From Plicaturopsis crispa FD-325 SS-3 (taxonomy: Eukaryota > Basidiomycota > Agaricomycetes > Amylocorticiales > Amylocorticiaceae): a stretch of 64,000 nt of DNA. Numbering within the stretch: position 1 is the first letter of the stretch; every line of letters starts with the position of its first letter. Of this stretch, positions 1-64,000 are shown piece by piece. The stretch is taken from NCBI GenBank assembly GCA_000827205.1, contig KN832558.1, positions 229,955 through 293,954 of the forward strand. The letters run 5' to 3'. Made by a program: the position numbers and the translations under genes. The notes under the pieces are model-generated. The model had not been told where the DNA came from. It saw nothing but the letters and a program-made list of their open reading frames with translations, and did no database searches.

Positions 1-594
1 CAGATGGGAAGGCGCGGCTAAGGATAGTGTTGACCACGGCTTGTGCAGCATAGTCCCCCACTAATTATCCAGAAGGAAAATGTCAGAAATAACGCGTCAC
101 CGGAGACGAAGATAAACATACCGGTAACGGGTGATTTATCGCCTTTCGTCAACGTCTCGTTCTTCACGAGTTTATTGAAAACAGACGACGTAAGCCCACA
201 CGCTCTTCGCACCGCTGCGAGGGCAATCCGCTTCTCCCTAGCGTATGGTAAGGATGTTGACATTATACTTGTCATGGAAAAGAGCCGGTGAATAGCAGTT
301 TGAGGAGACATGCCGCCGACTTCGAACACGACCCGGATTTAGGTAAGTATTTCCACGCGACGCGACCAGTGAACGCCCCGTATCGTTTCTTACGATCCGA
401 AATGGAAATGCCATAGTACGCAACCACTTCAAGTCCCTGATAGGCAACCATTAAGAAAGTAAAGCCAGCCGTCCACTCTGACAAGTATTTTCGCGTGCCA
501 ACTGCCATGACTACGAGGTATGCATGATATTGCGACCGTGCAATGTGCAGATTTCCATAGCAGTTAAATAACTTTGAGACGGCGCTACTAGTAC
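1..594. other. No gene seen; downstream of kinase A
   Basis: Short open frames on both strands overlap one another and none has family-like residues or credible splice pairs. This stretch is the 3' flank of the minus-strand kinase ending at 595. Confidence 0.5.
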
Positions 595-1853
595 TTAGTT
601 TTGAATCGTCATCAACATATCCACAACAGCAGTCATCTCCGGCCTCGAGTCCGCATCCTGCTGCCAACAAACCTCGAAGACTTTCCATAATGCTTCTGGG
701 ACGCTCGGACTTGTAAATTTCGATCGGTCTGGACGATCACCTCTTTTAGTCTTAACGACGACCGTCCAATCCTGAAGCTGCTTTGGAAAGGGAAGTTCCC
801 CACTAAACACCTATGTCGTAGTCGACAGAAAATCAGTGTCGCAGGGGAGGATGAAGTATTGGACAGAAGAGCTCACTTGTAGTGCACACATGGCAAATCC
901 ATAAACATCGGTCTTCTTAGTAAACACAGGGAGACACTCCGCATCGAGTTCGCCGTGTAGTTCGGGCGCTACGAACTGCACAGAACCCGCTATCAAGGCA
1001 GTCGTGTAACCTCTTTGATCGATCAGTCTGGCACGGCCAAAATCGGCTATTCGGGGCTCTCCGGAGTCATCAATGAGGACGTTGTTCTGTCCCAAAGTAA
1101 GTTAGTCGTAGAGTAATGGATACAATTTAAAAAATTTTAAAAAATTTTAAAAATTAAAAGACGCACCCCCTTCATGTCTGCGTGAATCATGTTCTCCCCG
1201 TGAAGGTATGCCAGACCGCAGGCGATCCCGCGCAGCTACCGGATATCTAGCCCTGAGGAAACCTTTGACATTGATCTCTAACTCACTATATGGAATCTGT
1301 CTTTGTGAGGATGCACTTTGAGGTAGTTGACTGCATCGCCGTTTGCGTAGAAAGGAGACACAAGGGCCGGAGAGGGGAGGTCCTTCTTCGACGTCTCAAT
1401 CCCGAAGAAAGGCAATACGTTCCGATGTGATAGTTTATGCCAGCTGTAGCTCTCGCGGTACAGACGCTGTGAGGTAACGAAACCGCAATGATAAGCATGA
1501 TTGAACGGGTCCTTCATTTGAGACACCAACCCTTGTCATAGTTTCCAAGCTCTCTTTCTTGGTATGGACCCCACGAACGATTTTGAGTACCACCTGTCAC
1601 GAGGAACTTAGTACCTACCATACGGCTGTCATGAAGGTGCTTACTATCTGTTCGGTGTCGATAAGTTTTCCCTTGTATACGTCTGAGAATGCTCCAGTCT
1701 CGAAGTTGAATTTCTCAAGGTGGGAGATTTGCCCAGACAGGTCCTGCGTAGCATGACCGTTGAGACTTGTCCACATAAAATACCAGTAGAACACACCTTA
1801 TACGGAGTACGTTGTTGCTCTTCTAGAGCCTGGTCGTGCGGTGAGAGTACCAT
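595..1853 (-). CDS. TKL-like protein kinase A (multi-exon)
   Basis: Eukaryotic protein kinase of the Agaricomycete TKL-like type. Readable exons are 1797-1853 (start), 1645-1743 (glycine-rich segment with GAFSDVYKG), an exon ending at 1593 with the VLK lysine, about 1290-1470 (HRNVLPFFGI), about 1170-1240 (LRGIACGLAYLHGENMIHAD), about 880-1095 (NNVLIDD, then DFGRA and an APE segment, VAPEL) and 595-810 (C-lobe, CWQQDADSRPEM). The catalytic loop reads HADMK instead of HRDLK: catalytic Asp and Lys remain and the HRD Arg is Ala. DFG is intact. Family knowledge places such proteins as Ser/Thr or Tyr kinases; substrate unknown. Exact joins between 1240 and 1593 are uncertain, so the gene could be intact or slightly decayed. 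Confidence 0.7.
1124..1159. repeat. A/T-only low-complexity tract in kinase intron
   Basis: Repeated runs of A and T in the pattern AAAAAATTTT occupy most of the intron between the catalytic-loop exon and the DFG exon of kinase A. It looks like simple-sequence expansion inside a spliced intron. Confidence 0.7.
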
Positions 1854-3874
1854 AGCGTAAACGGGTTCAACTTAGAAAGTTTACTATGAAGTGGTTGGTC
1901 TCTCGCCAGCATTTAAGGACCCACGGGTGTCAACAGAAAGAAACGCCATAGACGCTTGCTCGTCGAAATCACAACATGAGGCCCCCGCATGTTAGAAGCT
2001 GACAGGCTCGCATTCGGTATGCCGCTCGCTCCACTCGTGCGTTACTTGATAGATTGTAGCGTCTCTAAGAGACGCGCAGGAGATCTATCGACGAGCCGGG
2101 ACGTTGACGAGTGAAAGAAGTGGAGCGGTGGACGACAGCAATGTCAGACAAAAAACCATAACGAGGAATGAGCGCTGGGCTCCGCACCTTGCGGCCTTCT
2201 CCATCTATCGGACTACTGCGGCCATCATTGAACTCGCGTTATCAGCCGCTGAACTGGCTAATCTGTCGTGGGTTCCTGTCTGACATTGGCGCTACACACT
2301 GTAAAGACTTGAAATAGTAAGCTAAAGTAGTGAAGCATCTGCGAAGGGCAGACTAATATGGCAATGCCTGCATCCTGGAGACAGAGTAAGCAGTAGCTTT
2401 TTCGGCCTACATAAGTACAACATAACAAACTTACGACTGTCCTCCGTGTATCGTTTGAGCGCGCGGCTGGGGATTCGAAGGGATGCGTTCCACGGTGATT
2501 CCCATTGGCAACACTTCTAAGTCTGACGCCTCGCATTGACGTCTAGAAATCGATAGATTGAGTTTGGAAGCTTATATATGTACCAGGGCAGAGAGACTGC
2601 AAGTCGTACCTAGCGATTGTGCCCTTTTGAGAACACGGACAAAAAAGGACTTCCGAGGTATTAGCTCGTTTACACACAAAGCAGGGAGCTAACAAACTCC
2701 GGGCACGGATACGCGCGCTGAAATCTCCCGTACAACGCAACATAGCCCCAACGCCCCGTATCATTTGCCTTTGAACATGAATGATTGCTTTTTACCTGTT
2801 CCTAAGCCTTGTATCTGAGTCGGAGAGAATTATGCCCAACGGACGTACCCGAATGCTTTCGTAGTCGCGCAGGGGCTACTAGATTGCTACCACAATCGCG
2901 GCGAGGTGCTATCAGACGCTGTGAAAGCGGCTTAGAGTCAGCTCCAGTAGGAAAACACCCGCTACAAAACAGCTGACCAGATGTCTGTATTGCCGGTCTA
3001 TTCTGTAGATAGTATATGCCAGTAATGGTGGGGTACCTGCAGGAAATGGGTGCTAGCGCCGGGAGGGTGAAAGGCCCGAGGCAACCTCGGTTCAAGGCCT
3101 CAGGCAGGCCCACGGTCAGCCGGCACTTTCGGTACGAAGGCTTTAGGAGGCAACGGAGCAACTTTCCAGAAATCATAGAATTTGAGTGGAGCTCAAGTTG
3201 GAAGCTCTTCAACTTGAGACTCACGATGCGTTGTTCTGATCAAGCAAGTGAAAGGTCCCGGGCGCTCCAGTAGCCTGGCATGTGTCTTTGACGGGACGTG
3301 AGTCCTCAGTCAGTGTAAAACGAGTTATTGAACATCATCGAGGCTCACCTACTGCATGTAGCTATCAAGTTTCAGTGCTTCAAAGCTTCACGAGTCACAT
3401 CCTGCACGTACAGGTTGAGGGTAAAATTGATGACATCGTGCAAGGAGTGCGTGCGCCTGTGAACCAATACGACGATAGAAATATTTTGGAAATATTGAAG
3501 GTTTGTGTCGCACGGGTTGGATTTGAGCCTGTTTATACAAATAAGCTGTAGCGGAAATGAAGGCGTCGGTCCAATGGTCTCAGAGAGAAGCCAGGAGAAC
3601 ATCGTAGCCATACAAGTCCAAGATAAGGGGCGAGACTTCATTCAAAGAAACAAAACATGAAAGGTCATGAGAGGAAAGCATGAGGATAATCATGAAACCG
3701 TTGATTCACATCAGACCCTTCTCGGGATAAAAAATCCAAGTAATCTTGATGGGACTTCCGTCAATGTTGACTAGCAGCCTGAAAAGATTTGGACGGCGAA
3801 CCTTGCTACAAGGGAGTGACCAGTAGCCGCTAGATTGTAGAAGATGTTGAATGCCTGTCAACGTGTTCAATGTG
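1854..3874. other. 2 kb with no supported gene
   Basis: Only short mutually overlapping open frames, none with recognisable residues. It separates the two minus-strand kinases and also holds the promoter of kinase A near 1854-2100. Confidence 0.45.
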
Positions 3875-5136
3875 TCATTTACGAGAGACAATGGAGACGT
3901 AGAAAATGTTACGAACGGGCTCTGCCTTCAGCCTCACACACACGTCTCCCGCACTCGGGCGGTTCGCGGGCGTCGCGTCCCAGCACTCTCGTATGAGAGA
4001 TCCCATATGCTCGTCAACGAAAGTTGGCACTTCTGGCCGGCGGCCATCTAGGATCGCAAAAATAACGGAACTGTCGTTCTTTTTCTGGCTGAAAGGCACT
4101 GCCTCGGTAAAAATCTGGAACAAATCCGGATTGGCAACGCATTCCAGGGCGGTAGAATATGTGACCGCTCACCTCAATCACAGTCATGGCGAAGGCAAAG
4201 ATATCGCTCTGTACCGTGAATGGCGCACCGGCGTCGTTGTCGTTGTCGTCCGCATCATCGAGTGGATTCATAATTTCGGGCGCTGCCCACCTGCAGTTTC
4301 CCGCAGTCTTGACGGAGGTAAAATCAGATGCATTGATTATGAACGCCAGCCCGTAGTCCGCCAGCTTGGCGTTACCATCGTTATCGACGAAAATATTGGC
4401 CTTGAAAATGACTGTTATGAACACCTTATTTGACGGTAAGACCAACAGCTCACATACTCCACGGATATCGCCATGCACAATGGGTGGTTCCTGTGAGTGC
4501 AGGTATTGAAGTCCATTCGCTATCCCTCGGGTCTGGTAGATAGAAAGTCGTAAGGATTATACATCTAGCTAAGAGGCGAAACGTACAAAGGCCATTTTCT
4601 CTTCATTCGATGCGTTGGCGTGGGATTTCATGTATGATAATACACTTCCCTTCTCGTAGTAAGGCAAGACTAGCGCCGGCATCCGGCCAAGCTCGTAACA
4701 AAGCCCGAAAAAAGGGACGACATTGACATGCTCCAGTACTTGCCAGCGCGATGCTTCATGCTGTAGTTTCTGTACGCGACAATCAGGATGTGGAAGTTGT
4801 CGGGAGGGCGGAGACGCAGAAAAATTGATGCCAGGAAGAGTTGGTGTCTCGCCCCTTCCCGATGAACATAGATGAAAAATCACCTACAATGCGGAATGAC
4901 AACAAGAATCCTCTTTCGTTGGATGCACCGCGTAGAACCTTGAGAGCGACCTAAGTAGACCAAGAGATACTGTAAATCAAATCTTGGTGTCGATGACAAG
5001 GAGCTCGTGAACATACGACTGTGGGGGGTGCTCCGGGATTCGACATCTCTCCCACCCAAACGTCGGAGTACTCGCCGTATGCGACATAGTGATCACCTTT
5101 GCGCGTGATTCGATGATCTATGATCTTGGTGTACAC
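3875..5136 (-). CDS. TKL-like protein kinase B (multi-exon)
   Basis: Second TKL-like kinase on the same strand. The N-lobe begins near 5136 with a glycine-rich segment (AYGEYSDVWVGEM), then VALKVLRG after an intron that starts at a GTATGT donor. The exon around 4600-4800 carries HVNVVPFFGLCYELG and the hinge (LVLPYYEKGSVLSYM). The catalytic loop near 4480-4520 reads HGDIRG and the next exon (about 4210-4430) has NIFVD and DYG in place of DFG, then WAAPEI. The C-lobe exon (3875-4123) has IRECWDATPANRPS. Catalytic Asp is present; the Lys of HRDLK is Arg and the metal-binding motif is DYG, so activity is plausible but not assured. There may be a further 5' exon; the ATG at 5136 is only the first in-frame Met seen. 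Confidence 0.68.
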
Positions 5137-6360
5137 TAGTTAATTGCTGAGCCATCAAAAATAGGATGGTCGTACCAATCTCGTGTCTACACTTTTAGGA
5201 TCCAGGGTGGGCATCGCAGCTGGATAGCTCGAGAGGGAGAGTGTATGAGTAAGCGCTAACAACATTCCTGAGTACGTAGATTTAAGTAGCACGGATTTAG
5301 CGCGATATAATACCGGTCACATTCCTTTCACCTTTAGCGCTGGTTAGTCTCCCGTAGAACGTTCCCCGACGAGTGAAGACGATCGTTCACTTCTGCTGCG
5401 TACAGGGCACCAACGTTAAGTATCACCGGATTAGATCAACCATTAAACACCGCTCACCAGGAAGGATATCCATATGTAGACGCTTTCATGATCAAACTCA
5501 AGTTTCACAGGCCACTATCTGCATCGGGGCGAAACTTCGCGAGGACATGCATGCCGGAGACTCGAAGTAGAAGGGATGCACGCCCTACATGCGAAGTGTG
5601 ACAGCACCACCTCGAGGACCCCACGGTGCACGGAAAGATGCGGTGGCGCCTGCGTACTCCAAATGAATGTGAGTCACTAAGGCGGATGCATAACTGAAGT
5701 CATACACGCTGTACTATACTCACCCGAAGCAGGTGCGGTGGTAGGATGATGGGAGGCATAAAGACGTGTGCACCGTGGCCGTCTGCGACGCAATGACGTT
5801 TCGGTGTTAACAGGAGACGCCTGCTCGATACGGTGATCGCAATTACTGGTGTTCTGAATCCCGAAAGTGACCGTGGCAGGAACAGGAAACTCCTATAAAT
5901 GGCCCGAGCTTCCTTGCTATGGAATTCTATAAGCAGCACGAGCTGGAGATAGCTAAGCTCCGGTGTTCGAGCGCGAGATATGGAACTGTGTCAGTGTCTA
6001 CCTGGAGTCCAACGTTAGATAGCTTCAAACTCAAAGATGACACGACAATACGCAACGCACAAGCCTACCAGGTAGTGCAGTCGGATAAAAGGCCAATATA
6101 TTCACCATGAAACGGGCCAATGGCTGTGCCATGCAAGAAAATTCGGTCATTTCATTGCCCTAGGCCCTGATAGACAAAAAGAGAAGGGAAGGGAGCCGCG
6201 AGCGAGCGTGAACTTGAAGAGTTAAAGAGTTGGAACGGTGAAGGAGGTATTCGAAGACGTTGCGGTGAAGCCTTTGCAGAGTCAAGAGGCGGTAGGAGGC
6301 GGTAGTGCTGACGCGTTGACGCGTGGCGTAGTCTGCTTTCTGACGCGTTGGCTTGTCGAT
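5137..6360. other. Intergenic, no supported gene
   Basis: Upstream of kinase B and left of the foldback element. Open frames are short and unrecognised. Near 6310-6350 an 8-9 base motif of the type GACGCGTTG occurs three times, just outside the left foldback arm. Confidence 0.45.
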
Positions 6361-6490
6361 TGGTTAAATTTTAGTCTCGGATCCAGCCGTTGTCGGAGGT
6401 TGAAAACACACGACCCAAAACCTCCTACAACGTCTGGTGCACTCAGTAAGAGACACCCCCCATCGGGTCACTTCAGGGGCGTCACGCCCC
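6361..6490 (+). repeat. Left foldback arm
   Basis: Inverse of 7407-7535. Contains the 14 base hairpin stem pair (about 6389-6402 and 6418-6432) and, at its inner edge (6476-6490), the near-palindrome GGGGCGTCACGCCCC. Confidence 0.8.
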
Positions 6491-7406
6491 AAAATTGGTA
6501 CAATTTGTTACCTTCTGTAACCTGTGTGACTTCAGTCACTCCCGTGCAAGGTGGGCGCGTCGCGCGATCTGCACTGAACGTTTTGACAGACTACTACTGT
6601 ACAGGATGCGTCGAGTACGCGCATTACTTGACGCGGACGTCGAACAGCGCCTCTCGCTGGGCGTGCTTCAAATCTAGCTGCTCGGGCCTCGTCTATTGGT
6701 ACACAAATGCGGCCCATTGGCTCCCGAAACGCGTCGCGCTCCCGCTGTCCTCGGTCTTAATGCCGCACCAGATATCTCGGACGTCCGTCTCTCGCGAGAG
6801 AGCATGACGGGTGCTCCTATCTTGTGCTCCATGTCCTCCGCTTGTAGGGAAGGAATATGGGCCGATTAGCTGGCGGTGGAGTTTGCTTAATGGTGTGTTT
6901 TGTGACCCTAGCGGCTCGGATTGTGCGCTGACGATTTCTGCCGCCAGCTGACTAGTACCGGCTCGCCACCACCATGGCCTTTTTTTCTTTTCGTTACATG
7001 CCCGCTGTATCGGCGGTTCATCGTCGCTGGATACTCCTTGCGCACATTGTTCTCGCGATTTGCTGGAAGCATATCTGCAACACGGACCTCCACACTGTGC
7101 CTCGAGTCTATCCTGCTCGTTTGGTGCTGGCCGCGTGCGTTTGGAGTCTTTGCTGGCCGCGTGAATGCATGTCATCGTTAAGCATGCATTTTGCATGCAT
7201 TTCTGGAGATACTTACATGCATACCGTACACTCAAATTTACTTATTCTCATGATACGCGCTAGTTCGGCTTAGAATGTAAGCATTGGGCTACCTTGACAT
7301 CGAAATACGCACGCCGACGCACTCCGTGCATTCAATATCATTTACGAGTGCAGCAGCGGCAGCAGCAAGTGCGCTGTTTTGCGCGGAAACTCAGATTACT
7401 GCATTT

Positions 7407-7535
7407 GGGCCGTGACACCCCTGAAGTGACCCGATGGGGGGTGCCTCTTACGGAGTACACCAGACGTTGTAGGAGGTTTTGAGTCGTGGAAATTCAACCT
7501 CCGACAACGGATGGGGACGAGACTAGTTAAATTTA
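7407..7535 (-). repeat. Right foldback arm
   Basis: Inverse of the left arm, with the same internal hairpin (stems about 7467-7480 and 7495-7508). Only scattered substitutions and small indels separate the arms, which suggests recent origin or shared constraint. Confidence 0.8.
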
Positions 7536-7645
7536 ATCGGCGCTTGAATGGCCTTGCAGCGTGAAGCAAGCGCGTCGACGGTGTCGCGCTTCATATACCG
7601 TACTCTATGACACTGTAATATCTGAACAAAGCTCTATTTATTGAA

Positions 7646-10600
7646 ATGCCTCACGCCGATGCCGGAGTTCAAGCCGGACCACCGTGGGCCGCACTCTCCA
7701 CCAAGCAAGTCACTTCTGATTCTCCTACGAGCCGAGAAACACTGGATGATATACTGCTAACGATCAAGAACTCTGGCTGGACTCTCGGCGATTTTCTGCA
7801 ACGACTTTTCGTGAAAACCACTCGGAAGGATGCAGGACGATCGCGCGTGCACGCGTCTATCGTCTCGCAATTTCTATCTGGGCGACTCCCCGTAAAGGCT
7901 GAAGATATCGTCGAACTAATGTACACGAATCACGACGGCGCGGCAAAGGCAATTCGTAACACGAAGAGCCCAGACAAGGAGTTGTCGGCGGTGCGGTTAG
8001 CGAAGAAATTGAAAGAGAGGGAGAAAATGGGTGCTGCTGCACAATCGCGTCTGCGGGAATGGGCGATCTCGAAGGTGGAAGGTCTGGTGGACGGCGAGGC
8101 CGACGCACTCTCGGGAAAGGAGGGTGGATTTCATGTTGCGGTAAAGGACATGACTTGGGATTTCGTCCACACATTCTCCTTTGGCGGCATCGCTTCTGCG
8201 ATGCAGGAGAAAGCACCGACAACTTTACGGCTTCTCTGCGCGGCGGCTATGGACCGTGACCAGCGCAAGAAAGTCTTACCGTCCGGCTTAGCCTCATCCT
8301 CGTTTTATTCCGAACACTTTGCGAAACCGCCCGCACTGGGCAGTGGGAACAGCCGCCGGGATCCTCTCGTTGTGAGTACAATTATCTGCTATATAATCGG
8401 GCGCTTTCTGACATATGGTTGCATGCAGATCATCGTTTTCGCGTTCGTCCTTCTCATGGGCGCGCGAAACATGAATTTCTCCGCTTTTCGAAGGATTTTT
8501 GGGGTCATGTTGTTTGCCTACACTGCCCCACATGGACTCTATACTGTGCTATCCCGGCTGGGTGTATCCGTCTCATATACAACTGTTTTGAAACTTTTAC
8601 GGCGACTCTCCGAATCCGCGAAGGAGAATGTCCGGAAAAAAGCCAAATCGCGTGCATTCCTGCTCATCTACGACAACATCAACCGCATGTCGCGCGCCTG
8701 GGACCCAGACGTGGGCCAAAAGGATATCATCCACAATGGAACGGCGGCTACGTATGTCGAGCTTGAGGATTGCGACGTCGAAAAAGCGTTCGATCCAAAT
8801 ACACTCCGTGCTGCACAGGAGGCGCAGGGGAGGAAGAAGTTGAACATCAATGTCCTACATGACCGAGTCGATTGGGGAAAGCTGAACAAGACACTTGCGC
8901 TACAGTGTGCTTTGATTTTGGTGGACCACGTTCCGACTCTCGATAAATCCAAGCGACACCGGGAAGTCCTGGAGCTACGTCTTCGTGTCGCATTGGCTAT
9001 TCATCGCATGCGTCGAGGCCGTAAATCGGGCATCTATCCTCTCGCAACATCAAATCACAATGAAGGTGTGACGGGGGAGAACGCGTATGTCCTCGATGAT
9101 CTCGCAACGCAGCTGGGACTTACCAAGGAGGAAGTCGCACGTCTCTTGGTGTTGATTGGCGGGGATCAGTCCACGGTGGAGAAACTTCGCGCCCTCAAGA
9201 AGTTCCTTGCGACTTGTCCTCACGGGTACTCAAACTACGGCTGGGTTCTACCGCTGATTCAATTATGGCACATGGGGTGGGCCGACTTGGAGCGTGTTCT
9301 GCGGACTCATTGGGGCGGGACTGGGGTTGATGACATCTCTTCGTTTCGCACCGTCAATGTGCTCCTGGGACGAAAAGTCAAGGACGAGAAACGGCCGGAC
9401 TATTACCCCACGCAACACCTCGTATTTGATAACCTCAAGGTCGAAGTTTTGGATTGCTGGAAGTAAGCCATTGTATTCGGATCGGTCTGAATGTCACCGC
9501 TACGTATTAAGCATGCTGATAATGTCGTCGGCAGGATCTATCTTGGTGCACAAGATCTCGACGAGTATTTCCGCGCACATCCAACAGAGCCGGAAGACTT
9601 GCTCAAGATGGCGGACGAGCTCTATCTTCAGTACCTCACGACGGAGAGCTATGAGCACGCATTGCGGCCTGACAGCGAAGGGCCTAGCAAATTTGCCGCC
9701 GGCACACCTTGGACAGACCGTAGGCCGCCCGTCGTAGAGGAGGAGTCACAACCTCCGGTGGATTTTGTAGGCGACCAAGTTCTCGCAAACACCATCCTGC
9801 GGATGCGTGATAGCTTGATCCATTACGAATTCCAGTGTGCGATCGCCGACGGTGACATCGGTCGCGCTATGAATGTTATGGCAGTAAGTATCGCAGCCGC
9901 TACATGTCAATTAATTTTGCACTAACGTCTCGCTGATGAACGTAGGTTTGGACATTCACGTTTACCGGATCCGGGAGGAGCAAATATGCAAACGAACTCC
10001 TCGAGCTGGCGTGTAATTTCGAATATGAATACTCCGAATGGCTTAAGGAAGGTGTACTCAACAATTGGCTCGTTAACTTGTCAGGTCTCGAGGGATGCTG
10101 GTTTCCAATGGACCTCCTGGAAGAGAAGAACATAAAGCAGCTCAAGAAGATGGCAAAGCGACGGGACATATCATTTGGCAGTGATTTCTTTCGCGACATC
10201 GTGGCGTACAATATTCGTGCTTTCCTCGAGGCAAAGAAGTCGATGGAATCAACGGTCCGCCTCGCTCACAAGGGCGGGTCGCACCGGCGTGCCAAGAAAG
10301 TTGCTGCCATGAAGAAGCTAACCACGGCTGTCGAAGAACGGGAACTACACAAGTTTCGGGCGGGGCGCACTTTGGGTCACAAAGCTCAGGATGACTTCGA
10401 GGTAGGGTACCTACGACTAGCGGACTCGACAAGGATCGAGGACTTCATAGCACGAACGCTTCGAGATGCTGGGGATATCCACGGGGAGGGTGACGATGTG
10501 GAAACTGAGATGGAGGACATTGATGGTGCGCATAGGGGACCTAGCATGATGATGAACGGTAATCTTGTTAATGATTTGGACTCCGAGCATGAGGACAGTG

Positions 10601-10653
10601 ACGACAGCCTGAGTGGTACGGAGGATGGTTTAGATGAGGAGGAGGACGAGTAA
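7646..10653 (+). CDS. DUF6589 domain-containing protein, 938 aa
   Basis: Exons 7646-8371, 8429-9462, 9535-9883 and 9946-10653 join into an uninterrupted 938 aa frame; introns 1 and 2 are multiples of three (57 and 72 nt). The central and C-terminal parts match the Agaricomycete DUF6589 family as I know it: a VYDN-type motif (LIYDNIN, Asp324) followed by NGTAAT (345-350), a GGDQ motif (Asp488) followed by a conserved region ending RTHWGG, then a tail block with FTGSGRSKYANELLEL and LVNLSGLEGCWFPMDLLEEKN. The C-terminus is very acidic. Function of the family is not established to my knowledge; the spaced Asp motifs are reminiscent of RNase H-fold nucleases or transposases, which is inference. 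It is convergent with the helicase, 183 bp between stop codons. Start is the first ATG after an in-frame stop-rich leader. Confidence 0.88.
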
Positions 10654-10836
10654 AAGTGCAGTACTAGATCAGCTATGTAGGAAAAAATGATAAGTATAAG
10701 CGGCTTGGATAGAATTATCGCACAGATATCGTGCAGGTAAATTTGAAGTGAAGGTGACTATAAGAAAGAGATACCAAAAATTAAGGAGTCGGTGTGCATG
10801 AGAATGAATAGGAATAGCTAGTAATTTTGTAGAGAG

Positions 10837-13494
10837 CTACCGGATGGTATGGGTGGCTGCAGCGGTGCGTGCAGATCTACGCAAGCCCGGAGCACTGTCA
10901 TGCGGTGGGGAGTTGTTTTCCTTCCCCCGCGTGGACGTGGTAGACTATGATAAAGCAGTATCAGCAATGACAGAGGAGGTAGTAAGGCACTTGAGCTTAC
11001 CGATACCTGCTTAGGCTGCTTGGCATGTACTCGAGCGCGCTTCGATAGTGTGTTGGGCTGCGATCCCAGTATTTCTCGCTTGCCCGCACGGCTAGGGCGT
11101 CGAGAAGTAGATGCATAGAAACGCTTTGGGGGTATGGCGACGGCAGGGGCAGATGCTTTGCGATTGGTAGACTCGTTGTGATGGCCAGGTGTGAGCGGTA
11201 CTGCAGTATTGAGAGCAAGGCGGCTCGGGGGCGTCTCGGGAAGACGCAAGTTCACGCGCTTCACTTGGTCAAGCCCTACGCCAGCTAGAGCAGCTTTGAC
11301 GTTCGCATCAGCCCTCCTCTGATCAGCGGCACGTCGCTTGGCTTTGGCCTCCTCGTGGCGGGCTTCGAGTTTTTCCCGCATGTTGTGGCCGAGAGTCTCT
11401 ACAACACTCCACAACTTTAAACCGAACGCATCCCAGTACCGCCAGCCCTTCATACGATTGGCGAGAGCCTCCTGTGAAGTGACGAGATGAAAATCCCGGG
11501 TAATAGCCTTGATATCGGTGCCCGTGAGAAAGCAGCGGGCGCTCAGGAAGGAGGAGCTGGCTAAAGCCTTTCTGCTCCGACGAATACCGAGCGCCGCGTC
11601 CTGTATACCCTTCGCAACCTCGTCAACGTCTCGCACCAGGAGCTTCATATATCCTGGTGTTTTGTCCTGCCCGGCACTGGGATCCGTCACCTTCGCGACA
11701 GGTACTGTAAGCGGTCGGGGTCCGTCAATGGTCGGAGGCGGGCGACAAGAGCTGCAGCGTCCGCAATCCTGCGCGACACCAGGGTTTCCGTAAATGATAT
11801 TAATTTGCCGTGTGATGCAGAATCTGCGAGCGTGGGCAGCGATGATGAGCTGCAACGCCGTACAAGTGGTTTTGACGGCGGTCACTTGTTTTGTCTTCGG
11901 TGGCGCACTGGACTTCCCCTTCCCGCCGTTCTTTCCCGCCTTCTTTGGGACCTGATCTGCCGAGTCCACGTCCACGTCAATGTCCATCGGTACGCCCTGT
12001 TGCGCGGAAGCGTCCTCAAACACGGCCGGTGTCTCATCCAGCTCCATCGCGTCCCCGTCGTCAAGATCGGCGTCGGCCTCAACATCAATCTCCATAGTGT
12101 CCGAGCCCGGCGAGGCGCACGGAGCGTTCTCGTCGAACTCATCCCCCCTTAGATCGAGGAGTCCATCATCCTCTCCAGTAGAGATGTTGTCGGAGGCACG
12201 GTCTGTCTCTGTGAGTAAACGGGGATCTGGTGGGTCCGACGCGGCGTATATTAAAGCTGCTTTGGCGTCGTTTTTGGTGACATACACGATACATTGACCG
12301 CGCGAACCGCGGGCGCGAGCAGGACGTCCTCCTCGCTGTACCAGAGCAGACGCACTGCGAACCTTCGGGTAGAGTACCACGCTGTCAATGTCCGCAACGT
12401 CTACCCCGACTTCAAGGACAGGACTTGTGACAAAAATCGCACATTCCCGATCGTCTCCGGTCTGATAGAGCGCAGCGAGGCTCTCGCGCTTGCAGTCCGG
12501 ACAGTTCATGGAGTGTACGTGGCGGATGAGGAGATGTGCGATGTGTCGTAAATGCGGTGGGACCAGTGTGCGCAAGTACACGGTCACTCGGTGCCCGAGA
12601 TCGATTTGCTCGATGTATAAGAGACGTTTGACGACGTCGGAAGCCTTTGTGAGTGTACTGGGAATGAGCCAATCGAGGTCGCGGAACTCAAGACCGGTGC
12701 ACGGATATTTGACGTCCCGAAAAATGAAGTCGACGTTGTGCCGCTCGCAGTCTCGTCTTTCGAAGTGGAACGCGCCAGTTCGGAAGTCGAGCGAGCGTAG
12801 GATGGCATCTGTTTGTCGCCCGGGCATCACGGAAGCTGACATCCCTACCATCGCAGTGTGGTCCGGTGAGCGAGCGCGCACCGACCAGATGTCCTTGAAG
12901 CAAGGGCGAAAATCCGCGCCCCACTCATCGACAAGATGTGCTTCGTCGACTACAGTTGTAGCCCATCGAGCACGTACGTTCGGGTCCAAAGTCCACGAGT
13001 TGAACTCGGCGGAGCTGAGAGATTCCGGGGAGAGCAGGATGACTTGGTACGTCCCCGTCTTGGCATCCTCCCAAAGGTTGTGGCCGATTTTCGATGCAGC
13101 GGCAAGGGTTTCAGCGTTGATGACAACGGATCTGAGTCCCTTTTGCGCTAGGCTGTTTGACTAAACGAAATTAAAACATGAATCCGAGAGAAAAACACTG
13201 GCAACTCACCAGGTCGCTTTCGAGAAAGTTGGTTGGCTCAATGACCAATGTGATCGTCCCTTTCCGTGAAATAGCCGGTATAAAAATCAAACCAGACTTT
13301 CCATCTCCTGTAGCACTGACACAAAATACGTCCGTCCCATTGAGAATGGAGGCGGAGCATCGTAACTGGAATTCCGACGGTGTAAATGGGAGGGATGGTC
13401 GAACAAGATCGCGCAGTTTGTCGAGCCCTGCCGGAGTGCTCCAGTCTAATTCTGACCGTCTGGACCAGTCGAAGGTTGGGTGTATCGCAGGCAT
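10837..13494 (-). CDS. RecQ-like SF2 DNA helicase, 850 aa
   Basis: Exons 13210-13494, 11001-13160 and 10837-10944 give a continuous 850 aa frame. Visible in order: Q-motif-like FQLRC (42-46), Walker A ATGDGKS (61-67), DEAH box (167-170), motif III SAS (203-205), a C-lobe with VLEVGVDVADID (343-354) and motif VI QRGGRPARARG (370-380). An acidic then Lys-rich linker (about 405-525) follows, then a RecQ-type zinc cluster with Cys543 and CGRCSSC (561-567). No RQC winged helix or HRDC domain is recognisable; the tail (about 650-850) is basic and low complexity. Expected role: ATP-driven 3'-5' DNA unwinding in the nucleus. It is divergent from SEC13 (376 bp) and convergent with the DUF6589 gene. 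The last intron (10945-11000) was chosen because it replaces a hydrophobic read-through by a charged tail. Confidence 0.88.
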
Positions 13495-13870
13495 AGTATA
13501 GGAATTAAATAAAGAGAAATAAATACATGGTGTACATGTCGCGCCTGCAAAGACGATAGTGGGAGGACAGGGAAAATGCTCGACGCGACTTACAGCGCGG
13601 AATGATGGAAATGTTGGCTGTGTTTGTACACAAACGTGACATGCCGGATTGCCGAAGATCACCAATCGACAAGCCCCCCCTTTTAGAAAGCAGACGTCAG
13701 ACAAGGATATCCGAGCCTGCGAGGTTCAAGGAATTGTCTACTACCTGCCTTTGGGAGACTAGCGTGGCGCTTCAAAGTCCGCTTTCAAGGCAGCTGCAAA
13801 GTAATAGACCGTACACGTCGTCGTTTGTACTGGTCTCCGACGCTGCGTGCTTATATAGCGCCTAGCAAAA
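13495..13870. promoter_or_regulatory. Divergent intergenic region between helicase and SEC13
   Basis: 376 bp separates two start codons on opposite strands, so both promoters must lie here. A TATATA-like word sits at about 13852, very close to the SEC13 ATG, so it is unlikely to be its TATA box at normal spacing. No inverted copy of the foldback arms was found here. Confidence 0.5.
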
Positions 13871-15320
13871 ATGGTAAGCACCCTCATTTACTGCAAGAAA
13901 ACCGCCTTAATTCTCCGTCTCTAGCCCTCCGCAAATGTTTCCGACTCAGTACCCATCGAAACCGCCCATGATGATATGATCGTACGTGCGCACTCACTTT
14001 CCGTGTTTTGTGCATGTTGACAACGCGGTGCAATCTACCAGCACGATGCACAACTAGACTACTATGGAAAACGGCTCGCAACCTGCTCTTCGGACAGAAC
14101 TGTTAAGGTCTTTGACGTGATTGAGGGCGACGCGCAGCGATCGACTGGGGGGCAGACATTGAAGGGGTGCGTGGTGGTGGGCTGGCACAATATAGTGAAA
14201 CTGATCAGAGCGCGTAGACATACAGGGCCCGTCTGGCAGGTGGCATGGGCCCATCCAAAATACGGCCATATCCTCGCGTCATGCTCATACGACGGCAAGG
14301 TTCTCATTTGGAAAGAACAGCCAGGACAGGGTCCCGCCGGCGGAGGTTGGACGAAAGTAAAAGAGCACACTCTACACACTGCATCTGGTACTATTCCACA
14401 TCACCGTGTCGGAGCTGCGCGTACTTACACTCACCTCCTGCAGTTAACTCTGTCTCGTGGGCGCCCCACGAGTTGGGCGCAATTCTAGCCTGCGCATCCT
14501 CAGACGGAAAGGTCTCCGTCTTAACTTTCAAAGGTGCGTTCTTCTCGGGCCTTGGAGTTGTTTCCTCTGCTCCTTGGGCTTCAAATAGCAGCACTCTGCT
14601 CCCCCTGCTCCCCTGCTCATATACCTCCACTCCCACCTTCTACCGGAGCATTTTATTCACCATACTGACATCGCCGAACGCACAGATGACGGCCAATGGG
14701 GCGCGGATATCTTCGACGGCCACGCAATTGGATGCAACGCCGTATCCTGGGCGCCCGCAATGCAGCCTGGATCCCTCATCACCCCGCAGCAGAATACAAC
14801 CATCCCGGGTCAGCCCCCTGCGCCCCTCCAAACGGTCAAGCGCTTCGCCAGTGCAGGATGTGACAACCTGGTAAGAATTTGGGGCTACAGGGAGGACTCA
14901 CAATCATGGGTGCCCGAGGAGACGCTCGAGGGCCACACTGACTGGGTCCGTGACGTGGCGTGGGCCCCAAACATTGGACTACCTCGCAGCTACATAGCTA
15001 CCGCGTCACAGGTGACTAATTTCTGCTCTCAAACTCCGTATTTCACCCACTGAGTGCCAATACGTTGCAAATAGGACAAGACCGTGCTCATTTGGACGAA
15101 AGACACGCCCACGTCTCCTTGGGTCAAAACGCCGTTGGATCCGTCGTCTGCGGCCCCCAGTGGGCCCGCAGCGGCTGGAAAATTCCCTGATGTTGTTTGG
15201 CGCGTATCATGGAGTCTTGCTGGAAACATTCTCGCTGTCAGTTGTGGAGATGGGAAGGTAACGCTGTGGAAAGAGAACCTGCGTGGCGTCTGGGAATGCG
15301 TGAGCGATATGACCAGCTGA
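13871..15320 (+). CDS. SEC13: Sec13, COPII coat and nuclear pore WD40 protein, 338 aa
   Basis: Seven exons (13871-13873, 13925-13981, 14042-14166, 14218-14387, 14444-14533, 14686-15011, 15075-15320) join to 338 aa. Family-diagnostic stretches are [60 protein letters not shown] and [11 protein letters not shown], giving a six-blade WD40 propeller. Sec13 pairs with Sec31 in the outer COPII cage at ER exit sites and with Nup84/Nup107-complex partners at the nuclear pore. The first coding exon is only the ATG: the start codon is followed at once by a 51 bp intron, and the resumed frame ([19 protein letters not shown]) is typical. Length matches the family (about 300-340 aa). Confidence 0.95.
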
Positions 15321-15870
15321 AGGGTGTTTACTCGCATGCTTGTTGTACCAGTGGCCTGAGGACATTGATATCGAGTAATTATTGCCCACTTTGCCTCTCC
15401 GTGTGCCCAGGCGTTAATGAATAGAACTGAAGTGGAAGTGCTAAACGGGCAACGACGTGCAGCAGTGAGGGTCGACGGTCGACGTCATCTCGGGAGTTGC
15501 CACAAGCATTGACCACAAGTAAACTAGTAATTACCAATATTAATGCCATAGAACACTCATAGCGCTATAGCGCTCTTCGCATTACTTCGAACGCACCTAT
15601 TTGCCTGCTGCAGTCGTGCTGCGGCATGAAATTGTAGACTCTAGAGTTGTCCAGAGTATAAGAGAACACTGATAGACTCGAATCCCGAGGACGCCGAGCG
15701 CTTGAGCTTTAAACGTTGGACTTCCAACTCAGCGACCTCAAGCAAGTACAAGATTGGAAGGTGTAATATGCGGATTGCACTGGTAGTAGTAGTAGTGAAT
15801 GGGGTTGTATGTATATGATAAATATATGCTAATCGAGTCCAACGAGAGAAAATAATCTAACCACAGCAGC
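15321..15870. other. Convergent intergenic region, no gene
   Basis: Holds the 3' regions of SEC13 and the mitochondrial EF-G gene. A (TAG)n microsatellite of about five units is at 15782-15796. A stretch near 15680-15735 looks weakly tRNA-like but its T-stem does not pair. Confidence 0.6.
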
Positions 15871-18817
<2,947 letters not shown>

Positions 18818-19808
18818 ACCGCCAGCTTAGAACAAGTCGAGGTAAGACGGAAACGTGAGATGCCTGCTCAAGAAATTTTGGAAATCGCGGTCGTTCGGAT
18901 CGGAGCTCGGGACTGCGTCTCAGCGAATTCAGCCTGCCAGTGCCAGGCCGCGGGCTTGACCTTGACGAATACTTATTGCGCGTTCGAACTCCCTCAGACT
19001 CTCTTACTACGTGCATTACCCGTGGAACCTGTGTGTTATGCCATAATGAACCGCCAAATAATCTCTTCACATGTATACGGTACGCAGCGAGCGAGCTTTA
19101 GAGGCGGCGACAGCCAGATACTGTCCGACAGTAAAGTATGGCGCTCACTGGGATGAAAGCATTCATACGCAAACACAGACCTATCCAATAGTTTGTGACA
19201 TCTTGGATCGTTTGACCCCACTGATCACTTGAGCGCATGAGCAGGCGCCAATGTCTCCTCGAGCGCTCGAAGGCATGCCTAGCCTCGTTCGTACTAACTA
19301 CTTCATTATCCCCGTCGTGCGGTATCCCATTTCCATCCGATGCGGAAGTAACGTGCAATACGGAATTTCCGCTGAACCATTCAGCAACTGCCACATACAA
19401 GGTGCGTAGCTCCTTTTCTGAATATTAATATCTCTCCGCTGAAACGCGTGTTCTGCTATAGCCATCACTGCTGTCCCCATGTTATACTCCAGTTTGCCGC
19501 ATCTAGCGCAGATGTGAACTGGAACCAAGACAAGCCGATCCACGCGACAACCATGCAGGTATCTATCACAAAATGGCAGTGCTATGATTGACGCTCACTT
19601 CGACAGAAGCTATCTTCAGCGCTCGTGAAACTTATTTCAACGCGCTTTATGTGTTTCTATGAATTGTTAGCCGATTCCCAGCTTGTGTCGCCTCACCGAT
19701 CCCTCATGAATAACACCGTGGATGTAATGGCGTCCACCATCCAAATGGCTCAATATGTGGGCCATCATACAGTAGTCCCGTCGTTGATTCGTTAATGTCT
19801 TGGTACAG
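18818..19808. other. No supported gene; possible 5' exon of kinase C
   Basis: Upstream of both the mEF-G gene (its promoter should be just right of 18817) and kinase C. An ATG at 19708 could open kinase C but a stop intervenes unless an unidentified intron is removed. Confidence 0.4.
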
Positions 19809-20932
19809 GATTTGACTACTCGTGTGAAACGATTTGGCCCAAACTCTGTTGGGGCTGGATCTATGGGCGAAGTCTATGAAGGTCTCCTTGATGAGGGTAC
19901 CGCAGGGGAAATGAAGGTACGGCAATTGTAGTGTTGACTGTCTGTTTCCAATTCTGAGTCGCTCGTATCTCCAGGTAGCTATCAAGGTTCTACGTTTAAC
20001 CCCTGGCCCGAACGGATCCGATTCTGGTCAATCGACGACGTCCCAGACTCGAAGATTATGGCGAGAGATTGTTGTATGGACCAGGCTACGACATCATGAA
20101 AATGTCGCACCATTTCTTGGCATTGCGTACGGCCCCGAGCGTTACCCTAGCCTGGTATCTCCCTTCATGCGGCACAAGCTGTTAGACTTTGTTGGGAGTC
20201 ATCCAGAACGTAAGGTGGAAATGGTTAGTCCTATTATCAGAATATCAAAATCGTTCTTGCCGTCTAACGAGATACTCCATCCCTGCCAGGCACAGCAGAT
20301 CGCAGCTGGCCTGAGCTACCTTCACGACAACAATATAGTGCATGGTGATCTCAAGCCCGTCAGTATTTTCTCCTGTATATCTAGTCCTTTGAGTGACCCT
20401 GATCATCTTACGCACAGGACAATGTGATGATAGGCTACGACGGTCGTGTAAAAATCATCGACTTCGGCATCTCACAAATAATAGGCGTCACCGGGTTTAC
20501 TACCCACTTAGAACGTAACCGCCGATATTCCGCTCCCGAGTTGGTTCCTATCACAGAGGTGCCAGGCGGCGTGCAGCCCAAGCCGACACGACGAAGCGAC
20601 GTGTACGGTTTCTCTATGGTCCTGCTTCAGGTAGATTTCTTGCAAACATCGAACGCTCCCTGTTTGGACTCTGACGATATTCGAAGGTCCTAGATGCTCT
20701 GGATAAGGATCATAGACAGGAGACTTCAAGAAGATCTCTTCCGTATAATCAGTATTCACTCAAAGGCGAGTTAGCCTTGCATATAGCTATACACCTCGAA
20801 AAAGCGAGGCCCCTGCGGGAACGGTACAATCCCATCTCGGACGACCATTGGACTTTGATGGAGCAGTGCTGGGACGCGGAACCCTCTCGTCGACCATCGA
20901 TGCGTGATGTTTTGCACACCCTTCAGCGGTAA
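19809..20932 (+). CDS. TKL-like protein kinase C (5' end unresolved)
   Basis: Plus-strand kinase with canonical motifs. An exon from 19809 has the glycine loop VGAGSMGEVYEG; after a short intron comes VAIKVLR, then LWREIVVWTRLRHHENVAPF, a catalytic loop LHDNNIVHGDLKP and, after another intron, DNVMIGYDGRVKIIDFG, an APE-like YSAPELV and SDVYGFSMVLLQ. A final exon from about 20688 gives the C-lobe with MEQCWDAEPSRRPSM and stops at 20932. All catalytic residues (Lys, HGD Asp, Lys, DFG) are present, so this is the most canonical of the three kinases here. The true start codon was not found; the first exon lies upstream of 19809. The gene faces away from the other two kinases, 14-19 kb distant. 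Confidence 0.72.
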
Positions 20933-23900
20933 TCGGGAGTGCACCAGTCATTTGCTCTTTCCGTCTTAAATCAGTCCCTCATGTGCGTGCTTTCATTCAG
21001 TATCTCAAAGTCGGTCCCTGATGGCTGTCCTAGTTGTATGGCTCGTGTACTTGTTCATTCTCTACGACATATGATGCGTGTTCTTGTTGAAGAATTTGTG
21101 ATTTTCCCGGACGTCTCCAGGACTGTTGGTCTGAAACACTCTACAGGCCCTCAGGCCTCAGCTCGTAAGACATTTAGGCCTTCCTGACTGCGATGCTCTA
21201 CCTGCTACTTATGACACGGTCAGTTTTCATGGCACGCTTTTCTAAGAAAGTGCCTGTTTATATCCTTCCAAGGCGTTTATGGGTTTCTCTGTTTGTGGCG
21301 CCTTCAAATTGAGCACTTCATGATGTCTGTCGCGATTTGCACCCAGATGTCACAGCCGAGAGTACATCCGCGCTGGACATATACTAGGTATGCTTTCGAT
21401 ACTCCCTCGCGGTTATAATACGCCCTCATGAGGCCCACCAATGGAAAACGTACGGCGTGCTCTCAAAAATGAGGCAGTCTCCCTGCTTGTTCGACTCCAC
21501 TGGACTCTTGTTCTTGTCCACTTCCTGTAGTGAACTAGGTAACGCCTTCGTAGCCAGAGATTGTGCGTGTGAGTCGTGACACTCACATTCACGCGTAACG
21601 CATTTCGACGACGCGTCATATGTCTGCCGCATGCGAAATAAGTATCATGGACGGGTGAAGAAACGTCGTCGTAGCGACTTGACTGGCTCCCGATGCTGTA
21701 ACAGGCCTTGGCGAATGCATGGGGGACATGTCTGGATTTCGGGGATGGCAGCCCTGTACGACATGTAGCTTAGAGCCGTTGAGTACATATGGAGCGCGTG
21801 GTGTGTGTAGTACGACTGCGTTCTGATAAATAGATATGAGTAAACCAGACAGAAACGGCGGGATGACTACTCACATATCTATGACCCTCTCATTACCCAG
21901 GATAATCATTCGATACACCGTCCGGCCAATGGAACCCCTTCCAGCTGAAGCAATGTGCAACGGTATCATTACTCGAGGGAGGCATGGATCCGTCTTCGCA
22001 GCATTTGAAGAGCTCACGCAAGGGCACAGATCGTAAGAAATGGTATCACTGAACCAGCATGGTCACGGCCATCGCTATGCATGCCAATGCTACGTATGGT
22101 GACAAGCGCTCTCCTACAGGCATCGAATTAGCCTACTAGATAATTGCTTAAGAGACGGAAACGGGGCGCACCTATCCGCGCAGACATAAAGAACAGCCCC
22201 AAGAACCTATGGAGTGCTACATGAGTCGTCATTCTATTTCCAAGCGTGATTGTGAGAGACGGACCCCTCCTTGTTGCGGTCGACGAGGCGCGGCGCTACT
22301 GAGCGAACGTAGGTGCAGGTGCAGATGGTCAGTAGGATGACCAGGAGTAGGGACTGGAAATTGAACAACGCAGACTATGAACACCATCAGCGACCAGTCA
22401 GTTCACGGAAGATCATCAGAGAATCACAAAAAGACGCACCATTGGCGATATTTCGAGGAGCCAACGACCTCGTCGACACTGGCAATGGACTTGCAAATTC
22501 AATGGACTGTCGCGCAGCGTCGAAGACGTGTTCTTGGTGACGGCTTCCCACGTGGACATATATATCCCACGGCCCAGTTTCAGCCACAGAGTCCTTGCGC
22601 CGCAAATTCTCCTGCTTCAAATTCCTACCATCCTCAAGAGTCAAACCACTCTTAAACCGACGTCGTTTACGAGTTTGAATGCAGGCATCCAAACTCCCGT
22701 AAACGTATTGCCTCTGGGATTATTTACCTTGATGTCTGCTTTCTCCAGGTGTGTAGATGATTTTTGGCCACGTAGTTGGGATCCATCCACACCGATTACT
22801 ACATCGATGAAAAGGCGCACCTGCCGAGAGCGTGCTCGCAATGAGTAGCAAAGGCACTCCAGCATGCCGTTCTAATTTGTGACTTGCACCATGCGGTGCA
22901 TTAACCTCGCCGTCGATCAGCGACGGACGAAAATGCTTCTACCATATGTGGCGGACTTGCATACGCTGGCATTGCGCTTGCGCCGTGTCCGACGGATGTC
23001 AGGTGAGTAAATTGCATGCGTTGCTCATCCTATCTTGCATCTGTGCGGCAGACCGTAGCGTTGATACTTGAAGATACCTTGAGCCCAGCCTCGACTCCTT
23101 CGAGAATCAGAGAGATGTCGATAGACAGGCTGATTTCAGGACGCTATCAGTTTGCTCACGAAAAACTTCAGGAGAAAAAATGCGCTCAATAATCTCTGAC
23201 TCAGACTGCCTCTGCTATTTCCTTTACTATCCTGCATGTCGGAAACGATAAGGAGCTCAACAGATCGCCCTCAACACGCCTTATCACACTATGTAACACT
23301 GCTGATCGCAGGACGTTTCTGTGCCGCTTCTTCTCACGGGAACACAATTTTAAGGTATCATTCCAATCCAAAATCACCATTCCTTGCGCTCAACATATGA
23401 TTTTGGCACAGTGATAATCATAGTGTTGCGCCGTCAATGACAGTGCGCTCATCTTCAGGTACATTCCGCCACCTCTGCCGACATCATCATGATCTGAGCA
23501 AGCGTGTCAAACCTTGCAGACTTAGGTCCTTGACCTCCCTTGCAGAGCCTTGATCAACGTACCGACCGACCGCCGACCGCCTTTTCTTCATATTGCCCGT
23601 TGATAACTCCTCCATCTTGAGGCTCTCTATTGCATCTAGGCATAGTAGACGCCTACGCTCTGTTCGCTGAAACCTGCGCATGGAACTATAGCACCTCGGG
23701 TACCGTGACCCAAGTCTGCCAATCTCCGGACCGTCGATTCCAAAATAACGCAGTGCGGCGACATACATTCTCCCGCACCTCAAGACGGCGGCCTCATTAT
23801 TCAGTACTATCCAGATCCCATGTCCCGCCGGCTACTCGAAATCTTGGCCGTGGGAGGCTCTCACTCTGCCGCAGTTTCTTGCATCTTTTGTGGCCACCGA

Positions 23901-26775
23901 GACTTTGCCGAGACTGTCCATTTCGCTCGCTCCGTCCATTTGCCCTCGCGATGAGCTACCTGTCCGCACTCCTTGTTGCCGTGAAAGGGCCCAACCATGG
24001 TCCGCTTGTATTCATTGTATTCAATGTCACCTCATTTCATGAATCATCGTATCGAGGCGGGTCGACTCCAATTCTTGTCGACCAATTCGCATACCTTCAC
24101 GATGCCCAAATACTTATGTCTTCATTTTCTACACATATCCCCTGGCCATGGACTTCGAGCGCCTTGGCGACTGCTCTGTATAACCATTCTCCAAATTCCT
24201 CTACTTAGCACCGCTGCTATCTCCTCGGACCTTGTCGGGTAAACCCATCCCAACACTCATGCATTCTCCCCCCGGCTTTGCTCCCGAACGTCGACCGTGC
24301 AAGGCGGGGGCAATTAACGCGATAAGCATGGCAATGTACGCATGCTTCACTGTCGCCGCATTCCGCTCTCCGCGCAAAGACGGGACCGCTGCGAACGCTG
24401 ATCTCGAAAGTCGTCCCTGGTGCCTACTTTCTTTCCTCTATGCAGATGCATACGACTTCCGCGTAGCCCATTCGAGGTGAGCATGAAGCCCAGAATCTTT
24501 CATCAGTTGTGCATTGATATCGTCATCACGGAGCCATTGCAGGCTATCGCGCTTGTATATGTGCCTAATTGTAGCACAGTGTGTGGTTGGTCGCTATGAA
24601 TATGCTGCTGCAGCACCACAGCGTCGTCCTCCGATAGCCACATCGGCTGGAAGGGTTGTTGGGCCCTGGCAGCCAGATGATAAGTACACCTCGCTGTGTG
24701 AGGTTTATCGACTGATAATCGACATTCGTGGCTTGCGATAGCAAGTCGCGGATCTGGGCACACTGCGGTGGGGTCGCTGTCACCGCTCTACTTCCAGGGA
24801 CGGATGAATTGGAGCAGTTTGTGGATTTCCCGACGGACCTTTACTTTAATTAGTTCTTTATGACGCAGGCTGCATAACCTGTTCTTTCTGTATCCGACGT
24901 ATCGACCAGTATAAATTCTGTGATAACACATACATATGTTGGCCCGATGTAGAAATGTATCTTCAACGACCGCCCGAGCATCAGTGGCATTGAACGGTGC
25001 CTTGACCCGAATGAAAAGATGTTTCATTTTAATTTCTCCCGCCCCCCAGAGCACACTTCCCCTACAATGAAACGCGGCGAAAGGCGACGAGAATACTGCA
25101 GCGGTAAAGAGGTCGTGAGATGGACTCGCAGAATACCGATCAGTAGAATCATATTGAGTGCACATCGCACTCGCCTGACGCAAAAAGCCCTCCCGACGGA
25201 GACGCCGCTCTCCTGTCTCGTCGGAGTGACTTCGCCTCGTCCTCGTGGATGCATTGGCACCTGCCCCACGAGTATCGGCGCTGAACAGTGTGGTACGTGA
25301 CTGCATACCTGACAGGGGAAGCGCAAATGACACGAAGGCGACACCGCATGCGCGACGATGACCCAAAATGACGTGCCAGAGTCAGAAGAGCTCACGCTTG
25401 AGCGCTCCACGGCCTCCCCGCCGCCGGAGGCTCGTGCGCACGGAGTGAACACCTTCGACGTCGCGTCATGCCGCCCACCCGGATAGGATACAGGTGGAGA
25501 CACTTACTGCAGCTGGAGCACTAGTGATTGGGTCTCGATCGATCCGTGCACTGTGGAGGTGAAAATCGAAGCGGCTAGCCCGCTTGGGCGCTCCCGCTGG
25601 CGGGCACATGCAGCGGCAAAATCCTGCGCCATACATCGGCGCAAGGTCCGCTGACCTGCCTTTGCGGTTGAAAATTCCCAAAACCAATATCCGACGGAAG
25701 AAGAGAGCCGCCTGGACCAGAATATGTGGAGATTGCAGCGGCGGCGGGGCCTTGACAGGTGTGAAGCTACGTGAAGAATACGATGCTGCTCCTTGCAATA
25801 AATTATATTAATGAGTGACATTGTTCAATGACCGGAAGGGCAAAATAGGAAACCAACAGAAATACGTCGGACTTGGACTATGCTCGACCGTAGTGGCTGT
25901 ACTGCTATAGTGTTGTCGCGCAGCTGTAGTAGTAGCTGTAGGAGTTCCAGACGATCAGCTTTTGGTCGGCAGATCGATTTACACGTACCTATGTACTCGG
26001 CCCTGGCGTCGTTGAGAATCGGCCAGTGCATCCAAGGTAAGTATCCGTCGCCTTGTGACTTACTTACCTGCCCTGTACGGTAGTGTACCGCAAGAGACCA
26101 CCAAGGCACTTGGCAATAGAGAAGATAACGCCGTTAGTACCGGAAAGTTCTCACGGCTGGCCGAGCTCTGGCCTCTAGCTTTTTTTGGCGTCAATTCGTG
26201 GTCAATTCGCTTCACGTTTTTTTATTGCGTTGCAACGCGAATGACCGGCCAAGGTGTACTCGGGCAGCGGTTGCAGTGGTGTTACAGAAGGACGCCCGTC
26301 TCATACATGTGCGGCAATGACGATCCCGGGAGACGTGGTGGAAATGTTAATCTCCTTCCGAGCAGAACTCCGGACGCCCTGAAATTGCGAAAGACAAGCT
26401 CGGAGCATGACAGGCGCAATGTGATACTCTACTCATGGCCGGAATTTACAGGATTGTCCCGCTTCTGTTTGCCAAAAGCGAAGCGAATTGTCCGCAAAAC
26501 TCCCCGTTTTGGTGCAATTCTGGCAGGCAAAAGGGCAGGCCGATAGCCCTGCGGTGGAAGTGGCACAAGGCAGGCTATCAAGGGCCCAAAGCGCCGTATA
26601 ATCGCCCTAGGCTCAGATTTGGCCGGACATCTTTGATGGACGACAGCATGGTTCTCGATACCGTTTTGGAAAGAGGCTTATCAGCTCCTCGCGCGCGCTG
26701 TCGCAGAAGGGGTACAAGTAGTCCGGAGTATGATTCTCTTTCTTTAGGCCCCCAGCTCCCCGCTTGCGACTCACC
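20933..26775. other. 5.8 kb gene-poor region
   Basis: No family could be recognised and no run of exons with consistent splice sites. Weak candidates: a minus-strand frame pair at 22387-22865 and a plus-strand frame starting at about 25348 (MTQNDVPESEELT...) with two possible continuing exons to about 25650. A (GTA)n-like stretch lies at about 25926-25938. The region just before 26776 is the transporter promoter. Confidence 0.45.
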
Positions 26776-29556
26776 ATGTCTGCCTACGTCAAGGACGAGC
26801 GACACAGCGCTGACTCCGTCGAAAAAGTCGACGTCGAGAAAGGCGACATCGGTAAGCATCCTCGATTTATACTAGCACACGACCATTTTCCTGACCACAG
26901 TGTCGTGCAGGCGACGTAGAGGCTCTGGCACTCCCTGAGTTCGATGACCCCAACATCGACAAGGTATGTTCAATGTATTTCTTTTGTTGCTCTTCACAAT
27001 ATCTTATTGCATTGTACAGGAAGCTGCCATTGCCGGCATCTTGGAGGACGACTCTCCCTACCCGGAAGTCCGTTCTGCTGTCGCCAACACGGATGATACT
27101 GAGATTCCCGTGTCCACCATTCGCTCTTGGGTCATCGGCTTGATCTGGGCGATCATCATTTCTGGTCTCAACCAGTTCTTTTTCTTCCGGTATCCCTCGG
27201 TCTCCGTCACTCCGGTAAGCGCCTGTCAAATTCCGCAGTTTAGGTTTTTAGGTCTGACAGTGTATACGCGTTCCTTCATTTTACAGATTGTTGCTCAATT
27301 GCTCTCCTTCCCTGTCGGCAAAGCATGGGCCAAGTTCTTGCCCAATGTCAAAATCTTCGGTGTCTCGCTGAACCCGGGACCTTTCACCATCAAGGAGCAC
27401 GTTCTAGTCACCATCATGGCCTCGGTCGGTGCAGGTTCCGCCTATGCCACCGATATCGTTGCCGTCCAGCGTGTCTACTACAATCAGACCTACAACTTCA
27501 GCTACCAGTGGATGATCGTCATGTCTACGCAGCTGATTGGTTTCTCTATTGGTGGCATTGCGAAGCGCTTCCTCGTCGCGCCCCCCTCCATGATCTGGCC
27601 CGCTAACTTGGTCACTTGCGCACTCTTCAACACGCTGCACGCGCAGAGCTACGCCGGTGTCGGAACCCGCGGTGGTATCTCCCGTGAGAGGTTCTACTTC
27701 TACGGTTTCATCGCGGCTGCCTGCTGGTGTAAGTGACTTTCCCATCAATCATACTGGGACGCATTCTCATTTTCGTCAACTGCAGATTTCCTTCCGGGAT
27801 ACCTGTTCACGGCCTTATCCGTCTTCAACTGGGTCTGCTGGATCGCCCCCGACAATGTTCCTCTTAACGCCATGTTCGGATACTCGCACGGTATGGGAAT
27901 GTCGCTGTTCACATTCGACTGGTCGCAGATCGCATACATCGGCTCTCCTCTTGCCACGCCCTGGTGGGCCGAGGCGAACGTCTTCGGAGGTTTCGTACTT
28001 TTCTTCTGGATCATCACGCCGGCTCTGTACTTCACGAACACCTGGGAGTCGAAGTACATGCCCATCTCGTCTCGTACCTCCTACGACAACACCGGCGGGC
28101 CTTACGATGTCTCGCTTATCACCAACGCGGACTCGTCGCTCAACATCACCGCATACGAAGCGTACTCGCCGCTGTTCCTGTCCACGACGTTCGCCGTGTC
28201 TTACGGTCTTTCATTCGCGTCCATGACAGCCACCATCACCCACGCGTTCCTCTACTTCCGCAAGCAGATCTACTCCCAGGCCCGCCGCTCCCTGAACGAA
28301 CAGCCGGATATCCACGCCCGTCTGATGAGCAAGTACCAGCAGGTCCCAGAGTGGTGGTATGCAACCATCTTCGTGACCATGTTTGTCTTCGGTATCGTTT
28401 CCATTGAAGTCTGGCACACCCAGTTCCCGGTATGTCTTTCATCTCGCTCGCATTCCCTGAAGCAATCCTAACGACTTTTCCTTCAGGTGTGGGCTTTCGT
28501 GCTAGCTCTCATCATTTCCTTCCTCTACGTCATTCCTATTGGCATGATCCAGGCCATTACTAACCAGCAAATCGGTCTCAACGTTATCACCGAGCTCATC
28601 ATTGGATACGCCCTCCCCGGACGTCCCATCGCCATGATGATGTTCAAGACCTGGGGTTACATCACCATGGCCCAGGCGCTGACATTCACCTCCGACTTCA
28701 AGCTTGGCCACTACATGAAGATCCCCCCGCGCTCCATGTTCTGGGCCCAGGTTATCGCGACCATCATCGCTGGCACGACTCAGCTCGGTGTCCAGGCCTG
28801 GATGTTCACCAACATTCCCGACATGTGCTCGCCCACCCAGAAGGACGGCTTCATCTGCCCGAGCACTGAGGTGTTCGGTACTGCGTCCATCATCTGGGGT
28901 GTTATCGGCCCTGCACGCCAATTCTCCAAGGGACAGGTGTACTACGGTCTGATGTTCTTCTTCCTCGTCGGCTTCTTCTGCCCCATCGTTGCCTACCTCA
29001 TCGCGCTCAAGTGGCCCAACAGCGTTATCCGCTACCTTAAGTACGTTTGCTCTCATCGTTTTAAGGCATTCTTTCTGATAATTTTTACTTCAGCTTCCCC
29101 GTCATCTTCTCCGGAACGGGCTACATCCCTCCCGCATCCGCTGTCAATTACGTGCCCTGGGCGATGGTTGGATTCGTCTTCCAGTACGTCATCCGCCGGC
29201 GTCATTTCTCGTGGTGGACGAAGTACAACTGTGCGTATATCCCAATTTCTCTTCCCTCTTGTCTTTATTAACGCGTATATTCTGCAGACGTCCTCTCCGC
29301 GGCTCTGGACTCTGGACTCGCCGTGTCTATCATCCTCATCTTCTTCTGCCTCCAATATCCGAGAAACGGTACCATCGGTATTGACACCATCCAAACCTGG
29401 TGGGGGAACACCGTCTGGGCCAACAACGCAGACGGTCTTGGCACGCCCATGTACACTGTCGCGGAGGGCGGCACATTCGGGTACGCTCATCTCACCCTTC
29501 CTTTTCATCGCGTACAGTCACTGACGTGTTTGGTTTGCAGCCCGTCCAAGTGGTAG
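26776..29556 (+). CDS. OPT-family small oligopeptide transporter, 769 aa
   Basis: Nine exons (26776-26851, 26911-26963, 27020-27214, 27287-27728, 27786-28429, 28487-29040, 29094-29230, 29288-29480, 29541-29556) join to 769 aa. The protein has an acidic cytosolic N-terminus and many hydrophobic segments. It carries the two signature motifs of the peptide clade of OPT transporters: NPGPFTIKEH (137-146) and KIPPRSMFWAQ (about 548-558). Family role: proton-coupled uptake of tetra/pentapeptides or glutathione at the plasma membrane. The C-terminus GTFGPSKW is split over a 16 nt last exon. Codon use is strongly C-ending compared with neighbouring genes, consistent with high expression. Convergent with the acyltransferase gene. 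Confidence 0.93.
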
Positions 29557-30096
29557 ACGACGTTGTGAGATATCTTGTTGTATTTTCACTTTTCCCGTGA
29601 TGTCTTAAAGGTTGTTACGAGGGTTAAGTTGTAATTCGTAGATTACTGGGCCTTCTGTGTTTTATGTTAACGTTCTGCAACGAAATTTACCAACGTAGAA
29701 ATTGTACATCCGCGCGCACGACGAATTGAGTGAAACTAGTGAGGCTATGTAGCGACGCTGGTCGGGCGCCGTCGCGCGGTGTCATGCGGTGGACAAGTGC
29801 GATAGGTGCGATAGTCTGACTTGCTGTCCGCCGCAGGCGTTCTATCATGACAGAATACCTCCCGCAATTCAAACACTTCGCCGTCATGATACCATACCAT
29901 TAAGTGATACTGGTTGAACGTGAAATCCGCATGATAATTCCGATTTGTGTACATATGAACGAGCGAGGGTATAGATAGAGTATAGCTGAGAAATTTGTGT
30001 GTATATATGCAGCCATCCAACGCACTCCATTGCGATCTAAGCATCCCCCACCCATGACGATGGACCCGAGAATAAAAATACATTCGATACGCTCCC
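29557..30096. other. Convergent 3' intergenic region
   Basis: 540 bp between the stop codons of the transporter and the acyltransferase. Nothing beyond probable 3' untranslated sequence was seen. Confidence 0.6.
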
Positions 30097-31967
30097 CTAA
30101 ACACTGGCGACGAGGGTGTTGGCCAGCTCCTGGAAGGTGTCGGTGACGAGCTTCAGGTGCTCGGGCGTGGTGTACTCGCCCCCAGTCATCCAGTGGCACA
30201 GCAGACGGTCGTCGTACTGGTACAGGAGGTTCATGATTAGCGGGACGCGGACACGGACACCGCAAATAACATTGTCCACAGTTATCGGGGTCTTGTTGTT
30301 CGGGGACGGGCGGTAGAGGGAGAGGAGGTTCAGGCGTCCAAGGTCGCCGATAGAGGAGACCATGATAGAGGGGATGTCGAACATGTGCGGGTCGAATCCA
30401 TGAACAGTCATCTGAGCAAAGGCCTCGCGAGCCTCATAGCCAGCGAGCGACGTCTAAAACGAGCGATCGTATAAGTAAATCAGAAGGACGGTGACCACAA
30501 CGACGAATTCTCACATCTGTCGCCTTCCATGCGTTAGCAGTGTCCTGGACAACCCCGGACCAGAAGCTCTCAGCATCCGTGACGCGAGTGACAGACTTTT
30601 CAGCTTCGTTCAGTTTCACGAGTTTGCGCACACCGTCGATGGGCAGCATGATGGGAACAGCCTCGGAGCTGCAGAGTGGGGCTCCCTTCTCGCCTCTCAA
30701 GGAGTTGTAACCGCCCAAGAACTTGTGACACTAGGACATAAGAAATGCGTTGGGTTATCTCTTGACCGTTCATAACGGAAGGGAAAAATCTCACGTGGTT
30801 TACGAAACTCCACGCGATCAAGTAGTTCGTGGCATCTTTGAACGCAGAGACGACTTCCTTATAACGCTCCTCGCCGGCCTTGCCCGCCATCTTGAGGGCA
30901 GCTTCAGAGTGCGCAAGCACGCACAGGCCAGAGACCACCTGGGTGATTGTCTTCCCGTGCTTCTTGGCAGCAGCGTGCAATTTCGAAGACGTCTCCTGCG
31001 AAAATTCGACCACATGTGATAGGTCGCCCTTGCCATCCGTGTGGCCAATCGAATAGAGCCAAGGACGCTAGAAAGATAAATCGAACATTAGCGATGAATG
31101 AATGTAAACACATTCGGAGAATCGTACCGCAGCAGGGGCAGGAGGGGAGTCTTCCTTTTTCTCCTCCTCCTTTGGCGGAGGGGTGGGAGCGTCTAACTTG
31201 GGCGGCGCGCCCGTTGTAGCCAGCGCCGAAGTAAACGCGCCGGGGGGTGGCAGGCGCGTAACCTCAGTGCCCCATTTCAGCTGGGAGGTTGGGGCAGCCT
31301 TTTTCTCGATGATCGCAGTCAAGTATTCGAAGAACAAGTCCAGGACGACGTATGAGCTGCGACCATCGGTAGTGTTGTGTGCGAAGTCAATGCTGTACAA
31401 AGATCATCAGTACTGCACTCGCATGCAAATGTAGACGGATGCTGACCTGATACTCCATCCTTTTTCCAGAGGAGAGGCGTGCAATTCGGCGACATAGTGG
31501 TTGTCAGAAGACTTCCACCAGTGCTCGTCCTTCAGAACGCGGTGGGTCTCGTACAGCGGCTTAACCTCATCCGTTAGGAAGAAGGTATCCTTGACCCACG
31601 CGTCGACGTCTGCAGTCGACTGCGGGACAGTGTAGCTGAAGCCAAAGTGGTTGTCCGGGGCAGGGTGCCTAAACCACCTGCAGGCGAGCCCAGGAGCCTG
31701 ATGGCGTAGAGTAATCCATGCATCACGGAGCTGCGACTGAACAATCTCTCGCGATGGGGAGCCTTCAAAGCTGACCCCAGCTGTAACTACGAGATGCGTG
31801 AAACCGTCGCAGCCATCCCTAGAATAGCCAAGTCATTCATGTCAACTTCTCAACACATGTAGTAGAGATCCTTACGCCATGTTACTAGCGAGCGTCTCCA
31901 ACCCATAGCACTTGCGAGTGTAGACGTTGTCGCCTGTTTTCTTGAAGATGAACTGATCGGCCGACAT
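30097..31967 (-). CDS. Condensation/BAHD-like acyltransferase, 524 aa
   Basis: Six exons (31876-31967, 31447-31818, 31128-31392, 30795-31067, 30515-30730, 30097-30453) give an intact 524 aa frame. The catalytic motif HNTTDG (160-165) fits the HxxxDG motif of CoA-dependent acyltransferases and NRPS condensation-like domains. A Pro/Lys/Glu-rich linker (about 210-245) separates the two halves; the second half has a DLGRLN segment where BAHD-like enzymes carry DFGWG. No signal peptide is evident. Likely transfers an acyl group from CoA to an alcohol or amine of a metabolite; substrate unknown. The neighbouring OPT transporter may be incidental. Confidence 0.78.
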
Positions 31968-32824
31968 AGCAGATTGAGAGGGTGTCGATGGGGAGTTAGA
32001 CAGTGAGCGTTGGAAGAGTTTTGACGAGGGGATGATGGAAACGCGTCCAACAGCGTACTCAAAGAGTACTTATGCATTTCTACGCGCCTCACGGCAGTGA
32101 GCTACGTAAAAGTTCCAAGCGCCAACATATGTCAATCGATGGCAGCCAGGATCATTGCGATTATCCCGGACCCGTTAATGAACCCTGAACGAACCTGCCG
32201 CCTTCCAAGATGGAAGGCTGTTCCTAGACGACGATGCCGTGACTTAAAAGTCGAACTTCCATTCTGCCGTGCGCGCTGCGGATTTCTGCCAAGTCGGAGC
32301 TCCGAAGTGTCTTGGGATCGGTAGCGCGTTGGACAAGACGACAATTCGCCTGCAGCCGTCGCTTGTGTAGAATCGCGCGAGTCAACAACGACGTCGTCGC
32401 TCGCCTTTGTTATTGAATCGAGCCAGGTAAAGTCATGGTCAGCGGCGGCGGTCGCAGGAAGCCATATAACTAATTTCCTTTTTCAGATGAGGCGGACTTC
32501 TCGCTAAGTCTCGCAAGCAATTGTTATAAACATGTGCCGCACGGACGTTGATAGCGCCACCCCCAGATTCCCTCTCAACCACTATATTTAAAATGCCATC
32601 CTTCTTACGGGCTCAGGGAGTCCCCCAAACGACGATATCCCTGTCCTCTCGGAGCTTGTCAACAGTCGGAGAGCTACCCACGCTTCGCGGACAAGATCCT
32701 GTAGATCCCCACGGGTGGTGCTATATTATGTCCAAGTCCAAAAAATTCGGAGAGCATAGGATCCATTGCTCACCCCGGACCCCCCACTGTATGCGCACGT
32801 AGCGAACGCGTACCTTCATTAATT
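31968..32824. other. Divergent intergenic region, no gene
   Basis: Upstream of both the minus-strand acyltransferase and the plus-strand DUF6534 gene. Open frames here are short and unrecognised. Confidence 0.5.
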
Positions 32825-34715
32825 ATGCCGAGCCCCATCGCCCTTTGTGAGTATTCATCGTCCGGGGTACTTTGTTCGCGACTCACGTTATGCGGCAGCT
32901 CATGGACCTGCATTGGTCGGCATCTTCCTGAGTTTAATTTTCTACGGGGCAATGACGACCCAGGTACGCGTCAATACGTGTCTTTATGTTATGTTGGAAG
33001 TTTTGACGCCCGGCGCACAGTGTGTTTACTACTGGCAACATTATCACCGCGATCCCACATGGATGCGCTGTTATGTACGTTCAAAGGTGACTTCGGCCAT
33101 ACGTTGCTGATATCGCGCACACGACGCAGGTTCTTTTTCTGCTATTCATCGACACTTTGAGGTATTTCATTCGCGACACCGCCCCTTGGAATGCATACTG
33201 AACGTTGCCTGGCATCACAGCACTGTCATTGCTGTGACCTGGATCTACGGTCTGCTCATCAATGAATTCGGTAAAGCAGCTACACTGAGCTCAACGTTAC
33301 CTCGTTTGTTAACTATTGTTGTTGTTCAGGGAATTTGTCCCAGTTTGCTGTAGCAAATTGGCGTGAGTTGAGCTCGATCTAAGCAATACGTGCCTTACTG
33401 ACGTCTCGCGTGCACTTTACGAAGTACTGGCTGCTGGTGAGTGGCCGACGTGTTCTCTCGCATTGGCTAGCGATATCTAACGTGCTCTCTATGTCTCGTA
33501 GATCCTGCGCTTGCTGTGCGTCATTTTATGCTGACTCGCCGTGGGGGCAGATTGCTTACACGATGCCTCAAATTTAGGGCATCACTGGAATGTTCTGCCA
33601 GCTGTTCTTCGCCTACCGAGTCAGGGTACTCACGGACAACCCCATTTTGGGGCTCGTCATCGCCATTGCCGCCGTTCTTTGTGGATGTACGTACACCCGT
33701 ACGGCTCTTCTCGTTCCGCCGACTTAAGCAACTTGGTCAGTGTCTGCCGTCGGTGTTGGCATTGCTATCGGTATGCCCAGTCGTTTGCACTTACACATGT
33801 TCCGCATATTTATTATCTCCGCTTTATACTTCAGGAATCGTTGTCGAGCTTGCCCGGTTCCATGAATTCAATGCCATCGCAGCTACCTGGCTGATATTCA
33901 CGAGCGTCCTCGACATTGTCATCACCTTGACACTGTCATGGAACTTGGTAGGCGACTTTGCACTCTACGGACGCAACCTTGTACTTAAGCTCATTTTAGC
34001 GTCGCCGTCGATCGGACTTCAAGCGTACCAACGACGTTCTTAGTAAAATAGTTCGTTGTACGTATTTTTCGTTTGCGAGAGTGCGTCATTGCCTGGCTCA
34101 TATCATGTCTCTCAAGTGACCATCTCGAACGGTGCTATGACTTCGGCCTGCGCTCTCATTGAGCTCGCCTTCTTCTTGGGAGCAGTCAGTCGGATTATTC
34201 CTGTCATGAGGGCGCAGCTAATGTATCTCTCAGCCTAACACGGGACTACACATTGCATTCAGTTACATGATCGTGCGTCGACCGTTCTCTCTAGTTTTTC
34301 TACGCATCACTGACTCGGTCGCGCAGCCCAAGATATACTGCAATTCCGTACTTTCGAGTCTGAACGCCAGGGGCACCGGGCGTGTTGGCAATACAAGTGG
34401 TGCAACATCGACCGACCAAGAAGTCGACGTCCAACTCAAGTCGGGAGCCCGAAGAGTACGTACCACAATCTTCATCTTTGACGGTGAAACTAAATTTTGT
34501 ATAGGAAATCATGCAGGGTATCCGCTCCCAAACCAACGACCGCCCTGAGGTGAGCCCGAACTCTGACATCTTTGCACACCACATGCTTATAAAGTACACA
34601 GCTTATCGTACACGTCGCGAAGGAGACTCGCGAGATGCAGGATATGTACAAGACTGATCCTGAGTGGGACGACAACTCGGGTAAAAGCGGCGAGCACGCC
34701 ACCATGGCACAGTAG
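32825..34715 (+). CDS. DUF6534-type seven-TM membrane protein (multi-exon)
   Basis: Agaricomycete multi-pass membrane family. Start exon 32825-32846 (MPSPIAL) joins, after an intron ending near 32896, to HGPALVGIFLSLIFYGAMTTQ. Later exons show VYYWQHYHRDPTWMRCYV, LLFIDTLRYFIRDTAPW, GMFCQLFFAYRVRVLT, GIVVELARFHEF with the following TM, the basic loop RRRRSDFKRTNDVLSKIV, TISNGAMTSACALIELAFFLG, and the family hallmark KIYCNSVLSSLNARG before a hydrophilic tail ending near HATMAQ. About seven hydrophobic segments are expected. Function of the family is unknown; a receptor-like role is only conjecture. Some internal joins (33170-33560, 34040-34290) were not resolved base by base, so a frameshift cannot be excluded. 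Confidence 0.75.
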
Positions 34716-36501
34716 AACACATCAAAAGCGCGATCAGAGACCACGGGAAAATCATATTACTTAGAGTCTATTGCTAAGACTGTCATTCATTTCTCTCCAC
34801 GCCCATCAAGGGATTGACTGCGGCGATATATGAGTTATGTGTGAAGCGGTACCCGATTAGTCGTCGCACGTGGAGATCTGGCGTTTGGTAGAAGCTGACT
34901 AAGCCTTTGTATACCGCCGACCCGCCTCATCCGAAAACTCGCGGTCTGTAACTTCAAGACTCTGATTCTGAGAATATGTAAGTATACTCAGGGCAGGTAG
35001 TATGTGTACACATGAGTCTCATTCATTTACTGTGCAACCGTTTGTTGACTGCTTTGCACGCTAGGATCTGGTTTCTGCACCCTGCAGCACCATACCCGAA
35101 GCGCTCGGCGGCGCTCGCGCTCAGCACGGAGACCGTGCGAGGCCGCTTTCGTGAACTTCTCCTCTCCATGGAGCTGAAGAGATATTAGAAGAGGATCAAG
35201 ACGCCAGTCGGATGCGTCCTTCGCGTGTAAAATCGCTCATGGAGATCTGCGTGTCGTTACTCACGGTACCATGCAACGTCAACGCGTCAACCTTCATCAT
35301 TGCCACTGGCAGGGTCGAGTACGAAATAGCCTCATCCCTTATATCCCTGAATCAGCGCCACTACACCAGCTGCTGTCAATCAATACCGGTACGAGCTGAA
35401 TTAACTTTGGATGGCTTCCAATCTTGCAGGAGATCCAATCTTTCGAGTGGTCAATGGTCCTCCGAGCGTTATATCTCGTCGCTGATATCCCTGAATGTCT
35501 CCGGCAACGAAAACGAGCATGCGGCACGACGACGGCGAGTGAGTTACTTACTCAACATCCCATCATCATCCGGTTCTCAACATACATAAAACAAGCGCAG
35601 TTTTTTCTACGAGACGCGGAGCGCACACGACCCTCGCGTTCCTCCAGCTCGTTTATCGCGGGATGCCTTCCACAGGCCTTCCATGCGCCCGTTTCGTGAA
35701 GTTCTATCAGACTTTTCGCTCTTCTGAAACTTAACTCTCGAACCTACCGCCCTTCTCGTGGACTTCAGCTACTTCACTTCGAAGCTCGTGCGGTCGTCCA
35801 CGGGTACAATCATGACACAATGCTGCCGTGACGCTTGCGGTGCGAGTGTCCAAATTGCCTCCCCTCCTGCATCAACGAATTCGATGCATCCCATTGCGAG
35901 CGCCAGGTAGCCTCCGGTAGCCTGCGCAAAGGCGGCGCGACCAGGGTCGAGGATGCTATAGCAACATCTTGATACAGTAGCTACGCCGGGTACGCCCAAC
36001 CTTCCGAGCGGATTCCCGAGGCCGTTGAGCGAACACTCTGAAGCGTCATGAATTTTCACTGCGGCATGTGCCCAGCGCTTGTGAAAACAGCTGATGATGT
36101 TTGCGTTGACAGTACAATACTTACTGTAAGTTCAGCACATCCGACTACATAATAGGATTGACATAGGTTCTCAATATTGTGGTAGGTTCTGAGTAACTTA
36201 CCTCCTGATATCGATAACTTTCGGTACAAGCATCCAGCTCCAGTCCACGATAACGCACTGTCCGGAGATGCTTGTCCTTGTATCTCGTCGTTAAAAAAAA
36301 CCTACCCTCGATGGCATACGTCAATGTTTGAAACACCGGGCAGGCCTCCTTGTACGCAATACATTTATTCCATGAATGTAGCGCCCCAAGTCCCAGCTCA
36401 AGGTGCTCTACACGCCACAGCAATGTCCTACTAATACAATCATTGAGCTATAGCTTCAGTCCGTGTCACTGTCCGTATACGATAGCCCTCAAGGAGTCCA
36501 C
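34716..36501. other. 1.8 kb without supported gene
   Basis: Short open frames only. One end of a dispersed 21 bp repeat is at 34885-34905. The phrase ATATCCCTGAAT recurs at about 35341 and 35487. Confidence 0.45.
34885..34905 (+). repeat. Copy 1 of a 21 bp exact dispersed repeat
   Basis: Identical to 62019-62039 in the same orientation; it starts TTGGTAGAAGC and ends ACTAAGCC. Flanks differ, so it may be the remnant or terminus of a small repeat family. Confidence 0.7.
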
Positions 36502-37174
36502 TTAGACGGTCTCCTTGTGGGGTGGCGCACCGGGTGGTGCGGGGTAGCTGCCGTAGCCACCGTAAGTGGGCGGGGGCGCCTGCTATATGCCCAGTCAGCT
36601 ACATGCGATACACGGAAGGATGGGAGCGTCCTCACGTTCTCGTAGCCGTTGAAAGGGTATGCAGGCTGCTGGCCGTACTGCACCGGGGCCTGGCTCATCG
36701 GTTGCTGGCCGTAGGGCGGGTTCGGGTCGTACGTCGACGGCTGGGTAGCATACGAGACTGTCTCCGCCTGCGCAGCCGCCTTCTTGTTCCGGCTGCGACG
36801 GACGAGGAACCAGATGAGACCGATGAGAACCATTATGCCGACTAAGGGTCACTATCAGCAAGCATGACAAGCGGGTATTCGGTGGCAGACGTACCCAGGA
36901 CGCCGGCGATAATGGCATGGACTTTGGTGCTGACTTTGGGTTTACAGTGCTCGTTTCCAAAGCTGTTGGGGTGCGTGTTACAATCCCAGTAGACCAGCAT
37001 AAAAGGATACCACGTACACATCCTTGGTGCAAGTCTGCTCCCCAGCCCGCGCTTGCGGGACGGCGGAAATCGCCATGATGGCGGCGGCAGCGAGAGGAAT
37101 TACTGAGAAGCCTACAAATTCAGTCAGTCTCTCGTACACCTAATGCTCAGAGATGCGCAAGTCCACGTACTCAT
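36502..37174 (-). CDS. Small single-pass membrane protein with Pro/Tyr/Gln-rich tail, 150 aa
   Basis: Five exons (37171-37174, 37018-37111, 36895-36962, 36636-36841, 36502-36582) give a 150 aa frame. It has a signal-peptide-like N-terminus (residues 1 to about 24, ending in ARA), a short extracytoplasmic part with two Cys, one strong TM helix (about 46-68, VGIMVLIGLIWFLV) followed by a basic stop-transfer RRSRNKK, and a tail with repeated YGQQP/PPY-like motifs. The tail resembles PY-rich cytosolic regions that can bind WW domains, for example of Rsp5-type ligases; this is inference. The first coding exon is only four nucleotides. Family not recognised. Confidence 0.7.
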
Positions 37175-39367
37175 CGTGAAATTGATCTATAAGTAGTGAC
37201 TTGTGTGGTGTCGAGCGAGAGAGGGGTAGAGAAAGATAAGATACTTGGAGTGATACAACCGTTAATAAAGTGGACTGTTAAACGTTGGAAGAAATTGGGC
37301 GTTATAAGGATTGAGTGGACCGCGCAGCAGTACAAAGGAAGGGAGAACAATCGTCGGATTGCTTTTGTCTCGGTCGCGAGTTTGGCAGTATTTGCGTATA
37401 GTGGCACTTACACTGCCCTCTCTGCTCTGCCATCTGGAGCTGATGCGATGTGGAGCGATGCTATGTTGGCATCGTGACGTAGCGCCTTTTGGTCTAAGTA
37501 AGTCTTGGTAAATACCTGAAGAATAAGGAGGGGAACAAATGACTTAGTCGGCGCGGTGATTGTCTTCAAGTTGACGCGCGTCGGACGTCGCGTCAGGTAG
37601 CGTCGACGATTAACACCGGTCATGGCATGATATACTTATAGTAACAACGATTGTGGTGAGACAGACGAAGATGAGCATACTCAAACACAAAATGTGAGAC
37701 TTTGCCTCGTCCGACGATGTCCAAAAACTGCGCTTGTAGAATCCTCACTACATGTTGAGAGGAAACGATGCCAAGGACCTGCTGGCAACGTTAGCGTTGA
37801 CAAAGCCCCTTCGCGAACGCCGGGATCACAGGCTCGCCTTTGCCTACAATCGGACAGAGCTAAGGCTCCCCTTGTCGGGGCTACGTGCAGTAAACGAGAC
37901 GGAGGTGGTCACGGCGAGTCCCGAGATATCGGCCGCTGTTGGAGGTATACACCGGTGTGCACGGTCGAGGACGACGGTTCGCCTTCCTCGTGAGTAGCAA
38001 GCAAATTCCACGGGAATTATGTATTGTAGATTTTCGGTGATGGACTCGAAAGCAGTCTGCGTGCTTATCGATTATCTAGACTAGGTTGAGATTTAGTGTC
38101 GCAACGGATTTCTCGAGGGATAACATACCTGCTCTGCGAGGGGAATTCCCTGAGCTACCTTGTACTCAACGGTGTGCGTCAGGAACACATTGTCGGGTCA
38201 TAATCGCGTAAATCCTCAAGCCCGAGCAGTTTCCGTGGTGGGCAACGAGTGACAGTGAGCCTAAGTGATCTCCATAGTCAGTCTAGATCAATCGGAGGGC
38301 TGGGGATAGTGTCTGCAGCAAAATGGGAGACAAGCACGAGGATGAGGACATTCGAAGCGTGCCCTGTACAGGCCGGGGCGTGGTAGAGGATCGTGTGCCC
38401 TGCAAGCGGACAAAAACAAGGTCTGCGCAGGTCCCAAGATTATGTATGCTGGGTAGTCAATCCCGAATCCTGACTGGCAGGATCGTTCGGTAATGATCAA
38501 TCACCCCATCGACTAGGCACAACACAAAATAGCACTGGGTTAGTCAGTAACGAGCACGACATGTGAATCTGCAACGATAGACTCACGATAGACAGCTTCA
38601 TCAGAGCCGTTTGTAGTCTATCTCGGTTACAGCGTGTTTCATACAGCATCGGACCCACAGTGGTAGCCGTGACTGGCGTAACTCATTGCAAATAGCTCGG
38701 CGGTTCTTCAAGGCACGTCTACACCGTCGTAGACTCTGAGCATACAAAGAGGATGTCCCGGATCTGGCAAGGGGAGAGCGGCAAGGAGTCAAAGACGATG
38801 TAATTGGACCGCACGGTGAGCTTCAGGCATCAAGAATCGAGCGCTTGGAGCATGCAGTATGAGTAAAGCGAAGGTCGAAGCGTTGAACTATAGTCCTCCT
38901 AGGTCCTCTGGGAACCGTTTGAAGGGCCAATGAATGGTAAGTTTGAATGGTGATTGAACTTGAGACATTTGGGCGATCCCAAAATCCAAACTCCGCGACG
39001 ACGAAAAGCTATGCATCGCTTCAACCTGTTGCTCAAACCTCCCGCGCTACCTACGGAAATCATGCATCCAAGTCATCCACGTTTTGTTTGCTATCCAATT
39101 CAGGACGCAGTCGACAAACCTGTTTACTTAGACGAGCACAGCTCTATCCGGTGCCGTCGCGTTAAGATTCACCGCGTGTACTGAGCCGGCCCATTCACAG
39201 CAGGCGCCGACACTTCGAGGCCAGAGTCAAGGCACTGAGGATGTCTTCTCGCGAACAGGTATCAAGAGATATATAGATGTGCTACGTAGTAGAATGCTGT
39301 CTTTCTGTTCCCTCTTTGACAAGCACCTCTGGACGTTTGTCAGTATCTGCGCACCGGCAGTCAACAA
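37175..39367. other. 2.2 kb without supported gene
   Basis: Overlapping short frames in several phases (for example 37694-37997 and 38947-39184) with no recognisable family or splice logic. It includes the promoters of the 36502-37174 gene and of DUF6533 copy 1. Confidence 0.45.
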
Positions 39368-41021
39368 ATGGATCAATGGCCCCCAAGTTCCAATTCGTCA
39401 CACTCGTTGGTACCGACATTCCTCCTGCCCTGTATATAACCTAAACATTCGATAGGATAGGATTGTTTGCATGGCAGATCATTGGCATAAGTAAGTTTTG
39501 CAGACGTTCAACCTCTTCTTTCCGTCAACTGATCACCGATCATAGCGATCCTTTGGTTCGATATAGCCATTACATTTTCCGACGAGGTCCGTCTAATTTG
39601 GAGACGCCCGAAATCAATATCTACCGTCTTGTTTTTTGCCAACCGCTACCTCGTGGCGTTGACCAATTTTGCTCTCTTGCCGGGCCTTCTAATCACCTGG
39701 AATAGCGTGGTATGTCTCACAACGTTGTAAGATGTTAGTGTGTCCTTGGCTCACGATGTCACAGAGGTACTCTCGTACAGCTTCATCCTCATATGTGGTT
39801 GCTCATATTCGAGTCACCCCCTCCCAGTGGCTGCCAGACCTTCCAATGGTTCCGCCATGCTATCTTATGTGTGTCACACGTCACTGTTATGAGTGAGTTA
39901 AGATCAAGGTCTACAAACTCTCATAATGACCGTCGGCGTCCTCAGTAATCCTTATTCTGCGCACCTATGCAATCTACGGCTGTAACCGAAAGATTCTTGC
40001 CGTGCTTAGCGGCTTCGCTCTCGGAATTGGCGTATTTCTTGTCGTGAGTTTCTGAGGTTGCTACTTGGAAGTCCCGTTTTTGACCGTGCAAGGCAGTATT
40101 TCCTCAGCGTCAACGGTAAAACGCTCGCCCGACTTCTTAACTCTGAGGATTGGCAACTACCGCCGTCTCTGGACGATCAACGTACCAATGGGTGAGCTAT
40201 CTTGCTCTGTCGGGCTCATTGTGCAATAAATCTCACAAAGTCGCGCAGTTTTGTTTGCATAGCGGAGGGGGCAATAAGTTCGTATACACGCGCATATGAC
40301 GTGCTGCGCTCTTACAAAGAATCGTAGCTCCGGTCAGCATCGCAGCGATGCTCTTCGTCTTCGACCTTCTGGTCCTTGTCCTCACGGTATACAAAACATA
40401 CGGTACGGCTAAGGAGGTGCGGTCCCTATCTGGTCGGTTGCCCCTTGTCACGTTAATTCTCCGAGATGGTGCGATACCATATCATATTATCCAGTTCGAA
40501 GTGTGATGACTGATATTGTTCAGGTTCTCTATACTTTTTGTCAGCTAAGACCCGCAGTCTCACTCTAGGAAGGCTACTGACTTTGTTATTTCTAGATTAA
40601 TGGCCCTGGCATATCTCGTAAATATGACCCCAGTACGTGCGTCTGGATTCTGTTTGAGATACGCACTCAAACATGGAAACTATAGTTCGACTCTGTTCTT
40701 CTAATGCACGACAACATCAGTGATTTAAGACGAGCCTCACCTGTGTCCCGCAGCGAAGGGTATTTGTCCGGTAGCTTCAGTGTGTTCGCGAACTGGTAAG
40801 CGGCATCCGAAAACGATTCGCATCACTGTTGACAAGTCCTTAGTCTGTCCGTAACATTGGTTTCGCGGTTCATGCTCAATCTCCACGAAGCCGCACACAC
40901 TGGTGTCCTCTCGACCCGCGCAGATGAATCCGCCTCAATAGTATCTGGCATAGTATTCCGTGACATCCATGCCCACCGCCCTCCATATAGAGCGGACGGC
41001 GAACTTCAACTAGGTCCCTAA
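39368..41021 (+). CDS. DUF6533-type membrane protein, copy 1
   Basis: Multi-exon gene. Start at 39368 (MDQWPPSS), then an exon with RIGLFAWQIIGI. The exon from about 39545 carries the family hallmark: ILWFDIAITFSDEVRLIWRR followed by a FFANRYL segment (DUF6533 has an Asp-rich TM, WRR and NRY). Later exons show ILILRTYAIYGCNRKILAVL, a TM exon with SIAAMLFVFDLLVLVLTVYK, MALAYLVNMTP and SVTLVSRFMLNLHEAA near the end; stop at 41019-41021. Function unknown. It is a tandem paralogue of 42739-44428: exon order, introns and many bases are shared. The exon around 40690-40790 has stops in the phases I could test, so this copy may be slightly decayed. Confidence 0.68.
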
Positions 41022-41399
41022 TCCCAACCGCCAGGCAGAGCGTACTCCCGATAACGGGCTGCGTCTGAGGTCTCTGATCTTGAAAATCAGCAGTACGCAA
41101 CTGGTAAGTATGTCAATGGTATCTCGGACTGTCACGTTCCGCTGACCGATCTCACATGCGTACATAGCACTGAGTCACAGTGTTCGAGAGGGTTTATGCT
41201 TTACTCCTCCTCGAAGTGCATACTGCGTCTGCGGACGACATTCAAAACTTGTAAATTATAATCCTTAGATCTTTTGCACAAAAACCTTGGGCAACCTGTT
41301 GTCCATTCCTCCCGCGTACCCTTGTCAAGACTGACGCTAAGCTGCAAAGTACCTAGACACATTGGACAGCACGCGTCGAGTCTTGCATGGACATTGTCC

Positions 41400-41690
41400 T
41401 TCTCGTTCTACTACAGCCCCGACGACATCATCTCCTTCAGCTGACAAACTGTCGACGTGCGCGCCGCTCTCTCATCATACACGTCGGGATGCTCTATAAG
41501 CGCTTTGAGGGGGAGATCGATACCTCTGATAGTTCTCTCCAATGCGGCAGAAAACGAGAGCCTCGAGGCGGCCTGGGACTTATAGCTCGAGACGAGGAAC
41601 ATTGTGGTGGTCGACATGAAAGTACGAGGCATCTACGCCGTAATCGAGGCGGTCTATGGAGGCCGACTTGCCGGAGTAGGAACGTGATGT
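41400..41690 (+). pseudogene. Decayed fragment of the 5-oxoprolinase-like gene
   Basis: On the plus strand this segment aligns with the last exon of the minus-strand oxoprolinase gene at 44564-45182. Matches in order are DKL..DVRAALSS, ML.KRFEG, AAENESLEAA and ETRNIVVVDMKVRGI, but with frameshifts, stops and small deletions. Orientation is opposite to the intact gene. It lies between the two DUF6533 copies. It is a non-functional duplicate of the C-terminal HyuA region. Confidence 0.75.
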
Positions 41691-42738
41691 ATATGTCCTC
41701 TCGTGCGCTGTAAACAATCGAGCGTCCTGTCCCCTCCAGTCAGAGAGGAGTGAGGGGCTGCACAGGGTAGGGGACAACTGTACGATGATGCCGCACAGCC
41801 AGTCGATTTGACTGCTCGGTAGAGATCTACCACCGCACTGACAACATTTGTCGGTCATTAATATTGATAAGCAACGGACATGAGCCAATCTCGGGAATCA
41901 GCTGTACTTACGGTGAACAGGGCAACTGGTTGCACATGGCTCGGCGGGCCTCTATTCCATACACCGGTGGGCACATGTATATTCGTGTAAGATTTTCAAG
42001 ATTTGACCAGATGAGCTCGAAGTAAAAGGAAACAACGCCCAAGGGAGGCCCAGGGACCCTGAAAAAAGCCAATACTTTGTAGGTGTCAGTGGACGCAAGG
42101 ATGCTAGACCCCAGAATGTATATGGGCCTCGTTACCAGATAGACCTAAGTTAAGTGAACTGGACAGTGTAAGTTGCAGGTTGGTTGCAGGACGGAAAATG
42201 GTGTTCAACCCAGTCGCATATTTTGAACTCCGCGAACTTGAAAATATCATGCCTGCATCCTTGACTCAGTTGAACGTCTTAGTCTTCCCTTCACTGTTTA
42301 TGCTCAAGATGCCTCGAACCTTCGGCGGCGCGCTACAGCTACGCTACTACGACTCATACATCTTGCATACAGCCGAATCACAAAAGCTTCATAAGCTCCC
42401 TTGGCCATTTGAGTGAAAAGTGGAGCAAACACTTGCACGTTGACAGCTCCGAGTCAACCGCATCTCTTGTCCCGGGTCCCACATTGGTGCTCTACCGAAT
42501 CGAGCGTGAGCACAGGCAGTCGGACTGCTAGCCGGTGTAATCTTGTAGATCATGCGCTAATACCAGCCCTTCTCGGAGGTGTTTTCGCCCCCGAACGAGT
42601 ATCAGTGTCCATGCGCACTCGCTATATAATAGGTACTAAGTCTGGGTGACTAGTAGAACCTGCATCGATAGCTTTCTATCTAGGCCCAGTTGATCGACGT
42701 GGAAACCGCGACGCGTCAGCCGATAACTGCATACTCTC
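41691..42738. other. No supported gene between pseudogene and DUF6533 copy 2
   Basis: A plus-strand frame at 42198-42416 has no recognisable family. No further oxoprolinase (HyuB) sequence could be identified. Confidence 0.45.
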
Positions 42739-44428
42739 ATGGATCAATCGCCCTACAACCCGTCAGTCTCTACAGTCTCCTCTCCCTAAGCCTATACTCA
42801 TTGTTTGATAGGATCGGCATGTTTGCATGGCAGGCTATTGGCATAAGTAGGTCTCGGCGCATTCTTTCAGCTGCCTCTTTCCGAAAATTGGTCGTCAATC
42901 GTGCTAGCAATCCTTTGGTTTGATATGGCCCTCACTTTTGCCGACGAAGTCCGACTGATTTGGAGACGCCCGAAAACGACGTCTTCTGCCCTATTCTTTG
43001 CAAACCGCTATATATTGGCCTCGACTAACTGTACTCTTTTACCGGCCATAATAATGACCTGGGAAACAGAGGTACGCCCTGTGATTATCTGACCGTACCC
43101 CCAAATTGATGAATTGTGCAGAGGTATCTTTCCACCTCACCCATAGGTATTCAGTTGCTGAAGCTCGATTAACCACTCCCCAGTGGTTGCCAGACCTTTC
43201 AGTGGTTCCGTCATATCATCCTATGTGTTTCACAGCTCGTCGTTATGTGTGAGTTTGATTTGTCCCGTATTTGTGCTATCTCCGTTGATTGGCCATCGCC
43301 GTCCTTAGCGATCCTTGTTCTGCGCACATATGCCCTCTACGGTTGCAGCCGCAAAGTTTTTGTCGGGTTTGGCGGTTTGATGCTCGGAATTGCCACAGTA
43401 TTCGTCGTGAGTGGATCTTGTGGGATTGTTACCCAAAATCCTTCTCTAAATAGATCGAGGTAGTATTTCCTCAGCGTCAGCGGTAAAATGCTATTCCAAC
43501 TACTTTCCTCTCAAAATTGGCAACTACCGCCGTCTCAAAATAAACAACGTACCAACGGGTAAGACATCTTTTTCTTAGGCACATCGTGCAACAAAACTCA
43601 CGAAGCCATGCAGTTTTGCTTGCATAGCGGAGGGAGCAATAAGTCCATATGCTTGCGCACATTCCCGTGCTACACTCTTACCAAGAAATACAGCTCCGGT
43701 CAGCATATCGGCATTAGTCTTCGCATTCGACTTCCTCGTGCTTGCCCTCACCGTATGGAAAACGTATGGCACAGCCAAGGAGATGCGATCCATCTCTGGA
43801 CGGCTATCCCTTGTCACCTTGATGTTTCGAGATGGTGCGGCGCGAGATGTTTCTACTGATTTTGATCCTATAGACTGACATTGAACAGGCTCATTGTACT
43901 TCTTGTTAGCCAGACCCGTAATATTTCTCTTGAGATGTCACTGACTTCGTTATTATCAGTATAATGGCTTTGGCGCATCTCGCAAATCTTACCCCAGTGC
44001 GTGCATTTGTTCACTAAACATCTTCTCGAATTCCAATGATAGACGATAGTTCGACTATGCCATTCTTATGGACGAAAACAGCGGCGGTCCAAGGCAAGAC
44101 CCGTTTGTATCGCGCGGTGAAGCATACTTATCAGGTAGCTTCAGTGTGTTCGCCAACTGGTGAGTCCTATCCAAAAAAACGCGTATAAGTCTTGACTTGC
44201 ATCACTAGTCTGTCCGTGACATTGATTTCGCGGCTGATGCTCAATCTTCACGACGCCGCGCACGCCGGCGTCCTCTTGACCGGTGCGGACGCGTCCGCCT
44301 CGATCATATCTGGCATTATTTGCCGTGACATTCCGACCCACCACTCAGTCCATAGACTAGAGGATGCGTCCCAGAATGTTCTATTCCGACCACCCTATCC
44401 GTCGACTATTACAGTCCACAATGCCTAA
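42739..44428 (+). CDS. DUF6533-type membrane protein, copy 2
   Basis: Tandem paralogue of 39368-41021. Start at 42739 (MDQSPYNPS), exon RIGMFAWQAIGI, then ILWFDMALTFADEVRLIWRR and FFANRYILA (DUF6533 hallmark). Further exons show AILVLRTYALYGCSRKVFVGF, FVFDFLVLALTVWKTYGTAKE-like sequence, IMALAHLANLTP, and a long last exon with SVTLISRLMLNLHDAAHAGV ending in VHNA at 44428. About seven TM segments are expected. The C-terminal tail is longer than in copy 1. It is convergent with the oxoprolinase gene, only 135 bp from its stop codon. Function of the family is unknown. Confidence 0.72.
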
Positions 44429-44563
44429 AAGTCTGAGCGACAAGGCCCGGGGCGCATAAGTACAAAGGTCTGTAATCCACATTTACGACCGTAACGACAC
44501 CTAACGCTACAATTGTGTTTAGATAACAAGTCGAATATCCGTAAATGACCTTCGTGCACATGT

Positions 44564-47258
44564 TTACTCCAGAGTAATATACAGATGCTTACTGGCCACT
44601 ACCACCCTCGCTCCGGGCACTACCACAATGGTCTGTGTATCGTCGATGATCATAGCCGGTCCCTCTAGCACATCTCCAACCGTAAGCCCCTCGAGCAAAT
44701 ACACGGGTGTGTCGTCCACCCGCCCAACCTTGTCGAAATAAACACTGTGCCGCGAATTTATCTGCGCCGAGTTCACAGCACGCGTCGCCAGCCCGTCGAT
44801 CTCCGAGTATATGGACTGCCCAAGAGTGTCGAACGTCTTCCCGATGCCGCGTACTTTAACGTCGTCCACGATGATGTTCTTCGTTTCGAGCAGGAATCCA
44901 AACTCCGATTTGTACACCCGCTTGAAGGCGGCCTCGAAGTCCTCGTTCTCTTCCGCGGTGGGGAGCACCATGAGAGCGGTGTCGGTCCCTTCAAAGCGCA
45001 TATTGAGCATTCGCTCGACGTGTATGCGTTCTTCGGAGAAGCCCTGCGACGACAGAGCGGCGTGCACATCGGCAGTGAGCTTGTCGAGCCTCGAGATGAG
45101 GATGCGTTTGTTTTCGGGATTATAGAATGTCGAAGATGGCTCTTGTAACTCATATGCACTTGAGTGAACATGTTGGTTAAATCTGTCTAGTAGGGCAAGA
45201 AAGAAAAAATTACCGATCGGCAAGGGCTAGTCCGTACGCGGATAGGATGGAGCTATAGCGGTGAATTAGTATTGTCTTGATACCGAGAAGACTTGCGATC
45301 TCGCAAGCATGCTGTCCGCCTGCTCCACCGAAGCTCGCTAATCTGTGGCCAGCGTCAGTGAAGAGCGAAATGGATATGCAAGGGGCACCTACATATGCTT
45401 CGAGGTTGCGTATCCTCTCGCTTCGGTGAGAGCACGGATAGGCCTGCACATTGTTTCGTTTGCAACTTTGATAAAGCTGTTTCGCGATGAGTATGCGTCG
45501 TTTAGGAAGTAGAAAGGCATACGCACCCGTATATGATCTCATCGAGCGACAACTTTGCCTCATGACTGTCGTTGATGTCTTTTGCCACTTTCTCGAATGC
45601 AGTGCGCGACGCCTCCGCGTCCAGCGGCTCCTTCTCCGATTTTCCAAATATTTTCGGGAAGTAATCCGCGATGAGACGTCCCAGGAGTAGGTTAGCGTCC
45701 GTTACTGCTAACGGCCCACCCTTCCTAAAGATTGCATTGGGTGAGAAACGTAATTCAAAAGGTACGACGCAGAGCAGAGCTGCACCAAATACTTACCGAT
45801 AGCATGCCGGTCCTGGTTCTGCTCCAGCGCTCTCCGGTCCGGCCAGGAAAAGTCCGTTGCGGAAGGTGAGGCAGGATCCGCCACCCGCTGCGACAGTATT
45901 TATATCTAGCTGCGGAGATTGGATCGTCACGCCCGCTGTCGTGGTCTCGTACACGACTTCATAGCGCCCGTCGAAGCGCGATACATCAGTAGATGTTCCA
46001 CCAACGTCGAGCCTTCAATAGGTGCAATGTGAGAGATGGTATATGAAAATAAGCGAACATGCCGTACCCAATGATAGGATATTTCCGCGTCTCGTCCCAG
46101 CTTGTGAGGGCGTAGCCGACCACACCACCAGCGGGACCACTCAGAATGCTCTTCAATCCAGAGAAATTGTCAAGGTCAACGAGGCCGCCGTCGCTGCCCA
46201 TGAACTCGACTCGCGGACTCTTCATTGCACCGTCACGCAATTTCTCGTCAAACCCACCGAAAAAGCCATCGAGGTACTGCCGAAGAATCGGTGTGAGATA
46301 CGCATCGGCGGTCGAAGATACGCCACGAGGGACCATCTTGATCATGGGGAGGAGCTGCGCGGACTCGGAGACATGGGTGAAACCCAGGCTACGGGCGAGC
46401 TCGCCGATCTGCCGCTCGTGTGAGGGGAAGGTGTATGAATGTGCGAGTACGATTGCGAGCGATCGATATCCCGCGTCGTAGAGCTTTTTCAGATCTGCCT
46501 TGACAGCTTCGAGGTCTAAAGCACAGTCATTGTCAGAGGCGATCGAACACCGAAAACTGCTGGCGTGTAATGTTTACCTGGCTTCTTTAAAATGCGCACG
46601 GCTTCCCCTGATATACCCTGTACTATTTCTCCGGGGCCTTCTGCATCGCCAACGCCGTCCCATCCGGCGCCCCTGTATCCTCGCTTCACATTTCCGCTCT
46701 CGTCGAACTGCAGTGCATTCTCTTGCGCCTGTGGGTCGGATGTAAATCCAACGAGGGTGACACGCTCATCCACCTCAACTACATCGGTGTAGAGTGGTTG
46801 TGGACGGCGAATATTTAGGTCAAAGATCTTCGGTCGTGACTGGTTTCCGATGAGAAGTAGATCCTTGAACCCCCGAGTGATAACGAGCGCGTGCTTGTGT
46901 CCCTTGCGTTCGAGTAGCGCGTTCGTAGCAACCGTAGTGGAAAGGCGAATGTAGTCGATCTTATCTGTGTTCAGAACTGCTCCGCGGGGGATCGTAGTGC
47001 CCGTTACGACTTCGAGGATCCGGCGGATGCCTTCTGTCGGTGCATCGTCGTAGTTTGACCGATCCTGCGACACTGGTACAGCGTCTTAAGACTATACGCA
47101 TGCCAAAGATACCGATGTGACTCACAAAGTTTTACAACGATGTCCTTCCGCTCGTTGATGTTATCCGGGTCAGGGTAAGAGGCGTGGACATCGCAGAATG
47201 TGCCTCCACGGTCGGCGCATATGCGGATGGACCTGTCTGGGATCTGTGCACGCTGCAT
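44564..47258 (-). CDS. 5-oxoprolinase-like protein, HyuA half only, 773 aa
   Basis: Eight exons (47126-47258, 46578-47072, 46068-46515, 45797-46012, 45527-45724, 45393-45476, 45214-45342, 44564-45182) give an intact 773 aa frame. Family blocks include DRGGTFCDV (16-24), [61 protein letters not shown], and [16 protein letters not shown]. These define the HyuA (hydantoinase A/oxoprolinase) ATP-dependent module. Fungal 5-oxoprolinases are normally about 1,280-1,300 aa with a C-terminal HyuB domain; here the protein stops right after the domain boundary ([12 protein letters not shown]) and no HyuB sequence is seen downstream. In the glutathione (gamma-glutamyl) cycle the full enzyme opens 5-oxoproline to glutamate; this version probably cannot do so alone. 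Confidence 0.85.
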
Positions 47259-47976
47259 GTCGTGAGTTGTGAAAAGGTGTGCAGAGCTCGCTGTAACTGC
47301 TCAAGCGCTCACCCTTTATAAAGCATTCGGAAGTCATACGGAAGGAAACGCTTTCGCAATGAAAACGGCGCTTGACCGCCGGATTGCAAGTCGGACAGGA
47401 TCACAAACACGGGACGTCGACAAGCGAGGCATATACGGAACCTTCAGATTCCAGTCGCCTGTGTTACAGTATATACTACAAAGTCTATACGGCCGTACAG
47501 CGAGTGCTAGGAATAATTAATGTAAACAGTCAGGGTCCTCAGCATGTCCGGTGAGTCCCGAAATCCGACCCCTACGACCCCTCGGATCCGTGAAATATAC
47601 TCTGCGGCATTGGACGGCATTGCGACAGCGAGGCATAGTTTGCATTTTAGACAGATTACTGAAAGGGAGACTCATAACGCGAGATATCCAAACCCGTTAG
47701 CTAAGTAGAAAGGGAAAGAGACTATATGATAAGGAAAACAAGTTTAAGAAAACCAGATCAAACGAGTGGAATGGTGGGCAGGCATGCATGGTGTGTATAT
47801 CCAGCGCCGGCTGGGTATATATGAGTAGAAGGAAGGCCGGGAGGTTGGATGTCCACGAGAAACGCGTAGGTATACATCGCCCAGGGGTAGAACGCTCCGA
47901 AAGCGCGCATGGCCGCCAAAGGCGGGGGTGATGATCAGCGAGATGATGTCAAAAACGGTGAGTCGGTTTCGTGTGT
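47259..47976. other. Intergenic, no gene
   Basis: Holds the oxoprolinase promoter on the left and the 3' region of the Msb1-like gene on the right. Nothing else was seen. Confidence 0.5.
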
Positions 47977-50900
47977 TCAGACTTCTTCCTCCTCCTCCTC
48001 GAGAACATTGTGTAGAGGCGCACCGTGTACGTACCGGGCAGGGCTTGCACGTCCAGTCTCTTCGATGGTAATACGCGGTAGTTCTGCGATGACAGGCTCG
48101 GGAGCAAGCTCAGCAGGTGGGGGTGGTGGGGAGGGCGTCGATACAGGCACGGACGGTAAAGGGCCATGGTCCTTCGCCATCGGCCGTCTGGGAATCTGAG
48201 ATGGCGCAGCCGGTGTCGAGCCCTTCGTCTCTTTCTGGCGATACATCTCGATCAAGGCGGCCGTCTTGCTGGGCAATGTCGGTTTGCTGGGAGGACTGGG
48301 GGTGAGATCAACAGCCGGAGCAGGGGCGTCGGGAGGGGTAGTTTGTTGAGGGGATGATTTAAGGGGAAGCGCAGGCGGAGCTTGTTCGTAACTCTTCCGC
48401 TCGCTGTAGTCACTCGCGTCGTCGTCGAGGTACGTGTCGCGGTCGCCGGCTAGTCGCGTGCGTAAATCATCCTCGCCAATGGTCAAATGTGACGAAGGTC
48501 GTCGGTCAGGGTGGAGGTCGAAGTAGCCCACCCGCTTTGAAGAACGAGGATAAGAGACGATAGAGTCGACATCTGGATCCAGTTCGTCATCTTGTTGGTC
48601 CCCTCCAGCATCTCCATCATCATGTGCGTCGACGCCATAGTCTTGGAGCTTCGACACAGACACGGCCTCGATGCCATTGTCATCATCATCATCCGACATT
48701 GGCGAGCGCGCTCGCACGCCAGCAAGTGCTTGTGCAACTTCTTGACTGGCAAGCTCTGGGTCCGACCGCCCGCTGCGCAGCGGCCGTGCGCCGGCAGGTC
48801 TCCGCATCTCCGCCTCCTGGCCACCCATGCGCCGACTCTGCGTGGCGACTAGAATATCCACCCACGCGTCGTCCTTCGACCGCCGACGATCCTCTGACGT
48901 CTTTGACCCATGCTCGCCCTCGAGCTCGTCATCACTGTAACTCGCCGAGCGCGTCTCAAAGTCAACGGTGGAGTACTCTGCTGGAACCAAGCCCGATTTA
49001 CGGTTCGCGCCAGGACTAGGAACGGGAAGCCCGCCTGGCAGCCTAAAACGAGGCCCTTTCCTTGGGGAGTCAGCGCGGTCCGGCGATGTCACGCGTTTCG
49101 AATCCGACCGCGCAGGAGCAAATAGTGGGCTGGATATTCCTTGGCGCGGTGTGCGGGGTGTTTCTGGGAGCGGCGACGTGACGGGAAGGCCTGCAATGGC
49201 TGGTGACGCGGTTGGAGGAGGCCCGGATGGTTTGGCCCCACCGAGCGAGAGCAGTTTCGTAGTGCTCTGCTGGCTTCGGAGGAGGCCCTCGAACTCGACC
49301 TCACGATAGGATGGGCTACGGGGCACATGCCCGACAACATAGGGACGGCCATTGAGGGTGGTAGCCTGTTTCCACTGCTTCGATTTGTTGCCGGCAGAAA
49401 ATAGAGACGGAAGCCTCCGTCGACTGGTTGAAGTGATGGCAAGCTGCTGGCGGTACTCCAAGGGTACAAACTCTTCGTAGAGGACAAGGCTGGTCGCTGT
49501 TCGTGGGTCTGTAGCAGCAGTTGTCGTTGTCGTCCGAGAGACGGGTAGGGATTTGTACTCGACCTGTAAGATAATTCGATGAGTAGTGAAAAATAAACAA
49601 TGAACGTGTCCTCTAAATTACCAAGGCCCAGTTACACTCCCTATCGAGCTCTTCACCCCGTTCGAGATCCATCCATCCACCGCCATATATCAGGTCACAA
49701 AATACATCGACGAAAGCCTCCTCGATGACTTCTTCAGAGCCCATCACGGGCTCAGTATCCCAGCCAAATGCGGGCAGCGCACGCTGCGTCTTCTTCAACT
49801 TTCTCGCGAGTTCTGCATTGTGCGACGGCCACGACGAGATCGTATGCGAGACGGGTGTGCTGAACTGAAGCGTTGCGTTGAGCGGCGCATCTGTACGGGA
49901 GAAGCCGGCGTCCGAGAAATCATTCCAGGATAGCGTAGCCCGCTTGGCAGCTCTCGCCTGGCGAACTATTTAGTTTGGGCGCGAAGGGTAATGAGATAGG
50001 TGCTGACCGTGCGCGCACTCTCCGTCAAATCGAACTGGAGCTTCTTGTCGTTCCCACCATCACCAAAGCCCATGGCCTCGAACTCACCCCATTTCAAATC
50101 AGTCAAGCTTCTGAAGCGCTCCTCACCCTCCCTTGTAGCAAAATAGTCTTTGTCGTCCAACAGCGTCGATGTCGCAGACGAGGTAGACGACGCCGTCGAC
50201 GGAACGCTGCTGAGCGAGGCCGAGCCCATATCTGGGTGGAAATTCGGTGCCAAATCCATGCGCTTCTTGTACTGCTCTGAATACCGCGGCGACAGCTTGA
50301 GCGTCGCGGGCGCAATGCGGTCCCACTCCTTCGACCCCGTGAGTCCGCGATCACCGTTAGCCGTTGTCCCCACGCGCGGCCGCTGCGCCCAGCCGGCCGC
50401 GGTCTTCACAAGATCCGAGGAATACATGCGCACGTTACGGCGAACGCTAATGACGCGAACCGTGCGCGCGCCCCTACGTGCTTGGGGACGCTCACTCTTC
50501 TGACGTTCGTGGAGGAATGGCAACATCGCGGGGTAGCCACGGATCCAGTCCTTAAGGCGCGTCGGAACGGCGTCTACGCCAGACTGCGGCGCGTCCTGCC
50601 AACGGATGAATGCAAGAAGAATGTGCTCCATTGCATTTGTCGCGCGGAGGTAGTGGTGGTAAGCGTGATGGAATGCAAGAGTGGCAGGCCCCAGGCCAAA
50701 GAAAAGTGGGCCAAAGAGTGGCGAGAGTGTGGGCGGCGTGTGTCCAGACGAGGCACTATGGGCAGTGAGCCTTGTGAGAACAGAGAGAAGGGTAAGGATC
50801 ACGGTGCGCAGTAGGGGATGGAGTGAGGGGAGGAAAGTTTGGAAGTGCGCCGGTGGGTAATTGTTCGCTGTGCGTCTATCAGTCTCATTTCAAACGACAA

Positions 50901-51638
50901 AAGGCGATACGCACCTGCTTCGGAGTCGCGAAATTCGGTGTAGTGGTCCCAGGCGATCAGGCCGCGGTAGTCCTGGCCACCGACGACGCGCACGACCCGT
51001 GCAAGGCCCCACCGCAGACACATTCCGAGCTCGTGCGGCCCCGCAAATCGCGCTTCCTCGCGCCACAGACGCTCAGACTCCGCTGACGGGCTAGAGCATG
51101 TCCGCAGAAAGGCCTGAATGAGTCGTTTGATAGCATTGGAAGAGATATCGAGCGCCAGCGTCGAGAAGATGAAAGGTGTTGTCAGGCCACGGGTGCCCAG
51201 CTCGTCCGCGACGACATCGACGAGGCGCGCTACCTCTTCCAGACCCAAGACAACATGTCGCTCGTACGAAAGGTAGCCATAGTCGTGTTCCTTTGGGCGC
51301 TCTACGCCCTGCTCATTTCGGGGAAGCTCGAGGTTGAGGGGCAGGAAGCTGCCGTCGGGTATTGAGGCAAGAAGTTCGCTGGTGGAGTCGTAGGCGTCTG
51401 CGGCCGATGAGATTGTCCTCCCTCTGGTGCTCTTCTTCCTGTCTCTTTCCTTTTCCTTCTTGCTGACCAGTGAAAGATTCACACCGCGGTTGGACGTCCT
51501 GCTAGATACTCGGCCAAATTCGTCGTGGGATGGCCCGGTCGCGGCGGTGTCCTGTGAGTTGTGATTCGAAAAAGACTGTTGTTTCTTGGGTACTTTAGGA
51601 GTGGATTTTGTACGAGAACGAGAGAATAGGGAGGTCAT
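47977..51638 (-). CDS. Msb1/Mug8-domain protein, 1167 aa
   Basis: Exons 50915-51638, 50019-50867, 49622-49965 and 47977-49563 join to 1167 aa. After a basic, Ser-rich N-terminus (about 1-85), the exon 1 block FLPLNLELPRN..DYGYLSYERHVVLGLEEV (about 100-145) and GLTTPFIFSTLALDISSNAIKRL match the fungal Msb1/Mug8 domain, which extends into exon 3. The last about 500 residues are low complexity: Ser/Pro/Asp-rich, with a final poly-Glu run and a proline run. In yeasts Msb1 and Mug8 act in polarity (Cdc42/Rho GAP-like scaffold) and septum-related morphogenesis at the cortex. Start chosen as MTSLFSRSRTK at 51638; an upstream in-frame ATG at 51722 would add 28 less typical residues. Confidence 0.85.
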
Positions 51639-52565
51639 CGGTGTGCAGGAGAAAAAGTGGGCGCGCTGCCTTTGCGACGCCCAATGTCGGATGATGGCAG
51701 GAGGGGAAATCAGGAACGGCAATGCGGTTCCATGTTGCCACCGGCCAGTTTTCTCACATTTCCTTGTTCTGCTTTGAAGCCTTCTGTTATATACGTTCTG
51801 GCAGGTCTCTGTGCACGGTCATAACGGCTGAGCGATACGACCAAGCAGCAATGGCCTACCCTTCCTGGAAGAACTTGCCAGCTACTGAATAGCAGCGGTG
51901 AACGTCGGGGAAGTTTCCATGACACCAGTCAAACATCGCGATGAAGACTTGGATCGACGGCAGAGACGAAAACGACAACAACAACTAGCATGCGGTTTAG
52001 CAGTCCCCATCTCTGAGGCTATCATCCCTCTCTCTACCTACCACGAGGATCGGAAAGCCTTTTCTGAACGAGGACCGAGTAAGATATTATAATTCTGAAC
52101 TTACTTGCGAGCCCCACTGCGCGCGCGGCGACCTCGTATCTGGTATTCACTCTTCACATTTCCTATCGGATCCTACCGGTATCACTATCACTGCGTACGC
52201 TGGCGATATGCCAGGGCGGGGAAGTGTCCCTCTGGAATAGTCGCGAGTTGAATGTTTAGCTCACAACGCTATACGGCACGCAGTGACACGCACTGGGCAC
52301 GTACCTCGAGGCGTTACCCACCGTCCTTGGGGCAACCACATCTTGGGGCCGCGTCGAGTCGGTCTCGCATCAAGGCGCAGGCAGGCAGATACGTATGCTC
52401 AGCTCTTGGAACTCATCATAGTCATTCCACTGATGTCATACTCTCATCACTCCTCCAGGCGCAAGAAATATTTATTTCTCTCAAGTGCCAGTGAATTGTC
52501 GTCTATAAGTACTTACCCAGGGAAGGGGATAACGTCCAGAGAACCCTAACATCCACCTGAAAAAA
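51639..52565. other. Divergent intergenic region, no gene
   Basis: Between the start codons of the Msb1-like gene and the small membrane-protein gene. No recognisable coding sequence. Confidence 0.5.
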
Positions 52566-53003
52566 ATGAGCTCCATACCTATCTCTGTAGGAATCTTCGC
52601 TGTGTGGGGTGTATTCACCGCCCTCGTCACTGTAGCGGCCACTGTAACGTGGCTCTACACGCCGCTACGAATCAAGGCGTACCGACTCCTGGCGACGCGT
52701 GAGTAAACTCCAACATTTAGAGCGGGTGGAATCTGACATGTTCTTCCTGCCAGTCCTTGCGGGGCGTTTGGGTCCAGGACAAATCGAGGCATTGCGCGTA
52801 ATGATGGGATTGAGTGTGTATACTCCTTCTGCTTAACGGCGGAACACGAAGCTAATGATCTCTCAGGCCCGGTCGACGTCAATATGCCAGAAGTGTTGAC
52901 CAAGCAGCAGGAGGTTGTTACAGGACAGGCTAGCAAGGCTGGCTCTGCGCTGGGAGACGTGGGGGGTGGGATAGGGAATACCATTGGCATACGCCAGCGT
53001 TAA
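52566..53003 (+). CDS. Small membrane-anchored protein, 109 aa
   Basis: Exons 52566-52698, 52754-52813 and 52867-53003 give a 109 aa frame. A single N-terminal TM helix (about 7-32, VGIFAVWGVFTALVTVAATVT) is followed by a cytosolic basic segment (RIKAYRLLATLLAGRLG) and a Gly/Ser/Ala-rich tail ending in IRQR. The splice joins convert broken frames into a smooth protein, which supports a real gene. I do not recognise the family; such short membrane proteins are common next to larger genes in these genomes. Confidence 0.62.
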
Positions 53004-54852
53004 TGCGATCGTGATCGATGGAAGGCTGACTTTTCGTGCTCCCGTTGGACCTTGGCATCTACTACTTACTTGTACATGGACATATGTCAATGTAATTCTG
53101 CTTTCTTGTCTAGTTCCCTTGTCCCGCAAAATGAGAAGCCATTATTTAGCCTTCGGGTGCGAATGTTACCCGGACATCCCGCCCACGTGGATGGGTAAGA
53201 AGAAAGATCGGTATACAAGGTCCCGCTCCTCGAAAAATGGCAATCGATACCATGTATGCTGTAGGATCCTGCTTCATATCCATGGCACTGTGCAAGGACG
53301 CTCGCCCATTCAGATCTCCGAGAGGCCCACTTTCTAGTTTCCGTGCTTTCATGCAGTCCAGAGGCCAGTCGTAGCATTGAAGGCTCGCGCGCGACGCGCG
53401 TACCCAGACTACCTAGGACGACTCAGGGACGACTCTTGCAAGCGGTACCAGCCAGTACTAACTGTTGCCTTGTCCGCTGGTCACATTTCATCTAGCCTGA
53501 TGCACTAGAACAACGACATATGGGCCTTGGTAAACCGGTCAAGGCGGTATGGGCGTAAACACGGTACGTGCTCGTTTCTGTTACATAGGAACGGCTTATC
53601 GTTTCCCTATACCACTTCACTTCATCCCCTCCGAACCTCCTTGCGCTGAGCTCGCTCATGCTGAAGACTATTGAAGTCGTCAATCATCGGAGTGCTTGTT
53701 AATACGAAGAGCAACATTTCGCCCGCCAAAGGCAACGCGCTGTCGAATACCTCTTGTGCTCTTCACGATCTTCAATTTACATGCTTCATATTTTCTGGAT
53801 CCCTTGGAAGTACTGTGTCGCTGACCAGGAGAAGTTGTCTAGACGTCTCAGTAAAAGAACATGACGCTGAGCGAAATGTGTAGGCCTGGCGGTGTCGTCG
53901 AGTGCGCGCATCAACATTGCTCCACCAAGAAAAGAATACGCCGCTCGCGCGGTAGCGACGATGGCAGGACCAAGTATATGTGGGCTACGGCTCAGACAAT
54001 TTTTGGGCGCGCAACGAAAGCTGTCCTCACCGGAAATCATTGTCTAGACAGCTCTCGGGCCACCCAGTACGTCCTCTGCAAAATCTTCCGCTGGCCGTAC
54101 TAAATATCCGACGTCAAAGGCACGAGAGATACGTTGGAGTACCCTTTGTGAACTGTTCGTCTCCTCAAATGGCGTGAAAATATAGACCGTTTCTGGCACC
54201 ATTGGAAAGTACATCGAGAATATGTCCTAACGAATCATATGTGTGGTGTCTGCGCGTGAACATATGCCATCATCGGCAAGATACTGTACGTGACTGCTTG
54301 CGTTGGTTCGAAAAGTGCTGACGGGATTCAGTGTAGTAACACATTCCATAGAGCAAGAGGAAAAAGGTCGAACTAAGAAATCCAAGACCGATGCCCGCAA
54401 CGGCGGACTACAGTCGAGGATGTCGTCCCTGTGTGTACCTTTACTACTTCACAGAAGCGTTGTCCTAACGAGCTGGTGTGGATTTAGGGCACACGAAAGG
54501 GTCTCAGGAGCCGGGCCACCCAGGTCCAAGCACGCTCGCTTGTGTGTTTCGAAAATATACCCGAGCTTCCGGCGCGCAGACAATGGCCGGTCGTTGTCGC
54601 GTTGAAAGCGTTTGACGCGACCGAGTTTCGCCCGTCCACAGAAGCTGCGCTCGTATTGACCGCAAAGTCCGTGCTTTGGTTCGGTTCAAACAACTGGACT
54701 CAACTCTCTCCAACGCTTGCTACTTCAACAAGCTTCATTCCTCTTCCTCACATTGCTCCTCTGCCTCTGCCTCTGCCTCTCGCCTACTCTGTTGTAGCCC
54801 TCTATTCACGCTTCTACTTTCCCTCTCTCTCGCACACCATCGCCTTGCTGCC
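53004..54852. other. 1.8 kb without supported gene; leader of C2H2 gene A
   Basis: No recognisable coding sequence to about 54600. The last 150 bp are pyrimidine-rich (CTCTGCCTCTGCCTCT at about 54763-54780), typical of a strong fungal promoter or 5' leader. Confidence 0.5.
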
Positions 54853-56814
54853 ATGAATAACGATTTCCACCTCGACGGGGCCTATCCCACTGGCCAGGAC
54901 GCGTCTATCTTCAATGCTTCTGACCTCGACCTCACATTCGGATCCATCGATGCCCCTCCTGATGCGAGTCGTTCTGACGAGCAGATACTCCAAGACTGCC
55001 TCGACTATCTTCAAGGCCAGTCTCGCCGGGTGGCGGAGGAGCACTTCGCGGGACCCACCTGGGGCGTCCTACCGGCTACCTCTAGCGTGCTTCCTTCTAG
55101 CGACGCGCCTGCTGCCGAATGGTTGGAGGAGAAAGAATCACAAAGCGTAGCGGATAGGTCTGCTTGCTTTTTGACGCGTCGTAGTGCGACCACTCATTCT
55201 AACTACCCGTCTTTAGGTCTGCGCCAGCCTCGTACAGTCCGGATTCGGATTTCACGTTCTATCACGGCTCCCGTAGCAGTAATACGCCTCCGGGGAATAC
55301 GGAGTTCACCTTCCGTTCCGAGTGCGTATTCCTTATTGTCGGTAGCATTTGTCTCTACTGACGCTGTTCGTAGACCCACATGGCACGGTTACCGCCTGCA
55401 GATACCCACCGCGAGTCCTCCGCGCGCTATCACCCCACTGCCGTACCGACAGTACAGTCAGGACCCAACGCGCTGGCCCGCGCACGACCAATTTCACAAC
55501 GAAGACGTTTATAATCCACACGCTCAAGCTGATTTCCTTCCGCCCAATCTCCGCGCGTCTAGCGAGGTCCTGGAGACCACGGACGCGTGCGATGGACTCC
55601 GCGACGACCTCTCCCAATGCGCGGACTACGACGATAATGAAGAATACGATGCTGATGAAGGCGACGATGAACTGACCCCGTGTGCGGACGCCGGCTACGT
55701 GCACAACCTCGACAACGAAGTCACCTCTCGTGATGCTTCCGCCGGGTACGCATGGGACGGAGACCAAGGCGTCGACGCGAACGCGCGAGACTACATGCCG
55801 TATACCCTCGATTTTGGCATCCCTGATGCAAGGGCGCATACCCTGAGCGCATACCCGCCTCTTCCATCACAGCCTTTCGACCCCAACCACAACGTCTTCA
55901 ACACTGATCTGAACCACTTCCATGGACTTGATGATGCTCCTCTTCCGGCGCCTCACAGGCATACCCACGCGCTACCAATGCTTCCCCTTCCATCCCATCC
56001 ATCCTTTGGCCGCGAGACAGCGCTGCCGGACATGCGCTCTGGTGTAAACACTTACTGCCAGCAGGGGTCGCGTGCCGTGCGCGAAGACGACCATCACACC
56101 TTCAGCGAACGCGGCTTCTTCAGTCAACCGACTCTCGACTCGTCTGTTCAACCAAGGCCATACAGGGACGCGGCTCCGGGCTATATGGGCGAGAGGTCGG
56201 TCTCTATTGCAGGACCATCTGGCATGCCAGCGATTCCACGCGATAATGACTACGACGGCTTGCTCTTCGCCCTTGCCAAAGTTCCTGCATCCCCTCTCGT
56301 CGGCCCCGGCTTGCGCTCGATGGCACTCGCATCAGGACCTGTTGGCCTTCCTGCAACGAAGAAGTCGAAGAACAAGCGGAAACGCGCACAGGATCCGCCC
56401 TCGCCTACGGCTACAGCTGCTGTCACCATCCCGTGTCGCTGGAACAACTCAAAGCGTTGCCCGGGCATCGTCAAGGGTAACAAGGGCGGCATCACTGCTC
56501 ATCTGAAGCAGCATCATTTTCGGCTGAACGACAAGCCCGACAACGAAAATCGCCACCTACCGCGCTGGACCAACGGCAAGACGAGATGTCTCTGGCCGGA
56601 CTGCACGGAATCCCTTCTGGGAGAGAATCTAGGGAAACACATCTCCCGTGCGCATACCTTTTCGCAGGAAGGCGTTCAGTGCACACTCTGCGGAGATCAT
56701 CTTCCGGAAAATTGGCACTTGAAGAGGCACATGAAAACGAATCATCCCAATGGCATCGGTTCGTCTAGCGACGCGGCAGAGGGTTCGCGCCAGAAGAGGC
56801 GCCGCACTCGGTAG
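54853..56814 (+). CDS. C2H2 zinc-finger protein A, 616 aa
   Basis: Exons 54853-55157, 55217-55321 and 55374-56814 give an intact 616 aa frame. The first 480 residues are disordered: rich in Asp/Pro/Ser/Tyr, with an acidic patch (DDNEEYDADEGDDE). A short basic segment (KKSKNKRKR) precedes three C-terminal zinc-finger-like units: CRW..CPGIV..HLKQHH, CLWPDC..GENLGKHISRAH and CTLCGD..HLKRHMKTNH, then a basic tail KRRRTR that may be nuclear-localising. This is the layout of an Agaricomycete transcription-factor-like family: unusual spacing, fingers at the C-terminus. A nuclear DNA-binding role is inferred. The start was preferred to an upstream in-frame ATG because it opens the acidic domain directly and follows a pyrimidine-rich leader. 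Confidence 0.8.
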   Translation: MNNDFHLDGAYPTGQDASIFNASDLDLTFGSIDAPPDASRSDEQILQDCLDYLQGQSRRVAEEHFAGPTWGVLPATSSVLPSSDAPAAEWLEEKESQSVADRSACFLTRRSATTHSNYPSLGLRQPRTVRIRISRSITAPVAVIRLRGIRSSPSVPSAYSLLSVAFVSTDAVRRPTWHGYRLQIPTASPPRAITPLPYRQYSQDPTRWPAHDQFHNEDVYNPHAQADFLPPNLRASSEVLETTDACDGLRDDLSQCADYDDNEEYDADEGDDELTPCADAGYVHNLDNEVTSRDASAGYAWDGDQGVDANARDYMPYTLDFGIPDARAHTLSAYPPLPSQPFDPNHNVFNTDLNHFHGLDDAPLPAPHRHTHALPMLPLPSHPSFGRETALPDMRSGVNTYCQQGSRAVREDDHHTFSERGFFSQPTLDSSVQPRPYRDAAPGYMGERSVSIAGPSGMPAIPRDNDYDGLLFALAKVPASPLVGPGLRSMALASGPVGLPATKKSKNKRKRAQDPPSPTATAAVTIPCRWNNSKRCPGIVKGNKGGITAHLKQHHFRLNDKPDNENRHLPRWTNGKTRCLWPDCTESLLGENLGKHISRAHTFSQEGVQCTLCGDHLPENWHLKRHMKTNHPNGIGSSSDAAEGSRQKRRRTR

Positions 56815-58730
56815 AGGTGCGAGTGGTGTCCTGTGTCCCTCACAAGTATTAGCTTTCTCGCGCATATGCTCCCTACCGTCACGCTCGTTTATCTCTATCA
56901 TTTTCTCCTCGGAACGTTTCCCATCCCATCCCATCATTAGACTAAGTATCTCTCATCATCATGATTATCTTCCTACACTCACCACGTTATATTCACGTCG
57001 CTCTCCTACCTGCTTTGTATCGCTTTAGTAGCATAGACTCGTCTCGCTGTATCCCCCCCCCCTCCCTTCTTGTAGCCTCTGGGTATCTCTATCATCGTTA
57101 TCATTCAGTATGTTTCCCCTGAATTTGTGGCGAGCGGTTGCGAACCGATTTCCGAGACTCCGAGGGGTTCTTAGCGTCGATTTTTGGTTCCGAGTGGCTG
57201 CCATCAGCTTGAACGTTCACGTGAAGTTCGGCATCTCATTAGCGCTTTAGCGGTTGTTGGTGGTCCCTTGTGGGTCCAAGAACAAGATGTAAAAGACAAC
57301 AAGCACCTGGACGGGCCTTTTGCTCAACCGCTGTTCCCCCCTCTCTCCCTAACCACCATGTCCTCTGTCTTTCTGCCACGTCGAAACTCTCTATCAGCCA
57401 ACTGTTCGATGCCTAATCGATGTGGAACTCGACGTACCGTATCTGCCTACGACGTACACGCTTGCGCGTCTCCCTCCGGACGAAGACGGGAGAAATTGCG
57501 TCGGTTACGATGCAGCCGATATCGTCGTGCGCACTGACACTCGCTTTGGCGGGCCTCGGTTCAGCCATCATGGCGATGATACCTCCAAGCACAGGATTCA
57601 TCTTTGGCGACCTTGCAAACTCTGCTGTCGGGCGCGCCTCGGATCCACTGGGGCAGCCTGCCTTAGCTACGAACGTTGATCGGATGACGGTAAGCACCTA
57701 CACACATCTTCCTCTTCCTCTTGCATTTCTTTTTCGCGCGAGCACTGTTCCTTAGTCTCAATCTATGAGGCTGTGTTTCTGTTTCGAGCAGATGAGGAGC
57801 TTTTGGAGACGGTGACTTTTGGGGCACTCGCCTTACATTCGCCCCATTATTTCTCAAGGCGTATGAGCTCAAAAATGCGCATTCTTCCGTCATTTGGGCC
57901 GTTCATTGTCACCGCCTTTATGCGATTTTGTGGCGGTGGCGTGGCTGCATCACTGGAGGTCATACTCTTCAGCCTCTGGCTTGTGGAGGGCACGGGGAAT
58001 AATCAGCGCGCACCTTCGGGTCCATCTTATGGGACCTCATCCGCGTGTTTCCACGTACTGGAGGACCCAACTTTGTGGCTGGAGCGAGCGAAGCATATTC
58101 ATCCACCGGCTGGAAGATGCGGGGTGACTTCTTTTGCGGGCCTTCACGCTTTAAACTTGTTGGTTTCTGTCGATGCGTGCGGTTGGATTTGCCTTTTACT
58201 GACCGGATTTCCGACGTACTCTTCAGGGCAACGACTTGTAGATTGTGGCACCTCCTGCGACCCCTACTTGCGGCGGTGGGGAGAGAATGGTCTTGGAAAT
58301 CCTGGCTGCCTTTGATGCTCATTTCCCGGGAATCAGCGGATGAAATCTACGACAATATGGGACCGACGCACATTTTGGCAGGATACATGGGTGTCCTGCA
58401 TGCCGCGAGCAATAAGTCATTGTTCGTGCGGCTTCGAACCTGGTACGGTCACGGGATCGCGCCACGCTCTCTTTAACTGGATCATCGTCTCGCGCACTCT
58501 CTCTTCCTCCTACAACCTTCGCGACCTCCTCCACTTACCCAGTGCCCTGTACCACTGCGCTTCTTTGCGCCAGCAGTGGCCGCTCTGCAGTGCATACGCC
58601 CAATTTATCGTACCCGCCCACCCGCTTTGCCCTCGATTTCTTCTGGTGTTCTTGCACAGGCCACCGTGTAATTCGAGTTCAACAAAACTACGCCAGCTGA
58701 CTCTACAGCCTCCCAGCTTCTACTCATATT
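56815..58730. other. 1.9 kb between the two zinc-finger genes; no resolved gene
   Basis: 3' region of gene A to about 57110 (with a C9 run at about 57053). At 57365-57560 one plus-strand frame reads like an exon (LIDVELDVPYLPTTYTLARL...) but I found neither a start nor consistent partners, and no family. Confidence 0.45.
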
Positions 58731-60166
58731 ATGAATAATCTCACCTTCGCGCTAGGCGCGCACAACACATTGCTCATCCCGGACTGCCCGTCTCAGCATG
58801 AGCCGGACACCCCGGCCACCCTGCAGGAGGGGATGAAACTGCCGACGACGCAAGAAGAAGTAGACATGTCCGTCTATCTGTGCGATCCACGGTTGATTTC
58901 TCTACTAACCTCATCTTTCCTTGTAGATTTAAAGCGTTCACGAATATCCGAGATGAGGACCTTGTTCAAGCCTCGAGCCTCAACATCTCCCTGAAGAGCT
59001 TGGACACCCGGCCTGCTTCACTCCCGTCACTGCGTCCTCATTCCCCCGGCGGCCAAACATTGTGAGCCACCCTCACGTTGGCTATGCCGTACCGTCACTG
59101 ACACCTGCTCTCCGCAGTGTACTACACCACCTGCCTTCGCCATCGACAAGCTCCACGACGTCGGAGCTGCTACTCGCGATTCTGCTGCCTGACCCACAAA
59201 CTACAACGGATGGAACGGATGGACTCGACGATCTGTTTTACGATGACACCGCCCAGTCTCCGGCCGCTGCCTCTGCCAATGTGGCATCTGGGACGGGCCC
59301 TCACGACACCCCGTCCCGTCGCGGAAGCGAGGTGGGGATCAATTCTCGCCTGGACAGTCTCGAGGATTTTTCAGCCGCGTGGCGCCCCGCACAATCCTAC
59401 CCGTCCCCGTCCAGCTTGAGCGAGACTGAAGACATAGCTTCTCTCCGCGACGATCCCTCTCAGAGCCGACCGTCCGCTATGTCGATTGGTGCTGGTAATA
59501 ATAGTCTACCATCCGCCCAGCGGTAAGCGTAATATATTCTCCGCCGAAAGACATCTCTTCCTGATTCTGTTTGGCCTTAGCTCTGTGGATACTATGGGCT
59601 ATCCACCGCCATCTACGGCTAGCTCGCCAGAATCGTGAGTATCATTATATCTGTCCCGTCCTTGCGTTTCCTAATCCCTCCTGAGCAGGCCGCAGAGCAA
59701 CGTTACTCAGTGGTTGCCCCCTAACCCGAACGCCACTCCGGGCTCCTCCTCACACACGCGTGAGACAACACCCCTCCTCGACAACCAGTCCCGCTGCAGG
59801 TGGAGCAATTGCAACACCATCCTTACCTTCTACGGAGGAGACGAGAGGTCAACGATCAAAAAACACTTGCAATCCGCCCACAATTTGTCTCTTCGCAAGG
59901 ACCACACACTTGCGTGTAAATGGGACGGCTGTCGCAGGGTCGAGCCGCTGCAAGGGCATAGCATGGCGCGCCATGTATCCTCGCATATTTTGGAATACGA
60001 GTGCCCATTATGTCCCCCGGGTACCAAGCCTTACTCCAGTAGAGACGGTCTCGTCAGACATCAAAGGGCGAAACACGAAGGGCTGCCGGGACCGGGAACG
60101 ACCAAAAAAAGGTCACCTCCTGGTGCTCAGGAAGACCAACGGCCGTCGAAGAGGCCTCGGCACTGA
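58731..60166 (+). CDS. C2H2 zinc-finger protein B, 410 aa
   Basis: Exons 58731-58891, 58927-59061, 59118-59522, 59581-59634 and 59689-60166 join to 410 aa. Like gene A it begins MNN, has a disordered Ser/Thr/Pro/Asp-rich region with an acidic stretch (DGLDDLFYDD), and ends in three C2H2-like units: CRWSNCNTIL..HLQSAH, CKWDGCRRVE..HVSSH and CPLCPPG..GLVRHQRAKH, followed by a basic tail (KRPRH). It is therefore likely a paralogue of gene A, in tandem orientation about 1.9 kb downstream, though the sequence outside the fingers has diverged. The first intron has a weak donor (GTTGAT). A nuclear DNA-binding role is inferred. Confidence 0.78.
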
Positions 60167-60757
60167 ACGCTGACCGGAGGTACGCTGTTCCGTTCGATAA
60201 GACGCTTCTCCCAATTGCTGACGCCATGCACCATGATCAGTTACCCATCCATGCCGGACAACTTTACATTGTACAAAAAAACAGCGCCGTACAGCATCGT
60301 TCGGACACTCGCCCTCACTTTTCCTCGTTTTCATTTTGATCTGTTTCATCGAAGTCACTATTCACATCATCCTCGCTTTCATTCCGCATCACATCTAACG
60401 TGTTTATCATCTCGCGCACATCGTCTGACGGACGTACCCACAATGTTGTCTCGCATTGCTATCTTTGTATATAGGTACTCGTACTCATACGTAGACCCGC
60501 ACTGTATCGCTATCCTCGCATCTGTTACCTTTACTTATTTTGTTGTCTATATCGCATTGCTTGTTACCTTTTGCCCAACGAATCGAATGTCTTCACTGCT
60601 GTCATGATGCCAAGAGCTTAGTTGTGGACCAAGATTGCCTCACAATCATGCATGTATTTGACTTCTTTTGGTTGAGCAAAATCTGCGCAAGCAATCGTAC
60701 AAGACAGACCCGTTGCGTCGCAATATGCATGTATTTGACGTGGCCTGTGAAAGCTTA
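60167..60757. other. Convergent 3' intergenic region
   Basis: 590 bp between the stop codons of zinc-finger gene B and RRP45. Pyrimidine-rich, no gene. The phrase CATGCATGTATTTGAC recurs almost exactly at about 60647 and 60725. Confidence 0.55.
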
Positions 60758-61902
60758 CTACCGAACCTCCACCGTTCGACCGCTCCAATCCTCCGCCAAT
60801 CTCGTCTCGACGAACTTATCCATATCCCACACACGCCCGGCAGCTATTTTGATCGCATCCAGGACATCCTGCCGACCAGTTCCGCCGCCTCCAACTTGGA
60901 GTGTCACTATCTCGCGCGCAGGCGTGAGAGCGAGGGTGAGCACAGCCGTGGCCATGCGTAGTTCCAGCGGTGCAGGATCGAGAAGAATCAGAGTAGACGT
61001 GTTCTTTGGGTCGGTGGGATCCGGCAGGGAGGATGGGTACGCGTTGATTGTCGGGTAAAAGGCGAAAGTGGAGGTATATGGTGTGTGATGCATCGCGAGA
61101 GGGACGGGTGCGCGTTCAGTGGGATCATGCTGTTTGAGCGATTGTAAATACGGAGACAATATTAAAGAGAGTTGGAAGGTACATACTACGGTTACTTCAT
61201 CGCCGACGACTTCCACGTCTGGTCTTCGAAAGTGACGAAGTGCAACGACAGCAGCGAGACAGGCACAATCAGCCAAGTTCCCGGAGTCGGAAAGACAGTG
61301 CACAGTCAAACGCAAATGCCAAACCTGAATTAATTTTGATATGAGAGCAAGTAACGTAGGCCGAGATGTAAAACGTACGCGTTGCCCAGCTACGATACAC
61401 AGACTCTCTTTGTCGATCGCGTCACTTCTCCTGACAACCTTGTCGAGTGTGCGTACTAAAGATACTTCGTTCTCCGAAGCGCTTCATTGTCCCATCAGCA
61501 TACGCCAGAGACATGGCTATAGAAAAGGAGCGCACCAACTCACCGTCCGGATTCATATTCGGGCGAAGCCATAGGTGATATTTCGGCGAGAATACTTACG
61601 AGCCCTTCGAAAGGGCGCTCGGGTGGCGGTTTAACCATCGTCGCCTGCACATTTGCCGATACACTTTCAGAGTTGTTGTAAGCTTGCGTATAGGATGCAA
61701 GCAAGCAGTGCGTTGTATCGCACTAGTATCCGATCGCTCACCGTGTTTTTCCTAGTGCACACTCAACGGACCCCAATTCTTTCCCAAAGGTCAGGGTAGT
61801 CGAGCGCGACTCCAGTGGTTCGCGTCCATCGAGTCTGCGCGTTTCTCTAAGAGCGGCAACGACAAATTCGCGTTCAGCGAGCGAAGGAGAAGGTGGACGC
61901 AT
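60758..61902 (-). CDS. RRP45: Exosome core subunit Rrp45 (RNase PH-like), 297 aa
   Basis: Five exons (61742-61902, 61544-61663, 61379-61481, 61187-61324, 60758-61129) join to 297 aa. The N-terminus RRLDGREPLESRSTTLTFG and the block VSANVQATMVKPPPERPFEG..EISPMASPEYE are diagnostic for the Rrp45/EXOSC9 branch of the RNase PH fold. Further on, VWHLRLTVHCLSDSGNLAD and ALRHFRRPDVEV follow the family. Rrp45 is one of six ring subunits of the eukaryotic exosome, which threads RNA to Rrp44/Rrp6 in nucleus and cytoplasm and is itself catalytically inactive. Length matches the fungal family (about 290-310 aa). Divergent from TRM112. Confidence 0.92.
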
Positions 61903-62131
61903 ATTTCTCAAAGATCAGACACGGTCACAAGCAGTAAGGGATCCAAGATGAAGATTATTCGATAAGGCGCAAAAGTCGAGGCCGGCTTCGGTGGCGCAGC
62001 TCAAAATTGAACGGGCGGTTGGTAGAAGCTGACTAAGCCAAACGCTGATTTCTGTCCTTGCCCAAACTCTCGAGTGGCTACTGCTTTCACCGCCTGCTAT
62101 TTTGTTCCACTTTCCGATACCAACGTGGACG
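61903..62131. promoter_or_regulatory. 229 bp shared region between divergent RRP45 and TRM112
   Basis: Two housekeeping RNA-metabolism genes start on opposite strands 229 bp apart, so they share a bidirectional promoter region. It also contains copy 2 of the dispersed 21 bp repeat. Confidence 0.65.
62019..62039 (+). repeat. Copy 2 of a 21 bp exact dispersed repeat
   Basis: Identical to 34885-34905. Here it sits in the RRP45/TRM112 shared promoter region, so it could also be a transcription-factor or core-promoter element rather than a transposon remnant. Confidence 0.7.
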
Positions 62132-63400
62132 ATGGTACGATTAATTACCCACAATCTTCTGGCATGCCATGCCAAGGGGTGTGCAGGGTCTGCCAGCTTC
62201 CCCCTCGCCTTGCAAGACGCCCAGGTCGTGCTGCGTGAAGCCGAATTTAACGAAGAGTTTCTGCGGGGATTTCTACCACGAGTGGAATGGGGGGCATTGG
62301 TTGGGGCCGCAAGACAGGTGTGTGATAGCATCTAACACCAAAGCTGTTTTCAAATTGTACAAATATCATTGGTTTCACAGGTAGGCGATACATCACTCCC
62401 GGACATGCAACCAGAACCAGACGCCGTCGACGAGGACTTCTTGAAAAAAGTACACCACGTACTGCTAGAAGTACGTTTGCTCGTTTCGCCGCGACTCCAT
62501 CTCAATCTCAATTTGCATCTCGATTACAGATACACATAGAGGAGGGCGCGATGATATGTCCGAAGTGTGCCCACTCGTATCCCATTTCGAATGGTATTCC
62601 CAACATGGTACGGCCCACTCTCTTCTTTTCCAGTCACGTCTGCGTCTTCATTCATAGGTTTCATCTACGGCCTGAATCCGCCCTCCAGAAGCGAGGAAAC
62701 CTCCCGTTTTCTTCACATGATCTCGCACTTAGGCGAGCTGTGCCGCCCGTGCATTCGTCGTGTTCATTTGTACGCGCCTCGACCCACACAATGAACGTTT
62801 ATCCACTGCGCAATCTCCGGCTCGATGCATTCACTGCAATGTCCCGTTGTAGCTTTGGATTCAGGAACTTGTTGGGTCGAGTGCTCCGGACATTGCTCAC
62901 CGTCGCGGACATTGCTCACCGTCGCGGACATTGCTCACCGTCGCGGACATTGCTCACCGTCGAAACATTTTTACTTTATCGGCTAGCACAACACACCCAC
63001 GTCGGCTTGAAATCATGTCGAACGGAAAACTATTTTGGTTCCCTGACAGCTATGGCCTCGCCGATCTTAGCGATCTATCGCATCTCCACATATCTGCATC
63101 CTCGTTCAGATGAACGGGACTTGCAGTACGCGCTGTCCTTGCGGCGCGTCGTTGTCTCCGTATCTTTATGCCCCTGCCCCTGTTTGTGTTCTGTTCGCCC
63201 TTGCTGCTTCGCAATCAGTCGCGTTGTGATCAGACTTTTCATCGCACAGCTGCTCCGCCAGATCGACCCACCCGGAGGCCCGAGGCGATTCCCGCGATGC
63301 CTCCGGTCATTTCCCTCTCTGCCAATCTTCTGCAACTTTAGACCAACGCTGACAACTCACTTTGAATGTCTAGCTCTTGGCCGAACACGAGATTGGCTGA
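62132..63400 (+). CDS. TRM112: Trm112 methyltransferase activator, 126 aa
   Basis: Exons 62132-62317, 62381-62470, 62530-62607 and 63374-63400 give 126 aa, the usual length. The start MVRLITHNLLACHAKGC, the block FLPRVEWGALVGAA, HHVLLE and the zinc-binding CPKCAHSYPISNGIPN followed by MLLAEHEIG are diagnostic; Cys residues at the N-terminal and CxxC sites form the zinc site. Trm112 is the obligate partner of several SAM-dependent methyltransferases acting on tRNA, 18S rRNA (Bud23) and eRF1 (Mtq2). The last intron is 766 bp against about 50-65 bp for the others, and contains a minisatellite; the final exon codes for only eight residues. Confidence 0.92.
62889..62963 (+). repeat. 19 bp minisatellite, four units, inside TRM112 intron
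   Basis: Unit GACATTGCTCACCGTCGCG repeats four times in tandem with no differences except at the end of the last unit. It lies within the long last intron of TRM112. Confidence 0.9.
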
Positions 63401-63612
63401 TACAACACTCGTTTCACTCCATATCTACGCTCATGCGCAACGGGTCTATGATTGTTGGCAGCATCTAGACGAAAAGTATACCGGCAAGGGGTCGTATGTA
63501 TCTTTAATCTCGGTGATTGTATGTAATGCATTCATTGCTGTAACTTGATGTGATCGTTTGACTTCCTCCCAAGTCGCTTTAAGCTCCGTGTTGGACTTGT
63601 AGCTAGTGTTGC

Positions 63613-63710
63613 CGCGAGTCGAGGTGAGGCGAGGCGAGTTGGCCAACTCGACGTAACTCGCTTTTTCCGAGTTGGAGCGAGGCGAGGTCGAGTTCACCTC
63701 GCGAGGTGCC
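63613..63710. repeat. Cluster of nested palindromes and GAGGCGAG repeats
   Basis: Contains a perfect 16 bp palindrome (63635-63650, CGAGTTGGCCAACTCG), a 6 bp-stem hairpin AACTCG...CGAGTT at 63655-63673, and repeated GAGGCGAG/CGAGGTG words in both orientations. It can fold extensively and looks like the structured end or remnant of a repeat element. Confidence 0.65.
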
Positions 63711-64000
63711 ACGTTTATCGGTCCGACTGCCCAGCCAATCACGTTCGTCGATTTCCGTTAGCCAAAAGCACAGGACTTGCAAGTATCGTGTTGCATGGCC
63801 TAACAATTTCAGTGCATAGTTTATAGCGATCGCTCTCAAGTCAAGGGATACGGCAGTGACAATCATGTATTAAAAAAATCAGATTGCTATAATACAATAG
63901 TATCTATGCACGCCGCCGCCCGCGCCGCTGCAAACCCTGATACCCCTTCGTGTCTCTCACCGCGGTCACGCACGCACGCGCCTACTGAGAAAACACGGCA
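63711..64000. other. No gene; low-complexity GC-rich end
   Basis: The last 100 bases have CGCCGCCCGCGCCGC and ACGCACGCACGCG simple-sequence stretches. No coding signal. Confidence 0.5.

Follow-up and report, generated by a model that had tools for sequence, protein, structure and literature searches.

Paired DUF6589 and RecQ-like helicase genes of Plicaturopsis crispa as the probable coding part of an Academ/AcademH-type DNA transposon

Two large convergent genes of Plicaturopsis crispa, one encoding a DUF6589 protein and the other a RecQ-like helicase, are very probably the coding part of a fungal terminal-inverted-repeat DNA transposon of the Academ/AcademH type, in which DUF6589 would have the role of DDE transposase. 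The two genes are paired across the genome, are flanked at 7 of 12 fetched pair loci by inverted repeats and target-site duplications, and diverge together; the DUF6589 protein conserves an acidic triad, and a piece of the helicase has evolved under purifying selection. The earlier note on this DNA had suggested that the genes form a transposition or DNA-mobility module, and the pairing, the inverted repeats, the 9-bp duplications and a DDE-like predicted fold support that suggestion. What it missed is that the transposon is large and apparently of a kind already described. The kind of element seems known; the job of DUF6589 was not.

Gene models at the window locus

The window, that is, the whole stretch of 64,000 nucleotides analysed here, corresponds to G000:C5:229955-293954 in the 33.2-Mb assembly of P. 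crispa FD-325 SS-3. Both genes are present and lie tail to tail, as had been described:

7646..10653, plus strand: DUF6589 gene, proposed DDE transposase (PF20231 match; conserved D324/D488/H523/E763; fold of homologue P0109)
10818..13494, minus strand: RecQ-like SF2 helicase gene, convergent (Pfam DEAD and Helicase_C; motifs; cysteine cluster; homologue P0001 similar to RECQ5)

The public DUF6589 model begins with the ATG at 7646 and comprises four exons (7646-8371, 8429-9463, 9536-9886 and 9949-10650, then the stop) separated by three introns, the first of which contains no stop on read-through. Its protein, P0069, is the public PLICRDRAFT_157547 and matches PF20231 with E 8.8e-118. A weak match to the membrane protein family DsbD_2 in the same frame was discarded; it overlaps the first intron and arises because that intron stays open on read-through. 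The helicase reads from a minus-strand ATG at 13494 through exon 1 (about 13494-13210), a single intron (about 13209-13161) and exon 2 (13160-10818) to a stop at 10818-10820. This open frame leaves 164 bp between the two stops and not the 183 bp given before, a spacing that therefore implies a different helicase end. The DUF6589 motifs pointed out earlier (Asp324 in YDN, Asp488 in GGDQ, and HWG at residues 536-538) were all found, as were the helicase core motifs and the RecQ-like zinc cluster (DEAH, SAS, QRGGR and C-x17-C-x2-C-x2-C), and the right-hand neighbour named as SEC13 has WD40 matches consistent with that identity. The proposed span of 7646..13494 took in the right genes and seems too narrow; the element appears to reach from about 6331 to 13695.

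Pairing and co-divergence across the genome

A PF20231 search of the whole genome returned 56 exon-level matches, 35 of which entered the pairing count (additional exons of genes already counted and a stray match on contig C7 were omitted) and merge into 27 DUF6589 loci. The window helicase (17 matches) and the helicases of two other pairs, used as queries, gave 21 helicase loci together. With these queries, which as element helicases favour paired matches, a DUF6589 gene was found at most 5 kb away for 16 of the 21 helicase loci, compared to 0.2 expected from coverage; 14 of the pairs are convergent and 2 divergent. Co-occurrence of the two families, proposed earlier as a check, is thus non-random in this genome. 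Unpaired at the same distance were 5 of the 21 helicases and 11 of the 27 DUF6589 loci. Outside the window there are 15 pair loci, of which 12 were fetched (L046-L057); tblastn located both genes at every one of the 12, convergent at ten and divergent at L046 and L052. In other species, both families occur on contigs of equal size in nine cases, with linkage judged from these sizes; two of the nine are short metagenome contigs of 5,456 and 6,495 bases.

The pairwise protein distances of DUF6589 and helicase are correlated over 13 loci (r 0.77-0.79, Mantel p 0.0001), and at nine of the 13 both genes have the same nearest neighbour, the window not being among the nine. Correlated distances and shared nearest neighbours lead us to conclude that both genes travel and diverge together.

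Some peculiarities of distribution were also seen. Of the 16 gene pairs, 7 are on contig C5, whose share of the assembly is about 6%; this may reflect local hopping or a contig rich in transposons. A weak DUF6589 match at G000:C7:1702324 is situated inside an open frame of 11,606 codons. Two C-terminal pieces of DUF6589 (G000, C1:215976-216662 and C2:538650-539336) have identical scores and lengths and perhaps reflect a recent duplication between contigs.

Terminal inverted repeats and target-site duplications

Self-comparison revealed inverted repeats flanking both genes at L047, L048 (weak), L050, L053, L054, L056 and L057. The terminal inverted repeats of most bounded copies start with YAGNCTC, and ends of this type together with a perfect 9-bp duplication were found as one pair each at L046, L050, L052, L053, L056 and L057. 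L055 was negative in the exact scan and was later shown to be part of a larger, split element with a perfect 9-bp duplication, as recognized from the fetched ends. In total, perfect 9-bp target-site duplications surround both genes at 7 of the 12 fetched loci; the 12 loci offer no more than 378 candidate pairs of ends, from which chance would give about 0.0014 perfect 9-mers. Such units have therefore inserted as blocks. The exact scan gave no duplication at L047, L048, L049, L051, L054 or the window pair, and a flexible search at L047, L048 and the window remained at chance level. Stretches of N amount to 2151 positions in L049, 259 in L051 and 917 in L054. A perfect duplication also bounds a DUF6589 element in which no helicase was detected (C5:561588-569865).

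Several copies show rearrangement. The element around L055 is a 16.7-kb repeat-bounded unit with a perfect duplication (C12:956873-973712, comprising L055, L064 and L065), in which other DNA, about 10 kb long, seems to separate the parts of the DUF6589 gene; C12:958629, a DUF6589 locus without a helicase nearby, sits inside this unit together with the L055 pair. At L050, about 720 bp with 32-bp inverted ends of their own (380-1105) interrupt the left repeat, apparently as a small insertion of another kind. At L054, the 9-mers GATAGCCAC on the left (about 1000) and GTGGCTATC on the right of 7896 are reverse complements, as if the locus were partly inverted, and its left side runs into N. About 70%-alike sequence flanks the L048 pair in inverted orientation (1-475 and 8173-8638) and recurs at L052:1-350.

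Ends and mobility of the window copy

Beyond its two genes, the window copy has three features:

6331..6364, plus strand: likely left terminal inverted repeat, degenerate (inverted match to 13661-13695)
6372..7525, plus strand: nested non-autonomous element of 1,154 bp (L057-type repeat, perfect 9-bp duplication)
13661..13695, minus strand: likely right terminal inverted repeat, degenerate (partner of 6331-6364)

The alignment of 6331-6364 with the reverse complement of 13661-13695 extends over 35 columns with a score of 22, a value that 5 of 300 shuffles and 3 of 283 pieces of the window attain; keeping the nested element in the comparison gave the same inverted match as the best one, in extended form. 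The first ten bases of the left end, a pattern chosen after it had been seen, are present three times in the window; two of these occurrences mark the two ends, in inverted orientation, and the same ten bases begin the left repeat of L048. Based on the degenerate inverted match and the ten-base ends, the element probably spans about 6331-13695, with the non-autonomous element nested inside.

The nested element lies a short way upstream of the DUF6589 gene and is enclosed by the perfect 9-bp duplication GTTAAATTT (6363-6371 and 7526-7534). Its repeat is 78-82% alike to that of the two-gene element L057, and its left repeat has 24 matches in the genome, several of which form inverted pairs about 1.1-1.6 kb apart. 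Seven regions with such inverted pairs were fetched, and perfect 9-bp duplications were identified in five (L058, L059, L060, L062 and L063) and not in L061 and L068. L055 and L057 are related copies, 87% alike over 2,683 bases, which occupy different sites and have different duplications. Elements of the L055/L057 type and their non-autonomous relatives have moved.

The window copy itself has the appearance of an older member, with genes intact and ends decayed. A domesticated transposase-helicase pair, immobile and kept by the host, would be in line with its intact open frames and retained triad, with the degenerate ends, the absence of a duplication in the exact and flexible scans and the nested insertion near the left end, and also with a helicase that has no close copy in the genome (the best other match reaches at most 34% identity over most of the core). 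Intact genes would be just as expected, however, if the copy were young or had been active recently, and we regard domestication at this locus as rather unlikely.

Conserved residues and predicted fold of DUF6589

An alignment of 104 sequences places a conserved acidic triad at D324, D488 and E763 of the window protein. The triad columns, numbered on the homologue P0109, contain D396 in 103, D554 in 104 and E818 in 102 of the 104 sequences, all exceptions being gaps. H523 of the window protein is conserved as well, and this invariant His is preceded by G or Q. The usable structure model is that of P0109 and not of the window protein P0069: folded with the 104 sequences, P0109 gave a predicted model with pLDDT 83 and RNase H-like DDE topology; P0069, modelled from 20 sequences, reached a pLDDT of 60 and had no structural match that could be used. 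On the predicted P0109 fold, the D, D and E would lie on the first strand, the fourth strand and the last helix, as placed by secondary structure and not by a superposition seen. The best solved matches of the model (VIA-align rows 1-14) are the Hermes, RAG1, P-element and Transib transposases, at 8-12% identity across aligned residues. Foldseek with this better model against the PDB and viral structures gave no match at E <= 0.001, and the DUF6589 profile found none among the sequences of solved structures. Relatives of either protein were not confirmed in IMG/VR contigs. Among the 120 relatives listed out of 231, the source appears to be mushroom-forming fungi wherever an organism is named. 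An RNase H-type fold with an acidic site, put forward earlier as a check, agrees with the predicted model and the conserved triad. DUF6589 is proposed to be a DDE transposase.

The helicase

The window helicase as query reaches RecQ proteins in sequence searches, and its homologue P0001 has RECQ5 (E 4e-13) as best match among solved structures, accompanied by BLM and bacterial RecQ. The element helicase shares with RecQ helicases the DEAD and Helicase_C core and the RecQ-type zinc cysteines; it differs from them in that Pfam matches to RQC and HRDC are absent, both from the frames of the window and from four homologues, and in the window motif VI, QRGGRPAR. Some RecQ proteins are without RQC and HRDC domains. 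The Walker A region falls in the first exon (it was not scored as a motif). Comparison of L055 with L057 over a 168-codon helicase piece gave 22 synonymous and 2 non-synonymous differences (crude pS 0.19, pN 0.005), and the helicase has therefore been under purifying selection while these copies diverged.

Relationship to known transposons

The AcademH lineage of Academ DNA transposons was reportedly set out by Kojima in 2020 (Mob DNA 11:15). As far as the available excerpts go, AcademH duplications are of 9 or 10 bp and AcademX duplications of 3 or 4, with a link to helicase and nuclease (PMC10045372); most fungal Academ copies have domains such as DEAD and the RecQ family and often appear as host genes in annotations (PMC6416283); low-copy AcademH occurs in Basidiomycota, Ascomycota and Mucoromycota (PMC10799480); and the mushroom Marasmius oreades has putative non-autonomous Academ elements (PMC8290104). 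The elements described here resemble AcademH in their 9-bp duplications (7 of 12 loci), in a RecQ-family/DEAD helicase beside the transposase (12 of 12 loci and the window), in their occurrence in Basidiomycota and in their low copy number, and they have the acidic triad. Both the 9-bp duplications and the RecQ-family helicase have been described in the literature for fungal Academ/AcademH, so we file the elements as AcademH-like, a membership that appears from these traits and not from transposase sequence.

With the hAT (Hermes), P element, Transib and RAG1 transposases, DUF6589 shares the predicted RNase H-like DDE core and a helical insertion ahead of the final Glu, at the low identity stated above. 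To our knowledge, none of these transposases has a helicase partner. MULE elements have 9-bp duplications; MULE was set aside, as Pfam searches with three DUF6589 proteins gave no MULE domain. The C/DxxH motif is common to hAT and P (PMC9587614, in excerpt), whereas DUF6589 keeps only its His invariant, with G or Q before it. Searches of the available literature found nothing on DUF6589 by name, PF20231 only in four unrelated papers, and nothing on a RecQ helicase with a transposase in Agaricomycetes.

The elements might instead constitute a two-gene superfamily of their own, with a DUF6589 DDE transposase unrelated to that of Academ at family level and a helicase acquired independently. Pfam annotates no function for DUF6589, and in sequence the family matches none of the solved transposases; the excerpt of PMC10799480 names no Pfam domains for AcademH other than those of helicases and cites a reference whose title assigns AcademH to animals and fungi, as compared to the apparently mushroom-forming sources of the relatives listed (120 of 231). 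Against this stand the 9-bp duplications and RecQ-family helicase, both reported for fungal Academ/AcademH (PMC10045372, PMC6416283, excerpts), and the presence of AcademH in Basidiomycota (PMC10799480, excerpt), so that a separate superfamily seems improbable to us. Similarly small is the likelihood we give to a combined scenario, an Agaricomycete superfamily with fold-level kinship only to hAT/P/RAG1, some copies of which, the window's included, are kept by the host after decay of their ends.

KolobokH, likewise a fungal DNA transposon lineage with a RecQ helicase and reported only from fungi (PMC9587614, in excerpt), is a very remote candidate and was rejected: Kolobok duplications are TTAA-specific and 4 bp long, and the helicase of KolobokH is situated downstream of its transposase domain (same excerpt), whereas the present two-gene and non-autonomous copies show nine different 9-bp duplication sequences, free of a TTAA constraint, and a separate convergent helicase gene. 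That two unrelated genes are neighbours by chance has next to no probability, contradicted as it is by 16 pairs against 0.2 expected, by shared ends and by co-divergence.

Proposed mechanism and implications

For the preferred Academ/AcademH-type transposon, DUF6589 would bind the inverted repeats at their ends, YAGNCTC at the start in most bounded copies, cut the element ends with its RNase H-like site (D324, D488 and E763 in the window copy, by presumed DDE chemistry) and join the element to target DNA with a 9-bp stagger, from which the 9-bp duplications would result. The RecQ-like helicase would be the element's second enzyme, which may unwind the ends or else aid excision, joining or repair.

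Our study proposes a function for DUF6589, so far a family of unknown function in Pfam, and with it for the RecQ-like partner. Genes of this family are common in mushroom genomes, where annotation treats them as ordinary genes. Masking both genes as transposon genes would change the RecQ counts of Agaricomycetes as well as studies of gene-family expansion. The elements, whose ends and duplications are defined and for which non-autonomous substrates exist, offer a system for asking what role a helicase has in cut-and-paste transposition.
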